Notes under the pieces: generated by a model
Databases searched by the model: none
Seen by the model: only the letters and a program-made list of their open reading frames with translations
What the model was told of the DNA's origin: nothing
Part shown: one piece after another, positions 1-64,000 of the stretch
Layout of the letters: the number at the start of each line of letters is the position of its first letter
How positions within the stretch are numbered: position 1 is the stretch's first letter
Source of the DNA: Rhodoferax sp. TH121
GTDB lineage: Bacteria > Pseudomonadota > Gammaproteobacteria > Burkholderiales > Burkholderiaceae_C
Direction of reading: 5' to 3'
Assembly (NCBI RefSeq): GCF_002251855.1
Contig: NZ_NOXW01000021.1
Span: forward strand, 744,001 to 808,000
Length of the DNA stretch: 64,000 nucleotides
Made by a program: the position numbers and the translations under genes

Positions 1-1
1 T

Positions 2-1633
2 TGGGAGGTCAAGTGGGAGATGGAGGACCTGTCCTTCCGCTTTCTGGAGCCCGACACCTACAAACAGGTGGCCAAATTGCTGGACGAGAAACGCGCGGAG
101 CGCGAAGCCTCGGTAGAACGTCTGCGCCAGCAGCTGGCCGACGAGCTGGCGGGCCAGGGCATCGCGGCGACGGTGCAAGGTCGGCCCAAGCACATTTACA
201 GCATCGTCAAGAAGATGCGCGGCAAATCGCTGGGGTTTGACCAGGTGTATGACATTCGGGCGCTACGCATCGTGGTGCCCAGCGTGCCCGATTGCTACGC
301 CGCCTTGAGCTGGGTACACAGCCACTTTGTGCCAGTCACCGAAGAGTTCGATGACTATATTGCACGCCCCAAGCCCAACGGTTACCAGTCCTTGCACACG
401 GTGGTGCGCGATGCTGGCGGTCAGCCGATTGAGGTGCAGATTCGCACTCAGGCGATGCATGACCACGCCGAGCACGGCGTGGCCGCCCACTGGGCCTACA
501 AGGAAGCGGGTGCGAAAGGGTATGGCGGCAGCGTGACGGCGGCCGGCGAGTACGACGCCAAGATTGCCGTGTTGCGCCAGTTGCTGGCCTGGGAGCGCGA
601 TCTCTCCGGTGCCTATACCGGGCCCGAGGGCCAGGGCATGTTTGAAGATCGCATTTATGTGCTCACGCCGGATGCTGCCATTGTGGAGCTGCCGCAAGGC
701 GCCACGGCGGTGGATTTTGCGTACAGCGTGCACACCAACCTGGGCCACCGCTGCCGCGGTGCCAAGGTGGACGGCGCCATGGTGCCCTTGAACACACCGC
801 TGAAAAATGGTCAAACGGTCGAAGTGAATGCCATCAAGGAAGGTGGCCCATCGCGCGACTGGCTCAACCCCGAACTGGGCTACCTGGCCAGTCACCGCGC
901 GCGCGCCAAGGTGCGCGCCTGGTTCAATGCGCTGGCTATGGGTGAAACCATGGCCAAGGGCCGCGAAGCGGTAGAAAAGCTGCTGCAGCGCGAAGGCAAA
1001 ACCGCCGTGAAGCTGGACGACCTGGCCAGCCAGCTGGGCTTCAACAATGCGGACGCACTTTTCGAGGTGGTGGGAAAGGACGAGTTCTCGCTGCGCAACA
1101 TCGAGATGCTGCTGCGTCCGCCTGAGCCTGCCACAACGCAAGACGACTACATGCCGCTCAAGAAGCCCCGCGCGGGTGGCGGCAAGGGCGGGGTGCTGGT
1201 GGTGGGAATCGACTCACTCATGACGCAGCTGGCCAAATGCTGCAAGCCCGCGCCGCCGGACCTGATCAGCGGCTTTGTCACCCGTGGCAAGGGGGTCAGC
1301 GTGCACCGCGCCGACTGCTCCAATTTGCGCAACATGGTCAACCGCAGTGGCGACCGGCTGATCGAGGTGGAGTGGGGTGTGCCCAGCGGCAAGGACAGCA
1401 ATGTGTACCCCGTAGACGTGGCGGTGGAGGCCATCGATCGCCAGGGCCTGTTGCGCGATATTTCCGAGGTGTTTGCCAAGGAGAAGATGAATGTCATCGG
1501 CGTGCAGACCCAATCCGTCAAAGGCATTGCCTGGATGACCTTCACCGTCGAGGTGGCCGAGTCGGGTCGTCTGGCACGTGTGCTCAAAATGGTGGGCGAA
1601 CTGGCTGGTGTGCGCTCGGCGCGGCGGCGCTAG
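2..1633 (+). CDS. relA: RelA-type (p)ppGpp synthetase (GTP pyrophosphokinase), 5'-truncated by the window edge
   Basis: The frame is open from base 2 (W-E-V-K-W-E-M-E-D-L), so the N-terminal part lies outside the window; an internal ATG at 20 is not the true start. RelA makes (p)ppGpp from ATP and GTP/GDP on stalled ribosomes. The synthetase domain carries EFDDYIARPKPNGYQSLHT. The acidic EFDD (EXDD) signature is typical of monofunctional RelA synthetases, whereas SpoT-type enzymes carry a basic RXKD. A TGS domain follows (MFEDRIYVLTP...), then the Cys-rich zinc-finger region (KCCKP...HRADCSN) and a C-terminal ACT domain ending in SARRR. The hydrolase-domain state cannot be judged because it is missing here. 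No terminator is visible after the stop. Confidence 0.93.
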   Translation, partial: WEVKWEMEDLSFRFLEPDTYKQVAKLLDEKRAEREASVERLRQQLADELAGQGIAATVQGRPKHIYSIVKKMRGKSLGFDQVYDIRALRIVVPSVPDCYAALSWVHSHFVPVTEEFDDYIARPKPNGYQSLHTVVRDAGGQPIEVQIRTQAMHDHAEHGVAAHWAYKEAGAKGYGGSVTAAGEYDAKIAVLRQLLAWERDLSGAYTGPEGQGMFEDRIYVLTPDAAIVELPQGATAVDFAYSVHTNLGHRCRGAKVDGAMVPLNTPLKNGQTVEVNAIKEGGPSRDWLNPELGYLASHRARAKVRAWFNALAMGETMAKGREAVEKLLQREGKTAVKLDDLASQLGFNNADALFEVVGKDEFSLRNIEMLLRPPEPATTQDDYMPLKKPRAGGGKGGVLVVGIDSLMTQLAKCCKPAPPDLISGFVTRGKGVSVHRADCSNLRNMVNRSGDRLIEVEWGVPSGKDSNVYPVDVAVEAIDRQGLLRDISEVFAKEKMNVIGVQTQSVKGIAWMTFTVEVAESGRLARVLKMVGELAGVRSARRR

Positions 1634-1669
1634 GAGCCTGATCGCCCGGCGTGTGATGCGCTACGCGCC

Positions 1670-1697
1670 TTGACAAACATCAAGAATCGGCCATAGT
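1670..1697 (+). promoter_or_regulatory. Candidate promoter overlapping an FNR/ANR-like box
   Basis: TTGACAAACATCAA at 1670-1683 matches the FNR consensus TTGAT-N4-ATCAA at 9 of 10 positions. The same bases supply a -35-like TTGACA (1670-1675), followed 16 bases later by CATAGT (1692-1697) as a weak -10. It lies between relA and the PAS kinase gene, about 105 bases before the chosen start. Overlap of the box with the -35 would suit repression better than activation. Function is inferred from sequence only. Confidence 0.35.
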
Positions 1698-1802
1698 CAC
1701 CCCCACGCGCTGCGCCAAGTTGCCAAGGGCTGAGGCCTCCAAGAGCACTGCGGCGTGCCCAGAGTATCTGCATTGCTTTTCGGGGAAAAGCGGAGGACGT
1801 GC

Positions 1803-3266
1803 ATGGACGACGCGGGGGGGCAAGGGCAGGAAGGTCAGTTTCGCCAGATCGTGGAGATGGCGCCCTATGCCATCGTCATGATCGGGAGCGATGGGCTGGT
1901 TGAGATGGTGAATCGGCAAGCCGAGACCATTTTTGGCTACGCCCGTACCGAGCTTGTGGGCCAACCGATAGAAGTGCTGCTGCCCGAACGCCTCCGGCGC
2001 GTACACCCCGCCCACCGGGCCAGCTTTCTGGCCGAACCGAGCCCCCGCCTGATGGGTATTGGCCGCGACCTCTTTGGCCGCCGCAAGGACGGTGGGGAGT
2101 TCCCCATCGAGATTGGCCTGACCCCTATCAAGACCGCGCAAGGCATGAAGGTGGTGTCGGCGATTGTGGATTTGTCAGAGCGCAAGCGGCAGGAGGAACA
2201 GTTCCGCCAGGTGGTGGAAATGGCGCCCAACGGTATGGTCATGATTGACAAGTCGGGAGTAATCGAAATGGTCAATACCCAGGCGGAGGCGATTTTTGGC
2301 TACAGCCGCTCAGAGCTCCTGGGGCAGTCGATCGACGTGTTGCTGCCCGCCCGCTTTCGGGGGGCACATCCACACCACCGAGCCTCGTATTTTGCGGACC
2401 CGAGCCCTCGCGCAATGGGCAGTGGCCGCGATTTGTACGGACTGCGCAAGGATGGGAGCGAATTCCCGGTGGAGATTGGCCTTAACCCCATCATGACCTC
2501 TGGAGGCGTGAAGATTTTGTCGGCCATCGTGGATATCACCGCGCGCAAGCAATCGGAACAGCAGCTGGGCAACCTGGTCGCGCAGCTCACCCGCAGCAAT
2601 GATGATCTGAACAACTTTGCTTACGTGGCATCGCATGACCTGAAGTCGCCGCTGCGTGGAGTGGATCAATTGGCCACCTGGATTGCTGAGGACCTGGGGG
2701 ATGCACTGCACAGCGAGACGCGGGACCACCTGCGGCTGATGCGCAGCCGCATCAGCCGCATGGAGATGTTGCTGGACGATTTGTTGGCCTACTCGCGCGT
2801 AGGGCAGTCGGACAACCCGATTGGCGCGATGAACACGGGCAACCTGGTGCGCGACATCTTTGAACTGGCCGCGTCACGCAAGAACATTGCACTGGTAGTC
2901 GCTGAGGACATGCCTGTGGTGCGAACCCAGAAAGTGCCGCTGGAGCTGGTGCTGCGCAACCTGATCAATAACGCCATCAAACACCATGACAAGCCCCAGG
3001 GCACGATCCGGGTACAGGCCCGCCCGTACCCTGGTGGCCATGAGTTTTCGGTTCAAGACGATGGTCCCGGCATTCCGCCAGAGCACCAGAGGCGTGTGTT
3101 TACCATTTTCCAGACCTTGAAGCCCCGAGACGAAGTGGAGGGCAGTGGTATGGGGCTGGCCATCGTTAAAAAGGCGGTGGAAACCGTGGGCGGTGTGGTC
3201 ATACTGGAGTCGGATGGCAAGGCCGGCTGCACCTTTCGCTTTACCTGGCCAACACAGCCCCAATAA
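1803..3266 (+). CDS. Double-PAS sensor histidine kinase
   Basis: 487 aa from the ATG at 1803, chosen because GGAGG (1792-1796) sits 6 bases upstream; an in-frame ATG at 1755 has no such site. There is no membrane segment, so the protein is probably cytosolic. Two tandem PAS domains (about residues 12-125 and 133-250) are closely similar to each other, sharing VEMAP, MVN.QAE.IFGY, the ..VLLP... segment and RKDG.EFP.EIGL. HisKA has FAYVASHDLKSPLR with the phospho-acceptor His. The HATPase shows the N box (LRNLINNAIKHH), DDGPGIPPEH and GSGMGLAIVKK. It lies 11 bases before a response regulator, its likely partner. Ligand unknown. A G7 run at 1814-1820 covers codons 4-6. Confidence 0.9.
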   Translation: MDDAGGQGQEGQFRQIVEMAPYAIVMIGSDGLVEMVNRQAETIFGYARTELVGQPIEVLLPERLRRVHPAHRASFLAEPSPRLMGIGRDLFGRRKDGGEFPIEIGLTPIKTAQGMKVVSAIVDLSERKRQEEQFRQVVEMAPNGMVMIDKSGVIEMVNTQAEAIFGYSRSELLGQSIDVLLPARFRGAHPHHRASYFADPSPRAMGSGRDLYGLRKDGSEFPVEIGLNPIMTSGGVKILSAIVDITARKQSEQQLGNLVAQLTRSNDDLNNFAYVASHDLKSPLRGVDQLATWIAEDLGDALHSETRDHLRLMRSRISRMEMLLDDLLAYSRVGQSDNPIGAMNTGNLVRDIFELAASRKNIALVVAEDMPVVRTQKVPLELVLRNLINNAIKHHDKPQGTIRVQARPYPGGHEFSVQDDGPGIPPEHQRRVFTIFQTLKPRDEVEGSGMGLAIVKKAVETVGGVVILESDGKAGCTFRFTWPTQPQ

Positions 3267-3277
3267 GGAGTAATACT

Positions 3278-3709
3278 GTGCAAGCCGCCACTCCCGAAAA
3301 AGACGTGACCCTGCTCCTGGTGGACGACGATGATGTGGATGTGATGGGCGTTGAACGGGCGCTCAAGAAGCTGAAGATTGGCAACCCCATTGTGCGTGCG
3401 CGCGACGGGATGGAGGGCCTGTCCAAGGTACGCGAATGCACTTCGGCGCGGCGCCCATTTCTGGTGTTGCTGGATCTGAACCTGCCTCGCTTGAATGGTT
3501 TGGAGGTGTTGGCAGAAATCCGCAAAGACCCGGCGTTGTCCAGCACCGTGGTGTTTGTTTTGACCACGTCCAAGGCGGAAGAGGACAAGGCGATGGCCTA
3601 CCAGAACAACATCGCTGGGTACATCATCAAAAGCCAGGTCGGCGACGGTGTGATGCGGGCCATGGAGATGCTGCATGGCTATTGGCGTGTGGTGGAGCTC
3701 ATCGCCTAG
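3278..3709 (+). CDS. Rcp/CheY-like single-domain response regulator
   Basis: 143 aa with a GTG start at 3278; AAGGAG ends 8 bases before it. A single REC domain shows the acidic pocket LLLVDDDDVDVMG, the phospho-acceptor Asp in VLLDLNLPRLNGLEVL, the Thr in FVLTTSKAEEDK and the Lys in YIIKSQ. The Rcp1-like type is often encoded beside phytochrome or PAS kinases and lacks an output domain. It probably receives phosphate from the kinase immediately upstream and acts by protein-protein contact. The spacing implies one operon with the flanking genes. Confidence 0.9.
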   Translation: MQAATPEKDVTLLLVDDDDVDVMGVERALKKLKIGNPIVRARDGMEGLSKVRECTSARRPFLVLLDLNLPRLNGLEVLAEIRKDPALSSTVVFVLTTSKAEEDKAMAYQNNIAGYIIKSQVGDGVMRAMEMLHGYWRVVELIA

Positions 3710-3723
3710 AAAAAAAGTTACTC

Positions 3724-5454
3724 ATGATTGCAGAACTCTCCCTGCTGCTGATCGATGATGACGAGCTGGACCGGCATGCCATCACGCGCACGCTGCGCAA
3801 AAGCACGGTGCCTTGTGATGTGAGTTATGCAGAAACGGCTGCTGCGGGGCTGGAAATGGCCGCGAGTAAAAAGTTCGACGCCATCCTGCTGGACTACCGT
3901 TTGCCGGACGACAACGGGCTGGAGGTGCTGCGCACCCTGCGTGGCGGTACCTACGACGGGGTGGCGGTGGTGATGCTCAGCCGCTTCGAGAACGAGAGTT
4001 TGGCCGAAGAGTGTCTGGAGGCGGGGGCGCAAGACTTCCTGCTCAAAGACGAGGTGAATAGCCGCCACCTGACCCGCGTGGTGCTTCAGGCCCGCCAGCG
4101 CTTCCAGATTGAGGAACGCTTGCGCTACAGCCTGGAGCAGGTGCGCAGCCTGTCCGAACACGACGCGCTGACCGGGCTGATGAACCGCCGTGGTTTCGAG
4201 CGCTCTTTGGAAACCCAGTTGGCCCGTGTCCGACGCCGGGATGGACGCCTGGCCATCTTGCTGCTGGACCTGGACGATTTCAAAAGCATCAATGACACCC
4301 AAGGCCACGATGCAGGAGACCAACTGCTCGTGGAGGTGGCGCGACGCCTGACGATGATAGCCCGGGATGGGGACCTGCTGTGCCGTTTGGGGGGCGATGA
4401 GTTTGTGGTGATGATGACCAGCTTTGACTATGACGAGCAGGCCATTGTGCTGGCCGACCGGATCAATGCCACCTTGCGTGAGCCCATCTTCATCGGCTCC
4501 ACTGAGCAGAGCATCACCGCGAGCATCGGTATTGCGGTGCTGGGCAACACGACTGACAACGCAGCCGATCTGCTCAAGTATGCCGACCTGGCCATGTACC
4601 AGGCCAAGCTTGATGGGCGCAACAAAAGTCGTTTCTACTCTGTGTCGCTGCAAGAGGCGGTGCAATTTCGCTCGCTTATCAAAAATGACCTGCAGCGTGC
4701 ATTGGAAAGAGATGAGCTCCAGATTTATTACCAGCCGCAGATTCGTTCCATGGATGGCAGTCTGCGCGGCATGGAGGCTCTGCTACGTTGGCACCACCCC
4801 CGCCTTGGCGTGCTATCACCAGCAGCCTTTTTGCCGATTGCCGAAGAAACCGGCCTGATTGTGGACATCGGAGTTTGGGTGTTGCGCGAGGGGTGCCGAC
4901 AGCTCAAGGTCTGGCGTGAGCGCTACGCGCCCCACCTGGCAGAGCTGACACTGGCCATCAATTTGTCGGCTGTGCAGATCAAGCAGGATCAATTGCCCCG
5001 CACCGTCATGGCGGCGCTGGCCGAGCACGGTTTGCCAGCGAGCTGCCTTGAGCTGGAGATTACCGAAAGCATGTTGATCGAGGTGACCCACACCACGGTG
5101 TCCCTGCTGTCCGACATTTCCGCCCAAGGCGTGGCCATGTCACTGGATGACTTTGGGACCGGGTACTCATCCCTGGATCACCTCAAGCTGTTCCCCATCA
5201 GCATTCTCAAGATTGACAAGGGGTTTGTGTCTGCGGTAGGCGAGGGCGGCAAGAGTGAAAAACTCTTCGTGGCCATCATCGCGTTTGCCAAGGCGCTGAA
5301 TATGCAGATTGTGGTGGAAGGTGTGGAGACCCAAGCCCAGGCTGAGTTTTGCACCCAGCAGGGCTGCGACTTGCTCCAAGGCTACTTCTATTCCAAACCT
5401 ATTCCGGCGCAGGAGTTTGAGGCCGTCTTTCTGGCAAGACGGCACAGTAGTTGA
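3724..5454 (+). CDS. REC-GGDEF-EAL cyclic-di-GMP signalling protein
   Basis: 576 aa. The open frame extends further upstream, but the ATG at 3724 begins the REC domain directly (MIAELSLLLIDDDELDRH) and lies just after the preceding stop. REC (residues 1-120) has the phospho-acceptor Asp in AILLDYRLPDDNG. The GGDEF domain has the intact signature LCRLGGDEFVVM. The EAL domain has MEALLRWHHP, INLSAVQIKQ, LELEITES, DDFGTGYSS, KIDKGFV and VVEGVET, so both synthesis and hydrolysis of c-di-GMP are possible on sequence grounds. As the third gene of the PAS-kinase cluster it is the likely output of that relay. No strong ribosome site is visible. Confidence 0.92.
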   Translation: MIAELSLLLIDDDELDRHAITRTLRKSTVPCDVSYAETAAAGLEMAASKKFDAILLDYRLPDDNGLEVLRTLRGGTYDGVAVVMLSRFENESLAEECLEAGAQDFLLKDEVNSRHLTRVVLQARQRFQIEERLRYSLEQVRSLSEHDALTGLMNRRGFERSLETQLARVRRRDGRLAILLLDLDDFKSINDTQGHDAGDQLLVEVARRLTMIARDGDLLCRLGGDEFVVMMTSFDYDEQAIVLADRINATLREPIFIGSTEQSITASIGIAVLGNTTDNAADLLKYADLAMYQAKLDGRNKSRFYSVSLQEAVQFRSLIKNDLQRALERDELQIYYQPQIRSMDGSLRGMEALLRWHHPRLGVLSPAAFLPIAEETGLIVDIGVWVLREGCRQLKVWRERYAPHLAELTLAINLSAVQIKQDQLPRTVMAALAEHGLPASCLELEITESMLIEVTHTTVSLLSDISAQGVAMSLDDFGTGYSSLDHLKLFPISILKIDKGFVSAVGEGGKSEKLFVAIIAFAKALNMQIVVEGVETQAQAEFCTQQGCDLLQGYFYSKPIPAQEFEAVFLARRHSS

Positions 5455-5461
5455 GCAGCGT

Positions 5462-5953
5462 TCAGTCGAGCGCTACGTCGGCCAGCGGGACACCACACAG
5501 CGTGGCCAGCGCCTGTACCACCATGGCATGGTCTTCACGCTGTGGAATGCCTGATACGGTGACCACTCCAACCACGCCCACCCCGCGCACGCGGATGGGA
5601 AAGCTGCCTCCGTGGGTGGCGTAGTCACGCAGAGGCAGACCTTGTTTGGCCTCCAGTGAGCTCTTTTCCTGCTCCAGCTTGAGCCCCATTGCATAAGAGC
5701 TGGTGTGCAGCAGCTCCACCGTGTTGCGTTTGCGGCGGGCCCAGTCGGCGTTGGTGGGCCCGGTTCCCGGCATGGCGTAGTAGAAAACAGTTTCTTTGGA
5801 CAAACGCACTTCAATGGCCAGCGCTACGCTTGCGGCTTCACACAATGCTTTGAGCGTGCTGCCGAGCGTCCACGCAGTGGTCTGGTCAAAGGCGTCGAAT
5901 TGCAGGCGTTGCTCTTGCAGTGCCAGGCGGTCCAGGTCGGTGGCGATGGTCAT
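5462..5953 (-). CDS. UPF0303 (GlcG/HbpS-like heme-degrading-domain) family protein
   Basis: 163 aa, full length for UPF0303. Family hallmarks are DQTTAWTLGSTLKALCE, YYAMPGTGPTNADWARRK.NTVELLH.SSYAMGLKL and DYATHGGSFPIRVRGVGVVG, ending SGIPQREDHAMVVQAL. The biochemical role is not established; related folds bind heme or small organic ligands. The gene converges on the EAL gene with a 7-base gap. Dispersed repeat R1 lies immediately upstream of its ATG, and I see no Shine-Dalgarno sequence there. Confidence 0.88.
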   Translation of the reverse strand: MTIATDLDRLALQEQRLQFDAFDQTTAWTLGSTLKALCEAASVALAIEVRLSKETVFYYAMPGTGPTNADWARRKRNTVELLHTSSYAMGLKLEQEKSSLEAKQGLPLRDYATHGGSFPIRVRGVGVVGVVTVSGIPQREDHAMVVQALATLCGVPLADVALD

Positions 5954-5956
5954 GGT

Positions 5957-6018
5957 AAATGCTATAGAGTTAGGAGCTGCTTGCGCAATAAATACGAGGG
6001 CTAGAGGCCAGTTTTATA
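5957..6018 (+). repeat. Dispersed Comamonadaceae-type repeat, copy R1 (intergenic)
   Basis: The copy reads GCTATAGAGTTAGGAGCTGC, then TTGCGCAATAAATACGAGGG, then CTAGAGGCCAGTTT. It is one of eleven copies of a ~60-base element in this window. It fills the space between the UPF0303 start and the EVE-domain gene, and its distal end supplies the EVE gene's stop codon region. Confidence 0.85.
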
Positions 6019-6490
6019 CTGAGTCGACGTGCCCCAGCCGTAGCAGGATGGTACGCCAGTGGTGGGCCTCCACCGGCGTGATGGACAGGCGGTTGCCTTT
6101 CTTCAGCACGGTCAGTGCTTGCAGTTCGGGGTCCTGGCGCAGCTCAGGCAGTGTCAAGTTGCGCGTCTTGTGTAGCACTTGCACGTCCACCAACATCCAG
6201 CGCGGTGCCTCCGCTTTGCTGGCCGCGTCAAAGTAGGGTGACTGGGCGTCAAACTGCGTGGGATCGGTGTAGGCACCAGAGGCCACGCGCGCAAGACCCA
6301 CAATGCCCGGCTCTGCGCAGCTGGAGTGGTAGAACAGCACACCGTCACCCACCTGCATGGCATCGCGCATGAAGTTGCGCGCCTGGTAATTGCGCACGCC
6401 CGTCCACGGCACCGTGGCGTTGGGCATGGCCAGCACGTCGTCGATGGAGGCTTCGGCGGGTTCGGCTTTCATCAACCAGTAGTTTTTCAT
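6014..6490 (-). CDS. EVE domain-containing protein
   Basis: 158 aa, a single EVE domain (PUA-like fold) over the whole length: NYWLMKAEPAEASIDD, TVPWTGVRNYQARNFMRD, GDGVLFYHSSCAEPGIVG and the C-terminal PVEAHHWRTILLRLG. EVE domains bind modified bases in DNA or RNA; stand-alone bacterial forms have no firmly assigned role. The last codons and stop (TAA at 6014-6016) lie in the end of repeat R1. Start ATG at 6490. Confidence 0.9.
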   Translation of the reverse strand: MKNYWLMKAEPAEASIDDVLAMPNATVPWTGVRNYQARNFMRDAMQVGDGVLFYHSSCAEPGIVGLARVASGAYTDPTQFDAQSPYFDAASKAEAPRWMLVDVQVLHKTRNLTLPELRQDPELQALTVLKKGNRLSITPVEAHHWRTILLRLGHVDSV

Positions 6491-6662
6491 AGCAAGTTGG
6501 CAGTGTTCGGTTGGGATTGGCAGCTTGTTGGGAATTTTGACCGAGGAATCCCGAAAAGTCGTGCTCAGTCGGGCTATAAACGCGGGGCCTCGAATTTCGG
6601 GCGCGCGCGCGGGCGAACAACGATACGGCCTGTGCGTATTTCAATTACAAGGGAGTGAATGC

Positions 6663-7352
6663 ATGATGAGAAAAGTGATCGGCATGGGAATGCTGGCGGC
6701 CGCGGTGTTGCTGACAGGATGTGCTACACGTACCAAGATGGCCTTTGAAAACGAGAGCGACACACTGACTGCCAACAGCAAGCCGGTTTTGTTGATGACC
6801 GTGACCTTAAAGAACCATTACAAGACGTCTCACCAGCCCAAACTGCTGGTGGTGAATGTCGAGAAGCCGGATGCCAAAGAGTCCAGCGAGCGTTTCAACT
6901 TCACGATGGATGAGAAGGCGAAGGTGGAGACTGACAAGCCAGAAACCGGCAATAACTACTTTATCCGCATGGAGCTCGAGCCAGGGCCCTACAAAATCAT
7001 GGGGCTCACCAGCACTTCCACGGGTTTTCTGATCAACGGTTACTTCTTTGCGCCCTTGCACAGTGACATCGTCGCCAAAAAAAGTGGGGTGTATTACCTG
7101 GGACACGTCGATGCGACCGTGCGTGAGCGCAAGGGTGAGGAGTTCCGCGCAGGGTCCCCGGTTCCTCTGATTGACCAAGCGGTGGTAGGTGCATCAGGCG
7201 GAACGTTTGATGTCACCATCAGCGATGCCTTCGACAAGGACGAGGCCTTGTTTCGCGCCAAATTTCCGGCTTTGAAGGGCGTCACGATCACCAAGGACAT
7301 CTTGCCACCGTTCGATCGGGCCAAAGCGCAAGCCTGGTGGCAAGCGCACTGA
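6663..7352 (+). CDS. Predicted outer-membrane lipoprotein of unknown function
   Basis: 229 aa from ATG 6663, with GGGAG at 6651-6655 seven bases upstream; a longer open frame to 6525 is less likely. The N-terminus MMRKVIGMGMLAAAVLLTGC is a lipoprotein signal with lipobox LLTGC, so lipid attachment to Cys20 is predicted. The rest is soluble and mostly beta-rich by appearance, with no motif I recognise. It ends in ...AQAWWQAH and stands alone, converging on the nitrilase gene 16 bases away. The upstream region holds a short GC-dinucleotide run (about 6598-6613). Confidence 0.75.
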   Translation: MMRKVIGMGMLAAAVLLTGCATRTKMAFENESDTLTANSKPVLLMTVTLKNHYKTSHQPKLLVVNVEKPDAKESSERFNFTMDEKAKVETDKPETGNNYFIRMELEPGPYKIMGLTSTSTGFLINGYFFAPLHSDIVAKKSGVYYLGHVDATVRERKGEEFRAGSPVPLIDQAVVGASGGTFDVTISDAFDKDEALFRAKFPALKGVTITKDILPPFDRAKAQAWWQAH

Positions 7353-7368
7353 GCCTCACGCGCTGCGG

Positions 7369-8127
7369 CTAAGCGGACTCCTGCGGCGAAGGGCGGGCGA
7401 TGACCAGCCAGTCGCCGTCGCCGGGGCTTGCGGCGATGGGAAGCCCCTGGGTGTTCCAGATGCAGCTCTTGCCAGCTGATACATAACTGCCGGAAGGACC
7501 GCCGTGGTTAGCGATCAACACCACCATGCGGTGTTCCCGGGCGTAAGCACGCCATAGTGGCGCTTCTGCGGCGTAGCCTGTCTTCGAGGTCAGGATGCCG
7601 GCCGCGTATACATGGGCACCCGCTTGGGCGGCGCGGGCAGCGTGGATGGGCTGGTTGGTATCTGCACAGATGGCGCTGGCAATGCAGGTGGCGCCCATCT
7701 GCTGCAGGTGCATCGGCTCTTGACCCGGCGTCGCAAACTGTTTCTCACCCGCATGCAAATGGAATTTGCGGTACACACTGCGCCCCCCACCAGGCTGCAG
7801 CGTGATCGCGCCGATCGAGGGCAGGGCATTCTCGGATTCCACTGGTGCACCCACGGTAATGGCTAGTCCGGTGCGTCGCGCCGCCTCGCGCAAGGGCGCC
7901 AAAAGCGCGTGGCCGGGGTGTAACAGCATGGCCGGCATGGCGGCTAGTTCGTAGCCGGTAAGTGACAACTCGGGAAACACCAGCCATTGCACGCCGTGGT
8001 CCGCCGCTGCCTCCACAAAGCGCAGGTGGGTCCGAACATTGGCCGCCACATCCAAAGGCGCCGACGTGCTTTGGGCTGCAGCGATGGTGATTGCTATATC
8101 TTTGCTAGCTGCTTGCGCAATATCCAC
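7369..8127 (-). CDS. Carbon-nitrogen hydrolase (nitrilase superfamily)
   Basis: 252 aa with a GTG start at 8127 that lies inside repeat R2; about the first 13 residues (MDIAQAASKDIAI) are encoded by the repeat and conserved sequence begins at ITIAAAQ. The catalytic triad of the superfamily is visible: Glu in VFPELSLTGYE, Lys in VYRKFHLHAGEK and Cys in SAICADTNQP. The substrate cannot be read from sequence; amidase or N-carbamoyl hydrolase activity is possible. It follows the cytosine-deaminase homologue by 13 bases and upp further upstream, so a nucleobase-related role is plausible but inferred. Confidence 0.88.
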   Translation of the reverse strand: MDIAQAASKDIAITIAAAQSTSAPLDVAANVRTHLRFVEAAADHGVQWLVFPELSLTGYELAAMPAMLLHPGHALLAPLREAARRTGLAITVGAPVESENALPSIGAITLQPGGGRSVYRKFHLHAGEKQFATPGQEPMHLQQMGATCIASAICADTNQPIHAARAAQAGAHVYAAGILTSKTGYAAEAPLWRAYAREHRMVVLIANHGGPSGSYVSAGKSCIWNTQGLPIAASPGDGDWLVIARPSPQESA

Positions 8128-8150
8128 GGGAAATGCAGGCTTATTTGGTA
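8091..8150 (+). repeat. Dispersed repeat, copy R2 (forms the codA-like/nitrilase junction)
   Basis: The copy reads TTGCTATATCTTTGCTAGCT, then GCTTGCGCAATATCCACGGG, then AAATGCAGGCTTATTTGGTA. On the minus strand it encodes the last codons and stop of the deaminase gene (His-Thr-Lys-stop), all 13 intergenic bases, and the GTG start plus first ~12 codons of the nitrilase gene. Confidence 0.85.
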
Positions 8151-9418
8151 TGTAAGAACGAGGTTTGGGGTGGCCGACCAGCTAGGCTCAGCGCGGCGGT
8201 ACGGGGTGGTGTTTGGGCCACTAGCACACCCCGGCGCCAGACCTTGAGCCGGGTCGCTTTGAGGCGCAGGGCCTCCACGGGGTTTTGTGCCTGCAGCAGC
8301 ACCAAGTTGGCGTTGCAACCGGCCTCAAGCCCGTAGCCCTGCAGGTGCAGGATGCGGGCGGGGTTTTTGGTTACTGCGTCAAAGCATTGCTGCATGGCGC
8401 TTTGGCTGGTCATCTGTGCCACGTGCAGGCCCATGCTGGCCACCTCCAGCATGTCGCCGCTGCCCATGCTGTACCAAGGGTCCATGCAGCAGTCCTGGCC
8501 AAAGGCGACCGTCATGCCGGCGGCCATGATCTCGGGCACACGGGTCATGCCGCGGCGCTTGGGGTAGGTGTCGTGCCGGCCTTGCAGGGTGATGTTGATG
8601 AGCGGGTTGCTCACCACACTGAGCTGCGCCTCGGCCATCAGCGGCAGCAGCTTGCTGACGTAGTAGTTGTCCATGCTGTGCATGGAGGTGAGGTGGGAGC
8701 CGGTGACGCGGCCGTGCAGGCCCAGGCGGTTGGCCTCATAGGCCAGCGTCTCGACATGGCGCGAGAGCGGGTCGTCCGATTCGTCGCAGTGCATGTCCAC
8801 CAGCTTGCCTTGCTCGGCGGCCAGCTCGCACAACAGCTTCACGCTGGCGGCGCCATCGGCCATGGTGCGCTCGAAGTGGGGAATGCCGCCCACCACGTCC
8901 ACGCCCAGGCTGAGCGCCTTTTTCAGGTTGTCCACACCGCCTTTGCTCCGCAGCACGCCGTCTTGCGGGAAGGCGACCAGCTGCAGGTCGATATAGGGAG
9001 CGACTTTTTTCTTGACGGCCAGCAGCGCCTCCACCGCCAACATGCTCGGGTCGCTGGTGTCCACATGGCTGCGGATGGCCAGCAGGCCGTTGGCCACCGC
9101 CCAGTCGCAATACGCCAGGGCGCGGTCAACCAGTGCGTCAAAGGTGAGGTGGGGTTTCAGTTCGCCCCACAGCGCAATGCCTTCCAAGAGCGTGCCACTC
9201 TGGTTCAGGCGCGGCAGGCCCAGGCTGAGCGTGGCATCCATGTGGAAATGGGCATCCACAAAGGGCGTGGAGAGCAGCAAGCCACCCGCGTCCACCACCT
9301 CGGCCGCCGGGGCCATCAGCCCCTCGGACACCTCCACAATCCGCCCGGCCTGCACCGCCACCGACATGTTCTGGCGCCCATCGGGCAGGGCGGCGTTGTG
9401 GATGAGCAGGTCGAGCAT
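8141..9418 (-). CDS. codA: Cytosine deaminase-like amidohydrolase (CodA family), possible 5-methylcytosine deaminase
   Basis: 425 aa, close to E. coli CodA in length and sequence throughout. Metal and active-site elements are present: HFH (57-59), AFPQDG, HCDESDD (about 210-216), SHLTSMHS (about 251-258) and Asp309 in FGQDCCMDPWY. In E. coli CodA the equivalent stretch is FGHDDVFDPWY, so the position matching Asp314 is Cys310 here and the preceding His is Gln. That Asp is the residue reported to exclude 5-methyl substrates, so 5-methylcytosine or another 5-substituted pyrimidine may be the real substrate. The gene lies in line with upp (pyrimidine salvage). Repeat R3 precedes its ATG; repeat R2 forms its 3' end. 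Confidence 0.85.
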   Translation of the reverse strand: MLDLLIHNAALPDGRQNMSVAVQAGRIVEVSEGLMAPAAEVVDAGGLLLSTPFVDAHFHMDATLSLGLPRLNQSGTLLEGIALWGELKPHLTFDALVDRALAYCDWAVANGLLAIRSHVDTSDPSMLAVEALLAVKKKVAPYIDLQLVAFPQDGVLRSKGGVDNLKKALSLGVDVVGGIPHFERTMADGAASVKLLCELAAEQGKLVDMHCDESDDPLSRHVETLAYEANRLGLHGRVTGSHLTSMHSMDNYYVSKLLPLMAEAQLSVVSNPLINITLQGRHDTYPKRRGMTRVPEIMAAGMTVAFGQDCCMDPWYSMGSGDMLEVASMGLHVAQMTSQSAMQQCFDAVTKNPARILHLQGYGLEAGCNANLVLLQAQNPVEALRLKATRLKVWRRGVLVAQTPPRTAALSLAGRPPQTSFLHTK

Positions 9419-9426
9419 GGCGTAGA

Positions 9427-9490
9427 TTTGCTATGGTTTCAGGAGCTGCTTGCGCAGATTTGGTGAGGGCTTGACGCCCATTTGGTTTGA
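9427..9490 (+). repeat. Dispersed repeat, copy R3 (upp-codA spacer)
   Basis: The copy reads TTGCTATGGTTTCAGGAGCT, then GCTTGCGCAGATTTGGTGAG, then GGCTTGACGCCCATTTGG. It fills nearly the whole 74-base gap between the upp stop and the deaminase start. No Shine-Dalgarno is visible before the deaminase ATG, as at R1. Confidence 0.85.
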
Positions 9491-9492
9491 AA

Positions 9493-10146
9493 TTACTGGG
9501 TGCCGAAGATGCGGTCCCCGGCATCGCCCAGGCCCGGCATGATGTAGCCGTGGTCGTTCAGGCCGCGGTCGATGGCAGCGGTGAAGACGCGCACATCGGG
9601 GTGCTCTTTGTACAGGGTGTTAATGCCTTCGGGGCAGGTCAGCAGGCACAGGAACTTGATGGATTTGGGATTGCAGGCCTTCAGGCGGGTCACTGCGGCT
9701 GCGGCGGAGTTGCCGGTGGCCAGCATGGGGTCGACGACGACCACGTCGCGTTCTTCCATGTTGCTGGGCATCTTGAAGTAGTACTCCACAGCCTGCAGGG
9801 TCTTGGGGTCGCGGTACAGGCCCACATGGCCCACGCGGGCGCCAGGCACCACGGAGAGCACACCGTCCAGAATGCCATTGCCAGCACGCAGCACGCTGGC
9901 AAACACCAGCTTTTTGCCATCGATGACCTTGCCGGTGGTTTTTTCCAGCGGGGTCTCAATGTCCAGATCTTGCAGCGGCATGTCGCGGCAGACTTCGTAA
10001 ATCATCAAGCCGGCCAGTTCATTGAGCAGGCGGCGAAAGCTGCTGGTGCTGGCTTCCTTCTTGCGCATCAGGGTGAGCTTGTGCTGCACCAGGGGGTGAT
10101 CGATCAGCGTGACGTTGGCACGCGCAGCGGGGTTGATGGTGACCAT
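9493..10146 (-). CDS. upp: Uracil phosphoribosyltransferase
   Basis: 217 aa from ATG 10146, preceded by AAGGAA (10152-10157) at 5 bases; a longer reading from 10188 lacks support. The enzyme converts uracil and PRPP to UMP. Family signatures are [28 protein letters not shown], the PRPP loop [17 protein letters not shown], and the uracil-binding end [20 protein letters not shown]. It is upstream of and in line with the CodA homologue; deamination of cytosine would feed uracil to this enzyme. Confidence 0.96.
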
Positions 10147-10217
10147 GTGTGTTCCTTGTTGGTTTAGTTGATGGATGGATTGTGGCAAAGCAGGTTTCGC
10201 GCCCGGGCGTTGCTCTG

Positions 10218-11810
10218 TCAGCGGCGCGAACCACCCAGAATGCTGCCTAACACGCCACGGATGATCTGGCGGCCCACTTCGCGGCCGATGGAGCTGGCGG
10301 CGCTTTTGATCATTTGCTCACCCACACTGGCACGTGAACGGCGGGCGCCGCCGCCCAGCATGTCGCCAATGCTGTCCAGAATGCCGCCGCCGCTGGGCGC
10401 GGGTGAGGCCGTTGGTGCGGGGGCAGAGCCCCGGCGAGAAGCGCGCGGCGCAGGAGCGGCGGTACCGGGGAAGTCTTCCTGCACCGGTTCAGCATGGCCC
10501 ATATTGGCCTGGGTGCGGCCTTTGAGCTTCTCGAAGGCGGATTCACGGTCCACCGCCTTCTCATACACGCTGGCGACGATGGATTCGGTCAGCAGTGTTT
10601 TGCGTTGATCGGGGCTGATGGGTCCAATCTGGCTGGCAGGCGGCAGCACAAACACGCGCTCGGTGAGGGAGGGGCGGCCTTTTTCGTCCAACAGGCTGAC
10701 CAGCGCCTCACCCACGCCCAGTTCGGTAATGGCGGTAGCTACGTCCAACCCGGGGTTGGCACGCATGGTGTCGGCGGCGCTTTTCACAGCTTTCTGGTCG
10801 CGCGGGGTGAAGGCGCGCAGTGCGTGCTGTACGCGGTTGCCCAACTGGGCCAGCACGCTGTCGGGAATGTCCAGCGGGTTCTGCGTGACGAAGAACACGC
10901 CCACGCCCTTGGAGCGCACCAGGCGCACGACCAACTCGATGCGCTCAATCAGCACCTTGGGCGCATCGGCAAACAGCAGGTGGGCTTCGTCAAAGAAGAA
11001 GACCAGCTTGGGCTTGTCCAAGTCGCCCACCTCGGGTAGGGCCTCGAACAGCTCGGAGAGCATCCATAGCAAAAAGGTGGCGTACAGCCGGGGCGACTGC
11101 ATGAGCTTGTCTGCTGCCAGGATGTTGACCAAGCCCTTGCCAGAGCCATCGGTCTGCATGAAGTCTTCAATATTGAGCATGGGCTCGCCAAAGAACTGGT
11201 CGCCGCCTTGTTGCTCGATTTGCATCAGCCCGCGCTGGATGGCGCCAATGCTGGCCGCGCTGATGTTGCCGTATTCGGTGGTGTAGTGGCTGGCGTTGTC
11301 GCCCACGTCCTGGCACATGGCGCGCAGGTCTTTCATGTCGAGCAGCAGCAGGCCGTCATCGTCCGCGATCTTGAACACCAGTTGCAGCACGCCAGCCTGG
11401 GTTTCGTTCAGGTTCAGCATGCGGGCAAGCAACAGGGGGCCCAGGTCGCTCACGGTAGCGCGCACCGGGTGGCCTTGTTGGCCAAACACGTCCCACAGCG
11501 TGGTGGGGAAGGCCGAGGCCTCGGGCGCTTCGATACCGCGCTCGGCCAGCACCTTGGCGAGCTTGTCGCTCACCTTACCGCTTTGCGAGATGCCGGTGAG
11601 GTCGCCCTTCACATCGGCCATGAAAACGGGCACACCAATGCTGGAAAACCCCTCGGCCAGGGTTTGCAGGGTGATGGTCTTCCCGGTGCCGGTGGCGCCG
11701 GTGATGAGTCCATGGCGATTGGCCTTGTCGGGCCGTAAAAAGCAGCGAACGGTGGAGTTGCCGGTGCCGTGTTGGGCAATCAGGATGCCCTCGTCTTGGA
11801 TGGAAGCCAT
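10218..11810 (-). CDS. HerA-like / DUF853 ATPase (YjgR family)
   Basis: 530 aa. Walker A is [13 protein letters not shown] (about residues 38-50) and Walker B is [13 protein letters not shown]. Other family stretches are [30 protein letters not shown] and [20 protein letters not shown]. The C-terminus is low-complexity Pro/Ala/Arg-rich, then a Gly-rich tail ending [14 protein letters not shown]. YjgR-type proteins resemble HerA translocases, but their cellular role is not established and no nuclease partner (NurA) is encoded nearby. It is divergent from yebC and 71 bases upstream of upp on the same strand. Confidence 0.88.
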
Positions 11811-11868
11811 GGATGTCCCAAAAAGTACAATCTAGGGAGTAGCGTAACGAATTTTTGAAGGATTTCGC

Positions 11869-12588
11869 GTGGCAGGACACAGCAAATGGGCCAATATTCA
11901 GCACCGCAAGGGGCGCCAGGACGAGAAGCGCCAGCGCGTCTGGACCCGGGTGAGCCGGGAAATCATGGTGGCGGCCCGGACTGGCGGAGGTGACCCGGGC
12001 GCCAACCCCCGTTTGCGTCTGGCCATTGAAAAAGCCAAGGCGGCCAACATGCCGCTGACCAATGTGAACCACGCGATTGCCAAGGCTACCGGCACGCTGG
12101 AAGGCATGAGCTACGAAGAGGTGCGCTACGAAGGCTACGGCATTGGCGGCGCGGCCATCATCGTGGACTGCATGACCGACAACAAGGTGCGCACCGTGGC
12201 CGAGGTGCGCCATGCGTTCCTCAAGCATGGGGGCAATATGGGTACCGAAGGCTCCGTGGCCTTCCAGTTCAAGCACTGCGGTCAGTTGATTTTTGCCCCC
12301 GGCACCAGTGAGGATAGGGTGATGGAGGTGGCGCTGGAAGCTGGCGCCGAAGACGTGATCACCGACGACGATGGCGCCATCGAGGTGCTGACCGCCTTCG
12401 CAGACTTTGAAAGTGTCAAAAAGGCGCTGGAAGCCGCAGGCCTGACGGCCGAAGTGGCCAACGTCACCATGCGCGCCGACAACTCCATCGAGCTGACCGG
12501 CGACGATGCCGAGCGCATGCAAAAACTGCTGGACGTGTTGGAAGACTTGGACGACACCCAGGATCTCTTCCATAACGCAGCTCTTTAA
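11869..12588 (+). CDS. yebC: YebC/PmpR family protein
   Basis: 239 aa with a GTG start, preceded by AAGGA (11858-11862). The N-terminal [18 protein letters not shown] is diagnostic; later hallmarks are [24 protein letters not shown] and [21 protein letters not shown]. Members are described as transcriptional regulators (PmpR), and more recently some act as translation factors on poly-proline stalls. It heads a long plus-strand run and purD follows 16 bases later. TACAAT at 11826-11831 is a possible -10 element. Confidence 0.95.
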
Positions 12589-12604
12589 GAACACAAAGCA
12601 ATTT

Positions 12605-13897
12605 ATGAACGTACTAGTTATTGGCGGCGGTGGTCGCGAGCATGCCTTGGCCTGGAAACTGGCGCAGTCCCCCAAAATCCAGATGGTGTATGTGGCACCG
12701 GGCAACGGTGGCACAGCCTCTGACCCACATCTGGAAAACATTGCCGTTACCGACGTGGTGGCCCTGCGCACCTGGGCGCAGGACAACAAAATCACCCTGA
12801 CCGTGGTGGGCCCCGAAGTGCCACTGGCGGCGGGTGTGGTGGACGAGTTCCGCGCCCACGGCCTGCGCATCTTTGGCCCCACCAAAGCCGCTGCCCAGCT
12901 GGAAAGCTCCAAGGCCTTCAGCAAGGCCTTCATGCGCCGCCACAACATTCCCACCGCCGAATACGCCACCTTCTCCGACCCCGCCGCGGCCCATGCCTAT
13001 GTGGACAAGATGGGCGCACCTACCGTGGTCAAGGCCGATGGCTTGGCGGCCGGCAAGGGGGTGGTGGTGGCGATGACGGTGGCGGAGGCACACGAGGCCA
13101 TCGACTTCATGCTGGTGGACAACATCCTGGGCGTGGCACATAACGACGGCGGTGCGCGCGTAGTGATTGAAGAGTTTCTGGAGGGCGAGGAGGCCAGTTT
13201 CATCGTCATGGTCGACGGCAAAAACGTGCTGCCCCTGGCCACCAGCCAGGACCACAAGCGCCTGCACGATGGCGACCAGGGCCCCAACACGGGCGGCATG
13301 GGCGCCTATTCACCCGCCCCCGTGGTCACGCCTGACATCCACGCCAAGGCCATGCGCGAGATCATTCTGCCCACTGTCAAGGGTATGGAAGCCGATGGCA
13401 TTCCGTTCAGCGGCTTCCTCTATGCTGGCCTGATGATCGACAAGAACGGCCAGCCTAAGACGTTGGAATTCAACTGCCGCATGGGCGACCCCGAGACTCA
13501 GCCCATCATGATGCGGCTGAAGACCGACTTGGTGGATGTCCTGCTGGCAGCTACCGAACCCGGCCCGCATGGCAAACTGGACGAGGTGGAACTGCAGTGG
13601 GACCGCCGCACCGCGCTGGGCGTGGTGCTGGCTGCCCATGGTTATCCGCTCAACCCGCGCAAGGGCGATGCCATCACCGGCATCCCCAAAGACAGCGAAG
13701 ACGCTGCTGTGTTCCACGCCGGCACCACCCTCAAGGATGGCGTACTGCAAACCTCGGGCGGGCGTGTGCTCTGCGTGTCCGCCCTGGCGGACAGTGTGAA
13801 GCAGGCGCAGCAGCGTGCCTATCAGGTCATCAGCGAAATTGCGTTCGACGGTATGCAGTACCGCTCAGACATCGGCTACCGCGCCCTCAAGGGCTGA
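12605..13897 (+). CDS. purD: Phosphoribosylamine-glycine ligase (GAR synthetase)
   Basis: 430 aa from ATG 12605; the frame is open further upstream inside yebC, but MNVLVIGGGGREHALAWKL is the canonical N-terminus. The enzyme joins glycine to phosphoribosylamine using ATP in purine synthesis. ATP-grasp features are VVKADGLAAGKGVVVA, EEFLEGEEASFIVMVDG, GPNTGGMGAYSPAP and the metal-binding LEFNCRMGDPETQ. Its C-terminal domain ends FDGMQYRSDIGYRAL. The downstream acyltransferase start is 2 bases after the stop. Confidence 0.97.
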   Translation: MNVLVIGGGGREHALAWKLAQSPKIQMVYVAPGNGGTASDPHLENIAVTDVVALRTWAQDNKITLTVVGPEVPLAAGVVDEFRAHGLRIFGPTKAAAQLESSKAFSKAFMRRHNIPTAEYATFSDPAAAHAYVDKMGAPTVVKADGLAAGKGVVVAMTVAEAHEAIDFMLVDNILGVAHNDGGARVVIEEFLEGEEASFIVMVDGKNVLPLATSQDHKRLHDGDQGPNTGGMGAYSPAPVVTPDIHAKAMREIILPTVKGMEADGIPFSGFLYAGLMIDKNGQPKTLEFNCRMGDPETQPIMMRLKTDLVDVLLAATEPGPHGKLDEVELQWDRRTALGVVLAAHGYPLNPRKGDAITGIPKDSEDAAVFHAGTTLKDGVLQTSGGRVLCVSALADSVKQAQQRAYQVISEIAFDGMQYRSDIGYRALKG

Positions 13898-13899
13898 GC

Positions 13900-14541
13900 G
13901 TGCAGCCGATCGAGAAGCTGCCGCACCCCGTGCAGTTGCGGGGCAGCCCGCTGGCGCGATGGGTGCTCGCCTTGTTGGGCTGGAAGGTGCGTTTTGAGGG
14001 CTTGCCTGCGCCGCAAGGTGTGCTCGTCGTGTACCCGCACACCAGTAACTGGGATTTCATCGTCGCGATTCTTGCCAAATGGGCGGTGGGCTTGGAACTG
14101 AACTTTTGGGCCAAGGACACTTTGTTCCGGCTGCCGGGCTTTGGCCGATGGTTGCAATGGGTGGGTGGCGTGCCGGTGCGACGCCATGCACCCCAAGGTG
14201 TCGTGGCACAGGTGGTGGCTAGCGTGGCCCAGGCACGCGCGCAGCAGCGTTTGTACTGGCTGGGCTTGTCACCGGAAGGCACGCGCCAGTGGACCCCGGG
14301 CTGGCGCAGCGGCTTTTACCAGGTGGCGCTGCGTGCCGGTGTGCCGCTGGGCGTGGTGAGTCTGGATTACCAGCGCAAGCTGGTGAATGCGACCACATTC
14401 ATTGCATTGACGGGCAATCAGGAGGCGGATTTCGCCAACTTGGCGGCCTTGTTGGCTGGCGTGCAGGGCAAGAATCCCGCGCTGGCTGCCCCTATCCAAC
14501 CCCTGTCGGCGCCCCATGGCGTTGGCAAACGTAAAGAATGA
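13900..14541 (+). CDS. Lysophospholipid acyltransferase family protein (PlsC-like)
   Basis: 213 aa from GTG 13900, next to the purD stop. Acyltransferase motif I is PHTSNWDF (HX4D) at about residues 46-53 and motif III is SPEGTRQ at about 126-132. A hydrophobic stretch near the N-terminus suggests association with the inner membrane. The short length fits the YihG/PlsC-like subset that transfers acyl groups to lysophospholipids, but the acceptor is not determinable. The ATGA at its end overlaps the hemF start, implying translational coupling. Confidence 0.85.
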
Positions 14542-15470
14542 GCCCCATGGCCGAGCCACACGCCACCCCTACCTTGGTCCGCCAGTATTTGCTGGGCCTG
14601 CAGAGCCGCATCACGACGGCGATTGCCGATCTCGACGGCGGCCATTTTTTGGTTGACCCCTGGGAAAAAGCCGCCCACGAGCCGCTGCAGGGCAGTGGCA
14701 TCACGCAGATTCTGGAAGGTGGCACGGTGTTCGAGCGCGCAGGCTGCGGTTTCTCACATGTAAGCGGCCCCAAGCTGCCGCCCAGTGCCACCCAGCACCG
14801 CCCGGAATTGGCTGGCGCGCCGTTTGAGGCCATGGGCGTGTCACTGGTGTTCCACCCGCGCAACCCCTGTGTGCCCACGGTGCATATGAATGTGCGCATG
14901 CTGGCCGCCAAAAACCCACAGGGACAGGAAGTCTGTTGGTTTGGTGGCGGCATGGATTTGACGCCGTACTACGGCTTTGACGAGGACGCGGTGCACTTTC
15001 ACCAGACGTGCAAGGATGCGCTGGCGCCGTTTGGCGAGGATAAGTACCCGCGCTTCAAGAAGTGGTGTGATGAATACTTCTTTTTGAAGCACCGCAATGA
15101 GCCACGCGGTGTGGGGGGGGTGTTTTTTGACGATTTCTCCGAGCTGGGCCAGGACCGCAGCTTTGCCATGCTGCAGGCCGTGGGCGATGCCTTTCTGGCG
15201 GCTTACCTGCCCATAGTCCAGCGCCGCATGGGTATGGCTTACACCCAACGCGAACGTGATTTTCAGCTCTACCGCCGTGGTCGCTATGTGGAGTTCAACC
15301 TGGTGTGGGATCGGGGCACGCACTTTGGCCTGCAGTCGGGCGGGCGTACCGAATCCATCCTTCTGTCCATGCCGCCACTGGTGAGCTGGGCCTACCAGCA
15401 GCGGCCCGAAGCAGGCTCGCCCGAGGCGGCGCTGACCGAGCGGTTTTTGACCGCGCGGGACTGGGTGTGA
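14538..15470 (+). CDS. hemF: Oxygen-dependent coproporphyrinogen-III oxidase
   Basis: 310 aa. It catalyses oxidative decarboxylation of coproporphyrinogen III to protoporphyrinogen IX with O2. Family stretches are [58 protein letters not shown] and [20 protein letters not shown], and [13 protein letters not shown] near the end. The start ATG overlaps the previous stop by 4 bases. A G8 run followed by T6 occurs within the coding sequence at 15113-15120. It overlaps nadD by 4 bases (GTGA). Confidence 0.97.
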
Positions 15471-16075
15471 CGAGTCCGGTGCGTCGTATTGGCGTATTTG
15501 GAGGCGCCTTTGACCCGCCACATCTGGGGCACCACGCGCTGGCAGCTACCGCCATTGCCCAGCTGCAGCTGGATGCGTTGCACATCATTCCCACCGGCCA
15601 CGCCTGGCACAAAAGCCGCACACTGAGCGACGCGCAGCACCGACTGGCGATGGCGCGCCTGGCCTTTGCCGACTTGCCGCAGGTAGTCGTGGATCGCCGC
15701 GAGATTGCCCGGCCCGGCCCCACCTACACCGTGGACACATTGCAGGAGCTGCAGCAGGAAAATCCCGCCGCCCAGCTCTACCTGCTGATTGGCGAAGACC
15801 AGGCCCGCGCGCTGCCCAGTTGGAGCCGTTGGGAGCAGTTGCCCGCACTTGCTATAATTTGTGTAGCTGCTCGCGCAGATTCAACGGGGGCCAAGGGCCA
15901 ATTTGATGCCCTAAAGGCAACTTTGCCCGGCCTGACGGTTCTGAATATGCCCCCCGTGGCCACCAGTGCCACCGACATCCGACACCGCGCTGCCACGGGC
16001 CAAAGCATTGGCCCTCTGGTTTTTGAAACCGTTGCGCGTTATATTGACCAACACCATCTTTACCGACCTGCCTGA
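15467..16075 (+). CDS. nadD: Nicotinate-nucleotide adenylyltransferase
   Basis: 202 aa from GTG 15467 in a GTGA overlap with hemF. It adenylylates nicotinate mononucleotide in NAD synthesis. The nucleotidyltransferase signature [15 protein letters not shown] is near the N-terminus and the C-terminal [10 protein letters not shown] matches the ISxTxIR motif. Residues about 128-148 ([18 protein letters not shown]) are encoded by repeat R4, in the region that in homologues reads like a short V.RRPG segment, so this part of the protein derives from the repeat. Its last base is shared with the rsfS ATG. Confidence 0.95.
15848..15910 (+). repeat. Dispersed repeat, copy R4 (inside nadD)
   Basis: The copy reads CTTGCTATAATTTGTGTAGC, then TGCTCGCGCAGATTCAACGG, then GGGCCAAGGGCCAATTTGAT. 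It is read in frame with no stop; the core AGCTGCTCGCGCA is translated as Ala-Ala-Arg-Ala. Confidence 0.85.
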
Positions 16076-16761
16076 TGACTACTTCCACCGTTGCCAAGAA
16101 CACCCAAAAACTCCAGCGTGCCATCGTGGACGGCCTGGAAGACGTCAAGGCCCAAGACATTGTGGTGTTTGACACCGAGCACCTCTCCGCCCTGTTTGAA
16201 CGCGTGATCATTGCCTCCGGCACCAGCAACCGCCAGACCAAGGCTTTGGCTGCCAGCGTGCGCGATGCCGTGCGTGAAGCCGGTTTCCCCAAACCCCGTG
16301 TTGAAGGGGAGGCCAATGGCGAATGGATCATCGTGGACTGTGCGCAGGTGGTGGTGCACATCATGCAACCCAACTTCCGCCAGTACTACCACCTGGAAGA
16401 ATTGTGGGGCGAGAAGCCGGTTCGCCTGAAGTTGGGTGCGGCCAAGCCAGCCCAACCCGAGGCCGTCAAGGCGGCTGCCAAAGCACCCGCCAAGAAGGCG
16501 GCGGGCGAAGGCAGCATGCGCCGTTCCAGTGCCGCGAAGAAGGGGGTGGAAGAGGCTTTCCCATCCAAGGCCGCATTGAAGAAAGCTGCCGCCAAAGCGG
16601 CACCCGCCAAGAAGGCCCCCGCTAAAAAGGCTGCCCCAGCCAAGGCCGTAAAGACCGTAGTGGTGAAGCCCGATGTAAAGCCGGCTGCAAAAAAGGCTGC
16701 CACTAAATCGGCTGCGGCCAAAAAAGCCCCTGCCAAGAAAGCCGCCACCCGCAAAGCCTGA
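16075..16761 (+). CDS. rsfS: Ribosome silencing factor RsfS with Lys/Ala-rich tail
   Basis: 228 aa. Residues about 8-115 form the RsfS (Iojap) domain: [51 protein letters not shown] and [12 protein letters not shown]. RsfS binds ribosomal protein L14 and blocks subunit joining. About 110 further residues are low complexity, rich in Ala and Lys with repeated AKKA/PAKKA units like histone H1, and nearly double the usual ~105-130 aa length. The tail probably binds RNA or DNA electrostatically; this is inference. The gene sits between nadD and rlmH, the classic arrangement. Confidence 0.95.
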
Positions 16762-16769
16762 GGCCAGTC

Positions 16770-17237
16770 ATGCGACTGGTCATCATCGCTGTGGGGCAGC
16801 GGGTGCCGGATTGGGCGCAAACCGCCTGGGACGACTACGCCAAGCGCTTCCCGCATGAGCTCAAGGTGGAGCTCAAAGCCATCAAAACTGAGCCACGGGG
16901 CTCCAAAACCGTTGAGCAGCTTTACGCCGCCGAGCGTAAGCGCATTGAGGAGGCGATTCCGAAAGGTGCGCGCGTCGTCGCGCTGGACGAGCGCGGCACT
17001 AGCCTGCGCACCACGGCGCTGGCCGAACGCCTGCAAGAGTGGCAGCTTGGCGGTACGGATGTCGTTCTGGTCATTGGTGGGCCTGATGGGCTGGCCCCAG
17101 ACTTCCGCCAAGCCGCCCACGAACGCATTCGCCTCTCTGATTTGACCTTGCCCCACGCCATGGTGCGCGTGCTGCTGATTGAGCAGCTCTACCGTGCTTG
17201 GTCTATCAACGCCAACCATCCTTATCACCGCGAGTAA
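16770..17237 (+). CDS. rlmH: 23S rRNA (pseudouridine-1915 N3)-methyltransferase
   Basis: 155 aa, full length. It methylates pseudouridine 1915 of 23S rRNA on assembled 70S ribosomes. SPOUT features are [53 protein letters not shown] and the knot end [20 protein letters not shown], ending NHPYHRE. It lies 8 bases after rsfS and 2 bases before maf. Confidence 0.97.
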
Positions 17238-17239
17238 TT

Positions 17240-17860
17240 ATGTCCAGTGCCGAATTCATCTACCTGGCATCCCAAAGCCCGCGCCGCAGGGAGCTGCTGG
17301 CGCAGATAGGTGTGGCGCATGAGTTGCTTTTGCCAACGCCTGAGGAAGACGCTGAAAGCCTGGAGGCTGTGCTGGAGGGAGAGGCTCCTGACGCTTACGT
17401 GCGACGCGTAACTGCTCTCAAATTGAGAGCTGCTCGCGCACGTTTGGTGAGGGCTGGAGGTGAAAATCGCCCAATATTGTGCGCAGATACTACAGTGGCG
17501 ATGGGTGGCACCATTTTGGGCAAACCGGACGATGCTGCTGATGCCACGCGCATTCTGCGCATGCTGTCCGGCCAGACGCACCGCGTGTACACCGCTATAG
17601 CCATTGGCTGGGGTGACAAGACCGCGCAGGCCCTCTGCGAATCGCTAGTCACCTTCGCAGATATGAGCGATGCCCAGATCGCCGACTATGTGGTCAGTGG
17701 CGAACCCATGGGCAAGGCTGGCGCCTATGGCGTGCAGGGCAGGGCGGCTGCTTTCATTGCACGGATCGAGGGGTCCTACTCTGGCATCATGGGCCTCCCT
17801 TTGTTTGAAACTGCGCAGGCCTTGCGCGAATTGGGCTTTGCATGCAACAAGACATCCTGA
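17240..17860 (+). CDS. maf: Maf-family nucleoside triphosphate pyrophosphatase
   Basis: 206 aa from ATG 17240. Maf proteins hydrolyse dTTP/UTP (YhdE type) or modified nucleotides. Motifs are [16 protein letters not shown] at the N-terminus, [29 protein letters not shown] and [29 protein letters not shown]. Residues about 57-77, between the AYVRRV segment and the CADTTV motif, come from repeat R5 ([16 protein letters not shown]). The 3' end overlaps the rng start by 19 bases. Confidence 0.95.
17409..17470 (+). repeat. Dispersed repeat, copy R5 (inside maf)
   Basis: The copy reads AACTGCTCTCAAATTGAGAG, then CTGCTCGCGCACGTTTGGTG, then AGGGCTGGAGGTGAAAAT. It is translated in the same frame as the nadD copy; the core again gives Ala-Ala-Arg-Ala. 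Confidence 0.75.
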
Positions 17861-19317
17861 TCAACTGGTCACCGCAGGAGACGCGAGTGGCCATTGTCGA
17901 ACACGGTGCCGTGCAGGAGCTGCACGTAGAACGTACGCTGGAGCGCGGGCTGGTCGGCAATGTGTATTTGGGCAAGGTGGCCCGTGTACTGCCGGGCATG
18001 CAGTCGGCCTTCATCGACATTGGGCTGGAGCGCGCTGCCTTTCTGCATGTGGCCGATGTGTGGCACCCGCCGGCAGAGGGTGAGTCGTTAAGCGCTTCGC
18101 GTGCCTCGCAACCGCAGATTCCTATCGAGAAACAGGTGTTTGAGGGGCAGTCGTTGATGGTGCAGGTCATCAAAGACCCCATTGGTACCAAGGGCGCGCG
18201 ACTGTCCACACAAATCAGTATTGCGGGGCGCCTGTTGGTCTTTTTGCCTCAGGATGACCATATCGGCGTGTCGCAAAAAATACCGACTACGCAGCGCGAC
18301 GAGCTGCGCAGCCGTCTGCAGAAGCTGGCAGGCAAGGAGGGCGGGGGCTTCATCCTACGGACCAATGGTGAAGAAGCGTCCGATACAGAGTTGGGGGATG
18401 ACATTGCCTACCTACGCAAGGCTTGGGCGCGCATCAAGGACGCTGCGCTGCGCCTGCCCGCGCAAAGCCTATTGCATCAGGATTTGAGCTTATTGCAGCG
18501 CGTGCTGCGGGACCTGGTGGGCGAAGGCACGCAGACTATCCGCGTGGATTCGCGCGAGCAGTTTGACCTACTCAAGGCCTTTGGATCGGAGTTCATGCCC
18601 GCCGCGGCCGAAAAATTGCAGCATTACAAGGGTGAGCGGCCCATCTTCGACCTTTATTCCATTGACGAAGAAATCGCCAAGGCGCTGGCGCGTCGTGTGG
18701 AGCTCAAGTCGGGCGGCTACCTCATCGTCGACCAGACCGAAGCGCTGACTACGGTGGACGTGAACACCGGCGGCTTTGTCGGTGCGCGCAATTTTGATGA
18801 CACGATTTTCAAGACCAATCTGGAGGCCGCGCAGGCGATTGCGAGGCAGCTGCGTTTGCGCAATCTGGGTGGCATCATCATCGTAGACTTCATCGACATG
18901 GCGCGCGAAGATCACCGGGAAGCCGTGCTGGGTGAATTCCGAAAACAACTGGCGCGCGACCGTGTCAAGACCATGGCAGGCGGTTTCTCACAGCTGGGCT
19001 TGGTGGAGATGACGCGCAAGCGCACACGTGAGTCCTTGGCGCATATGTTGTGTGAACCGTGTCCGACCTGCGAAGGCAAGGGTATTGTGAAAACCCCGCG
19101 CAGTGTGGCTTATGACATCTTCCGCGAAATCCTGCGCGAGGCGCGCCAATTCAATCCGCGCGAGTTCCGCGTAGTGGCCTCGCCCAAGGTCATTGAGTTG
19201 TTTCTGGATGAGGAAAGCCAGCACCTAGCGGGGCTGTCGGAGTTCATCGGCAAGCCGGTCTCGCTGCAGAGTGAGGCGGCAATGGCCCAAGAACAATACG
19301 ACATCGTGCTGCTGTGA
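17842..19317 (+). CDS. rng: Ribonuclease G
   Basis: 491 aa, normal length for RNase G, which matures the 5' end of 16S rRNA and degrades some mRNAs. The S1-like region has [20 protein letters not shown] and [15 protein letters not shown]. The catalytic core has the acidic [19 protein letters not shown] and [13 protein letters not shown]. The zinc-link cysteines are in [11 protein letters not shown]. The long C-terminal scaffold of RNase E is absent. The ATG overlaps the maf end by 19 bases. A polysaccharide locus begins 9 bases downstream. Confidence 0.96.
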
Positions 19318-19326
19318 GGGGAATGT

Positions 19327-21774
19327 GTGTCTGAGCGTTTGCGCATTGCCGTATTGAGCCGTAACTTTTCCACCACCGGCGGTGGAGCGGAGCGGTATTC
19401 CATCGCGCTGGTGGAGCAGCTTGCCGCGCGGCATGAGATTCATGTGTTTGCGCAGACTATTGCGCATGACTTTCCTCGGGTGACCTACCACCGCATCGCA
19501 ATGCCGCTAGAGCGGCCGCGTTGGGTCAACCAGCTCTACTTTGCCTGGAAGACCTGGCGTGCTACCCGCGCGGGTTTTGACATCGTGCATTCGCACGAAA
19601 ATACTTGGCATGGCAATGTGCAGACGGTGCATGTACTACCTGTCAGGCATACCCTGTTTGCTGGCAAGAGGGGCGTAGCGTTGGCGTTGCGTTGGTTTAA
19701 AGTGTTGACCAGCCCGCGCTTGTTGGCCTATTTGTGGCTGGAAAAGCGCCGCTATGCCTGGGGTTTGCGCAAACAGATTGTTGCGGCTTCGGAAACCTTG
19801 CGGGAGGTAGTGGCCAAGACCTTTCCGGGTAGCCAATCCATGCTGTCTGTGGTGGCGCCGGGTGTGGAGGCTGCACCAGGCAGGGTTACGTCTGTAGAGC
19901 AAGAGGCGGCCCGTCGCGGCTTGGGCCTGCCTCCGGGGTCTGGCCCGTGGTTGCTGTTTGTGGGCAACGATGTGGTGCGTAAGGGGCTGCCGGGCTTGCT
20001 AGAGGCCATGCGGCAGTTGCCGGAAACCATAGGCCTGCTGGTCGTGGGGCAGGGTGATGGGCATGCGGCTGCCATGGTCCAGGCGCAGGAGCAAGGTTTG
20101 GCGTCGCGTGTCAGGTTTTTGGGGGCGCTACGGGATATGGGGCCTGTCTACAGGGCTGCAGACGCCTTGGTGCACCCCACGTTGGAAGATGCCTATGGCA
20201 TGGTGGTGCTGGAGGCGATGGCGCACGGATTGCCGGTGGTGGTAAGTCAGGCGCGCTACTGCGGTATCGCGCGGGAGCTGCGTGATGGGGTGGATGCCCT
20301 GCTGCTGCAGGATCCGCAAGATGCCTCTGCCTTGGCACTAGCGATAGAACGTGTACTGCCGGGGGGGGCGGAGGTCGACGCACTATCCCGGGCCGCCGCA
20401 GCTTTTGCAAACGAGCGATCCTGGGCGCGGGCTGCCGCGTCGTACGAGGGCCTGTATGCCTTTGCCGCACCGCGTTTCAAGCAGCGATGGCTCGTGCTTG
20501 CCCACGCATTCAATATGGATGGCCGGGCCGCCAGCCAAACGATCACTGACAAACTGCCGCATCTGAAGGCAGCAGGTATTGAGGTGGTGGTGTTGAGCGG
20601 CGTGTCGGGCGAGCGTGACCGCCACTATGAACATTACCAACTTTGGCCTACCGGGCCCGCCGGGATACGGTTTGAGCTGCGCCATGTGCTACGCAAGCGT
20701 CTGCGTGGCCCCAAGCTCTACCGTTTGGTGATGTTGTCGCTTTCCTTGCCCCTGCTGCCCTTTATGTTCATGGAGAAGCTGCTGCGGCCCGTGGAGAGCT
20801 CTTGGTCCTGGTGGCTGAGTGCCTACTGCAAGGGGCGGTCACTTGCCCGACAGCGCAAGTTCGACTTGATCTACTCTACTGGGGGCGCCCTTGCCGCACA
20901 TGTGGCTGCGCAGGCTTTGAAGCAATCACTGGGTGTCCGATGGCTGGCTGAAGTTCATGACCCGCTGGTGATGCCGGGTAGCAAACCTAAGACTGCACAG
21001 GAGCGTATGCAAGCAGAGGTGGAAGGCCACATCTGCACCGATGCAGATGTGGCCATTTGGTTTACAGAACAAGCTTTGGCCAGTGCCGGGCGCCGCAACC
21101 CCCAACTGGGTGATCGAGGCAAGATGATGTTGCCAGGCATCGATGCGCCTTTCAGGGATTTGCCACCGTATCTACCGGGACCGAAGATGGTCATAGGGCA
21201 CTTTGGCTCCCTGTCTGCCACACGCAACCTCGCCCCGATTATTTCAGCATTGGAAGTGTTGATGTCTCAACGCCCCGAATTGCATAGCATGCTGGAGCTT
21301 CAGCTCACTGGTGGTCCTCTGGATGCCGTCTCAGAGGCCGTCATCGCGCAGTCACCCATCCGGGATTTAGTGCGTCATATTGGACGTGTCGAGGCTGACC
21401 AACAGACCGGTAGATCCGGTCGTGAACAGATATTACGTCAGATGCGCCGTGCTGATGTCCTGCTGTTGCTACATGGTACTGAGCCCATTTGCGCAGAGTA
21501 CATCCCGTCCAAGCTCTACGAATACTTGTGGATGCAACGGCCGATTCTGGCGACGGTAAATGGCAACGCGCAAATGACTCAGTTGTTGCGAGGGCTGGGA
21601 CATATTGCTGTGGAAATGCGAACCGCGAATGCCCAAGAAGCACTGACTCTGGCCACTGCGCAGTTGGCTGCTGTTTGGGAGGGTAACGGGCTTGCGGACA
21701 ATGGATTATTAAGTCCCTACACGACGCAAGCAGCGGTCAACCAGCTTTTGCGCGTACTGGATGCAAGAGTATGA
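19327..21774 (+). CDS. Fusion of two GT-B (GT4-type) glycosyltransferases
   Basis: 815 aa, GTG start with GAGGGG just upstream. The N-terminal half (about 1-385) is a complete GT4 enzyme: GGGAERYSIALVEQLA, LLFVGNDVVRKGLPGLLEAM and the E-x7-E region HPTLEDAYGMVVLEAMAHG. The C-terminal half (about 390-815) starts as a new GT-B domain (WLVLAHAFNMDGRAASQTI) and has FGSLSATRNLAPIISAL and EYIPSKLYEYLWMQRPILA. Each half is the size of a stand-alone enzyme, so two consecutive sugar additions by one cytosolic protein are likely. Sugars unknown. A G8 run at 20361-20368 (about codon 345) lies near the junction. It overlaps the next gene by ATGA. Confidence 0.88.
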   Translation: MSERLRIAVLSRNFSTTGGGAERYSIALVEQLAARHEIHVFAQTIAHDFPRVTYHRIAMPLERPRWVNQLYFAWKTWRATRAGFDIVHSHENTWHGNVQTVHVLPVRHTLFAGKRGVALALRWFKVLTSPRLLAYLWLEKRRYAWGLRKQIVAASETLREVVAKTFPGSQSMLSVVAPGVEAAPGRVTSVEQEAARRGLGLPPGSGPWLLFVGNDVVRKGLPGLLEAMRQLPETIGLLVVGQGDGHAAAMVQAQEQGLASRVRFLGALRDMGPVYRAADALVHPTLEDAYGMVVLEAMAHGLPVVVSQARYCGIARELRDGVDALLLQDPQDASALALAIERVLPGGAEVDALSRAAAAFANERSWARAAASYEGLYAFAAPRFKQRWLVLAHAFNMDGRAASQTITDKLPHLKAAGIEVVVLSGVSGERDRHYEHYQLWPTGPAGIRFELRHVLRKRLRGPKLYRLVMLSLSLPLLPFMFMEKLLRPVESSWSWWLSAYCKGRSLARQRKFDLIYSTGGALAAHVAAQALKQSLGVRWLAEVHDPLVMPGSKPKTAQERMQAEVEGHICTDADVAIWFTEQALASAGRRNPQLGDRGKMMLPGIDAPFRDLPPYLPGPKMVIGHFGSLSATRNLAPIISALEVLMSQRPELHSMLELQLTGGPLDAVSEAVIAQSPIRDLVRHIGRVEADQQTGRSGREQILRQMRRADVLLLLHGTEPICAEYIPSKLYEYLWMQRPILATVNGNAQMTQLLRGLGHIAVEMRTANAQEALTLATAQLAAVWEGNGLADNGLLSPYTTQAAVNQLLRVLDARV

Positions 21775-23672
21775 GCCTCGTATACCGATCCGATATTGAT
21801 GGTCTTAGAGCGGTTGCTATTCTGACTGTCGTTGCTTTCCATGCATTTCCCGAGGTTTTTCCAGGTGGGTTTATCGGCGTCGATGTTTTTTTCGTGATTT
21901 CGGGTTTTCTGATCACTAGCATCCTGCAGCATGAAATAAAGATTGGTCAATGGAGCCTCTCGTCTTTTTATGCTCGGCGCATTCTGCGTATTTTTCCGGC
22001 GTTGACTCTAGTGCTGCTTGCTTGCCTAGTCGCTGGCTGGCACATGTTGCTGGCGCAAGAGTACAAGGAGCTAGGTAAACACTTAAGCCTCGGTGCTGTC
22101 TTTCTCTCTAACATCGGTTTATGGTGGGAAGTGGGTTACTTTGATAAGGCTTCTGAAGTCAAGCCATTGTTGCATTTGTGGTCGCTTGCGATTGAGGAGC
22201 AGTTCTATATCGTCTGGCCTATTTTGTTGTGGCTGTTTTTGCGTAGTCGTGCCAGCGCTGGGCGCAGTGTTGCCGCACTGACCCTCGTTTCGCTATTGCT
22301 TTCGATCTGGTGGGTTTGGAGTGATCGAACGCAGGCCTTTTATTCGCCCGCTAGCCGGGCGTGGGAACTACTTGCTGGTGCTTGGCTTGCCTTGCAGCCC
22401 CAGCGTTTGCAATCCTTTCCGACTGTTGTGCGGGCCTTGGCCGTTGCTGTCTTGGCATGCTTGACGATGTTCTTGGACGCCGATGTGCCGTTTCCTGGTG
22501 TGGTGGCGCTGCTGCCCGTGTTGGCTGCGGTGATTCTGGTTGGCACGCCGGCAAGGTCCGACTTGACAGGGCGTTTCCTTGGCCTTCCGTGGATGGTGGC
22601 CTTGGGTAAGGTGAGCTACCCTTGGTATTTATGGCATTGGCCTTTACTGAGCTTTACTTACATTATCGAAAGTGGCCAAGCATCAGTGGGGCTGCGCTTA
22701 GGGCTTGTATTGGCAAGCCTGTTGCTTGCGACCTTGACTTACCGGTACTGGGAGTTACCCCTGCGGCAATTGCCAAGCCGACTGGTTGTCAGTTTGATGG
22801 TAGTGACTATAGCAATCTTAGGATTGCTGGGGAAGAATATTTATGACCGTCACGGTTTAGAGCGCATACGCCACAAGAACCTTATTCAACTTGATCAGGC
22901 TTCTAGCCAAGATTTCCTCGACTTCGAGAAGCAGGGGCTGATTACTGAGGCCAAATGTGAAAAACCCTTCAAGTTTCCAGAGCGGGACGTATGTCTGCAA
23001 GCCCATGTAGACAAGCCGGTAAGCGCAGTGGTGCTCGGCGATAGCCATGCGGTGCACGCGTTTTGGGGGCTAGCAGAAGCCCTTGATGCCCAAGGGCAGA
23101 ACCTTGCTGTCCGTGGTAAGGGCGCTTGTGTTCCAGTTATGGCGCTCAAACCGGGTACAACGGCTTCAGACTGTGAGGGCCACATGGAGACGACGTTGCG
23201 AGATATAGCGGCGGATTCACAAATACGTACCGTGGCATTGGTGTTCAGAGGGCGCTACTTGACGGCTCAGTCTTCGCAGCAGGAGCGCAATGACTTTGAG
23301 AAAAAGCTGGATGCCACGCTGGCGCTACTGCAAGCAAGTGGCAAGCAGGTTTATTATTTTTTACCAGTAGTGGAACCGGGCTTTGACCCCCGTCTTTGCA
23401 TGGGCGCGTTGCCACTTGGACGGAAGCCCCCGTATTCCTGTGTCATTGATAAAACTGCAGATGACGCTCAATCAGAAGCAGTGCGTTTGAGTGCTGCGCG
23501 CGTGCTCACACGATGGCCTCAGGTGCGTGTTGTGGACCCTAATACCCAGTTATGCAATGAAGGGCATTGCCCCATCATGAAGGATGGCCACAGTATTTTC
23601 AAGGACGAGAATCACCTGTCTCATGCTGGCTCCATGCGGCTGAGCGAGAGTTTGAACGGCGTCAATCGCTGA
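21771..23672 (+). CDS. Acyltransferase-3 / SGNH fusion protein (O-acetylation of surface polysaccharide)
   Basis: 633 aa. The N-terminal ~350 residues are a multi-pass membrane acyltransferase-3 domain: YRSDIDGLRAVAILTVVAFH, FIGVDVFFVISGFLIT, FYARRILRIFPAL and HLWSLAIEEQFYIVWP. The C-terminal periplasmic part is SGNH-like, with Ser in VVLGDSHAVHAFWG and the Asp/His pair in DENHLSHAGS. OafA-like proteins of this layout O-acetylate O-antigen or other glycans. G+C is clearly lower than in the flanking housekeeping genes, suggesting separate acquisition. Confidence 0.92.
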   Translation: MSLVYRSDIDGLRAVAILTVVAFHAFPEVFPGGFIGVDVFFVISGFLITSILQHEIKIGQWSLSSFYARRILRIFPALTLVLLACLVAGWHMLLAQEYKELGKHLSLGAVFLSNIGLWWEVGYFDKASEVKPLLHLWSLAIEEQFYIVWPILLWLFLRSRASAGRSVAALTLVSLLLSIWWVWSDRTQAFYSPASRAWELLAGAWLALQPQRLQSFPTVVRALAVAVLACLTMFLDADVPFPGVVALLPVLAAVILVGTPARSDLTGRFLGLPWMVALGKVSYPWYLWHWPLLSFTYIIESGQASVGLRLGLVLASLLLATLTYRYWELPLRQLPSRLVVSLMVVTIAILGLLGKNIYDRHGLERIRHKNLIQLDQASSQDFLDFEKQGLITEAKCEKPFKFPERDVCLQAHVDKPVSAVVLGDSHAVHAFWGLAEALDAQGQNLAVRGKGACVPVMALKPGTTASDCEGHMETTLRDIAADSQIRTVALVFRGRYLTAQSSQQERNDFEKKLDATLALLQASGKQVYYFLPVVEPGFDPRLCMGALPLGRKPPYSCVIDKTADDAQSEAVRLSAARVLTRWPQVRVVDPNTQLCNEGHCPIMKDGHSIFKDENHLSHAGSMRLSESLNGVNR

Positions 23673-23673
23673 G

Positions 23674-25152
23674 ATGAGCATGACTTTAAACCGATTTCAG
23701 AATTTTTATCTTGCGCTGCTGCTGGCCTTTGCTGGTGTGTTGTCCGTTTCGGGGACGATCGCCTTGCGAAACCTCCTGCATCTGGGCTTGTTGCTACTCC
23801 TGTTGGTGTACTTGGGCTTTATGTGGCGTACGGAGCGGGGGCGTGTGGTCGCACTGACCCGTACAGTGCCATTGCCAGTCTGGTGCTGGTGTGCCTATCT
23901 TCTGCTATTTCCTTTGTTTGCGCCCAATTCGGCCGGGGCATGGAGCAACTTAATTGGTAAAGGTATGTGGGGTGAGTCCCTGCTGACTTGGTTGCTTGCC
24001 GGTGGGGCATTTTTGATCTTGGGCAAGAAGCGCCTGACGCTCTGGTTGCTTGCATTAGTCAGTGCGGTACCCGTGTTCATCCACTTGTGTCTTACCTTGC
24101 TGGCTTGGGCCGGTGTCCTTCAACCCGCGTTTTATCAAGATCCTTCCCTGCTGGCAGCAGGCCAGTCATTGTGGGCAATACTGCAGGATGGGTCCCTGCC
24201 GCAGAAACCGTTTCAATCTTTTCCTCTGGGGTTTAGGGGAATAGAGCCCATGCATGGAAATTTGGGCTATCCTGCCTCACAAACCATGTGTGTTGGCTTG
24301 GCAGTGATGTTTTCCGCTTGGCAGCAAGGGAAACAACGCAGAGTGATCGAGGCGGGAACCTTAGTTGCACTTTGCTTTTTGAGCGTTGTGATTGCAGCAT
24401 CACGTGCTGCTACTTACTTCAGCTTTCTTCTCTTAGCATGTGCCTGCTTGTTCTTTACGGTGACGGTGCCCGCAAAGCGCGTTTCTTTGAGTACGGGCGT
24501 GCGTCTATCTATTGTTGGCATCGTCGTGCTGTGTTTGGTGTTCTTTCAACAGGTCGTATCTCAAAACTCGTTTTGGTATTCTGTTGGGGCTAAAATGACA
24601 GTAGGGTTGTATGTCGAGAACCCGAGGGATTTGATATGTGACGGTTTCTCCTCAGCGACGACGGAATTTGTACGCCAGCGTCATCCTGGGAAGGACCAAG
24701 CTTATGTTGAGTCCTTGATTGATGGTCTTCGTGGCGATGGGGGGCGTGTTTTGCTGGCCCGTGTCGGGGCTGAGCTTAGTGCCAGCAATCCTTGGGGTTG
24801 GAATGGTGGGCGCGATGCATATCAGTACCGTATCGAGCAAATGTGTGGTCACGTGCCAGCCCTGTACTTTTCTCATGCTCACAGTGCTTGGATCAATCTA
24901 ATACTGGCCGTGGGCTGGGTCGGAGCATTACTCTATGCTTGGGTGTTATTGCAATTCGCAAAGTCGGGCTGTAGTGCGCTGAAGCAGGAGCACAAATGGC
25001 CGGAGGGTATGGCGCTTTTACTACTGTCCATATTCTGGCTTTTGCGCGGCATGGTGGATGCGGTCTATCAGGAACACTACTTGGAAATGCAGGCTTTTTT
25101 CCTGCTCACCTTGTTCTTCCTTTTGCGCTCAGGCAAACCAGCGTTCGAATAG
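23674..25152 (+). CDS. O-antigen ligase/polymerase-like polytopic membrane protein
   Basis: 492 aa with about 11-12 hydrophobic segments and a large hydrophilic loop after about residue 300 (DLICDGFSSATTEFV... to SHAHSAWINLILAVGW). This layout and the His-containing SHAHSAW next to a membrane segment match the Wzy_C / WaaL-type superfamily that polymerises O-antigen or ligates it to lipid A-core. Polymerase and ligase cannot be separated by sequence. It is low in G+C: one 60-base line at 24361 is about 43% by hand count, against about 62% for a line in smc. It begins right after the acyltransferase stop and its 3' end overlaps the convergent gene by 24 bases. Confidence 0.8.
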   Translation: MSMTLNRFQNFYLALLLAFAGVLSVSGTIALRNLLHLGLLLLLLVYLGFMWRTERGRVVALTRTVPLPVWCWCAYLLLFPLFAPNSAGAWSNLIGKGMWGESLLTWLLAGGAFLILGKKRLTLWLLALVSAVPVFIHLCLTLLAWAGVLQPAFYQDPSLLAAGQSLWAILQDGSLPQKPFQSFPLGFRGIEPMHGNLGYPASQTMCVGLAVMFSAWQQGKQRRVIEAGTLVALCFLSVVIAASRAATYFSFLLLACACLFFTVTVPAKRVSLSTGVRLSIVGIVVLCLVFFQQVVSQNSFWYSVGAKMTVGLYVENPRDLICDGFSSATTEFVRQRHPGKDQAYVESLIDGLRGDGGRVLLARVGAELSASNPWGWNGGRDAYQYRIEQMCGHVPALYFSHAHSAWINLILAVGWVGALLYAWVLLQFAKSGCSALKQEHKWPEGMALLLLSIFWLLRGMVDAVYQEHYLEMQAFFLLTLFFLLRSGKPAFE

Positions 25153-25884
25153 TGGATTGCCCCTGACCAACCTGTATCGACATCTTTCCTTGAATTGTCG
25201 GAGCGGAGTGTTTTTGTAATACGCTCCAGTTCCGCCACCAACGCCGCAGATAACCGGTGGGGGACTCATTAGGCAACCTTGTAGCCGCTCTTTTAGAAAG
25301 ATGTCCCTGAAGCTTTCTTCCAATCCATAGCCATCCTGGACACGGATCGTCTCATGGGCGTGTAGAAAGTGGAGCCGGTAGGTCTGCACGTCCATCGCAT
25401 AAAACCGTGTATCAATATAGGCAAGCGTTGTCTTCCTATGTGGTGAAAACACGTGGTCAAAAACTCCTTTTATGAGCAAGCGTCCGTTCCATGGCTGCAT
25501 GCAATCTCGGAAGTTTTCCACCCATAGCTTGGAGGTGCATTTGGCAAAGCTGCCGGCGCTCTGGATCAGCGTGGAGTGTTCGATGGCATGGCGCACGATC
25601 TCGCCTTCGCCATAGCCGCGGCCCTGCTGCTGGACGCGTTGCACATCGTTCTGGAAATTCAGGCACTCCACCGGGCCACTGCCGGGCAGGGCGGCCACAT
25701 GGGGCTGGAAATCAAAGCCTGAACCATCGCATAGTACCAGCGGGTTGTGTGGCGCGATGCGCCTCCAGGCCTGGATGGACTCCAGCGCCAGCCGTTCGCG
25801 CTCGCCAGGGTCCTGCAAACGCACGCCTTTGTCATGGGCGATTACGCTGGAGGTCAGCAGGATCGGGATGTGGGTGTGGCTCAT
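25129..25884 (-). CDS. Unknown protein of the polysaccharide operon
   Basis: 251 aa from ATG 25884 (MSHTHIPILLTSSVIAHDKG), chosen because ATGA couples it to the preceding DUF6492 gene; the open frame to 25995 lies wholly inside that gene. I do not recognise the family. There is no signal peptide or membrane span. Notable stretches are RGYGEGEIVRHAIEHS, FAKCTSKLWVENFRDC and LAYIDTRFYAMDVQTY, a pattern seen in some cytosolic sugar-transfer proteins, so a GT-A-like role in glycan assembly is possible but unproven. Last gene of a five-gene minus-strand operon; 24-base convergent overlap with the O-antigen-ligase-like gene. Confidence 0.8.
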   Translation of the reverse strand: MSHTHIPILLTSSVIAHDKGVRLQDPGERERLALESIQAWRRIAPHNPLVLCDGSGFDFQPHVAALPGSGPVECLNFQNDVQRVQQQGRGYGEGEIVRHAIEHSTLIQSAGSFAKCTSKLWVENFRDCMQPWNGRLLIKGVFDHVFSPHRKTTLAYIDTRFYAMDVQTYRLHFLHAHETIRVQDGYGLEESFRDIFLKERLQGCLMSPPPVICGVGGGTGAYYKNTPLRQFKERCRYRLVRGNPLFERWFA

Positions 25885-26768
25885 ATGCGCCCCAGCTTGC
25901 GGCGCAGTCGCCGGCCCAGGCGCGAGAGCAGGCTGCCGCCCTCCATAGGCCAGTCCAGTTCGCGCTCCCAGGCCGATTGGTAGATCACGCCACAATACAG
26001 CGGAGCCAGCTGGGCTTGGGTGATGCCCCGGCGCGTTTCCTGGTCGAGCTGCCAGGCGTAGTGGTAGACCTTGAACAGCGCCTGGCAGGGGTGCAGGGGG
26101 ATTGCTTGATAAGCTAGCAGCGCCTCGCCATACCAGCGCGACTCGATGGGCGCCTCGGTAATCGCATCGGCAAAGCTCATGCCGCGTGGCTGCAGATAGC
26201 GTTGGTCCAATGATTCCCAGACGGTACGGTGCCAGACTAGGGGGAAGGGGCCGAAGCTGTAGCGCCGTCCCTGGCGGCCAAACTTCTGCTGTACCTGGGC
26301 GGCCTCGCGAATAAAGGCGTCCAGGATGCGGCCGCGCCCATGCTGCAGTGCGCCTTCGAGCAGGTCGTGGGCTTCGTCTAGTACGGTGTAGGGGTAGCCG
26401 TCGGGCGCCAGAAAATCCTGGGCATCAAAGGGGCGGATGAAGACCGCGTCCGAGTCCAGGCAGACATAGGTCTGCGACAGCCCCAGGCGCCAGAACTCCG
26501 ATTTCACGACCTGCTGGGCCACGGCGCCATGCATGCGCGCGACCTGTGCAGCGTCTATGCGCGGCGAGGCTTGCAGAATGCTCTCATCGCTGAGCAGTTG
26601 TGCCGGGGTGCCGCTCAGGTGCTCGCGGAACAGCGCCAGGTCGGTCTCGGGTACGGAGATGTAGACGGGGATGTGACTGGTATTGAAGCGTGCAATCGAC
26701 GCCATGAGGCGCACCACACGGCGCAGATCGATGCTGTAGCTTTTGCAATACAGGGCCAGCGGGCTCAT
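25881..26768 (-). CDS. DUF6492 family putative glycosyltransferase
   Basis: 295 aa. The N-terminus LALYCKSYSIDLRRVVRLM and the DxD-like YVCLDSDAVFIRPFD fit a GT-A-type nucleotide-sugar enzyme; the DUF6492 assignment is from memory of the family pattern. Other conserved-looking parts are YPYTVLDEAHDLLEG, YSFGPFPLVWHRTVWESL and ESRWYGEALLAY. The C-terminus is very basic (RLGRRLRRKLGRI), suggesting membrane contact. It overlaps the deacetylase upstream and the unknown gene downstream by 4 bases each, so all are probably co-translated. Confidence 0.8.
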   Translation of the reverse strand: MSPLALYCKSYSIDLRRVVRLMASIARFNTSHIPVYISVPETDLALFREHLSGTPAQLLSDESILQASPRIDAAQVARMHGAVAQQVVKSEFWRLGLSQTYVCLDSDAVFIRPFDAQDFLAPDGYPYTVLDEAHDLLEGALQHGRGRILDAFIREAAQVQQKFGRQGRRYSFGPFPLVWHRTVWESLDQRYLQPRGMSFADAITEAPIESRWYGEALLAYQAIPLHPCQALFKVYHYAWQLDQETRRGITQAQLAPLYCGVIYQSAWERELDWPMEGGSLLSRLGRRLRRKLGRI

Positions 26769-27481
26769 GCGCGCTTGTCCTCGTAGGCCGTGGCCACCTT
26801 CATGAAAAACTGCAGGGGATGAGTGGCGCGTGCCACCATGATGCGGTTCAGCGCATAGGGGTTGTCGCCGGCCTGCACCCGGCCACGGCGCGTGCTGGTG
26901 GCCGTGACATAGCCGGCCGCGCGCACCATTTCCTCGTGCTGGGTCTGGAACCAGCCATAGGGGTAGCAGAAGTGCCGCACTTCGGCGCCCAGCAGCTGTT
27001 CAAGTTCCGTCTTGGATTGAACAATCTGTTGCCGCGCTTCCTCGTTGGGCAGTTCCTTGAGATTGGCGTGGGTCTGGGTGTGCGAGCCCACATCCATGCC
27101 AGCAGCATGCCAGGTCCGCCAGTCCTGCTGCGTCATCAGAGGTTTTTGCGCTACCTTGCCGGCATCCCAGGCATTGGTACCGCCCACCATGCTGCTCACG
27201 CCGTAGCAGGTGGCAGTGAAGCCATTAGCCTGCAGGGCGGGCAGGGCTTGGATCAGGTTGTTCTGGTAGCCATCATCGAACGTGATACCTACTACTCTGC
27301 CTTGCTGTTCTCCCCGCAGATAGGGTTCCAGGTCGCGCATGGACAGGCCTCGGTAGCCCATAAGACGCAGCATGCGCATCTGCCAAGCAAAGGAGGAGGG
27401 GGCCACGATGAGGCCGCGCAACGCTGTGCCGCGCTGGGGAGGCTCGTCGATCTGGTGGTACATCAGTATCGGAATCTTCAT
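26765..27481 (-). CDS. Polysaccharide deacetylase (NodB domain)
   Basis: 238 aa. Carbohydrate esterase 4 features: MYHQIDEP at the N-terminus, TFDDGYQN (catalytic and metal Asp) at about 68-75, metal-binding His pair in GSHTQTHANL, and HFCYPYGWF. There is no signal peptide, so it probably acts in the cytoplasm on a lipid-linked or nucleotide-linked sugar. Next to MsbA and glycosyltransferases it likely modifies an LPS-core or related glycan. It shares ATGA overlaps with both neighbours. Confidence 0.9.
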   Translation of the reverse strand: MKIPILMYHQIDEPPQRGTALRGLIVAPSSFAWQMRMLRLMGYRGLSMRDLEPYLRGEQQGRVVGITFDDGYQNNLIQALPALQANGFTATCYGVSSMVGGTNAWDAGKVAQKPLMTQQDWRTWHAAGMDVGSHTQTHANLKELPNEEARQQIVQSKTELEQLLGAEVRHFCYPYGWFQTQHEEMVRAAGYVTATSTRRGRVQAGDNPYALNRIMVARATHPLQFFMKVATAYEDKRA

Positions 27482-29211
27482 GTCTGCAACCTCTGCAGGT
27501 TGGCGTAGTAGCCGTTGTGCTGGAGCAGGCTGGTGTGGTCACCAGATTCGACGATGCGCCCCTGGTCCAAGACCACGATAAGGTCGGCGCGTTCTATCGT
27601 GCTCAAGCGGTGGGCGATGACCAGGGTGGTGCGGTTGTGCATCAGCGTAGCCAGGGCATCCTGCACCACACGCTCGGACTCGGTGTCCAGTGCCGAGGTC
27701 GCTTCGTCCAGAATAAGAATGGGCGCATCCTTGAGCAAGGCGCGTGCAATTGCAATGCGCTGGCGCTGGCCGCCAGAGAGGGTAGCGCCATTTTCGCCGG
27801 CCAACGTATCCAGACCCTGCGGCAGCTGCGCAATGAACTCCCAGGCATGGGCGGCGATGGCCGCCTCTTTGATTCTGGTCTCGTCGGCACCTTGCGACTC
27901 GCCAAAGGCAATATTTGCCCGAATGCTGTCATTGAGTAGTACGATGTCTTGGCTCACCAAGGCGATCTGTTCACGCAAACTGGTCAACGCCAGCGACTGG
28001 ATGTCGATGCCGTCTATCGTGATGCGGCCGGTGTCAGGTGCATAGAAGCGCGGAATCAGCGCTGCCAGCGTGCTTTTGCCGCCACCCGAGGCACCCACCA
28101 GCGCCACAGTCTGCCCGGGTTGTATCTGCAGGTCGACATGGTTCAGCGCCAGTCCATCCTTGCCTGGGTAGCGGAACGAGATGGCCTCGAATCGGATCGC
28201 GCCACGGCAGGCGGCCAACCTCGCCCGCCCGGCATCGGCCTCCACGGGTGCGTCCAGTACGCCAAAAACACTCTCGCAGGCGGCTAGGCCACGCTGCAGG
28301 ATGGGGCTGATGGTGGTGAGCTGCTTGATCGGCGAGATCAGCAGCAACATGGCGGTGATGAAGGAGACAAAGCCACCGGCTGTATCGCCAGCCTGGCCCA
28401 TGGAGCGGCTCAGCGCCATATAGATGATGAAGGCGATCGCCATCGAGGCCGTCATGTGTGTGATGGGCGTCAGTGCTGAGGCCGGTACCGCTTCTTTCAT
28501 CATGCTGCGCCGGAAGCTCTCGGTTACAGCGTGAAAACGTGCTTTCTGCTGCGCTTGGCCGCCATAGATCTTGATCACCTTGTTGGCCGCCGTGGTCTCT
28601 TCCACGGTATGTGCCACAGCACGCAGCGACTCCAGGCTGGCCTTGCTGGCCTTGCGTATGCGTTTGCCAAAGCTCTGGATCAGCGCCGCAATCACCGGAC
28701 CCACGGTCAGCGTGATCAGCGTCAGCTTCCAGTCCAGATAGAGCAAATAGGACAGCAGCGCTATCGCGGTCAGCGACTCGCGTACTGCGGTGACCAGCAC
28801 ATTGGTGGCGGCCTGGTTGATGTTGTCCACGTCGTATAGCAGGCGCGCAATCCATTGCGAGGCGGGCTGGGTGTGGAAGACCTGGGTAGGCGCACCCACC
28901 AGCTTGTCAAACATCGCACGCCGCAGGTCCACCACCAGGCGCGTGGAGACCCATGTCATGAGGTAGTTGGTGACAAAGGACAGCACACCGCGCGCCAGAA
29001 ACAGCAGTACGATGCTGGTGGGGATCAGCCAGACCATGCGCGCCTCGGTGGCGCGAAAGCCGCTGTCGAGCAGGTGCTTCATTATGGCCGGAAATACCGG
29101 CTCGGTCGCTGCCGTGCAGATCATGCAGAGCACAGCGATGGAAAAGGCCTTCCAGTAGGGGCGCAGAAAGCCCAGCAGCCGAAGGTAGAGCGTGCGGTCC
29201 CCTTTAGTCAT
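27478..29211 (-). CDS. msbA: Lipid A/LPS-type ABC exporter MsbA
   Basis: 577 aa, normal length. The N-terminal half is a six-helix transmembrane domain (starting LLGFLRPYWKAFSIAVLCM). The C-terminal ATPase has Walker A GASGGGKST, Q-loop QDIVLLND, signature LSGGQRQRIAIARALL, Walker B ILILDEATSALD and H-loop VIAHRLS. It flips core-lipid A across the inner membrane. Embedded in a glycan operon it could be the housekeeping MsbA or a dedicated exporter; sequence alone does not decide. The upstream glycosyltransferase overlaps by 8 bases. Confidence 0.9.
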   Translation of the reverse strand: MTKGDRTLYLRLLGFLRPYWKAFSIAVLCMICTAATEPVFPAIMKHLLDSGFRATEARMVWLIPTSIVLLFLARGVLSFVTNYLMTWVSTRLVVDLRRAMFDKLVGAPTQVFHTQPASQWIARLLYDVDNINQAATNVLVTAVRESLTAIALLSYLLYLDWKLTLITLTVGPVIAALIQSFGKRIRKASKASLESLRAVAHTVEETTAANKVIKIYGGQAQQKARFHAVTESFRRSMMKEAVPASALTPITHMTASMAIAFIIYMALSRSMGQAGDTAGGFVSFITAMLLLISPIKQLTTISPILQRGLAACESVFGVLDAPVEADAGRARLAACRGAIRFEAISFRYPGKDGLALNHVDLQIQPGQTVALVGASGGGKSTLAALIPRFYAPDTGRITIDGIDIQSLALTSLREQIALVSQDIVLLNDSIRANIAFGESQGADETRIKEAAIAAHAWEFIAQLPQGLDTLAGENGATLSGGQRQRIAIARALLKDAPILILDEATSALDTESERVVQDALATLMHNRTTLVIAHRLSTIERADLIVVLDQGRIVESGDHTSLLQHNGYYANLQRLQT

Positions 29212-29998
29212 GCCGGAACATCGTGGGCTGGGCCGGGGAGCGCCACGCCTCCCCCTTCTGAAGCTCCAGCGCCTTCACATAGCGGTAGAAGGTGCCCTCG
29301 AAGTTGCCCACGGCAATCACAAAACCGGCCCAGCCGTCGAGGAAGCCGAGCTTGAAGAGGTAGTGCTTCCAGAAGGCCCATTTGGCGTGCAGGAGGGCCG
29401 AGAGCATGGTGATGCGCTTATGCTTGATCTTTTCCGCGCCCAGGGAGGAATAGCGGTTCGCCTTGTGCATCACCTCGGCCATGTTCTTGAAGGGGAACTG
29501 CCAGATCGCCTGTTGCATATGGCCAAGTGCCTTGTCCGAGGTGAGGATATAGCCCTCGTGCACCGGCTTTTGATCGTAATGCATGGCACCCTTGCGGAAC
29601 AGCTGGGGTTGGCGGTAATTGGGGTACCAACCCGAGTGCTTGATCCAGCGGCCCATAAAGAAGTTGCGCCTTGGCGTTTGGTAGGCGTCCAGCGCTTCCG
29701 GATTTTGTGTCAGCGCACGGATCTCGGCCGCGGCCTCGGGCGTGCAGCGCTCATCGGCGTCCAGGCTGAAAATCCATTCGTGGGTGCAGGCCGCAATGGC
29801 TCGGTTGCGCAGATCACCAAAACCCTGAAATTTCACCTGAACCACCCGGGCACCGAGACTCGTAGCGAGTTCGGCGGTGCCATCCGTGCTCCAAGAGTCT
29901 ACGACGATGATTTCATCGGCCCATCGCACACTGTCGATTGCGGCCCGCACTTTCTCTGCTTCGTTGAAAGCGATGATGTAAACGGAAATCAGTGGCAT
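29204..29998 (-). CDS. Family 2 glycosyltransferase (WaaE/KdtX-like LPS core)
   Basis: 264 aa from ATG 29998 (MPLISVYIIAFNEAEKV); the reading to 30061 adds a segment unlike the family. GT-A features are VYIIAFNE, VDSWSTDGTAELA and the DxD in IFSLDADERCTPEA. The C-terminal half (HEGYILTSDKALGHM...) is typical of LPS-core beta-glycosyltransferases of the WaaE type. First gene of the minus-strand operon that continues with msbA, and divergent from the GT2 at 30105. Confidence 0.88.
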   Translation of the reverse strand: MPLISVYIIAFNEAEKVRAAIDSVRWADEIIVVDSWSTDGTAELATSLGARVVQVKFQGFGDLRNRAIAACTHEWIFSLDADERCTPEAAAEIRALTQNPEALDAYQTPRRNFFMGRWIKHSGWYPNYRQPQLFRKGAMHYDQKPVHEGYILTSDKALGHMQQAIWQFPFKNMAEVMHKANRYSSLGAEKIKHKRITMLSALLHAKWAFWKHYLFKLGFLDGWAGFVIAVGNFEGTFYRYVKALELQKGEAWRSPAQPTMFRHD

Positions 29999-30104
29999 GC
30001 GGTGATAACATTCATTCGTGTTGTGAACTTTCTCTGCAGCGCTTGCTCTACTGCAAGCCAAAGTGTTGTCGACACCCCGCGCGAGCGGTCTAGTCTATTC
30101 CAAA

Positions 30105-30959
30105 ATGTCTTCTTCCGATCCGATATCGGTGGTAATCACCACCTATAACCGCAGCGATGCGCTGGCCATAGTGTTGGAAGGGCTGAGTCATCAGACAGAT
30201 GTGAATTTTGAGGTCATTGTTGCGGACGACGGATCGACCCAGTTCCACCAGGATCAGATAGCAAAAGCCTGCGAGTCCCAGCGATTCCCGGTGCGCCATG
30301 TTTGGCATCCCGATGTCGGCTTTACTGCGTCCCAGGTCAGAAATTTGGGAGTTGCGGTCGCCGAGTGCCCGTATCTGGTGTTGTTAGATGGTGATTGTGT
30401 CCCTGAGGTGGATTTCATCGCACGCCATCGGGCGCTAATGCAGGCTGGATGTTTTGTAAACGGAAGTCGGGTTTTGCTGAGCGAGCGATTGACTCAGCGC
30501 TTATTGGTTCACGCAGAAACGTTGCATTTTCAGTCTTTGGTTTATTGGTTTGGCAAGCGATTGTCGGGCGATGCAAGCAAGCTAACGGGCTTGCTGCGAT
30601 TACCCGACTTTGCTTATCGACTGCAGGCCAATTTTGTGTGGAAAGGGATACGCAGTTGCAATATGGCGCTATGGAAATCTGACTATTTGCAGGTCAATGG
30701 CTTTGATGAGACCTTTGTGGGGTGGGGTCATGAGGATGCAGATTTTGTGCTGCGCCTGCACAACGCTGGCTTGATTCGTAAGAATGGATTTTGTGCCACA
30801 GAGGTATATCACCTGTGGCATCCAGAAGCCAGCCGAACAGAAGAGGGCGTGAATGCCGCGAAGGTTCGCCAGCGCCAGGCCTCTGGCCAAGTGCGGTCTA
30901 CCATTGGTTACCAAGAAAGCAAAGGCGCCGCCGACGTGGTGGTGCGCAGTTGGGGATAA
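30105..30959 (+). CDS. Family 2 glycosyltransferase with galactosyltransferase-type C-terminus
   Basis: 284 aa from ATG 30105 (MSSSDPISVVITTYNRSDAL). Motifs are VITTYNR, VIVADDGSTQ, the DxD in VLLDGDCVPEVDF and WGHEDADFVLRLHNAG, the Glyco_transf_7C-like acceptor region. It probably adds a sugar to a surface glycan; donor and acceptor unknown. A/T-rich relative to the window. It stops 7 bases before tolB, so it may be co-transcribed with the Tol-Pal genes. Confidence 0.88.
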   Translation: MSSSDPISVVITTYNRSDALAIVLEGLSHQTDVNFEVIVADDGSTQFHQDQIAKACESQRFPVRHVWHPDVGFTASQVRNLGVAVAECPYLVLLDGDCVPEVDFIARHRALMQAGCFVNGSRVLLSERLTQRLLVHAETLHFQSLVYWFGKRLSGDASKLTGLLRLPDFAYRLQANFVWKGIRSCNMALWKSDYLQVNGFDETFVGWGHEDADFVLRLHNAGLIRKNGFCATEVYHLWHPEASRTEEGVNAAKVRQRQASGQVRSTIGYQESKGAADVVVRSWG

Positions 30960-30966
30960 TTGAAAG

Positions 30967-32232
30967 ATGATGAAAAAAATTATGCTGGCAGTCATCACCT
31001 GTGTCGTGAGTCTGCAGGCGAGCGCACAGTTTCGGGTAGAGGTCTCGGGCGTTGGTTTGACCCAGATCCCGGTCGCCATTCCTAGCTTCAAGGGAGAAGA
31101 TGCTTCCCCTCAAAAGCTGTCGGCCATCGTGATGGCTGATCTGGAACGCAGTGGCCAGTTCCGTGGCACGGAGAGTGTCTCTGGTCTGTGGGATGAAGGC
31201 TCCCGTCCGGAGATGTCGGCTTGGCGCCAAAAGGGGGCGGATGCTTTTGTGACGGGCAGCGTGACGCGATTAGCGGATGGCCGTTTCGATGTGCGCTTTC
31301 GCTTGTGGGATGCAGTGCGCGCTCAAGATCTGGGTGCCCAAAGTCATGCAGTTGTTGCGGGGGACCTGCGGCTCGCAGCCCACAGGATCTCGGATTTTGT
31401 CTACGAAAAACTAACTGGGGACAAAGGTGTATTTTCCACACGTTTGGCGTATGTGACCAAGGCTGGCAGCAGCTACAACCTCTGGGTTGCAGATGCAGAT
31501 GGTGAGAACGCACAAAGCGCCCTTAACAGCCCAGAGCCTGTGATTTCGCCCTCTTGGGCTCCGAACGGCAACCAACTCGCCTACGTGTCGTTTGAATCGC
31601 GTAAACCAGTGGTTTATGTGCACGATGTTTCCACTGGCCGACGCCGCTTGGTTGCTAACTTCAAAGGCTCCAACAGTGCGCCAGCTTGGTCTCCCGATGG
31701 TCGAACGCTTGCACTCACCTTGAGTCGTGATGGTGGTTCGCAGCTCTATCTGATGGATGCCAATGGCGGCGAGCCTCGTAGGCTTGCGCAATCCAGCGCC
31801 ATAGACACAGAGCCAGCCTTTACAGCGGACGGGAAAACCATTTACTTTGTCAGTGACCGGGGAGGATCTCCGCAAATCTATAAAATGCCGGTCAGTGGTG
31901 GAAACCCGGAGCGCGTGACCTTTACCGGCACCTACAACATATCGCCCGCAGTGAGTCCCGACGGTAAATGGTTGGCCTATATCTCCAGGGTGAGTGGGGC
32001 GTTTAAGCTCCACGTGATGGATATTGCATCCGGTGCGGTGAGTGCAATCACAGATACCACTGCAGATGAAAATCCCAGTTTTTCTCCCAATGGCAAGTTG
32101 GTTATTTATGCCACCTTGCAACAGGGGCGAGAGGCGCTGATGACCAGCACTTTGGACGGGAAAATCAAGGCACGCTTGGCGGGCCAAAATGGTGATATTC
32201 GGGAACCGGACTGGGGCCCTTACCAAAAGTAA
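30967..32232 (+). CDS. tolB: Tol-Pal system protein TolB
   Basis: 421 aa. A cleavable signal peptide ends near ASA-QF, so the protein is periplasmic. The N-terminal D1 domain includes [20 protein letters not shown]. The C-terminal beta-propeller shows repeated [33 protein letters not shown] and [12 protein letters not shown] blades. TolB binds Pal and colicin-type partners and supports outer-membrane constriction. tolQRA, usually just upstream, are absent here; a glycosyltransferase occupies that position. Confidence 0.97.
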
Positions 32233-32257
32233 TTTCAAATTTAACAAGGAGTTTTTA

Positions 32258-32797
32258 ATGAAGCGTATCGTTTTGTCCATGGCCGTTGCATTGGTTCTTA
32301 CCGCATGCGGCTCGTCTGTCAAGCTCGACAAGGTTCCAGTGGAAGACAAGTCTGGCGCTACTGTGAGCACCACCACAGATGCTGGGAAAATCGACGGAAG
32401 CGGTGTCGCGAAGAGCGACGTAGCTTCGGTGGATTTGGAGAAGGCCAAGCTGGATGCCTTGATGAAGTCCACGACCCGTACGGTGTATTTTGATTACGAC
32501 AGTTTCGTGATTCGTCCCGAGTTTCAGTCCGTCATCGAAGCACACGCTAAGTTTCTGAAATCAGACAAGGCTCGCAAGGTGACTTTGGAAGGCCATACTG
32601 ACGAGCGCGGCGGCCGTGAGTACAACTTGGCCTTGGGTCAGAAGCGTTCTGAAGCGGTGCGCAAGGCGCTGGTGCTGCAAGGCGTGGCCGATAGCCAATT
32701 GGAGGCTGTGAGCTTTGGCAAGGAAAAGCCTGCGGTCTTGGGCAATTCGGAAGCTGCGATGGAAAAGAATCGCCGCACCGAAATCAGCTACCGCTAA
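32258..32797 (+). CDS. pal: Peptidoglycan-associated lipoprotein Pal
   Basis: 179 aa from ATG 32258, with AAGGAG at 32246-32251. The lipoprotein signal MKRIVLSMAVALVLTAC has lipobox LTAC (Cys17). The OmpA C-terminal domain shows VYFDYDSFVIRPEFQ, VTLEGHTDERGGREYNLALG and KNRRTEISYR, which bind peptidoglycan. Pal anchors the outer membrane and is released by TolB. It lies between tolB (25 bases) and cpoB (3 bases). Confidence 0.97.
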   Translation: MKRIVLSMAVALVLTACGSSVKLDKVPVEDKSGATVSTTTDAGKIDGSGVAKSDVASVDLEKAKLDALMKSTTRTVYFDYDSFVIRPEFQSVIEAHAKFLKSDKARKVTLEGHTDERGGREYNLALGQKRSEAVRKALVLQGVADSQLEAVSFGKEKPAVLGNSEAAMEKNRRTEISYR

Positions 32798-32800
32798 ACC

Positions 32801-33595
32801 ATGCGCTTACTGCGTTTAGGTTCAGTTGGTGGGCGCTGGGTTATTGCGTTCGCCTTGACTGCGTGTGCTGGTTTTGCGTACGCGGGTTTGTTTGACGACG
32901 AAGAGGCCCGCCGCGCGATCCTGGACTTGCGGCAGCGTATTGATGTGCTCAGGCAAGAGTCTGAGCAAAAACTGGCCGCGGAAACCAAGCGATCCTCTGA
33001 GGAAACTGCTCAGTTGCGTCGTGCCATGCTCGATTTGCAGAATCAACTGGAGGCCATGCGTTCGGAGATGGCCAAATTGCGCGGACAAAGCGAGCAGTTG
33101 GCGCGCGACGTTGCTGACATTCAGCGTCTGCAAAAAGATGCGGGGCAATCGCTGGAAGAGCGCCTCCGCAAGTTAGAACCTGTCCGTGTAAGTGTGGATG
33201 GTCGAGAGTTCTCAGCCGAACCTGCCGAGAAGCGCGATTTCGAAGCCGCGTTGGCAGTGTTTCGCAGGGGTGATTTCACTGCCGCTCAGACCGCATTTGT
33301 AGATTTCTTGAACCGCTACAGCGCCAGCGGATATCGATCGTCGGCCTTGTTTTGGCTTGGCAACGCACAGTATGCGACCAAGGACTACAAAGACGCGCAA
33401 GCCAATTTTCGTTTGCTGGTACAGCAAAGCCCAGACCATATGCGTGTCCCCGAGGCACTTTTGGCGATTGCCAACTGCCAGCTCGAAGGTAAAGATGTGA
33501 AGGGGGCGCGCAAGACCTTGGAAGAGGTGTTGGCCAAGCACGCGGGGACTGAGGCCGCCGCTGCAGCCAAAGAGCGTCTGGCTCGTCTCAAGTAA
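32801..33595 (+). CDS. cpoB: Cell division coordinator CpoB (YbgF)
   Basis: 264 aa. The signal peptide ends near AYA-GLFDDEEARRAI; the upstream LTAC resembles a lipobox but is inside the hydrophobic core, and type I cleavage is more likely. Residues about 35-125 form a coiled coil (LDLQNQLEAMRSEMAKLRGQ) for trimerisation. The C-terminal ~120 residues are TPR repeats (FRRGDFTAAQTAFVDFL, SALFWLGNAQYATKDYKDA). It links Tol-Pal to peptidoglycan synthesis at the septum. Confidence 0.94.
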   Translation: MRLLRLGSVGGRWVIAFALTACAGFAYAGLFDDEEARRAILDLRQRIDVLRQESEQKLAAETKRSSEETAQLRRAMLDLQNQLEAMRSEMAKLRGQSEQLARDVADIQRLQKDAGQSLEERLRKLEPVRVSVDGREFSAEPAEKRDFEAALAVFRRGDFTAAQTAFVDFLNRYSASGYRSSALFWLGNAQYATKDYKDAQANFRLLVQQSPDHMRVPEALLAIANCQLEGKDVKGARKTLEEVLAKHAGTEAAAAAKERLARLK

Positions 33596-33618
33596 ATCGA
33601 TGTGGTAGCGGTTTGCCG

Positions 33619-34413
33619 ATGATCGATAGCGAGGTGTCTGCCGATCTGGCACGCCGCTTTTCCGGCCTGGACCGCTTGTTGGGCGTGACTCCCGCAGAAC
33701 GGGTGCGTCACGCCCACGTCATGGTGGTCGGTATTGGCGGAGTCGGTTCTTGGGCTGCCGAGGCATTGGCCCGCAGCGGTGTGGGGCGCTTGACCCTGGT
33801 TGATATGGACCATGTCTCCGAATCCAACATCAATCGCCAACTCCACGCCTTGTCTTCGACACTGGGAATGGCCAAGATAGAGGCCATGCGGCAGCGTATT
33901 TCCCTCATTAACCCGGCGTGTGAAGTCCGTTGTCTTGACGTTTTTGCTGATGCAGACAATTGGGCTTCTCTCGTCGCGGATGGCGTGGATGCCGTATTGG
34001 ATGCTTGCGATCAAGTACGCACCAAAGCGGTGATGGCTGCTTGGGCGGTCCAATCCCGCACTCTGTTCGTGACCGTTGGGGCTGCAGGTGGCAAGCGCCT
34101 CGCGCATGCGGTTGACATTGCAGACTTGAGCGAGACGACGCATGACCCTCTGCTAGCACAGGTTCGCTATCGTCTGCGCAAGGAGTACGGGGCCCCCAAG
34201 AATGGCAAAAAAATACATGTCGCTTGTGTTTTCAGTAAGGAGGCCGTCGCTGCTCCCGATGCATCGTGCGCAGTAGTGTCCGATGGATCACTCAACTGCC
34301 ATGGGTATGGCTCTTTGGTGACAGTGACCGCCACCTTTGGTATGTGTGCCGCTGGCTGGATCATTGACAAAATATCGCAGCAACGGCCAAAGAAAGAAAA
34401 AAACACGCTATAA
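33619..34413 (+). CDS. tcdA: tRNA threonylcarbamoyladenosine dehydratase
   Basis: 264 aa from ATG 33619; a TTG two codons upstream is an alternative. The E1-like fold has the ATP loop VMVVGIGGVGSWAAEALARS, LTLVDMDHVSESNINRQ, and a Cys in ACVFSKE/DASCAVVSDGS. It cyclises t6A37 to ct6A in tRNA, using ATP. Fittingly, two tRNA-Lys genes, which are t6A substrates, follow directly. The TAA stop overlaps the TATAAT used here as the tRNA promoter candidate. Confidence 0.93.
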   Translation: MIDSEVSADLARRFSGLDRLLGVTPAERVRHAHVMVVGIGGVGSWAAEALARSGVGRLTLVDMDHVSESNINRQLHALSSTLGMAKIEAMRQRISLINPACEVRCLDVFADADNWASLVADGVDAVLDACDQVRTKAVMAAWAVQSRTLFVTVGAAGGKRLAHAVDIADLSETTHDPLLAQVRYRLRKEYGAPKNGKKIHVACVFSKEAVAAPDASCAVVSDGSLNCHGYGSLVTVTATFGMCAAGWIIDKISQQRPKKEKNTL

Positions 34414-34414
34414 T
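34409..34414 (+). promoter_or_regulatory. Candidate -10 element for the tRNA-Lys genes
   Basis: A perfect TATAAT at 34409-34414 overlaps the tcdA stop codon, 45 bases upstream of the first tRNA-Lys. The downstream stretch TTCGCGGG is GC-rich, as in stringently controlled promoters. I see no good -35 at the proper spacing (TTGACA at 34364 is too far). Confidence 0.5.
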
Positions 34415-34458
34415 TTGAGGCTTCGCGGGATCAAGTGACTTAAGTTGTTTGCCCCGTA

Positions 34459-34534
34459 GGGACCATAGCTCAGTTGGTAGAGCAGCGGACTTTTAATCCG
34501 TTTGTCGTGGGTTCGACCCCCGCTGGTCCCACCA
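34459..34534 (+). tRNA. tRNA-Lys (anticodon TTT)
   Basis: A 76-base cloverleaf with acceptor GGGACCA pairing TGGTCCC, discriminator A and encoded CCA. D arm GCTCAGTTGGTAGAGC; anticodon loop CTTTTAA gives anticodon TTT (lysine); T arm GTGGGTTCGACCCCCG. It lies directly upstream of a second lysine tRNA. Confidence 0.97.
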
Positions 34535-34552
34535 AGTTTATTGACGATTTAA

Positions 34553-34628
34553 GGGAATTTAGCTCAGCTGGTAGAGCAGCGGACTCTTAATCCGTAGGTC
34601 GAGAGTTCGAATCTCTCAGTTCCCACCA
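34553..34628 (+). tRNA. tRNA-Lys (anticodon CTT)
   Basis: A 76-base cloverleaf with acceptor GGGAATT pairing AGTTCCC (with one G-T pair), discriminator A and encoded CCA. The anticodon loop CTCTTAA gives CTT (lysine AAG). The D arm and anticodon stem closely match the first copy, while the acceptor and T arms differ, so it is an old duplication. Spacer of 18 bases from tRNA-Lys(TTT). Confidence 0.97.
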
Positions 34629-34644
34629 CTCTATGTGGAATCAG

Positions 34645-34677
34645 AAAGCCCCCTGTTGCAAAACAGGGGGCTTTTTT
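34645..34677 (+). terminator. Rho-independent terminator after the tRNA pair
   Basis: A 13-bp perfect stem, AAAGCCCCCTGTT paired with AACAGGGGGCTTT, closes a GCAA loop and runs into a T tract (34672-34677). It ends the tRNA transcript. A matching A run on the left arm means it could also work on the minus strand for the ABC-F gene ending at 34740. Confidence 0.93.
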
Positions 34678-34739
34678 CTTGCCCCTTGCCCTTGTCGTTA
34701 CGACAAGAAAGGGCCGTGGCGCCCTCTCTGTAGTCTGCC

Positions 34740-36680
34740 TCAGCCCTCGATCTGGGTCGTCAGCTCCAGCCACTGCTCTTCCAGCGCTTGCAGCTCGGCG
34801 TTCACCGTCTTCAGCCGCTTGCCGGTCTCTGCGATGACGGATGGATGCGGGTTGGTGGAAAGTTTGGCTTCCAGTTCAGCGCCTTCAGTGTTCAGGGTGG
34901 CTAGGCGTTCCTCCACCTGAGCGAGTTCTTTCTTCCACTTTCGCAGGGCTTCAGGCGTAGGGCCCACCTTGGCAGCCACGACGGGGGCCTTCGAAGGCTT
35001 CACGGCCTCGGTCTTGGCTTCTTCCTTTGCCAGTTCGCGCTGGCGCTTGGCTTCGTCGAGCAGGTAGCGCTGGTAGTCGTCCAGATCGCCGTCAAACGGT
35101 TCCACACCGCCGCGCGACACCATCCAGAACTCGTCACAGACCGAGCGCAGCAGCGCACGGTCGTGGCTAACCAGCATCACCGTGCCTTCGAATTCGTTCA
35201 GGGCCATGGCCAATGCTTCGCGGGTCGCCAAGTCCAGGTGGTTGGTCGGCTCATCGAGCAATAGGAGGTTGGGGCGTTGCCACACAATCATGCACAGTAC
35301 CAAGCGGGCTTTTTCGCCGCCACTCATGCTGCCCACGGCTTGCTTGACCATGTCTCCGCTGAAATTGAAGGTGCCCAGGAAGCTGCGCAAGTCTTGCTCG
35401 CGCGTTTGCTGGCCGGTGATCTTGCCGGCGGCTGTCATTTCGCGCACCAAGCGGATCATGTGTTCTAGCGGGGATTCATCGGGCCGCAGCACGTCGAGCT
35501 CCTGCTGGGCGAAATAACCGATGTTCAATCCTTTGCCTTCGGTCACCTCACCGCCTAGCGGCGCTAGATCGCGCGCCACGGTTTTCACCAGCGTCGATTT
35601 ACCCTGGCCGTTGGCACCCAAAATGCCAATACGTTGCCCGGCCAGTACCGACTTGCTGACGTTGTGCACGATGGTGGTGGGTGGCGTGCCCTTGGGGGCC
35701 TCCTCGGGCGGCGGGTAACCAAAGCTCACGCCCTGCATGGACAGCATGGGGTTGGGCAGGTTGGCGGGCTCCTTGAATTCGAAGGTGAACTCGGCCTCGG
35801 CCATCAACGGCGCAATTTTCTCCATGCGGTCCAGCGCCTTCACACGGCTCTGTGCCTGTTTGGCTTTGCTGGCCTTGGCCTTGAAGCGTGCAATGAACTT
35901 CTGCAGGTGGGCTATCTTTTCTTGTTGCTTCGCAAAAGCGTTTTGCTGTAGCTCCATCTGTTCTGCGCGCATGTCCTCAAACTTGCTGTAGTTGCCGCCG
36001 TAGCGCACCAGCTTGCCCATGTCGATGTGCAGGGTCACATTGGTCACCGCGTCCAGAAACTCCCGGTCGTGGCTGATGACGACCATGGTGCCTTCGTACT
36101 TCTTGAGCCAGGCTTCGAGCCAGACCAGCGCGTCCAAGTCCAAGTGGTTGGTGGGTTCGTCCAGCAGCAGCAGATCGCTGGGGCACATCAAGGCGCGGGC
36201 CAGCTGCAGGCGCATGCGCCAGCCGCCCGAGAAGCTGTTGACGGGTTTGTCCAGCTCGGTGGTCTTGAAACCCAAGCCCAAAATCAACGCCTGTGCGCGT
36301 GCCGGGGCGTCGTACTCGCCCGCATCGTGCAGGGCCGTGTAGGCATGGGCCATGCGGTCGTAGTCATCGGTCGCTTCGGCAGCGGCTACTTCCGCACGAG
36401 CGGCGCCTAGCACGGTATCGCCCTCGACCACAAAGGCGGTGGCGCCCATCTCGGTCTCTGGCATGTCCTGGGCCACCTGGCCCATGCGCCATTGCGCGGG
36501 GATGTAGTACTCGCCGGCGTCTTCATGCAGGTTACCGTTGAGCAGCGCAAACAGCGAGGACTTGCCGGCGCCGTTGCGGCCCACCAGACCGACCTTTTCG
36601 CCAGGGTTGAGGGTGACGGAAGCACCTTCGAGAAGCACCTTGGCGCTGCGGCGCAGGGTGACGTTTTTCAGGGTAATCAT
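34740..36680 (-). CDS. ABC-F family ATPase (YheS-like)
   Basis: 646 aa, no membrane spans. Two ATPase domains: the first with GRNGAGKSSLFALL, SFSGGWRMRLQLARAL and LLLLDEPTNHLD; the second with GANGQGKSTLVKTVA, SMSGGEKARLVLC and LLLLDEPTNHLD. Between them is the charged linker (FIARFKAKASKAKQAQSRVK). A C-terminal coiled coil (ALRKWKKELAQVEERLATL onward) ends the protein. Length and domain order fit YheS/Uup proteins that act on stalled ribosomes, not transport. The transcript would start in the 368-base leader upstream. Confidence 0.92.
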   Translation of the reverse strand: MITLKNVTLRRSAKVLLEGASVTLNPGEKVGLVGRNGAGKSSLFALLNGNLHEDAGEYYIPAQWRMGQVAQDMPETEMGATAFVVEGDTVLGAARAEVAAAEATDDYDRMAHAYTALHDAGEYDAPARAQALILGLGFKTTELDKPVNSFSGGWRMRLQLARALMCPSDLLLLDEPTNHLDLDALVWLEAWLKKYEGTMVVISHDREFLDAVTNVTLHIDMGKLVRYGGNYSKFEDMRAEQMELQQNAFAKQQEKIAHLQKFIARFKAKASKAKQAQSRVKALDRMEKIAPLMAEAEFTFEFKEPANLPNPMLSMQGVSFGYPPPEEAPKGTPPTTIVHNVSKSVLAGQRIGILGANGQGKSTLVKTVARDLAPLGGEVTEGKGLNIGYFAQQELDVLRPDESPLEHMIRLVREMTAAGKITGQQTREQDLRSFLGTFNFSGDMVKQAVGSMSGGEKARLVLCMIVWQRPNLLLLDEPTNHLDLATREALAMALNEFEGTVMLVSHDRALLRSVCDEFWMVSRGGVEPFDGDLDDYQRYLLDEAKRQRELAKEEAKTEAVKPSKAPVVAAKVGPTPEALRKWKKELAQVEERLATLNTEGAELEAKLSTNPHPSVIAETGKRLKTVNAELQALEEQWLELTTQIEG

Positions 36681-37048
36681 TCTTTTGACTCAGTTATCTG
36701 TCTGTTCAGGCACATCTCACCTGCAGGTTGGCGAGGGCTGGCGGACGGGGTATCCGTTCTCCGGTGCATCTCGCGGGCGAACACGCTTAGTTCGCTTCTG
36801 TTTTTTCGTTAATGCCTTGGTTGGTCAGGTCGCTCTGTGGCAACCGCGAACAGCGCCTACGCTCGAACACCCCATCCACCATCTTCAGCGCGGCACTTTT
36901 TGCGCCCTAAGGAAAATTCTTCGTAGCAGCAGGGTAGGGGCAGGTGGCGCAGTGAGGTCAAGGAGGAGGCCGAAGGCCGGGTGACAGGAACGGAGCTCCC
37001 TGCCTCTGGCCTGTTGCGTGCTCAGCACCTAAGCCCAGCGCCAAGGCG
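36681..37048. other. Largest non-coding stretch: leader upstream of the ABC-F gene
   Basis: 368 bases between the prmB stop and the ABC-F start, both on the minus strand. I find no convincing gene; open frames here extend from neighbours with no family similarity. Several small inverted repeats occur: GCGAAC...GTTCGC around 36778-36797, CGGA...TCCG near 36742-36757, and GGCC-GAA-GGCC near 36969-36979. It may hold a structured 5' leader or a small RNA, but nothing matches a family I know. Confidence 0.4.
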
Positions 37049-37939
37049 CTAAAGCAGCAAAGCCTCCTTGGTCACCAGCAATACTTGGTCTTCCCCGGCG
37101 CTGGTTTCCAGCCACACCACTTCCAACTCAGGAAACGCAGCCTCAAAAAAAGGCCGCTCATTGCCAATCTCCAGCACCAACACGGCGTCGTCCGCCATAT
37201 GAGCAGGCGCCTGCTTCAGCAGCACGCGCACAAAGTCCATACCGTCGCCACTGCCACCAGCCTGGTTGCCATCCAAGGCGATAAACGGCTCGGCCAGATA
37301 CTCGGCGGGCAAGGCGGCCATGCTCTGGGCATTCACATAAGGCGGGTTGCACAGGATCAGGTCGAACGGTCCCTGGACAGCAGTCAGTCCGTCAGACGCC
37401 ACCAATTGCACACGGTCTACCAACTGGTGTTTGTCCACATTGATGCGTGCCACGGCCAGTGCATCGGCGGAAATGTCGGCACCGGTGACTTCCACTTCGG
37501 GATACACCATCGCCGCCAGAATCCCCAGGCTGCCATTGCCGGTGCACAGATCCAGCACCCGGTGCGTGCTTTCTTTCAGCCAATAGTCAATGCTGCCATC
37601 CATCAGCAGCTCGGCAATCAAAGATCGTGGCACGATGACGCGCTCGTCCACATAAAAAGGCACACCCTGAAGCCAGGCTTCGTTCGTCAGATACGCTGCC
37701 GGTTTGCGTGTGCTGATGCGCGCTCCTAAAAGAGTAGCTGCTCGCGCATATTCCTCGGGGGCTACAGGCCGATTTGATTCCAAATCACCGGGGTCCAGTG
37801 GCGTATCCAGCGGCAAGCCCACGGCGTGCAGCACCAGCCATGCCGCTTCGTCGCGCGCGTTGGTCGTGCCATGGCCAAAGGAGACGTGGGCGTCTGTGAG
37901 CTGCTGGGCGGCTTGCGCCACCAGTTCGGCCAAGGTCAT
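37049..37939 (-). CDS. prmB: Ribosomal protein L3 N5-glutamine methyltransferase
   Basis: 296 aa from ATG 37939 in an ATGA overlap with dapE; the longer reading to 38077 is inside dapE. It methylates the conserved Gln of L3 using SAM. The N-terminal part has [18 protein letters not shown], then [18 protein letters not shown] and [10 protein letters not shown]. The SAM site is [13 protein letters not shown], and the substrate-glutamine NPPY motif is [10 protein letters not shown]. Residues about 51-73 ([20 protein letters not shown]) are encoded by repeat R6, in a helical linker before the catalytic domain. Confidence 0.95.
37720..37785 (+). repeat. Dispersed repeat, copy R6 (inside prmB)
   Basis: The copy reads GCTCCTAAAAGAGTAGCTGC, then TCGCGCATATTCCTCGGGGG, then CTACAGGCCGATTTGATTCC. 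It lies antiparallel to the gene and is translated from its minus strand, where the core reads Ala-Arg-Ala-Ala-Thr. Confidence 0.85.
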
Positions 37940-39126
37940 GCCTGCGCCTGACGGTTCAGATTCACCAGCACCTGGCGGTAGATATTCTTCAGCGGCTCGA
38001 TATCCGCAACCGCCACAAATTCGTTGATCTTGTGAATGGTCGCGTTGGGCGGGCCCAGCTCGATGACTTGGGGGCACACCTGGGCGATAAAGCGCCCGTC
38101 GCTCGTACCGCCCGTGGTGGACAGCTGGGTGTCGATGCCAGTCTCCGAGCGGATGGCGTCGCGCACTGCGTCCACCAGCGTGCCCGGCGTGGTCAGGAAG
38201 GGCAGGCCGCCCACGGTCCAGGCCAGGTCGTATTCCAGCTCATGCTTTTCCAATACGCTGGCCAGCCGCTTTTGCAAGGACTCGGGCGTGGACTCGGTGG
38301 AGAAACGGAAGTTGAAGTCGATCACCACATGGCCGGGGATGACGTTGCTCGCCCCCGTGCCACCATGGATGTTGCTGACCTGCCAGGTCGTGGGCGGAAA
38401 GAAGTCGTTGCCCTGGTCCCACTCGATGCCCACCAGTTCGGCCAGCGCAGGCGCTGCCAGGTGGATGGGGTTTTTGGCCAGATGCGGGTAGGCAATGTGG
38501 CCCTGCACGCCTTTGATCGTGAGCTTGCCGCTCATGGTGCCGCGCCGGCCATTCTTGATCATGTCGCCGGTGCGCTCGACGGACGTGGGCTCGCCCACGA
38601 TGCAATAGTCCAGCACCTCGCCACGGGCCTTGAGCGTATTGCAGACGACGACGGTGCCATCGTTGGCCGGGCCTTCTTCGTCGCTGGTCAGCAGCAGCGC
38701 GATGTTAAGTTGCGGGTCGGGGGTGGCCGCCAAAAACTCTTCGATGGCCACCACAAAAGCCGCCAGTGACGTCTTCATGTCGCTGGCGCCGCGGGCGAAC
38801 AGCTTGCCGTCACGGTGCGTGGGCACAAAAGGGGCGCTGTCCCACTGCGCGAGAGGGCCAGTGGGCACCACGTCGGTATGGCCGGCAAACACCAGAGTTT
38901 TGGGCGCTATTGTTTTTGTAGCTGATTGCGCAGTATTGACGGGTTCTGCAATGCGTTTTGCCCATAAATTCGTGACGCGAAAGTCGGTGGGACCACTCTC
39001 CATCGTCTCGCACACAAAGCCCAAAGGGGCCAGGCGCTGGGCAATCAGGGCTTGGCAACCGCCGTCGCTGGGCGTGACCGACGCCATGGAAAGCAGCTGC
39101 TCGGTGAGCTGCAGTGTATTTGTCAT
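37936..39126 (-). CDS. dapE: Succinyl-diaminopimelate desuccinylase
   Basis: 396 aa from ATG 39126 ([20 protein letters not shown]), sharing TGATG with the pilU stop. A zinc peptidase-fold enzyme of lysine/peptidoglycan synthesis. Metal and catalytic motifs are [42 protein letters not shown] and the C-terminal [12 protein letters not shown]. Residues about 57-76 ([20 protein letters not shown]) come from repeat R7 and lie immediately before the AGHTDVV metal motif; E. coli-type enzymes have only a few residues there. Confidence 0.95.
38903..38962 (+). repeat. Dispersed repeat, copy R7 (inside dapE)
   Basis: The copy reads GGGCGCTATTGTTTTTGTAG, then CTGATTGCGCAGTATTGACG, then GGTTCTGCAATGCGTTTTGC. 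It lies antiparallel to dapE and is translated as [14 protein letters not shown]-like sequence. Confidence 0.75.
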
Positions 39127-40292
39127 CAGTGCTTCACATCCAGGGTAATTTCGGTGAATGAGGCCTCTTCGTCCTCCTCCATCGCAGCGGCCGGCTTGGC
39201 GGCTTTGGTGAAGTCGTTTTGCAGACGCCACAGCAGGTTGGTGGGCGAGTCGGCGTGGGCAAGGCCTTCTTTGCGATCGACCGATCCTTCCAAAATCAGG
39301 CGGGCAATGTCGTACTCAAAGGTCTGCGAGCCTTCGGCCATGGATTTTTCCATGGCTTCGCGCACCCCTGAGAAGTCGCCTTTCTCAATCAATTCGGCAA
39401 TCAGCTTGGTATTGAGCAAGACCTCGGCAGCGGGTATGCGTGTGCCCGTAGTGGTGCGTAGCAGGCGCTGAGACACAATGGCGCGCAAGGCCGCAGCGAG
39501 GTCCCCCAGCATGGTGGGGCGCACCTCCACCGGATAAAAACTCAAGATGCGGTTCAGCGCCTGATAACTGTTGTTGGCGTGCATGGTGGCCAGACACAGG
39601 TGGCCCGATTGTGCGTAGGCCACGGCAGCGGACATCGTTTCGCGGTCGCGGATTTCTCCGATCAGAATCACGTCAGGGGCCTGGCGCAGCGCATTTTTCA
39701 GCGCCACCTGCAAAGAGGCGGTGTCCGTGCCGATCTCGCGCTGGTTGACCACGGACTTCTTGTTCTTGAACAAAAATTCCACCGGGTCTTCGATGGTCAG
39801 GATGTGTCCCGACACATTCTCATTGCGGTAGTCCATCATCGACGCCAGCGTGGTGCTCTTGCCCGCACCGGTGGCGCCCACCATCAGCAGCAGTCCACGT
39901 TTTTCCATGATCAAGTCGCCCAGCACCGGCGGAAGCTGCAGGCTCGCCAAGGAAGGGACGTCCACAGCGATGTAGCGGATCACTGCGGCAATAGAGCCGC
40001 GCTGGCGCATGGCGCTGACGCGGAAACGGCCGACGCCCGCCATGGGAAAGCCCACATTGAGCTCACCCTCGGCTTCCAGCTGGGCGATCTGCTCCGCAGG
40101 CAGCACCTCGGCCAGCAGGTTGCGCGGGGCATCGGCCGGCAGGGTCTGGCTATTGATCGGTACGCACTGGCCATTGATCTTGATCAGCGCAGGCGCATGG
40201 GCTGACAAGTACACATCCGACGCTTTCTTTTCGCTCATCAGGCGAAGAATGCGTTCCATCGTTCCGGATGGTTGGGGCGTGGTGGTGGCCAT
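39126..40292 (-). CDS. pilU: PilT/PilU family type IV pilus retraction ATPase
   Basis: 388 aa from ATG 40292 with an AGAGG ribosome site; an ATG seven codons upstream is possible. Features: Walker [26 protein letters not shown], the [16 protein letters not shown] Walker B region and [13 protein letters not shown]. The acidic C-terminus ([12 protein letters not shown]) is more PilU- than PilT-like. It powers or modulates pilus retraction at the inner membrane. It stands alone between dapD and dapE with no pilT in the window. Confidence 0.88.
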
Positions 40293-40322
40293 GGCGTACC
40301 TCTCTTGGAACAAGTCTACGGT

Positions 40323-41147
40323 TTAGTCGCGCAGCAAGTCGTTCAGGCTGGTGGTCGACCGGGTCTTGGCGTCCACCTTCTTGACGATGATGGCGGCGTA
40401 CATGCTGTACTTGCCGTCGCCCTTGGGCAGGCTGCCGCTGACCACCACAGAACCCGCGGGGATGCGGCCATAGCTCACGGTGTCGGTCGCACGGTCGTAA
40501 ATGGGAGTGCTTTGGCCGATGTAAACGCCCATGGAGATTACCGAGTTCTCTTCCACGATCACGCCTTCCACCACTTCGGAGCGCGCGCCCACAAAGCAGT
40601 TGTCTTCAATGATGGTGGGGCCGGCTTGCATGGGTTCCAGCACGCCACCAATGCCCACGCCGCCGGACAGGTGCACGTGCTTGCCGATCTGTGCGCAGGA
40701 GCCCACGGTGGCCCAGGTGTCGACCATGGTGCCCTCGTCCACATAGGAGCCGATGTTGCAGTAGGACGGCATCAGGATCACGCCCTTGCCCTGGAAGCTG
40801 CCACGGCGTGCCACGGCCGGGGGCACCACGCGCACACCGGTGGCTTTGAGGGCTTCGGCGCTCATGCCGGCAAACTTCGTGGGCACCTTGTCGTAAAAGC
40901 CCAGGTCGCCGGACTGGATCACTTCGTTGTCTTTCAAGCGGAAGGACAGCAGCACGGCCTTCTTGATCCACTGGTGGGTGGTCCACTGGCCCACGCCTTC
41001 GCGGGTGGCCACGCGCAGGCGGCCTGCGTCCAGTTCGTTGAGCACATGTTCCACAGCATCGCGCACTTCGGCGGAAGCAGAGGCGACGGAGATGTTGGCG
41101 CGGTCTTCCCACGCGGCTTCGATAACGGTTTGCAGTTGTTGGCTCAT
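40323..41147 (-). CDS. dapD: Tetrahydrodipicolinate N-succinyltransferase
   Basis: 274 aa, full length. It succinylates tetrahydrodipicolinate with succinyl-CoA in the lysine pathway. The left-handed beta-helix shows hexapeptide-type repeats: [34 protein letters not shown] and [20 protein letters not shown]. The C-terminus [16 protein letters not shown] is characteristic. It follows dapC by 34 bases and precedes pilU by 30. Confidence 0.97.
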
Positions 41148-41181
41148 AGGGCTCTTCAGAGGGGAAAAGGGGTTGAAAGAC

Positions 41182-42399
41182 TCAGGAAACGCGGGATTTC
41201 ACAAACTGGACGATGCGCTGCGCGGCTTCCACACACTCGGCAGCTTCGGCCACCAGCGCCATGCGGATGCGCTGCGCGCCCGGGTTGCTGCCATGGGCCT
41301 CGCGGGCCAGGTAGCTTCCGGGCAAGACGGTCACATTGTATTGAGCGAGCAGGTCGCGCGCGAAGTCAGTGTCGCTGCCTTGGACCTTGGCCCACAGGTA
41401 GAAGCCCGCGTCCGGAAGGGCGACATCCATCACCTCAGCCAGCATTGGCGTGACCTGCGCAAATTTTTCGCGGTACTGGGCGCGGTTGTCCACCACGTGG
41501 ACCTCGTCGTCCCAGGCGGCGGCGCTGGCGGTTTGCACCACCATGCTCATGGCGCTGCCGTGGTAGGTGCGGTAGAGCAGAAATTGCTTGATGAGCTTGG
41601 CATCACCTGCGCAGAAGCCGCTGCGCATGCCCGGCACGTTGCTGCGCTTGGATAGGCTGGTGAAGGACACCAGGTTCTTGAAGTCGCTGCGGCCCAATTT
41701 GGCTGCTGCTTCCAGCCCGCCAAGCGGGGGTTCGTCGCGGAAGTAGATCTCGCTGTAGCACTCGTCCGACGCAATCACAAAGCCGTACTGGTCGCTCAGC
41801 GCAAACAGCTTTTTCCATTCCGACAGCGGCATCACCGCGCCAGCCGGATTGCCAGGCGAGCACACATACAGCAGTTGGGTATGGGCCCATACCTCGGCCG
41901 GCACACTGTCCCAGTCCTGCGCAAAGTTGCGCTCGGGCACCGAGGGCACGAAGTAGGGCTGGGCACCGCAGAGCAGGGCCGCGCCCTCGTAAATTTGGTA
42001 GAAGGGATTGGGGCACACGACTTGCACGGGGCCAGTCGTGCCAGTCTTCTCGGGGTTCACGACCGTCTGGGCAAAGGCAAACAGCGCTTCGCGCGAGCCG
42101 TTGATGGGCAACACCTGGCTGGCCGCATCGAGCTGCAGGCCATAACGGCGCTGCAGCCAGCGCACCACGGAATTGCGCAACTTGGTGTCACCGGTGGTGG
42201 CCGGGTAGACCGACAAGCCGCCGTCTGCGCTGCGGATCGCGTCGCAGTAGGCGTCCTTGATGAGGTCGGGCGTGGGGTGGCGGGGTTCTCCAATGCCCAG
42301 GCTGATGGGGCGGTAGGCGGGGTTGGGGGTGACGGTGGAGAACAGCTGGCGCAGGCGTTCAAAGGGGTAGGCCTGCAGGCGCGACAAATTCGGGTTCAT
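41182..42399 (-). CDS. dapC: Succinyldiaminopimelate transaminase
   Basis: 405 aa PLP-dependent class I aminotransferase. Motifs are [70 protein letters not shown] and the Schiff-base Lys in [17 protein letters not shown]. It makes N-succinyl-LL-2,6-diaminopimelate, directly before the DapE step, and shares an operon with dapD and dapE. First gene of that operon, divergent from smc. Confidence 0.95.
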
Positions 42400-42612
42400 G
42401 GGGCGGCATTATCCCCCGAGTCCCCAGTGCGTCCGGCCATGAGCCGCCCCGTAGCGCGCAGGCATGGCGGCGGTTTTCATGCTGTAACGTTTACCCGTGG
42501 CGCCATAGCGGCCACCACGCGTGCGACACAGTATCATCGGGGGCCTTTCCTCAGTCACCGCTGACTGATTAATTCAATGAAATCAACTGCTTAGAGCAGA
42601 TACCACCCGCCC
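42400..42612. promoter_or_regulatory. Divergent dapC/smc intergenic region
   Basis: 213 bases that should hold promoters for both operons. Visible structure: inverted repeat TCAGTC-ACCGCT-GACTGA (about 42552-42569), and CTGCT-TAG-AGCAG (about 42588-42600) just before smc. TATCAT near 42531 is a possible -10 for smc. No Shine-Dalgarno precedes the smc GTG. Confidence 0.35.
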
Positions 42613-45600
42613 GTGCGTCTCAATTCCATCAAGTTATCCGGCTTCAAGTCCTTCGCGGAGCCCACCAACTTCCTGCTGCCAGGGCAACTGGTGGGCGTGG
42701 TGGGGCCCAATGGCTGCGGCAAGTCCAACATCATGGATGCGGTGCGTTGGGTGCTGGGCGAGAGCAAAGCGTCGGAATTGCGTGGCGAGTCCATGCAGGA
42801 CGTGATCTTCAACGGCACCACCACGCGCAAGCCGGCCAGCCGTTCTAGCGTGGAGCTGGTGTTCGACAATGCCGACCACCGTGCTGGCGGACAGTGGGGC
42901 CAGTTTGGTGAAATTGCCGTCAAGCGCGTGCTGACGCGTGACGGAACCAGCAGCTATTTCATCAACAACCAGCCCGTGCGCCGCCGCGACGTGCAGGATG
43001 TGTTTCTGGGTACTGGCCTGGGCCCGCGCGCCTACGCCATCATCGGCCAGGGCACCATCAGCCGCATCATTGAGTCCAAGCCCGAAGAGCTGCGCTTGTT
43101 CCTCGAGGAAGCGGCGGGTGTCTCCAAGTACAAAGAGCGCCGCAGAGAGACCGAGAACCGCCTTTCCGACACGCGCGAGAACCTGACGCGGGTGGAAGAC
43201 ATCCTGCGCGAGCTGGGCACCAACTTGGAGCGTCTGGAAAAGCAGGCCGAAGTGGCCCAGAAGTACAACGCCTTGCAGGCTGACGTCACCCAAAAGCAGC
43301 ACCAGCAGTGGTTTCTGAAGCGCGCGGAAGCGCTGGCCGACCAAGCCAAGGTGCAGTCCGAAGGGCTGGCTGCCGTCAATGCGCTCGAATCGCGCATGGC
43401 CGATTTGCGCCACATCGAAGCCGATCTGGAAACCGTGCGCCAGGCCCATTATGCGGCGGGCGATCAGGTGAATCAGGCCCAGGGCTTGCTGTACGAAGCC
43501 AGCACCGATGTGGGCCGGCTGGAAGCCGAAATCCGTTTTGTGGTCGAAGGTCGCCAGCGCGTGGAGCAACGCCTGGCCACACTGAAGGCGCAGGTCGCTG
43601 AATGGGCGGTGCGCCGTGACGATGCGCAGGCCGAAATTGAACGCCTGGCCGAACTGGCCGCCTTGGGCGAAGAACAGACCGAGTTGCTGGCCGCCCAAGT
43701 GGAAGAGCAGGCCCTGCAGCTGCCCGAGCTGGAAGACGCCGTGGCCCGCGCCCAGACCACCGCCAACGAGCAGCGCAGCGCCGTCACCCAGGTGCAGCAG
43801 CAGATCCAGGTGCTGGCCGCCGAGCAGCGCAACATTGAAGAACAAAGCCGCCAGCTCAGCACGCGCCGTGACCGTCTCATGGCCGACCGCAACGCGCTGT
43901 CTGCCCCGGATGAGGCGCGCTTGGTAAACCTGCAAGAACAGCTGGAAGCCGCCCAGGAAGCCAACCAGATCGCCGATGCCCGCTTGCAAGAGCTGCAGGA
44001 ATCAGTGCCGCAGCTCGATGAAGCCCGCCGCGCCCAGCAGCACACGGTCAACGACGAATCTGCCAAGCAGGCCGATTTTTCCGCCCGGCTGGAAGCACTG
44101 AAGGCCCTGCAAGAGAAAGTAAAGACCGACGGCAAGCTGCAACCCTGGCTGGCCAAACACGGGTTGGGCCACCTGCAGGGTTTGTGGACCCGCATCCATA
44201 TTGAGCAGGGTTGGGAAAACGCGCTGGAAGGCGCGTTACGCGAACGCTTGGGCGCGCTGGAAGTGTCCCGCCTGGAAATGTTGCGTGCCTTTGCGGTGGA
44301 TGCGCCACCGGCCAAGCTGGCCTTCTACAGCCCGCCCCAAGCCGCCGTGCCCGAACGCACTGGCAGCCTGCCGCGTCTGTCGGACCTGCTGCGTGTCAAC
44401 GATGCCGGCCAGAAAGCCGTGTTGACCGACTGGTTGCAGGGCTGCTACACCGCTGGCAGCTTTGAAGATGCCCTGGCCCAGCGCGACAAGCTGCAGGGCG
44501 GTGAAAGCATTTACCTCAAATCCGGCCACGTGGTGACGGCCCACAGCGTGAGCTTCTACGCGCAGGACAGCGAGCAGGCGGGCTTGCTGGCGCGCGCGCA
44601 AGAGATTGAAAATCTGGAAAAACAGCTGCGTGCTCAGCAGCTGATTGCTGACGAATCTCGCGTGGCGCTGGCCCGTGCTGAGAGCGCTTATGCCGAAAGT
44701 GCCCAGCGTCTGGTTGGTGTGCGCCGGGAAGCCGCCGAAACGCAAAGCCGCGCCCACGAATTGCAGGTGGAGACTTTGCGCCTCACACAAATCCTGGAGC
44801 AGACGCGTGCGCGCAGCGCGCAGATCGAGTCGGACATGGCCGAGGTGGAAGCCCAGCTCGACGACCTGCAAGAGCGCCGCGTAGAGGCCGAAGCGCGCTT
44901 TGAATCGCTGGACATGCAGTTGGCCGACAGCCAAGAGCGCCACGCCCAGTTGGAGGAACGTGTGATTGAAGGCCAGCGCAAGCTGGTGCAGTGCCGTGAA
45001 CAGCAGCGCACACTGGAACGCCAGGCGCAAGAAGCCGTTTTTGCACAAAAGAGCCTGCAGGCCCGCAATGCAGAACTCTCCCGTGCCATTGAAACCGCAG
45101 CACAGCAAACGCAGAGCATCGCCTCTGAGGAGCAGCGTGCGCAAGACGAACTGACCCGCTTGACCGATGCCGCAGCCCAGGCGGGCCTGCAAAACGCGCT
45201 GGCGCTCAAGCTGGAGCGCGAACAGGCCTTGGGAGCCAAGCGCAGCGAATACGACGACCTGACTGCCAAGCTTCGCGCCAGCGACGAGCGCCGCATGCAG
45301 CTGGAGCGTGAGCTCGAACCACTGCGTTCGCGCATCACTGAATTCCAGCTCAAGGAGCAGGCTGCGCGCTTGGGCTTCGAGCAGTTTGAGGCCCAGCTTG
45401 TCGATGCGCAGGCCGACCTGGAAGCCATCGAGCAAAGCATCAAGGACGGCAATGTGCGCCTGTTCGGCATGCAGGGCGATATTGACCGGCTGCATCGCGA
45501 GATTGCTGCGCTGGGCGCCGTGAACTTGGCTGCGCTGGAAGAGCTCGCCGCCGCGCGCGAGCGCAAGCAGTTCCTGGACATGCAAAACGTGGACCTGACC

Positions 45601-46128
45601 CAGGCCATGAACACACTGGAAGACGCAATCCGCAAAATCGACGCCGAGACGCGCGAGTTGCTGTCCGGCACCTTCGACCAGGTCAACGCCCACTTTGGCC
45701 GCATGTTCCCCGAGCTATTTGGTGGCGGCAATGCGCGTCTGGTGATCACCGGTGACGAAATTCTGGACTCCGGCGTGCAGGTGATTGCCCAGCCGCCCGG
45801 CAAAAAGAACCAAACCATCCACCTGCTATCCGGCGGCGAAAAGGCGCTGACCGCGATTGCGCTGGTGTTTGCCATTTTCCAACTCAACCCTGCGCCGTTC
45901 TGCTTGCTGGACGAGGTGGATGCGCCGCTGGACGACGCCAACACTGAGCGCTACGCCAAGCTGGTCTCCAGCATGAGCAAAGGCACCCAGTTCCTGTTCA
46001 TCAGCCACAACAAGATCGCCATGGAAATGGCTGAGCAACTGATTGGCGTGACCATGCAGGAGCAGGGCGTTTCCCGTATCGTGGCCGTGGACATGGAGTC
46101 CGCGGTCCATCTGGCGGAGCTGGCCTGA
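42613..46128 (+). CDS. smc: Chromosome segregation protein SMC
   Basis: 1171 aa with a GTG start (MRLNSIKLSGFKSFAEPT). The N-terminal head has Walker A GVVGPNGCGKSNIMDAVRW and GTGLGPRAYAIIGQGTIS. Long coiled coils flank a hinge at about residues 500-650 (LGHLQGLWTRIHIEQGW... YLKSGHVVTAHSVSF). The C-terminal head has signature HLLSGGEKALTAIAL and Walker B FCLLDEVDAPLDD. It condenses and segregates chromosomes with ScpAB. zipA follows after 43 bases. Confidence 0.97.
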   Translation: MRLNSIKLSGFKSFAEPTNFLLPGQLVGVVGPNGCGKSNIMDAVRWVLGESKASELRGESMQDVIFNGTTTRKPASRSSVELVFDNADHRAGGQWGQFGEIAVKRVLTRDGTSSYFINNQPVRRRDVQDVFLGTGLGPRAYAIIGQGTISRIIESKPEELRLFLEEAAGVSKYKERRRETENRLSDTRENLTRVEDILRELGTNLERLEKQAEVAQKYNALQADVTQKQHQQWFLKRAEALADQAKVQSEGLAAVNALESRMADLRHIEADLETVRQAHYAAGDQVNQAQGLLYEASTDVGRLEAEIRFVVEGRQRVEQRLATLKAQVAEWAVRRDDAQAEIERLAELAALGEEQTELLAAQVEEQALQLPELEDAVARAQTTANEQRSAVTQVQQQIQVLAAEQRNIEEQSRQLSTRRDRLMADRNALSAPDEARLVNLQEQLEAAQEANQIADARLQELQESVPQLDEARRAQQHTVNDESAKQADFSARLEALKALQEKVKTDGKLQPWLAKHGLGHLQGLWTRIHIEQGWENALEGALRERLGALEVSRLEMLRAFAVDAPPAKLAFYSPPQAAVPERTGSLPRLSDLLRVNDAGQKAVLTDWLQGCYTAGSFEDALAQRDKLQGGESIYLKSGHVVTAHSVSFYAQDSEQAGLLARAQEIENLEKQLRAQQLIADESRVALARAESAYAESAQRLVGVRREAAETQSRAHELQVETLRLTQILEQTRARSAQIESDMAEVEAQLDDLQERRVEAEARFESLDMQLADSQERHAQLEERVIEGQRKLVQCREQQRTLERQAQEAVFAQKSLQARNAELSRAIETAAQQTQSIASEEQRAQDELTRLTDAAAQAGLQNALALKLEREQALGAKRSEYDDLTAKLRASDERRMQLERELEPLRSRITEFQLKEQAARLGFEQFEAQLVDAQADLEAIEQSIKDGNVRLFGMQGDIDRLHREIAALGAVNLAALEELAAARERKQFLDMQNVDLTQAMNTLEDAIRKIDAETRELLSGTFDQVNAHFGRMFPELFGGGNARLVITGDEILDSGVQVIAQPPGKKNQTIHLLSGGEKALTAIALVFAIFQLNPAPFCLLDEVDAPLDDANTERYAKLVSSMSKGTQFLFISHNKIAMEMAEQLIGVTMQEQGVSRIVAVDMESAVHLAELA

Positions 46129-46171
46129 CACACAGGCCACGCATTCCCAGCACAACCGACAAGAACCCACC

Positions 46172-47212
46172 ATGAGTACTCTGCAAATCGGACTGGCTAT
46201 CGCAGGCGGCGTTGTGCTGGCTGCGGTGGTCGCCCACAGCACCTGGACCTCGCGCCGCAACGCCCCACGCCAGGCCCAACCCGAACCTTCCCTCGACGGC
46301 GCTGCCCTGTCCGACCAAGAACCCACCTTGTCGGAGATCGACTTGGACACGCCTGCGTTTTCGCTGCCGCAGCCGCCACGCCGTCCGGTCATGGATTCGC
46401 TCATCGACGTGATCGCCACGGTGGCGCTGGACCCCAGCGTTTCCGCGGTGTCCGGCGAGGCCGCGCTGGCGGCCATGCCGGCCACGCGCCGGGCGGGCAC
46501 CAAACCCTTCTCCATCGAAGGCTACAACCTGAACTCCCTGGTGTGGGAAGCTCCCTTGCCCGGCCAGCGTTACGGCGGCTTCCAGGCTGGGGTGCAACTG
46601 GCCAACCGCTCGGGCGCGCTCAACGAGATTGAGTATTCCGAGTTCGTGGTCAAGACCCAGGCCTTTGCCGACGCCATCAACGCCACCCCCGAATTCCCCG
46701 AGATGCTGGATGAGGTGGCGCGTGCCCGTGAGTTGGACCAGTTTGCCAGCGCGCACGATGCACAGCTGGGCTTCACCATCCGCGCTCGCAATGCATCGTG
46801 GAGCCCGGGCTACATCCACCAAAACGCCGCGCGCCTGGGCTTTGTGCCCGGTGTGATTCCCGGGCGCATGGTGCTGCCCGCGTCGCAAGAAGGCTTGCCT
46901 CCGGTGCTGGTGCTGGGCTTTGACTCGCAGGCCGCGCTGGCTGACGACCCCGCCCAATCGGCCATCCGCGACATCAGCCTGCATCTGGATGTGGCGCAGG
47001 TGGACCGGGCTGAACATGCGTTTGAACGCATGCGCGAGTCCGCTGCAGCGCTGGCGCAGGCGATGGAAGGCGTGGTCACTGACGACAACGGCCAGCCTCT
47101 GGCAGCGCAGACCATGGACGTGATCGGTACCGAGTTGCATACCCTGTACGACACGCTGGAGCAGCGTGACTTGGCCGCAGGTTCGCCGCTGGCACGCCGC
47201 CTCTTCAGCTAA
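46172..47212 (+). CDS. zipA: Cell division protein ZipA-like
   Basis: 346 aa. One N-terminal membrane segment (LQIGLAIAGGVVLAAVVA) is followed by a short Pro/Ala-rich linker, shorter than in E. coli. The C-terminal FtsZ-binding domain covers about 210-335 (LGFTIRARNASWSPGYIHQN, VLVLGFDSQAALADDPA, LHLDVAQVDRAEHAFERM). It tethers FtsZ to the membrane. The smc-zipA-ligA order supports the call. Confidence 0.88.
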   Translation: MSTLQIGLAIAGGVVLAAVVAHSTWTSRRNAPRQAQPEPSLDGAALSDQEPTLSEIDLDTPAFSLPQPPRRPVMDSLIDVIATVALDPSVSAVSGEAALAAMPATRRAGTKPFSIEGYNLNSLVWEAPLPGQRYGGFQAGVQLANRSGALNEIEYSEFVVKTQAFADAINATPEFPEMLDEVARARELDQFASAHDAQLGFTIRARNASWSPGYIHQNAARLGFVPGVIPGRMVLPASQEGLPPVLVLGFDSQAALADDPAQSAIRDISLHLDVAQVDRAEHAFERMRESAAALAQAMEGVVTDDNGQPLAAQTMDVIGTELHTLYDTLEQRDLAAGSPLARRLFS

Positions 47213-49318
<2,106 letters not shown>

Positions 49319-49337
49319 GCTGGCCTGACCCTGCGGC

Positions 49338-49766
49338 TTAGACCCCAGACGGCATGCGCTCAGGTCTTCGCCACAGCCACACCAGCACCGTGGCCATGCA
49401 GGCAATGGCGCAACCAGCTACCCAGAGTTTGGACATGGTGAATAGCAAAAACACACCGCTGGCCGACATCACGCTGGTGGCGCCCCATTTAGCCTTGCGG
49501 CTCACCACGCCACCCTGGCGCCAGTCGCGCAGCATCTGGCCAAACAGGCGGTGCTGCTCCAGCCATGCCAGCAGGCGCGGGGAACTGCGGGTGGCGGCCC
49601 AGGCAGCCAGCAAAATGAAGGGCGTGGTGGGGAGCACCGGCAGGAACATGCCCAGAAAGCCCAGCGCCAGACTCACCACCGCCAGCACGCGCAGCAGCCA
49701 TTGCAGCCAGTGGGGCAAGGGGACCGGAGGCGTGGTCGCGGACGGGGAACTGGGAGATGCAGACAT
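49338..49766 (-). CDS. DUF454 (YbaN-like) inner-membrane protein
   Basis: 142 aa from ATG 49766; the long reading to 50243 runs through def on the other strand. Three hydrophobic segments. Family signature LALGFLGMFLPVLPTTPFIL and ATRSSPRLLAWLEQH, then GVVSRKAKWGAT. DUF454 proteins have no firmly known function. Converges with ligA (19-base gap) and diverges from def (36 bases). Confidence 0.9.
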   Translation of the reverse strand: MSASPSSPSATTPPVPLPHWLQWLLRVLAVVSLALGFLGMFLPVLPTTPFILLAAWAATRSSPRLLAWLEQHRLFGQMLRDWRQGGVVSRKAKWGATSVMSASGVFLLFTMSKLWVAGCAIACMATVLVWLWRRPERMPSGV

Positions 49767-49802
49767 GCCCCGGATTGTGCCGGGTGAACAGAAAGGCAAC
49801 GC

Positions 49803-50342
49803 ATGACGGTTCGTGAAATTTTGAAGATGGGGGACGCGCGTCTGCTCCGCACCGCGCAGCCGGTGGCCGACTTTGACAGTGATGCGCTGCACCTGCTGAT
49901 CACTGACTTGTTGGACACCATGCGCGCGGCCAACGGTGCCGGGCTGGCGGCGCCGCAGATCGGTGTGGACCTGCAAGTCGTGATCTTTGGCTCCAAGGAC
50001 TGCAACCCACGCTACCCGGACCGTCCCATCGTGCCACCCACCGTGCTGTGCAACCCAGTCATAACCCCCTTGGGCGAGGCAGAGGAAACCGATTGGGAAG
50101 GTTGTCTGTCCGTTCCCGGTCTGCGCGGCCAGGTGCCACGCTGGTCGCGCATCCGTTACACCGGTTTCGACCAGTACGGTGACGCCATCGACCGCACGGT
50201 GGAGGGCTTCCATGCGCGCGTGGTGCAGCACGAGTGCGATCACCTTTGGGGCAAGCTCTACCCCATGCGCATGCGCGACTTCACCAAGTTTGGCTACACC
50301 GAGGTGCTGCTCCCTGGTATTGCTGCTGCAGAGGACGATTGA
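49803..50342 (+). CDS. def: Peptide deformylase
   Basis: 179 aa. It removes the formyl group from nascent N-terminal fMet, using a metal. The three diagnostic motifs are present: [18 protein letters not shown] (metal Cys) and [11 protein letters not shown] (two metal His and catalytic Glu). The GNPRYPDR-like insert region and Asp-rich end are as in type I enzymes of betaproteobacteria. It is not next to fmt here and stands as a single gene before repeat R9. Confidence 0.96.
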
Positions 50343-50349
50343 GCCCTTG

Positions 50350-50410
50350 TTTGCTATGTATTTAGGAGCTGCTTGCGCTTACTTAGCAAGGCTTAGGGCA
50401 CTAAAACACT
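50350..50410 (+). repeat. Dispersed repeat, copy R9 (intergenic, def/DGC)
   Basis: The copy reads TTGCTATGTATTTAGGAGCT, then GCTTGCGCTTACTTAGCAAG, then GCTTAGGGCACTAAAACAC. It starts 7 bases after the def stop. Confidence 0.8.
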
Positions 50411-50495
50411 GTGAAATTGCGGGTTTTTTCCGGGCTGGCGCACAAGCACATTCAGCGCTAAGCTGAGGCTCCATGAAGAACAGTGTGTTCGCCCC

Positions 50496-52127
50496 ATGCG
50501 CCCGCCCACTCGCCACCTGATGGCCGGTCTGGGGATCGGCTCCCGGATCGTGTTGGTCTTTGTTCTTGTATTTGTCTGTATGGGCGGCTTGGGCCTGCTG
50601 CTGATGCGCAACAGCCTGCTGCCCACCTTCGACAACATGGAGCATGGGTTTGCCCAAGAAAGTGCCGAGCGCGTGGTCAGCCTGTTTGACCAGCAGCTGG
50701 GCAGCGTCGGCAACTTGAACCGGGACTGGGCATACTGGGACGAGCTGTACCAGCACATGCAGCGCCGCGATCCGGCGTTCGCACGCAGCAACCTGGGCAA
50801 CGAATCGATGCAGAGCTCCAGCTTGCACGCCATCCTGTTGGTAGATTTGCAAGGCCGCGTGGCGGGTTTTGGTGCGCGTGATTTCAGTGGCGGCGCACAA
50901 GCGCAGGCGCAAGACCTGCTGGCGCCTTTGCAGCATCGCTGGGCCCGTTTTCCGGTGCAGGCGGGCGGTACCGAATGCGGGCTGGCGCGGGTGGCCTACG
51001 CCCTGAGTGCGGTGTGCTGGACGGGCATTGTGCAGAGCAATGGCAAGGGACCGACCGTGGGTACCGTCGTGATGGCACGGGAACTGGATGCCCGTGCCTT
51101 GAAGAGCATGGCCCAGTTTGCCGGGGTTACCTTCACGCTTGAGCAACTGGGTGCCAACCACCCAGCCACACCGGAGCAGGGCGTGCTGATGTGGCAACTG
51201 CCTGCCTTTCAATACTTGCCCAAGAGCGAGTTGTATGCAGAGTTTTCCAAAGACAGCATGGCCATGCAGTATTTGTTGCTGGATTTGAATGAGCACCCGC
51301 TATCGTGGGTGCGCATCCGCCTGCATCGTGACTTGATGGAGCAGGGGCAGCGTGTCATGGTGAATGTGCTGTTGCAGCTCGCGGTGGTGGCACTGGCCAC
51401 AGGGCTTGTGTTGTTGATGACTGTGCATTGGTGGCTGGTGCGGCCGATTGGTCGCCTGCGCGGGGCGGTTGCCGACATCAGCGCCACACGGCGCTGGGAG
51501 CAGACGCTGGCCTACGACCGGCCTGATGAGATTGGGGCACTGACCCAAGGCATCAATAGCTTGCTGGCGGTGTTGCATGAGCAAGTGGGGGCCTTGGAGG
51601 CGCTGTCCAGCACCGATGCACTGACCGGCATTGCCAATCGCCGCCAATTTGACGAACGCTTGGCCCACGAACTGGTACGGCTGGGGCGGCACAGTGAGCC
51701 GCTCTCCTTGCTGATGCTGGATGTGGACCACTTCAAGCTCTACAACGACCACTATGGCCACCCCGCTGGGGATGACGTGTTGCGCCAGCTGGGCGCACTG
51801 TTACGGGCCAGCTGTCGCCAGCAGGATTTGCCCGCCCGCCTGGGGGGCGAAGAATTTGGCCTGCTGCTGCCGGACACCGACGCAGCGGGTGCTGCCGCCA
51901 TGGCGGACAAGTTGATGAAAGCGCTGGCCGCACTGGCGATTGGCCATGAACACTCGCTCACCGCGCCCCAGGTGACGGTGAGCATCGGTATCGTGACTTG
52001 GCCCTGGGTACAGGACGGAGGCGCAGCAGAATTTATTGCCCAAGCCGACAAGGCCTTGTATGCCGCCAAACACGGTGGACGCCAACGCGCCTGTGTCTAT
52101 GGCGCAGCCGGCGTGCCTAGGCTTTGA
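50496..52127 (+). CDS. Membrane diguanylate cyclase (CHASE4-HAMP-GGDEF)
   Basis: 543 aa. The first transmembrane helix is at about 12-37. A CHASE4-like periplasmic sensor domain (residues about 50-280) includes [16 protein letters not shown] second helix at about 285-308 is followed by HAMP ([18 protein letters not shown]). The C-terminal cyclase has [38 protein letters not shown] and the active-site GGEEF in [13 protein letters not shown]. No EAL domain. It makes c-di-GMP in response to an unknown periplasmic signal. Its end overlaps the convergent glnD by 11 bases. Confidence 0.93.
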
Positions 52128-54717
52128 GGGCGTCCAGCAGCTCGGTTTCGATATCGATTTGTGCGCGGTTGTGTTGTAGCTGGGAGCCGTGGATCAAGAA
52201 GGTGTCTTCCACCCGCTCGCCCAGCGTGGCCACCTTGGCCAGCTGCACCACGATGTTGTGGCGCGCCAGCACGCGAGCGATGCTGTAGAGCAGGCCCAGG
52301 CGGTCGCTGGCCGAAATGTTGAGCAGCCAGCGCTGCGCTTTTTCGTCAGGCTTGAGCGATACGCGTGGTGCGATGGGGAAGCTCTTGACGCGGCGTGACA
52401 CACGGCCTCGGCTGGGCGCGGGCAAGGGCCCGGCCTCGGCAATGGCCTGCGCGAGGCCGGTTTCCAGCAGGCTGGTCATCTCGCGGTAGTGCTCGTCCAT
52501 GTCGGCCATAGTTACGATCTGGAAGGTGTCCAGCGCGTACCCCTTGTGCGTGGTGTGGATGCGAGCGTCCAGAATGCTGAAGCCGCCCTGGTCAAAGTAG
52601 CCGCAGATGCGGGCAAAGAGGTCGGGCTGGTCCTGGGTGTACACCAGCACCTGCAAGCCTTCGCCCACTGGAGAACGGCGGGCCCGCACGATGGGCTGGT
52701 CGGTCCCCACATGGCGCGACAGCTGCTTGGTGTGCCAGGCAATGTCGGCCGCATCGTGCCGCATGAAGTAGCTCACGTCCAGCGTGTCCCACAGCGGCTT
52801 GTGCGCTTCAAACGGCATGGCGTAGAGCGCCACCATCACCAGCGCCTCGCGCTTGCGCAATTCCACCTCGGCGTCCGCGTCGGGCGCGCGGCCGCCCAGG
52901 GCACGGGCGGTGTACTTGTAGAGGTCTTCGAGTAGTTTGCCTTTCCAGGCGTTCCAGACTTTGGGGCTGGTGCCGCGGATGTCCGCCACGGTGAGCAGGT
53001 AGAGCGCAGTCAGGTAACGCTCGTTGCCGACCCGATGGGCAAAGTCGGCAATCACCTCGGGGTCGGACAGGTCGGACTTCTGGGCGATGCGACTCATGGT
53101 CAGGTGCTCGCCAACCAAAAATTCGATCAGTTTGGCATCTTCCGAGGGAATGCTATGTTGCTTGCAGAAACGGCGCACTTCCACCTTGCCCAGATCGGAG
53201 TGGTCGCCACCGCGGCCCTTGGCAATGTCGTGGAACAGGGCGGCCACATACAAGATCCATGGCTTGTCCCAGCCCGAGGCGAGTTGTGAGCAAAACGGGT
53301 ACTCGTGCGCATGCTCGCCCATGAAGAAGCGCCGCGCATTGCGCAGCACCATCAGGATGTGCTGGTCGACGGTGTAGACATGGAACAGGTCGTGCTGCAT
53401 CTGGCCCACAATTTTGCGGAACACCCAGAGGTAGCGGCCCAGCACCGAAGTCTGGTTCATCAGGCGCATGGCATGCGTGATGCCCTCGGGCGCCTGCATG
53501 ATTTGCAGGAAGGTGGCGCGGTTGACCGGATCGCTGCGGAACTTGCCATCCATCAGGTCGCGAGCGTTGTAGAGCGCGCGCAGCGTGCGGGCCGACAGAC
53601 CCTTGACGCCGACCGTGGTCTGGTAGACCAGAAAGGTCTCCAGAATGGCGTGCGGGTTGCGGCGGTACAGGTCGTCACTGGCCACGTCGATCATGCCCGC
53701 CTTGTCGTTGAACCGGTCGTTGATGCGACGTGGCGCATGGGTGGAGGGGTTGAGCCGCTCCTCGATGTTCAACAACAAAATCTGGTTCAGCTGGGTCACC
53801 GCCTTGGCGGCCCAGTAGTAGCGTTTCATCAGGGCTTCACTGGCGCGCACCAATGTTTTGGTCTGGCCCTCTGTGGCGCTGGTGTTTTTGTAGCCAAAAG
53901 ACTCAGCCACCGCCGTTTGCATGTCAAAAATCAGACGGTCTTCACGGCGGTTGGCAATCAGGTGCAGGCGAGCGCGGATCAACAGCAGCAGGGTTTCGTT
54001 GCGCTGGATCTGTTTGACCTCAAAGTCAGTGGCCAGGCCGCTGGCGGCCAGTGCCGCCCAGTCGTTGCCATAGCCCGCCGCCTTGGCCACCCACAAAATG
54101 ACCTGCAAGTCGCGCAGTCCACCGGGCGATTCCTTGCAATTGGGCTCCAGCGAATAGGGCGTATCTTCAAACTTGGTATGGCGCTGGCGCAGCTCCAGCG
54201 TCTTGGCCACAAAAAAGGCTTTGGGGTCCATGGCTGCGAAGAATGCCTGCTGGAACTGGGCTACAAGCGCTTGGTTGCCGATGATCAGGCGGCATTCCAG
54301 CAGCGCGGTTTGCACCGTCACGTCCTTGTCGGCCTCGGCCAGGCAGTCAGCCAGGGTGCGTACGCTGGAGCCAATTTCCAGGCCTACGTCCCAGCAGCTG
54401 CCGATGAAAGCTTCAATTTTCTTCTGCAGTTCGGGGTCGAATTCAGGCGATTGGCCGTCGGGCAACAGCACCAGCACGTCCACATCGGAGTGCGGGAACA
54501 GCTCGCCACGGCCAAAGCCGCCTACCGCCAGCAGGGCAAAAGGCTCCCCAAGACCTGCCTGCAGCCACAGGCGCATCAGCACGCTGTCGGTGAGCTGGGC
54601 CATACGCTGCAGCACCTTGCGCACGGCACGGCCGGTGGATTGGGGCGCTGCAATGGTTTGCAGCAACTGCGCTTTGTGCGCGCGGTACTCGGCGCGCAGG
54701 GCATGCAGCTCAGTCAT
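52117..54717 (-). CDS. glnD: [Protein-PII] uridylyltransferase/uridylyl-removing enzyme
   Basis: 866 aa. Nucleotidyltransferase motif at the N-terminus: [21 protein letters not shown] central HD domain has [20 protein letters not shown]. Two C-terminal ACT domains are present ([20 protein letters not shown] and [20 protein letters not shown]) for glutamine sensing. It uridylylates PII (GlnB/GlnK) in low nitrogen. It sits 13 bases after map on the minus strand. Confidence 0.97.
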
Positions 54718-54730
54718 GGAGACGGGGAGC

Positions 54731-55540
54731 TCAGGCCGTCACAAAAGCGGGGGTGGCAGGGCTGCCACTGGACAGCGTCAGCACCTCGTAGCCGGTGGGC
54801 GTCACCAGCACGGTGTGTTCCCATTGGGCGGAGAGCGAGCGGTCCTTGGTCACGATGCTCCAGCCGTCTTTCTCGGGGCCGTCTTTGATGTCTTTGCCAC
54901 CCGCATTGATCATGGGTTCAATGGTGAAGGTCATGCCTTCGACCAGCTTTTCGAGTGTGCCGGGGCGGCCGTAGTGCAGCACCTGCGGTTCTTCGTGGAA
55001 GATGCGGCCGATGCCGTGGCCACAGAACTCGCGCACCACGCTGAAACCCTGTCCCTCGGCAAATTTCTGGATCGCGTAGCCAATGTCACCGAGGTGGATG
55101 CCGGGCTTGACCATCTTGATACCGTGCCACATGGCGTCGTAGGTGATGGCGCACAGGCGCTTGGCGGCAATAGAGACTTCGCCCACCATGAACATGCGGC
55201 TGGTGTCGCCATGCCAGCCATCCTTGATGACGGTGACGTCGATATTGACGATATCGCCTTTCTTGAGCTGCTTGTCGTTGGGGATGCCGTGGCAGACCTG
55301 GTGGTTGACCGAGGTGCAGATGGATTTGGGGTAGGGCACATTGCCACCGCCGGTGTAATTGAGCGGGGCGGGAATGGCGCCTTGCACCTGGGTGATGTAA
55401 TCGTGCGCCAGCTTGTCCAGTTCGTTGGTGGTCACGCCGGGTTTGACGAAGGGGGTCAGGTAGTCGAGGACTTCGGAGGCCAGCCGGCCGGCGATACGCA
55501 TGCCTGCAATACCGTCAGCGTCTTTGTAGGTGATAGTCAT
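54731..55540 (-). CDS. map: Methionine aminopeptidase, type I
   Basis: 269 aa. It removes the N-terminal Met after deformylation, using two metal ions. Motifs are [38 protein letters not shown] (metal Asp pair), [18 protein letters not shown] and [11 protein letters not shown]. The first gene of map-glnD; the usual rpsB neighbour is absent, and a DUF2059 gene diverges from it. Confidence 0.97.
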
Positions 55541-55637
55541 GGGGCAGGATTATCCCAGACGCGACCCGGGCTCGCATGCGCAGGGCTTGTCCTGTGGTAC
55601 TTTGCCGCGAGCATTCCATTTTTTCAGGGAGAACATC

Positions 55638-56159
55638 GTGAAACGTATATTTGTGGCGTCATTGCTGACGGTCTGTTCTTGGATGGCCCATGCGGCTCCG
55701 CCAACACCCGAGTCCATTGAGCTCTTGCTGGACCTGGTGCAGGCCGAAAAAATCATGGATGGCATCAAACCGCAGGTCCAGGGGGCCATGAAAGCCAATA
55801 TGGACCAGGCGCTGAAGGGCCGCAGGCCCAGCGCGGAAGAGCAAAAAGTGCTCGACGCCTACCTGCTCACTGCGACGCAAATCGTGAACGAAACCTTGAC
55901 GATGGACCGCATCAAACCTTTGCACTTGCAGCTCTATGGCCAGCACCTAACCCAGGAAGAAGTTGACGGAATGATCACCTTCTACCAAAGCCCGGTGGGC
56001 AAATCCATGGTGACCAAGATGCCGCACATCATGCAAGGGGTGATGGCGGCCCTGCCATCCCTGCTGGCCCCCATGCAGGACAAGTTGCGCTTGGCGGGGG
56101 AGCACATGGTGCGTGAACTGGTTGCACTGCAGAGAAAAGCGCCCCAAGCCAATCTTTGA
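55638..56159 (+). CDS. DUF2059 domain-containing periplasmic protein
   Basis: 173 aa from GTG 55638 with AGGGAGAA just upstream; the open frame to 55530 overlaps map and is rejected. A signal peptide (IFVASLLTVCSWMAHA) cuts before APPTPES. The DUF2059 region covers LHLQLYGQHLTQEEVDGMIT and FYQSPVGKSMVTKMP. Function unknown; members are periplasmic helical proteins. Convergent with the response regulator next door. Confidence 0.88.
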   Translation: MKRIFVASLLTVCSWMAHAAPPTPESIELLLDLVQAEKIMDGIKPQVQGAMKANMDQALKGRRPSAEEQKVLDAYLLTATQIVNETLTMDRIKPLHLQLYGQHLTQEEVDGMITFYQSPVGKSMVTKMPHIMQGVMAALPSLLAPMQDKLRLAGEHMVRELVALQRKAPQANL

Positions 56160-56198
56160 GCCTGGCTGCTAGGCCCCGGTCTGCGGAGCCTCCCGGGC

Positions 56199-56741
56199 TC
56201 AGGTCGACAAGGGGGCCGGCATGGTCATGGGGGTTTTGCGGCGCGGCACGTGCTGCTCATCGAGCAGGCGTTCGATGCGCTCGAAGACCTCCAATCGGGA
56301 GAAGGGCTTTTTCATGAAGTCGTCCGCCCCTATGGCGCTGCCAAAAAACTGCTCGGTGGCCTGCTCGTTGCCGCTGATCATGATGACGGGGATGGCGCGG
56401 GTCAGGGCGTTGCGGCGCAGCACCCGCAGGGCCGAGAAGCCATTCATCTGCGGCAGCACGATGTCCAGAAAAATCAGGTCCGGTGGATCGGCCATCACCA
56501 TGGCCAGGCCGTTTTCGGCATCGCCGGCAATACGCACATTCAGGCCAATACTCTGCAAAATCTTGCGCAGCGCCGCGCACACAGTGGCAGAGTCGTCAAT
56601 CACCACGATGCGTAAATCGGGCCGTGCATTGAGCCGCGGGCGCACCCGCCGCTCGGGCAGTTGTCCGGTGGGGTCAACGATGGGCAAAGCTGCCGCGGGC
56701 GGCGCCTGGAAAAGACTGCGAAATTTATTGAAAAGCGCCAC
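56199..56741 (-). CDS. Single-domain response regulator (PilG/PilH-like)
   Basis: 180 aa from GTG 56741 (VALFNKFRSLFQAPP) with GGAGAA 7 bases upstream; the reading to 56831 has no ribosome site. After a ~55-residue Pro/Arg-rich N-terminal part, a REC domain shows RIVVIDDSATVCAALRKIL, the Asp in LIFLDIVLPQMNG, Ser in VIMISGNEQA (replacing the usual Thr) and the Lys in DDFMKKPFSR. There is no output domain, so it acts by protein contact. It resembles twitching/chemotaxis regulators, but no partner kinase is adjacent. Divergent from purL. Confidence 0.85.
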   Translation of the reverse strand: MALFNKFRSLFQAPPAAALPIVDPTGQLPERRVRPRLNARPDLRIVVIDDSATVCAALRKILQSIGLNVRIAGDAENGLAMVMADPPDLIFLDIVLPQMNGFSALRVLRRNALTRAIPVIMISGNEQATEQFFGSAIGADDFMKKPFSRLEVFERIERLLDEQHVPRRKTPMTMPAPLST

Positions 56742-56900
56742 GGGCAATTCTCCGGTTTGTGGTGCGGGCTGCCGCCCGCGGCAAATTGTGCCCCCAAGAA
56801 GGCGCTTCTGTCGCGCCGAAGCACGCCGCACAGCCAGTTAAAATCGCCGCTCACCCATCCAGCCCCTCGGGCAACGCTTCATCTTTCCTAGGCCACCATC

Positions 56901-59900
56901 GTGACCCTGCATCTGACCTCTTTCGAAGGCGGCAACGCCCTGAGCAACTTCCGCGTTCAACAGCTTTTGCCGCAATTGCAGGGCATTCACGACAAAATTT
57001 CGGGCATTTCGGCCCGTTTTGTCCATTTGGTGGCTACTGAAACCGCGCTGGACAAGCCTCTGGCCGACAAACTGGCCGCGCTGCTGACCTATGGCGACCC
57101 ATATACCGGCCCCACCGACGGCCCAGCCATCGTGGTCAGCCCCCGTTTTGGCACGGTGAGCCCCTGGGCTTCCAAGGCCACCGATATCGCTCACAACTGC
57201 GGCTTTGCCGTCAAGCGCATTGAGCGCCTGGTGGAATACCGCCTGACGCTCAAGAGTGGCCTGCTGTCCAAGTCCGCGTTGAGCGCCGACGAACTGCAAA
57301 AAATTGCTGGCCTACTGCACGACCGCATGACCGAAAGCGCCATGCTGGACCGCGCCCAGGCCCGGGAGCTGTTCAACGCGCTGCAGCCCGCGCCCATGGA
57401 CCATGTGGACGTGTTGGGTGGCGGCAAGGATGCGCTGGTCAAGGCCAACACCCAGTTTGGCCTGGCCCTGGCGGCCGACGAAATTGACTACCTGGTCAAC
57501 GCCTTCACCACCCTGGGCCGCAACCCCACGGACGTGGAGCTGATGATGTTCGCCCAAGCCAACAGCGAGCACTGCCGCCACAAGATTTTCAACGCCCAGT
57601 TCACGATTGACGGTGTGGCGCAGGACAAGAGCATGTTCGGCATGATCCGCAACACGCACCAGCTGCATCCCCAGTACATGCTGGTGGCGTACTCGGACAA
57701 CGCCTCCGTCATGGAGGGCGTGCAGGTCGAGCGCTTTGTTGCCAAATCGGCATCTGGCCTGCGTGAAATAAGCGCAGCCAGCTATGAAAAGCGTAGCGAG
57801 ACGAATCACATCCTGATGAAGGTGGAGACCCACAACCACCCGACTGCCATCTCTCCCTTCCCCGGTGCCTCCACCGGCGCTGGCGGCGAGATCCGCGACG
57901 AAGGTGCCACCGGCCGCGGCTCCAAGCCCAAGGCGGGCCTGACCGGCTTCACCGTGTCCAAACTCTGGGGCGGTGAATTTGGCAAGCCCGAGCACATTGC
58001 CAGCCCGCTGCAAATCATGGTGGAAGGCCCGCTGGGCGGCGCAGCCTTCAACAACGAATTCGGACGGCCCAACCTGCTGGGTTACTTTCGCGAATACGAG
58101 CAGGCCGTGGCCAGCGATGTAGACACCGTGCTGCGCGGTTACCACAAGCCCATCATGATTGCCGGCGGCTTGGGCGTTATCGACGCGGGCCAGACGCACA
58201 AGATCGAATTCCCTGCAGGTAGCTTGCTTATCCAGTTGGGTGGACCCGGCATGCGCATCGGCATGGGGGGCAGCGCGGCGAGCTCCATGGCCACGGGTGC
58301 CAACGCGGCCGAGCTGGACTTTGACTCGGTGCAGCGCGGTAATCCCGAGATCGAGCGCCGGGCGCAAGAGGTGATCAACCAGTGCTGGGTGCAAGGCGAC
58401 AAGAATCCGATTTTGGCCATCCACGACGTAGGCGCAGGTGGTTTGTCCAACGCTTTCCCTGAGCTGACCAATGACGCCGGGCGCGGTGCGCGCTTTGACC
58501 TGCGTGCCGTGAAGCTGGAGGAGTCCGGCATGGCACCCAAGGAAATCTGGTGCAACGAGAGCCAGGAACGCTATGTGCTGGCCATCGCGCCCGAATCGCT
58601 GGAGCAGTTCCAGGCCCTGTGTGAGCGTGAGCGCTGCCCGTTTGCGGTGATTGGTGTCGCGACCGAAGAACGCCAGCTGCAGCTGGTAGACGAGGGCGCC
58701 GAGTCGCCTGTGGACATGCCCATGAACGTGCTTCTGGGCAAGCCACCCAAGATGCACCGCGACGTGAAGACCGTCGCCCGCCAATTCAAGCCGCTGGATC
58801 TGGATGGCGTGGAGCTGCAAAAGGCCGTGATCGACGTGCTGGCGCACCCCACGGTCGCCTCCAAGCGCTTCCTGATCACCATTGGCGATCGCACCGTGGG
58901 TGGCCTCACGCACCGCGACCAGATGGTGGGCCCATGGCAGGTGCCGGTGGCGGACTGTGCCGTCACGCTCGCCGACTTCAAGGGCTTTGCAGGCGAAGCC
59001 ATGTCCATGGGCGAGCGGACGCCACTGGCTGCACTGGACGCGCCTGCCTCGGGCCGCATGGCCGTGGCCGAAGCCATCACCAACCTGCTGGCGGCGCCCA
59101 TTGAGCTACCGCGCGTCAAGCTGTCTGCCAACTGGATGGCGGCCTGCGGTGAACCTGGTGAAGATGCCGCGCTCTACGCCACGGTGAAGGCCGTGGGCAT
59201 GGAGCTGTGCCCGGCGCTGGGCATTTCCATCCCCGTGGGCAAGGATTCGCTGTCCATGCGTACGCAATGGAAGGAAGAAGGCCAAGACAAGAAGGTCACA
59301 TCCCCCGTGTCCTTGATCGTGAGCGGATTTGCCACGCTGCAGGATGTGCGCGGCACGCTGACCCCACAACTCAATGCGACGGACGACACCACGCTGGTGT
59401 TGGTGGATTTGGGCAAAGGCCAGCACCGCATGGCCGCCAGCATCCTGGCGCAGACACTGAACCAGACCGGTGATGCCGTGCCTGACCTGGACGATGCGAA
59501 GGATCTGGTCAACCTCGTGAACGCCGTGAACGCATTGCGCGCCAAGGGCCAGGTTTTGGCCTACCATGACCGTGGCGATGGCGGCCTGCTGGCGACGGTA
59601 GCGGAAATGGCCTTTGCCGGACGTGTTGGCGTGGCGCTGAACGTGGACATGCTGGTGACCGAAGGCGACGGCATCAGCGACAGCCGCATGGACGTGGGTG
59701 ACAGCAAGAATTGGGCAGGGCAGGTGGGTGCCCGCCGCGATGAGCTGACGCTCAAGGCCCTGTTCAACGAAGAGCTGGGCGTGGTGCTGCAAGTGCGCAC
59801 GGCGGACCGTTCTGACGTGATGGCCACGCTGCGTGAGCATGGACTCTCGAAATTCAGCCATTTCATTGGCAAGACACGTCCAGCGTCTGATGCCATCGCC

Positions 59901-60926
59901 GCCGGCAAGGGCGAGCTGCAAGTCTGGCGCGATGCCAAGAACATCTTCAGCGCCAAGTTGGCCGATCTGCACCAGGTCTGGGACGCCGTGAGCTGGAAGA
60001 TTGCCCAGCAGCGCGACAACCCCGCGTGCGCCGATGCGGAACACGCTGCTACCGGTGCCGATGGTGACACTGGCCTGCATGTTTATCTGCCAAATCGTGC
60101 TCTGGACCTCGTGAAATCTGCGCAAGCAGCTACTAAAGACGTAGCGCCGGCGATTCTCAAGAACCGCCCCAAGGTGGCCGTGCTGCGCGAGCAGGGCGTC
60201 AACTCGCATGTGGAAATGGCCTACGCCTTCACCGAAGCGGGCTTTGAGGCTTTTGACGTGCACATGACCGACCTGCAGAGCGGCCGCGCCAAGCTGGCCG
60301 ACTTCAAAGGCGTGGTGGCCTGCGGTGGCTTTAGCTATGGAGACACCCTGGGGGCAGGTATTGGCTGGGCACGCAGCATCACCTTCAACGACGGCCTGTC
60401 CGATCAATTCAAGGCCTTCTTCTCTCGCCAGGACACCTTTGGCCTGGGCGTTTGCAACGGCTGCCAGATGTTTGCCGAGCTGGCCGACATCATTCCCGGC
60501 GCGCAGGATTGGCCGCGCTTCACCACCAACCAGAGCGAGCGCTTCGAGGCGCGCCTCTCGCTGGTGGAGGTACTGGAGTCGCCCAGCCTGTTCTTCAAGG
60601 ACTTGGCCGGCATGCGCCTGCCGATTGCCGTGGCGCATGGTGAGGGCTATGCCAACTTCAAGTACCGTGGCAACGCGGACAAAGCCATTGCCGCCATGCG
60701 TTTTGTGGACAACAGCGGTGCGCCCACCGAAGCGTACCCATTCAACCCCAACGGCAGCCCCGGCGGCTTGACGGCGGTGACCACGGCCGACGGCCGCTTC
60801 ACGGCCATGATGCCGCACCCGGAACGCGTGTTCCGCAACGTGCAGATGAGTTGGACCAGCTTGGACAAGAGCGAGTTCAGCCCCTGGATGCAGCTCTGGC
60901 ACAACGCGCGCCGCTGGGTGGGCTAG
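56901..60926 (+). CDS. purL: Phosphoribosylformylglycinamidine synthase
   Basis: 1341 aa large-type PurL with a GTG start and no clear Shine-Dalgarno. It converts FGAR to FGAM with ATP and glutamine. Landmarks: [56 protein letters not shown] and [18 protein letters not shown]. The C-terminal glutaminase has [19 protein letters not shown], the nucleophile in LGVCNGCQM and MPHPER. Two repeat copies are embedded in frame: R10 at about residues 280-298, just before [10 protein letters not shown], and R11 at about 1063-1082, in the linker before the glutaminase. TAAAAT at 56837-56842 is a possible -10. Confidence 0.97.
57740..57795 (-). repeat. Dispersed repeat, copy R10 (inside purL, first)
   Basis: On the minus strand the sequence reads CGCTACGCTTTTCATAGCTG, then GCTGCGCTTATTTCACGCAG, then GCCAGATGCCGATTTGGC. 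It is read in a different frame from the other coding copies ([13 protein letters not shown]). Confidence 0.75.
60088..60147 (-). repeat. Dispersed repeat, copy R11 (inside purL, second)
   Basis: On the minus strand the sequence reads GCTACGTCTTTAGTAGCTGC, then TTGCGCAGATTTCACGAGGT, then CCAGAGCACGATTTGGCAG. It is translated as [19 protein letters not shown], matching the frame used in prmB, dapE and ligA. Confidence 0.85.
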
Positions 60927-61113
60927 GGCCTGTGAGGCGTGCTAATCGGCCGGTGGATCCTCCGCTAGGCAGAGTGGTAGCACTTTTTTGAGATTCGGGC
61001 TGGGCGCAGGGGAAAGTGGGGGCGTTTGCTCAGTGAATTGAGGTGCCCGGGCTTGCATTTGGGCAAAGTCCCCCAAACTCTGTTCCCTTAGCAACCAATA
61101 TGTGTGACGCACT

Positions 61114-61752
61114 ATGTCCGATCTGATCAGCAAACTGCAATGGCGCTACGCCACCAAGAAGTTCAACCCCAGCAAAGTGGTACCCCAGGAAAAGCTGGAC
61201 CGCATTCTGGAAGCCATTCGCCTGACTGCTACCTCCAGCGGCTTGCAGCCTTTTGAAGTGTTTGTGGTGACCAACAAAGAAGTGCGCGAGAAGATCAAAC
61301 CCATCGCCTGGAACCAGGAACAAATTACCGATGCCTCCCACCTGTTGGTGTTTGCCGCTTGGGACAACTACACCGCTGAGCGCATCAACACCATGTTTGA
61401 TCTGGTGAACGAAGAACGTGGCTTCAAGAACGAAGGTTGGGAAAACTACCGCCAGATGCTGTTGGGCATGTACCCCCAGCGCGATGCGGAAGTGAACTAC
61501 CAGCACACCGCACGCCAGGCCTACATCGGCTTGGGCACTGCGCTGATTGCGGCCGCCGAGGAACAGGTGGACGCCACGCCCATGGAAGGTTTCGACCCCA
61601 AAGCCTTGGACGAGATCTTGGACTTGCGCGCCCGTGGCCTGCGCAGTGTGGCAATTTTGCCCCTGGGCTACCGTGCGGATGAGGGCGACTGGCTGCAAAA
61701 CCTGAAGAAGGTGCGCCGCCCCCGCGACCAGTTCATCACTGAGGTCGCGTGA
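61114..61752 (+). CDS. Nitroreductase-family NAD(P)H-dependent oxidoreductase
   Basis: 212 aa, FMN-binding nitroreductase fold. Motifs: WRYATKKFNPSKVVPQ near the N-terminus (FMN phosphate contact), IRLTATSSGLQPFEVFVVTN, QAYIGLGTALIAAAEEQVDA and PMEGFDP, and VAILPLGYRADEGDWL. It resembles NfsB/dihydropteridine-reductase-like members; the natural substrate is unknown. It is preceded by 187 non-coding bases after purL with no clear terminator. It overlaps the next small gene by 4 bases. Confidence 0.9.
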   Translation: MSDLISKLQWRYATKKFNPSKVVPQEKLDRILEAIRLTATSSGLQPFEVFVVTNKEVREKIKPIAWNQEQITDASHLLVFAAWDNYTAERINTMFDLVNEERGFKNEGWENYRQMLLGMYPQRDAEVNYQHTARQAYIGLGTALIAAAEEQVDATPMEGFDPKALDEILDLRARGLRSVAILPLGYRADEGDWLQNLKKVRRPRDQFITEVA

Positions 61753-61973
61753 TCTACCTGCGCCGCTTGTTCCAGCCACGCAAACCTGCGTTCTGGCTCA
61801 TGCTGGCGCTCAATGCGCTGTCCACGGCACTCGTCTGGATTGTGCAAAACCGGGCCCTGGTGCCCGTGGCAGCGTTGTTGGTGGCAGTTTTTGCCATCGG
61901 CAACGCAGCCTTGGGCCTGCGTTTTGCCTGGCAGCTGTTGCAAGCCCCGCCAGACCGCGAAGACAGTTCCTGA
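61749..61973 (+). CDS. Small two-span membrane protein, unknown
   Basis: 74 aa with a GTG start in a GTGA overlap with the nitroreductase, so coupled translation is likely. Two hydrophobic segments (about 14-32 and 38-60) are separated by a short polar turn. The N-terminus is basic (YLRRLFQPRKP) and the tail acidic, giving a predicted cytosolic N-terminus. No family recognised. It stops 4 bases before the convergent U32 gene. Confidence 0.65.
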   Translation: MIYLRRLFQPRKPAFWLMLALNALSTALVWIVQNRALVPVAALLVAVFAIGNAALGLRFAWQLLQAPPDREDSS

Positions 61974-61977
61974 TCCT

Positions 61978-63996
61978 TCAATGCCCGAACTCTTGCTTGG
62001 GTCGGGATTTGTGAAACGTCATGGGCACGCCTTGTGCGGCCTCCAGCAGCTCTTTGCGGCTCTGGTTGGCCACGCTGGTTTTCATCTTGCCCACCACATG
62101 CATTTCGCAGGGTTTGCAATCAAAGCGCAGGGTGAGTTTTTCTTTGCCGTTGATCAGCTGCAGCGGCTCGGCTTTCACCTGCCCCTGAACTCCGGTCACA
62201 CCTTTCGCCTGCTTGGGGCAGAGGCTCAACGAAAAGCGAACGCAGTGCTTGGTGATCATCAGGCTGACTTCGCCCATTTCTTCGATCGCCTCATACGCCG
62301 GGGCAATCACCTTGACGCCATGTTTGGCATAAAAGCCGTGCGCCGCCTGGTTGAATACATTGGCCAGGTAGCTCAGCGTGTCTTCCGGGTAGGCGACGGG
62401 CGGCTCCACCGGCGTGGCGGGCAGTAGACGCTGGAAGCCGGTGGCGCGGGCACGCTCCAGTGCCTCCACGGCTTCGCGGCGTAGCGGGTTCAGCACCGAG
62501 GCCGGTACAAACCAGGGTTGGCTGAACTGCACTTGCACATCCAGCGCAGCGAAGATAGTGGCGCCCATCTTGCTGACATTGGCCTGCAAGGTGTCCATTG
62601 CGGTGGATGCATCCTTGGCTAGCTCACGGGGCAGGGTGGTGCGGGCGGTGGCAGCAAAGCCATCTTCGTCGGTCAGCGTCAGTGCAATGCCATCGGCTAT
62701 TTCGGCCAACACAGCCCAAACGCCAATGCGCCGGTCACTGCTTTTCTTTTCAAGCACGCGGGTCCAGTTCACATCGCGGTTGCGGTTCACCTCCACGCCC
62801 TTGCGCAGGTCTTTCAGCCCTGCAATCGGGTCTTTGGGGAAGACGCGCCAGAGGCCTTTGGCCGCGCTGATGGCCTCGGCCCGGTTGATGGCCAGGCCCA
62901 CCAGTTCCTTCTGCAAGTCGTAGTAGCAGAGACCATCACCATTGCTGAGCGCCTTGCTGCGGTCGCTCAGTTCGAGTTCCACACTGTCCGCGTTCACCTT
63001 GCTCACCCAGCCAATGGCCTGGCCGGGGTTCTTGGGGCTGTCGAAGGCGCCAATGTCGATCTGCCGTCCCTGTACGAAGTAGTCGGTGAATTCGCGGTTG
63101 AAGTTTTGGTTGGGGTCGGGCTCGAAGGTGAAAGTGGTCGTGCCGCTGCTGCTGCGCGCCAGGGGCTGGTCAGAATCCTGGCGATCTTCGATCAGGCGGT
63201 CCAGCAACTTGCGGTAGTGGGCGGTGATGTTCTTCACATAGCCCATGTCCTTGTAGCGGCCCTCGATCTTGAAGCTGCGGATACCCGCGTCCACCAGGGC
63301 GGCCAGGTTCTCGCTCTGGTTGTTGTCCTTCATGGACAGCACATGCTTGTCATGCGCCACAAAGCGGCCCTTGTCGTCCACCACCTGGTAGGGCAGGCGG
63401 CAGGCCTGGCTGCATTCGCCGCGGTTGGCGCTGCGCCCGGTGTGCGCGGCGCTGATGTAGCACTGCCCGCTGTAGGCCACGCACAGCGCGCCGTGGATAA
63501 AGAACTCCAGCGTGCATTTTTCCGGATCGGTCGCGGCGCGGATGGCCGCAATCTGCTTGGCGGTGAGCTCCCTCGCCAACACGATCTGGCTCAGGCCCAC
63601 GTCCTGCAGAAAGCGGGCTTTCTCGGGCGTGCGGATATCAGTTTGGGTGCTGGCGTGCAGCTGCAAGGGCGGCATGTCGATGGCGAGCAGCCCCATGTCC
63701 TGCACGATGAGCGCGTCCACCCCGGCTTCATAGAGCTGCCAGGCCTGCTGGCGGGCGGGCTCCAGTTCATCGTCCCGCAGGATGGTGTTCATGGTGACGA
63801 AGATGCGGCTGTTGAATCGGTGCGCGTGCTGCACCAAGCGCGCAATATCGGCCACGCTGTTGTCGGCACTCGACCGTGCCCCAAAGCCCGGGCCGCCAAT
63901 GTAGACGGCATCGGCCCCGTGGTTGACGGCTTCAATGCCAATATCGGCCGTACGCGCGGGGGCCAAAAGTTCGAGTTGGAAATCTTGCAAAGACAT
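61978..63996 (-). CDS. rlhA: U32-family 23S rRNA C2501 hydroxylase-like protein (RlhA)
   Basis: 672 aa, long U32 type (E. coli RlhA/YdcP is about 650 aa; TrhP/YegQ is about 450), so RlhA is favoured. The N-terminal TIM-barrel-like part has LELLAPARTADIGIEAVNHG and GADAVYIGGPGFGAR. The Fe-S-binding cysteines are in CVAYSGQCYIS, RGECSQACRLPY and the late CKPC. The C-terminal collagenase-type extension is present. The family makes 5-hydroxycytidine in 23S rRNA. Both the ATG and stop are within the window. Confidence 0.85.
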   Translation of the reverse strand: MSLQDFQLELLAPARTADIGIEAVNHGADAVYIGGPGFGARSSADNSVADIARLVQHAHRFNSRIFVTMNTILRDDELEPARQQAWQLYEAGVDALIVQDMGLLAIDMPPLQLHASTQTDIRTPEKARFLQDVGLSQIVLARELTAKQIAAIRAATDPEKCTLEFFIHGALCVAYSGQCYISAAHTGRSANRGECSQACRLPYQVVDDKGRFVAHDKHVLSMKDNNQSENLAALVDAGIRSFKIEGRYKDMGYVKNITAHYRKLLDRLIEDRQDSDQPLARSSSGTTTFTFEPDPNQNFNREFTDYFVQGRQIDIGAFDSPKNPGQAIGWVSKVNADSVELELSDRSKALSNGDGLCYYDLQKELVGLAINRAEAISAAKGLWRVFPKDPIAGLKDLRKGVEVNRNRDVNWTRVLEKKSSDRRIGVWAVLAEIADGIALTLTDEDGFAATARTTLPRELAKDASTAMDTLQANVSKMGATIFAALDVQVQFSQPWFVPASVLNPLRREAVEALERARATGFQRLLPATPVEPPVAYPEDTLSYLANVFNQAAHGFYAKHGVKVIAPAYEAIEEMGEVSLMITKHCVRFSLSLCPKQAKGVTGVQGQVKAEPLQLINGKEKLTLRFDCKPCEMHVVGKMKTSVANQSRKELLEAAQGVPMTFHKSRPKQEFGH

Positions 63997-64000
63997 GGGC

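Follow-up and report, generated by a model that had tools for sequence, protein, structure and literature searches.

The window analysed here, a stretch of 64,000 nucleotides from Rhodoferax sp. TH121, encodes a homologue of the E. coli cytosine deaminase CodA in which a cysteine stands in place of Asp314, and this raises the question of whether the enzyme deaminates 5-methylcytosine in addition to cytosine. The specificity position itself is already known and the residue is not news: in the available portions of PMC6186785, CodA is essentially incapable of deaminating 5-methylcytosine, an Asp-to-Ala CodA mutant gains this activity, and a 5-methylcytosine deaminase of Klebsiella has Ser at the Asp314 position. 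Solved PDB structures also include CodA chains in which position 314 is Ala, Ser or Gly. The useful part, and the knowledge added here, is that Cys extends throughout a large and separate lineage that goes with a transporter of its own and, in part of its members, with catabolic genes. We propose that the window protein is probably a broad cytosine/5-methylcytosine deaminase of this Cys-type (PRK07572) lineage within the CodA cluster.

A preliminary description of this DNA had claimed a codA homologue with Cys at the Asp314 position, conservation of the CodA metal ligands and catalytic residues, and Gln in place of CodA His312. Translation, alignment to the E. coli CodA PDB chains and codon reading bear out the first of these statements, with the gene on the minus strand, and the alignment confirms the other two (Table 1). 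The gene starts with ATG; the plus-strand reading of the same interval, a frame that was also tried, is not the gene. At 45% identity to E. coli CodA, the window protein has Cys310 opposite Asp314 and Gln308 opposite His312, its metal Asp is Asp309, and its His57, His59, Gln152, His210, Glu213, His242, Asp309 and Trp315 correspond to CodA H61, H63, Q156, H214, E217, H246, D313 and W319. Part of the CodA active-site residues used for this comparison are named in the available portions of PMC6186785 and PMC12828455.

Table 1 Features of the window and, where a contig is given (C12, C17), of the rest of the genome.
Feature	Position	Strand	Basis
codA-like gene, 425 aa, amidohydrolase superfamily, NF005748 (PRK07572, 'cytosine deaminase')	8141..9418	minus	ORF, translation, NCBIfam, Pfam Amidohydro_3
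FGQDCCMDPWY codons, residues 306-316	8471..8503	minus	translation, alignment to CodA, codon reading
Cys310 codon of codA, TGC	8489-8491	minus	
Gln308 codon of codA, CAG	8495-8497	minus	
upp, uracil phosphoribosyltransferase	9493..10188	minus	ORF; NF001097 283 bits (cut-off 114), TIGR01091 266 (cut-off 208)
carbon-nitrogen hydrolase (nitrilase superfamily), 252 aa	7369..8127	minus	ORF; Pfam CN_hydrolase 92 bits
preT-preA-hydA-amaB	C12:59,554-65,130		NCBIfam models and place
cytosine-C5 DNA methyltransferase, one detected	C17:103,966-104,970		

Profile scores place the protein in the subfamily NF005748 (784.4 bits over residues 1-423, cut-off 438) and outside CodA proper, since it reaches 424.2 bits against the CodA model PRK09230 (cut-off 483) and lacks Asp at 314. 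The HxH, His, His and Asp ligands, the Glu and the Gln (Gln152) of the amidohydrolase CodA cluster are all present, and Gln after strand 3 is given as a feature of this cluster in the available part of PMC12828455. With the 5-methylcytosine deaminases it shares the absence of Asp314, replaced here by Cys310. Some Asp and Ser enzymes also exceed the NF005748 cut-off of 438 (up to 484 bits), so this cut-off alone cannot part the lineages, which are separated by the tree.

The Asp314 column was read along three search routes. The pattern search returned Cys in 80/80 loci, a figure that is not free of bias because one of the six peptide patterns held the Cys motif and the set was cut to the 80 best of 594 relatives. 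Profile searches carry no Cys-motif bias. In the profile search of the phylum, for which residues were read in 57 match rows of at least 421 bits (window gene included) and in 13 lower rows, Cys was found in 29/29 best loci and in both of two additional rows, which score 737 and 745 bits. In that of a family of 149 genomes, putatively the Rhodobacteraceae, residues were read in 31 of 58 rows (30 as loci, one already in the set), and 29/29 best loci have Cys. Altogether, Cys occupies the position in 140/140 best-matching loci read, 60 of which were drawn by profile alone at scores of at least 737 bits, whereas the loci scoring 421-484 bits comprise 11 with Asp, 14 with Ser and none with Cys, and those below 300 bits have Asn in 13/13.

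That Cys310 stems from an error in sequencing or reading, or from a single isolated mutation, is ruled out by these 140 loci and by the three nearest relatives, all of which have Cys; the closest relative found (L004) is 93% identical and has it at the same place. Nothing was found in favour of such an origin, which deserves practically no credence. Cys310 is a trait of the whole lineage and not a mutation in the window protein alone. The catalytic residues are likewise retained in 144/144 Cys rows (column counts, window included); the presence of Cys in all 144 is true by definition, because rows were grouped by that residue, and the non-circular support for a lineage-wide Cys comes from the tree and the counts by search route. 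The window gene is ordinary in its group: matches of E 1e-90 or better occur in 99 of 200 genomes of its family, 97 being above the cut-off by score.

The tree was based on 85 of 187 sequences with the residue-314 column excluded, the Cys rows having been thinned at 80% identity (10 retained by choice, the window included) and the Asp and Ser rows at 90%, together with 6 of the 13 Asn rows. In this tree the 56 Cys rows form one side of a branch (support 100/96), the 13 Ser rows likewise form one side of a branch separate from the Cys rows, and the Asp rows (n = 10) require two changes. Residue 314 changes three times in total, the minimum possible, whereas the His312 column changes 11 times in the 79 tree rows that have Cys, Asp or Ser and reads H in 91, Q in 39, S in 13 and N in one of the 144 Cys rows. 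Cys310 is thus an old trait, stably kept throughout the lineage, while Gln308 is labile. The His-to-Gln change was discarded as a weak sign of specificity, given how often its column shifts. Simple loss of Asp in the Cys lineage was not upheld either, since the tree rooted on Asn-type amidohydrolases puts the Cys branch opposite Asp plus Ser, with a root made unsure by a long-branch warning which includes the outgroup rows and Asp row L137. In the tree, a check that the preliminary description had proposed, the window protein lies in the Cys branch, apart from the Ser branch of the Klebsiella enzyme (Kpn00632; 100/96), and is not a member of that lineage. Beside the catalytic columns, the Cys lineage also departs from CodA by F82L, E157D, T247 to L/C/V and H281 to T/M/V/S (CodA numbering).

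Among named systems, the window protein shares Cys310 and the catalytic residues with the 140 best-matching loci of the NF005748/PRK07572 Cys type. Unlike most PRK07572 Cys rows, which have His and Val at these places, it and its nearest relatives carry Gln308 and Cys311, and the window's codA lies between upp and the CN-hydrolase gene. Kpn00632 of Klebsiella pneumoniae (PDB 4R7W, 4R85, 4R88) reads FAQDSIQDPWY and thus, as in the window protein, lacks Asp at 314 and has Gln at 312; its close homologue L155 has the same catalytic residues as the window protein, to which it is 42% identical. However, Kpn00632 has Ser where the window has Cys, their branches are separate, and codB is found in 11/14 fully flanked Ser-lineage loci. 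E. coli CodA (PDB 1K6W, 3O7U) shares the metal and proton-shuttle residues but has Asp314 and His312, with codB as its neighbour in locus L153. Hitchcock et al. in 2014 reportedly identified Rsp0341 of Rhodobacter sphaeroides as a 5-methylcytosine deaminase. The putative Rhodobacteraceae have 58 matches of E 1e-90 or better in 57 of the 149 genomes, all of at least 569 bits and all outscoring the Asp and Ser enzymes (421-484 bits), and the 31 that were read all have Cys; based on these family-wide scores and reads, Rsp0341 probably belongs to the Cys lineage. No R. sphaeroides record is among the matches listed (60 rows in each listing).

Within the window, a gap of 74 bases separates codA from the end of upp, which lies upstream on the same strand and whose true start may be further in than that of the ORF; we infer that the two genes are co-transcribed. 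The CN-hydrolase gene, 13 bases downstream of codA and again on the same strand, encodes a protein that scores under the cut-off of all five NCBIfam models matched, and it accompanies codA in 3/157 loci examined, these being the nearest relatives L004-L006. A scan of 7200-10400 returned no promoter-like and two terminator-like sites (shuffle means 0.6 and 2.5).

Gene context in relatives was counted in loci flanked by 4.9 kb or more on each side (66/143 Cys, 25/30 Asp/Ser). A first, looser count of the 66 Cys loci (importer gene on the codA strand 38, importer or pathway 40, upp 22, none 10) included single ABC-ATPase matches, for example in L039, and the importer was therefore recounted on its second permease, at 45% identity or more, upstream and on the codA strand. 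By this measure, a BMP-type ABC importer has its second permease within 2.9 kb upstream of codA in 35/66 Cys loci and in 0/25 Asp/Ser loci. The distance is at most 164 bases in 21/66 Cys loci; in the remaining 14 of the 35, other sequence of 0.5-2.9 kb intervenes. Conversely, codB is found in 0/66 Cys loci versus 16/25 Asp/Ser loci. The upp gene precedes codA on its strand by at most 300 bases in 8/66 Cys loci and by at most 1.5 kb in 13/66, is present anywhere in the locus in 22/66, and occurs in 1/25 Asp/Ser loci, eight of which are without any sought gene; if the importer is required to end within 500 bases, 25/66 Cys loci are without importer, upp, pathway gene or codB. Fisher values of 2e-8 for the first, looser count, 3e-4 for a further context count and 4e-7 for the second-permease count serve only as guides, because the relatives are not independent.

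Genes of the reductive pyrimidine pathway (hydA, preA or preT) adjoin codA in 5/143 Cys loci of any length (three among the 66) versus 0/30 Asp/Ser loci. In L036, from an uncultured betaproteobacterium (codA 5001-6278), preT, preA, hydA, amaB and a Cys-type codA are consecutive on one strand and likely form a cytosine-to-beta-amino-acid operon. L025 has preA, hydA, amaB and codA, L017 and L041 have hydA, amaB and codA, L045 has importer and codA facing amaB, hydA and preA, and L042 and L044 have amaB only. The context as a whole favours uptake and use of pyrimidine bases.

The window's own genome encodes the corresponding pathway on another contig (Table 1), where PreA (NF006183, 706 bits) and the dihydropyrimidinase HydA (TIGR02033, 588 bits) score above cut-off, and preT, for which none of the 25 models shown exceeds its cut-off, owes its name to position and similarity. 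AmaB passes TIGR01879 (430 over 204) and NF006769, and since the latter names an allantoate amidohydrolase, the role of amaB in the pyrimidine pathway rests on its place. A thymidine kinase is encoded; the genome showed no match to PYNP_C, a domain of pyrimidine phosphorylases, and a permease search limited to PF02133 and PF00860 found none. This gene content would leave uracil two likely fates, Upp and the reductive pathway, and thymine probably one. The organism may also make 5-methylcytosine, since it encodes a cytosine-C5 DNA methyltransferase. The genome has four BMP genes, and the cassette headed by that at C12:33,893-38,552 most closely resembles those linked to codA; where its importer proteins are the best match they are 50-91% identical to those linked to codA (55-91% in the pattern-search loci), and in six loci the first-permease slot was matched by the C15 query (28-32%). 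Judged by these identities, the C12 cassette is a putative orthologue of the codA-linked importer.

In the proposed mechanism, one or two divalent metals on His57, His59, His210 and Asp309 would activate water, a proton would move by way of Glu213, His242 and Asp309, Gln152 would stabilise the ring-oxygen side of the intermediate, and C4 would release ammonia. Cys310, smaller than Asp and uncharged, could leave room at C5, such that cytosine, 5-methylcytosine and 5-fluorocytosine would all be accepted. Upp, encoded next to codA, would then convert uracil to UMP, and thymine would in this genome probably be broken down only, via PreTA, dihydropyrimidinase and carbamoyl-amidase; both substrate range and product flow are predictions from residues and gene content.

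The broad deaminase reading is supported by the catalytic residues kept throughout the Cys rows, the absence of Asp314 and the upp, importer and pathway context. A Cys pocket that admits the methyl group is suggested by the CodA Asp-to-Ala mutant, the Ser of the Klebsiella enzyme, the Ala, Ser and Gly chains of CodA and, in the available part of PMC13054789, the grouping of 5-methylcytosine deaminase with enzymes that prefer an alkylated base. The earlier claim that Asp blocks 5-methylcytosine and that homologues lacking it deaminate this base accordingly stands for the mutant and the Klebsiella enzyme, as far as the available portions of PMC6186785 go, but Cys is not Ser, and the neighbouring columns differ. 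The accessible portions of the literature searched on 5-methylcytosine deaminase contained no tested Cys-type enzyme. Counting against broad activity, the columns beside the catalytic ones differ from both characterised lineages, pathway genes by codA are confined to the five loci named, and 14 of the 35 importers are set apart from codA; Cys could still disfavour a 5-methyl group.

It is also conceivable, though unlikely, that the protein is a plain cytosine deaminase serving uracil salvage with Upp, Cys310 being a lineage marker without physiological 5-methylcytosine activity. The upp gene directly upstream, and within 1.5 kb upstream in the 13 Cys loci counted above, points to cytosine and not 5-methylcytosine as the selected substrate, the NCBIfam name is 'cytosine deaminase', and the catalytic residues are those of CodA. 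Set against this are the reductive pathway genes by codA in L017, L025, L036, L041 and L045, as this pathway handles thymine as well as uracil. A methyl-excluding Cys pocket would moreover be unexpected given the gain of activity in the CodA Asp-to-Ala mutant (PMC6186785, available portions). A different ring as natural substrate, of a pyrimidine or triazine-like type and brought in by the BMP-type importer (for example isocytosine, a modified cytosine or an alkylated base), with cytosine activity secondary, seems improbable. Such a substrate would fit the range of rings accepted by CodA-cluster enzymes (PMC12828455, available part), the association of the Cys lineage with a BMP cassette and not with CodB, and the lineage-specific changes beside the catalytic columns; however, the genes that recur as partners include upp and those of the uracil/thymine pathway, and the aligned CodA catalytic and substrate-site residues that were checked are all retained. 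We retain the broad cytosine/5-methylcytosine deaminase as the preferred reading. It may, as the preliminary description suggested, recycle methylated bases, but the gene context (upp; uracil/thymine breakdown) points to general pyrimidine base use, in which the main substrate is no less likely to be cytosine than 5-methylcytosine.

More speculatively, and with some doubt on our part, the Cys lineage might represent a dedicated uptake-and-breakdown branch in which a BMP-type importer, a deaminase for cytosine and 5-methylcytosine, and PreTA, dihydropyrimidinase and carbamoyl-amidase lead to beta-amino acids. If true, environmental methylated DNA would be a nitrogen source, and the module would be dispersed in the window's genome with codA adjoining upp. 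The activity of a Cys-type enzyme would show what a family common in the environment does with 5-methylcytosine, and would help to tell whether enzymes without the Asp use methylated bases or simply differ in ancestry; its specificity is also relevant to the choice of enzymes for activating 5-fluorocytosine.

Some further loci deserve mention. Eight plasmid loci, hand-picked among 60 listed of 719, comprise three with Cys, two with Asp and three with Ser; these three Cys loci, the 140 best-matching loci and the window add up to the 144 Cys rows of the column counts. The Kpn00632 homologue L155 lies on Klebsiella pneumoniae plasmid NZ_CP127520.1 (83231-90121), typed as mobilizable, together with codB, a PucR-type gene, a LysR gene and an IS1 transposase. 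In the window's genome, a BMP-type ABC cassette at C15:325,929-333,243 (L202, L203) adjoins an adenosine-deaminase family gene and probably serves purine nucleosides. Another at C14:913,017-921,914 (L204 7017-15914) lies beside genes for a PfkB kinase, an inosine-uridine nucleoside hydrolase and a protein of the Indigoidine_A family, which we take to be the pseudouridine-phosphate glycosidase family, and this cluster is likely to function in the uptake and breakdown of pseudouridine or nucleosides.
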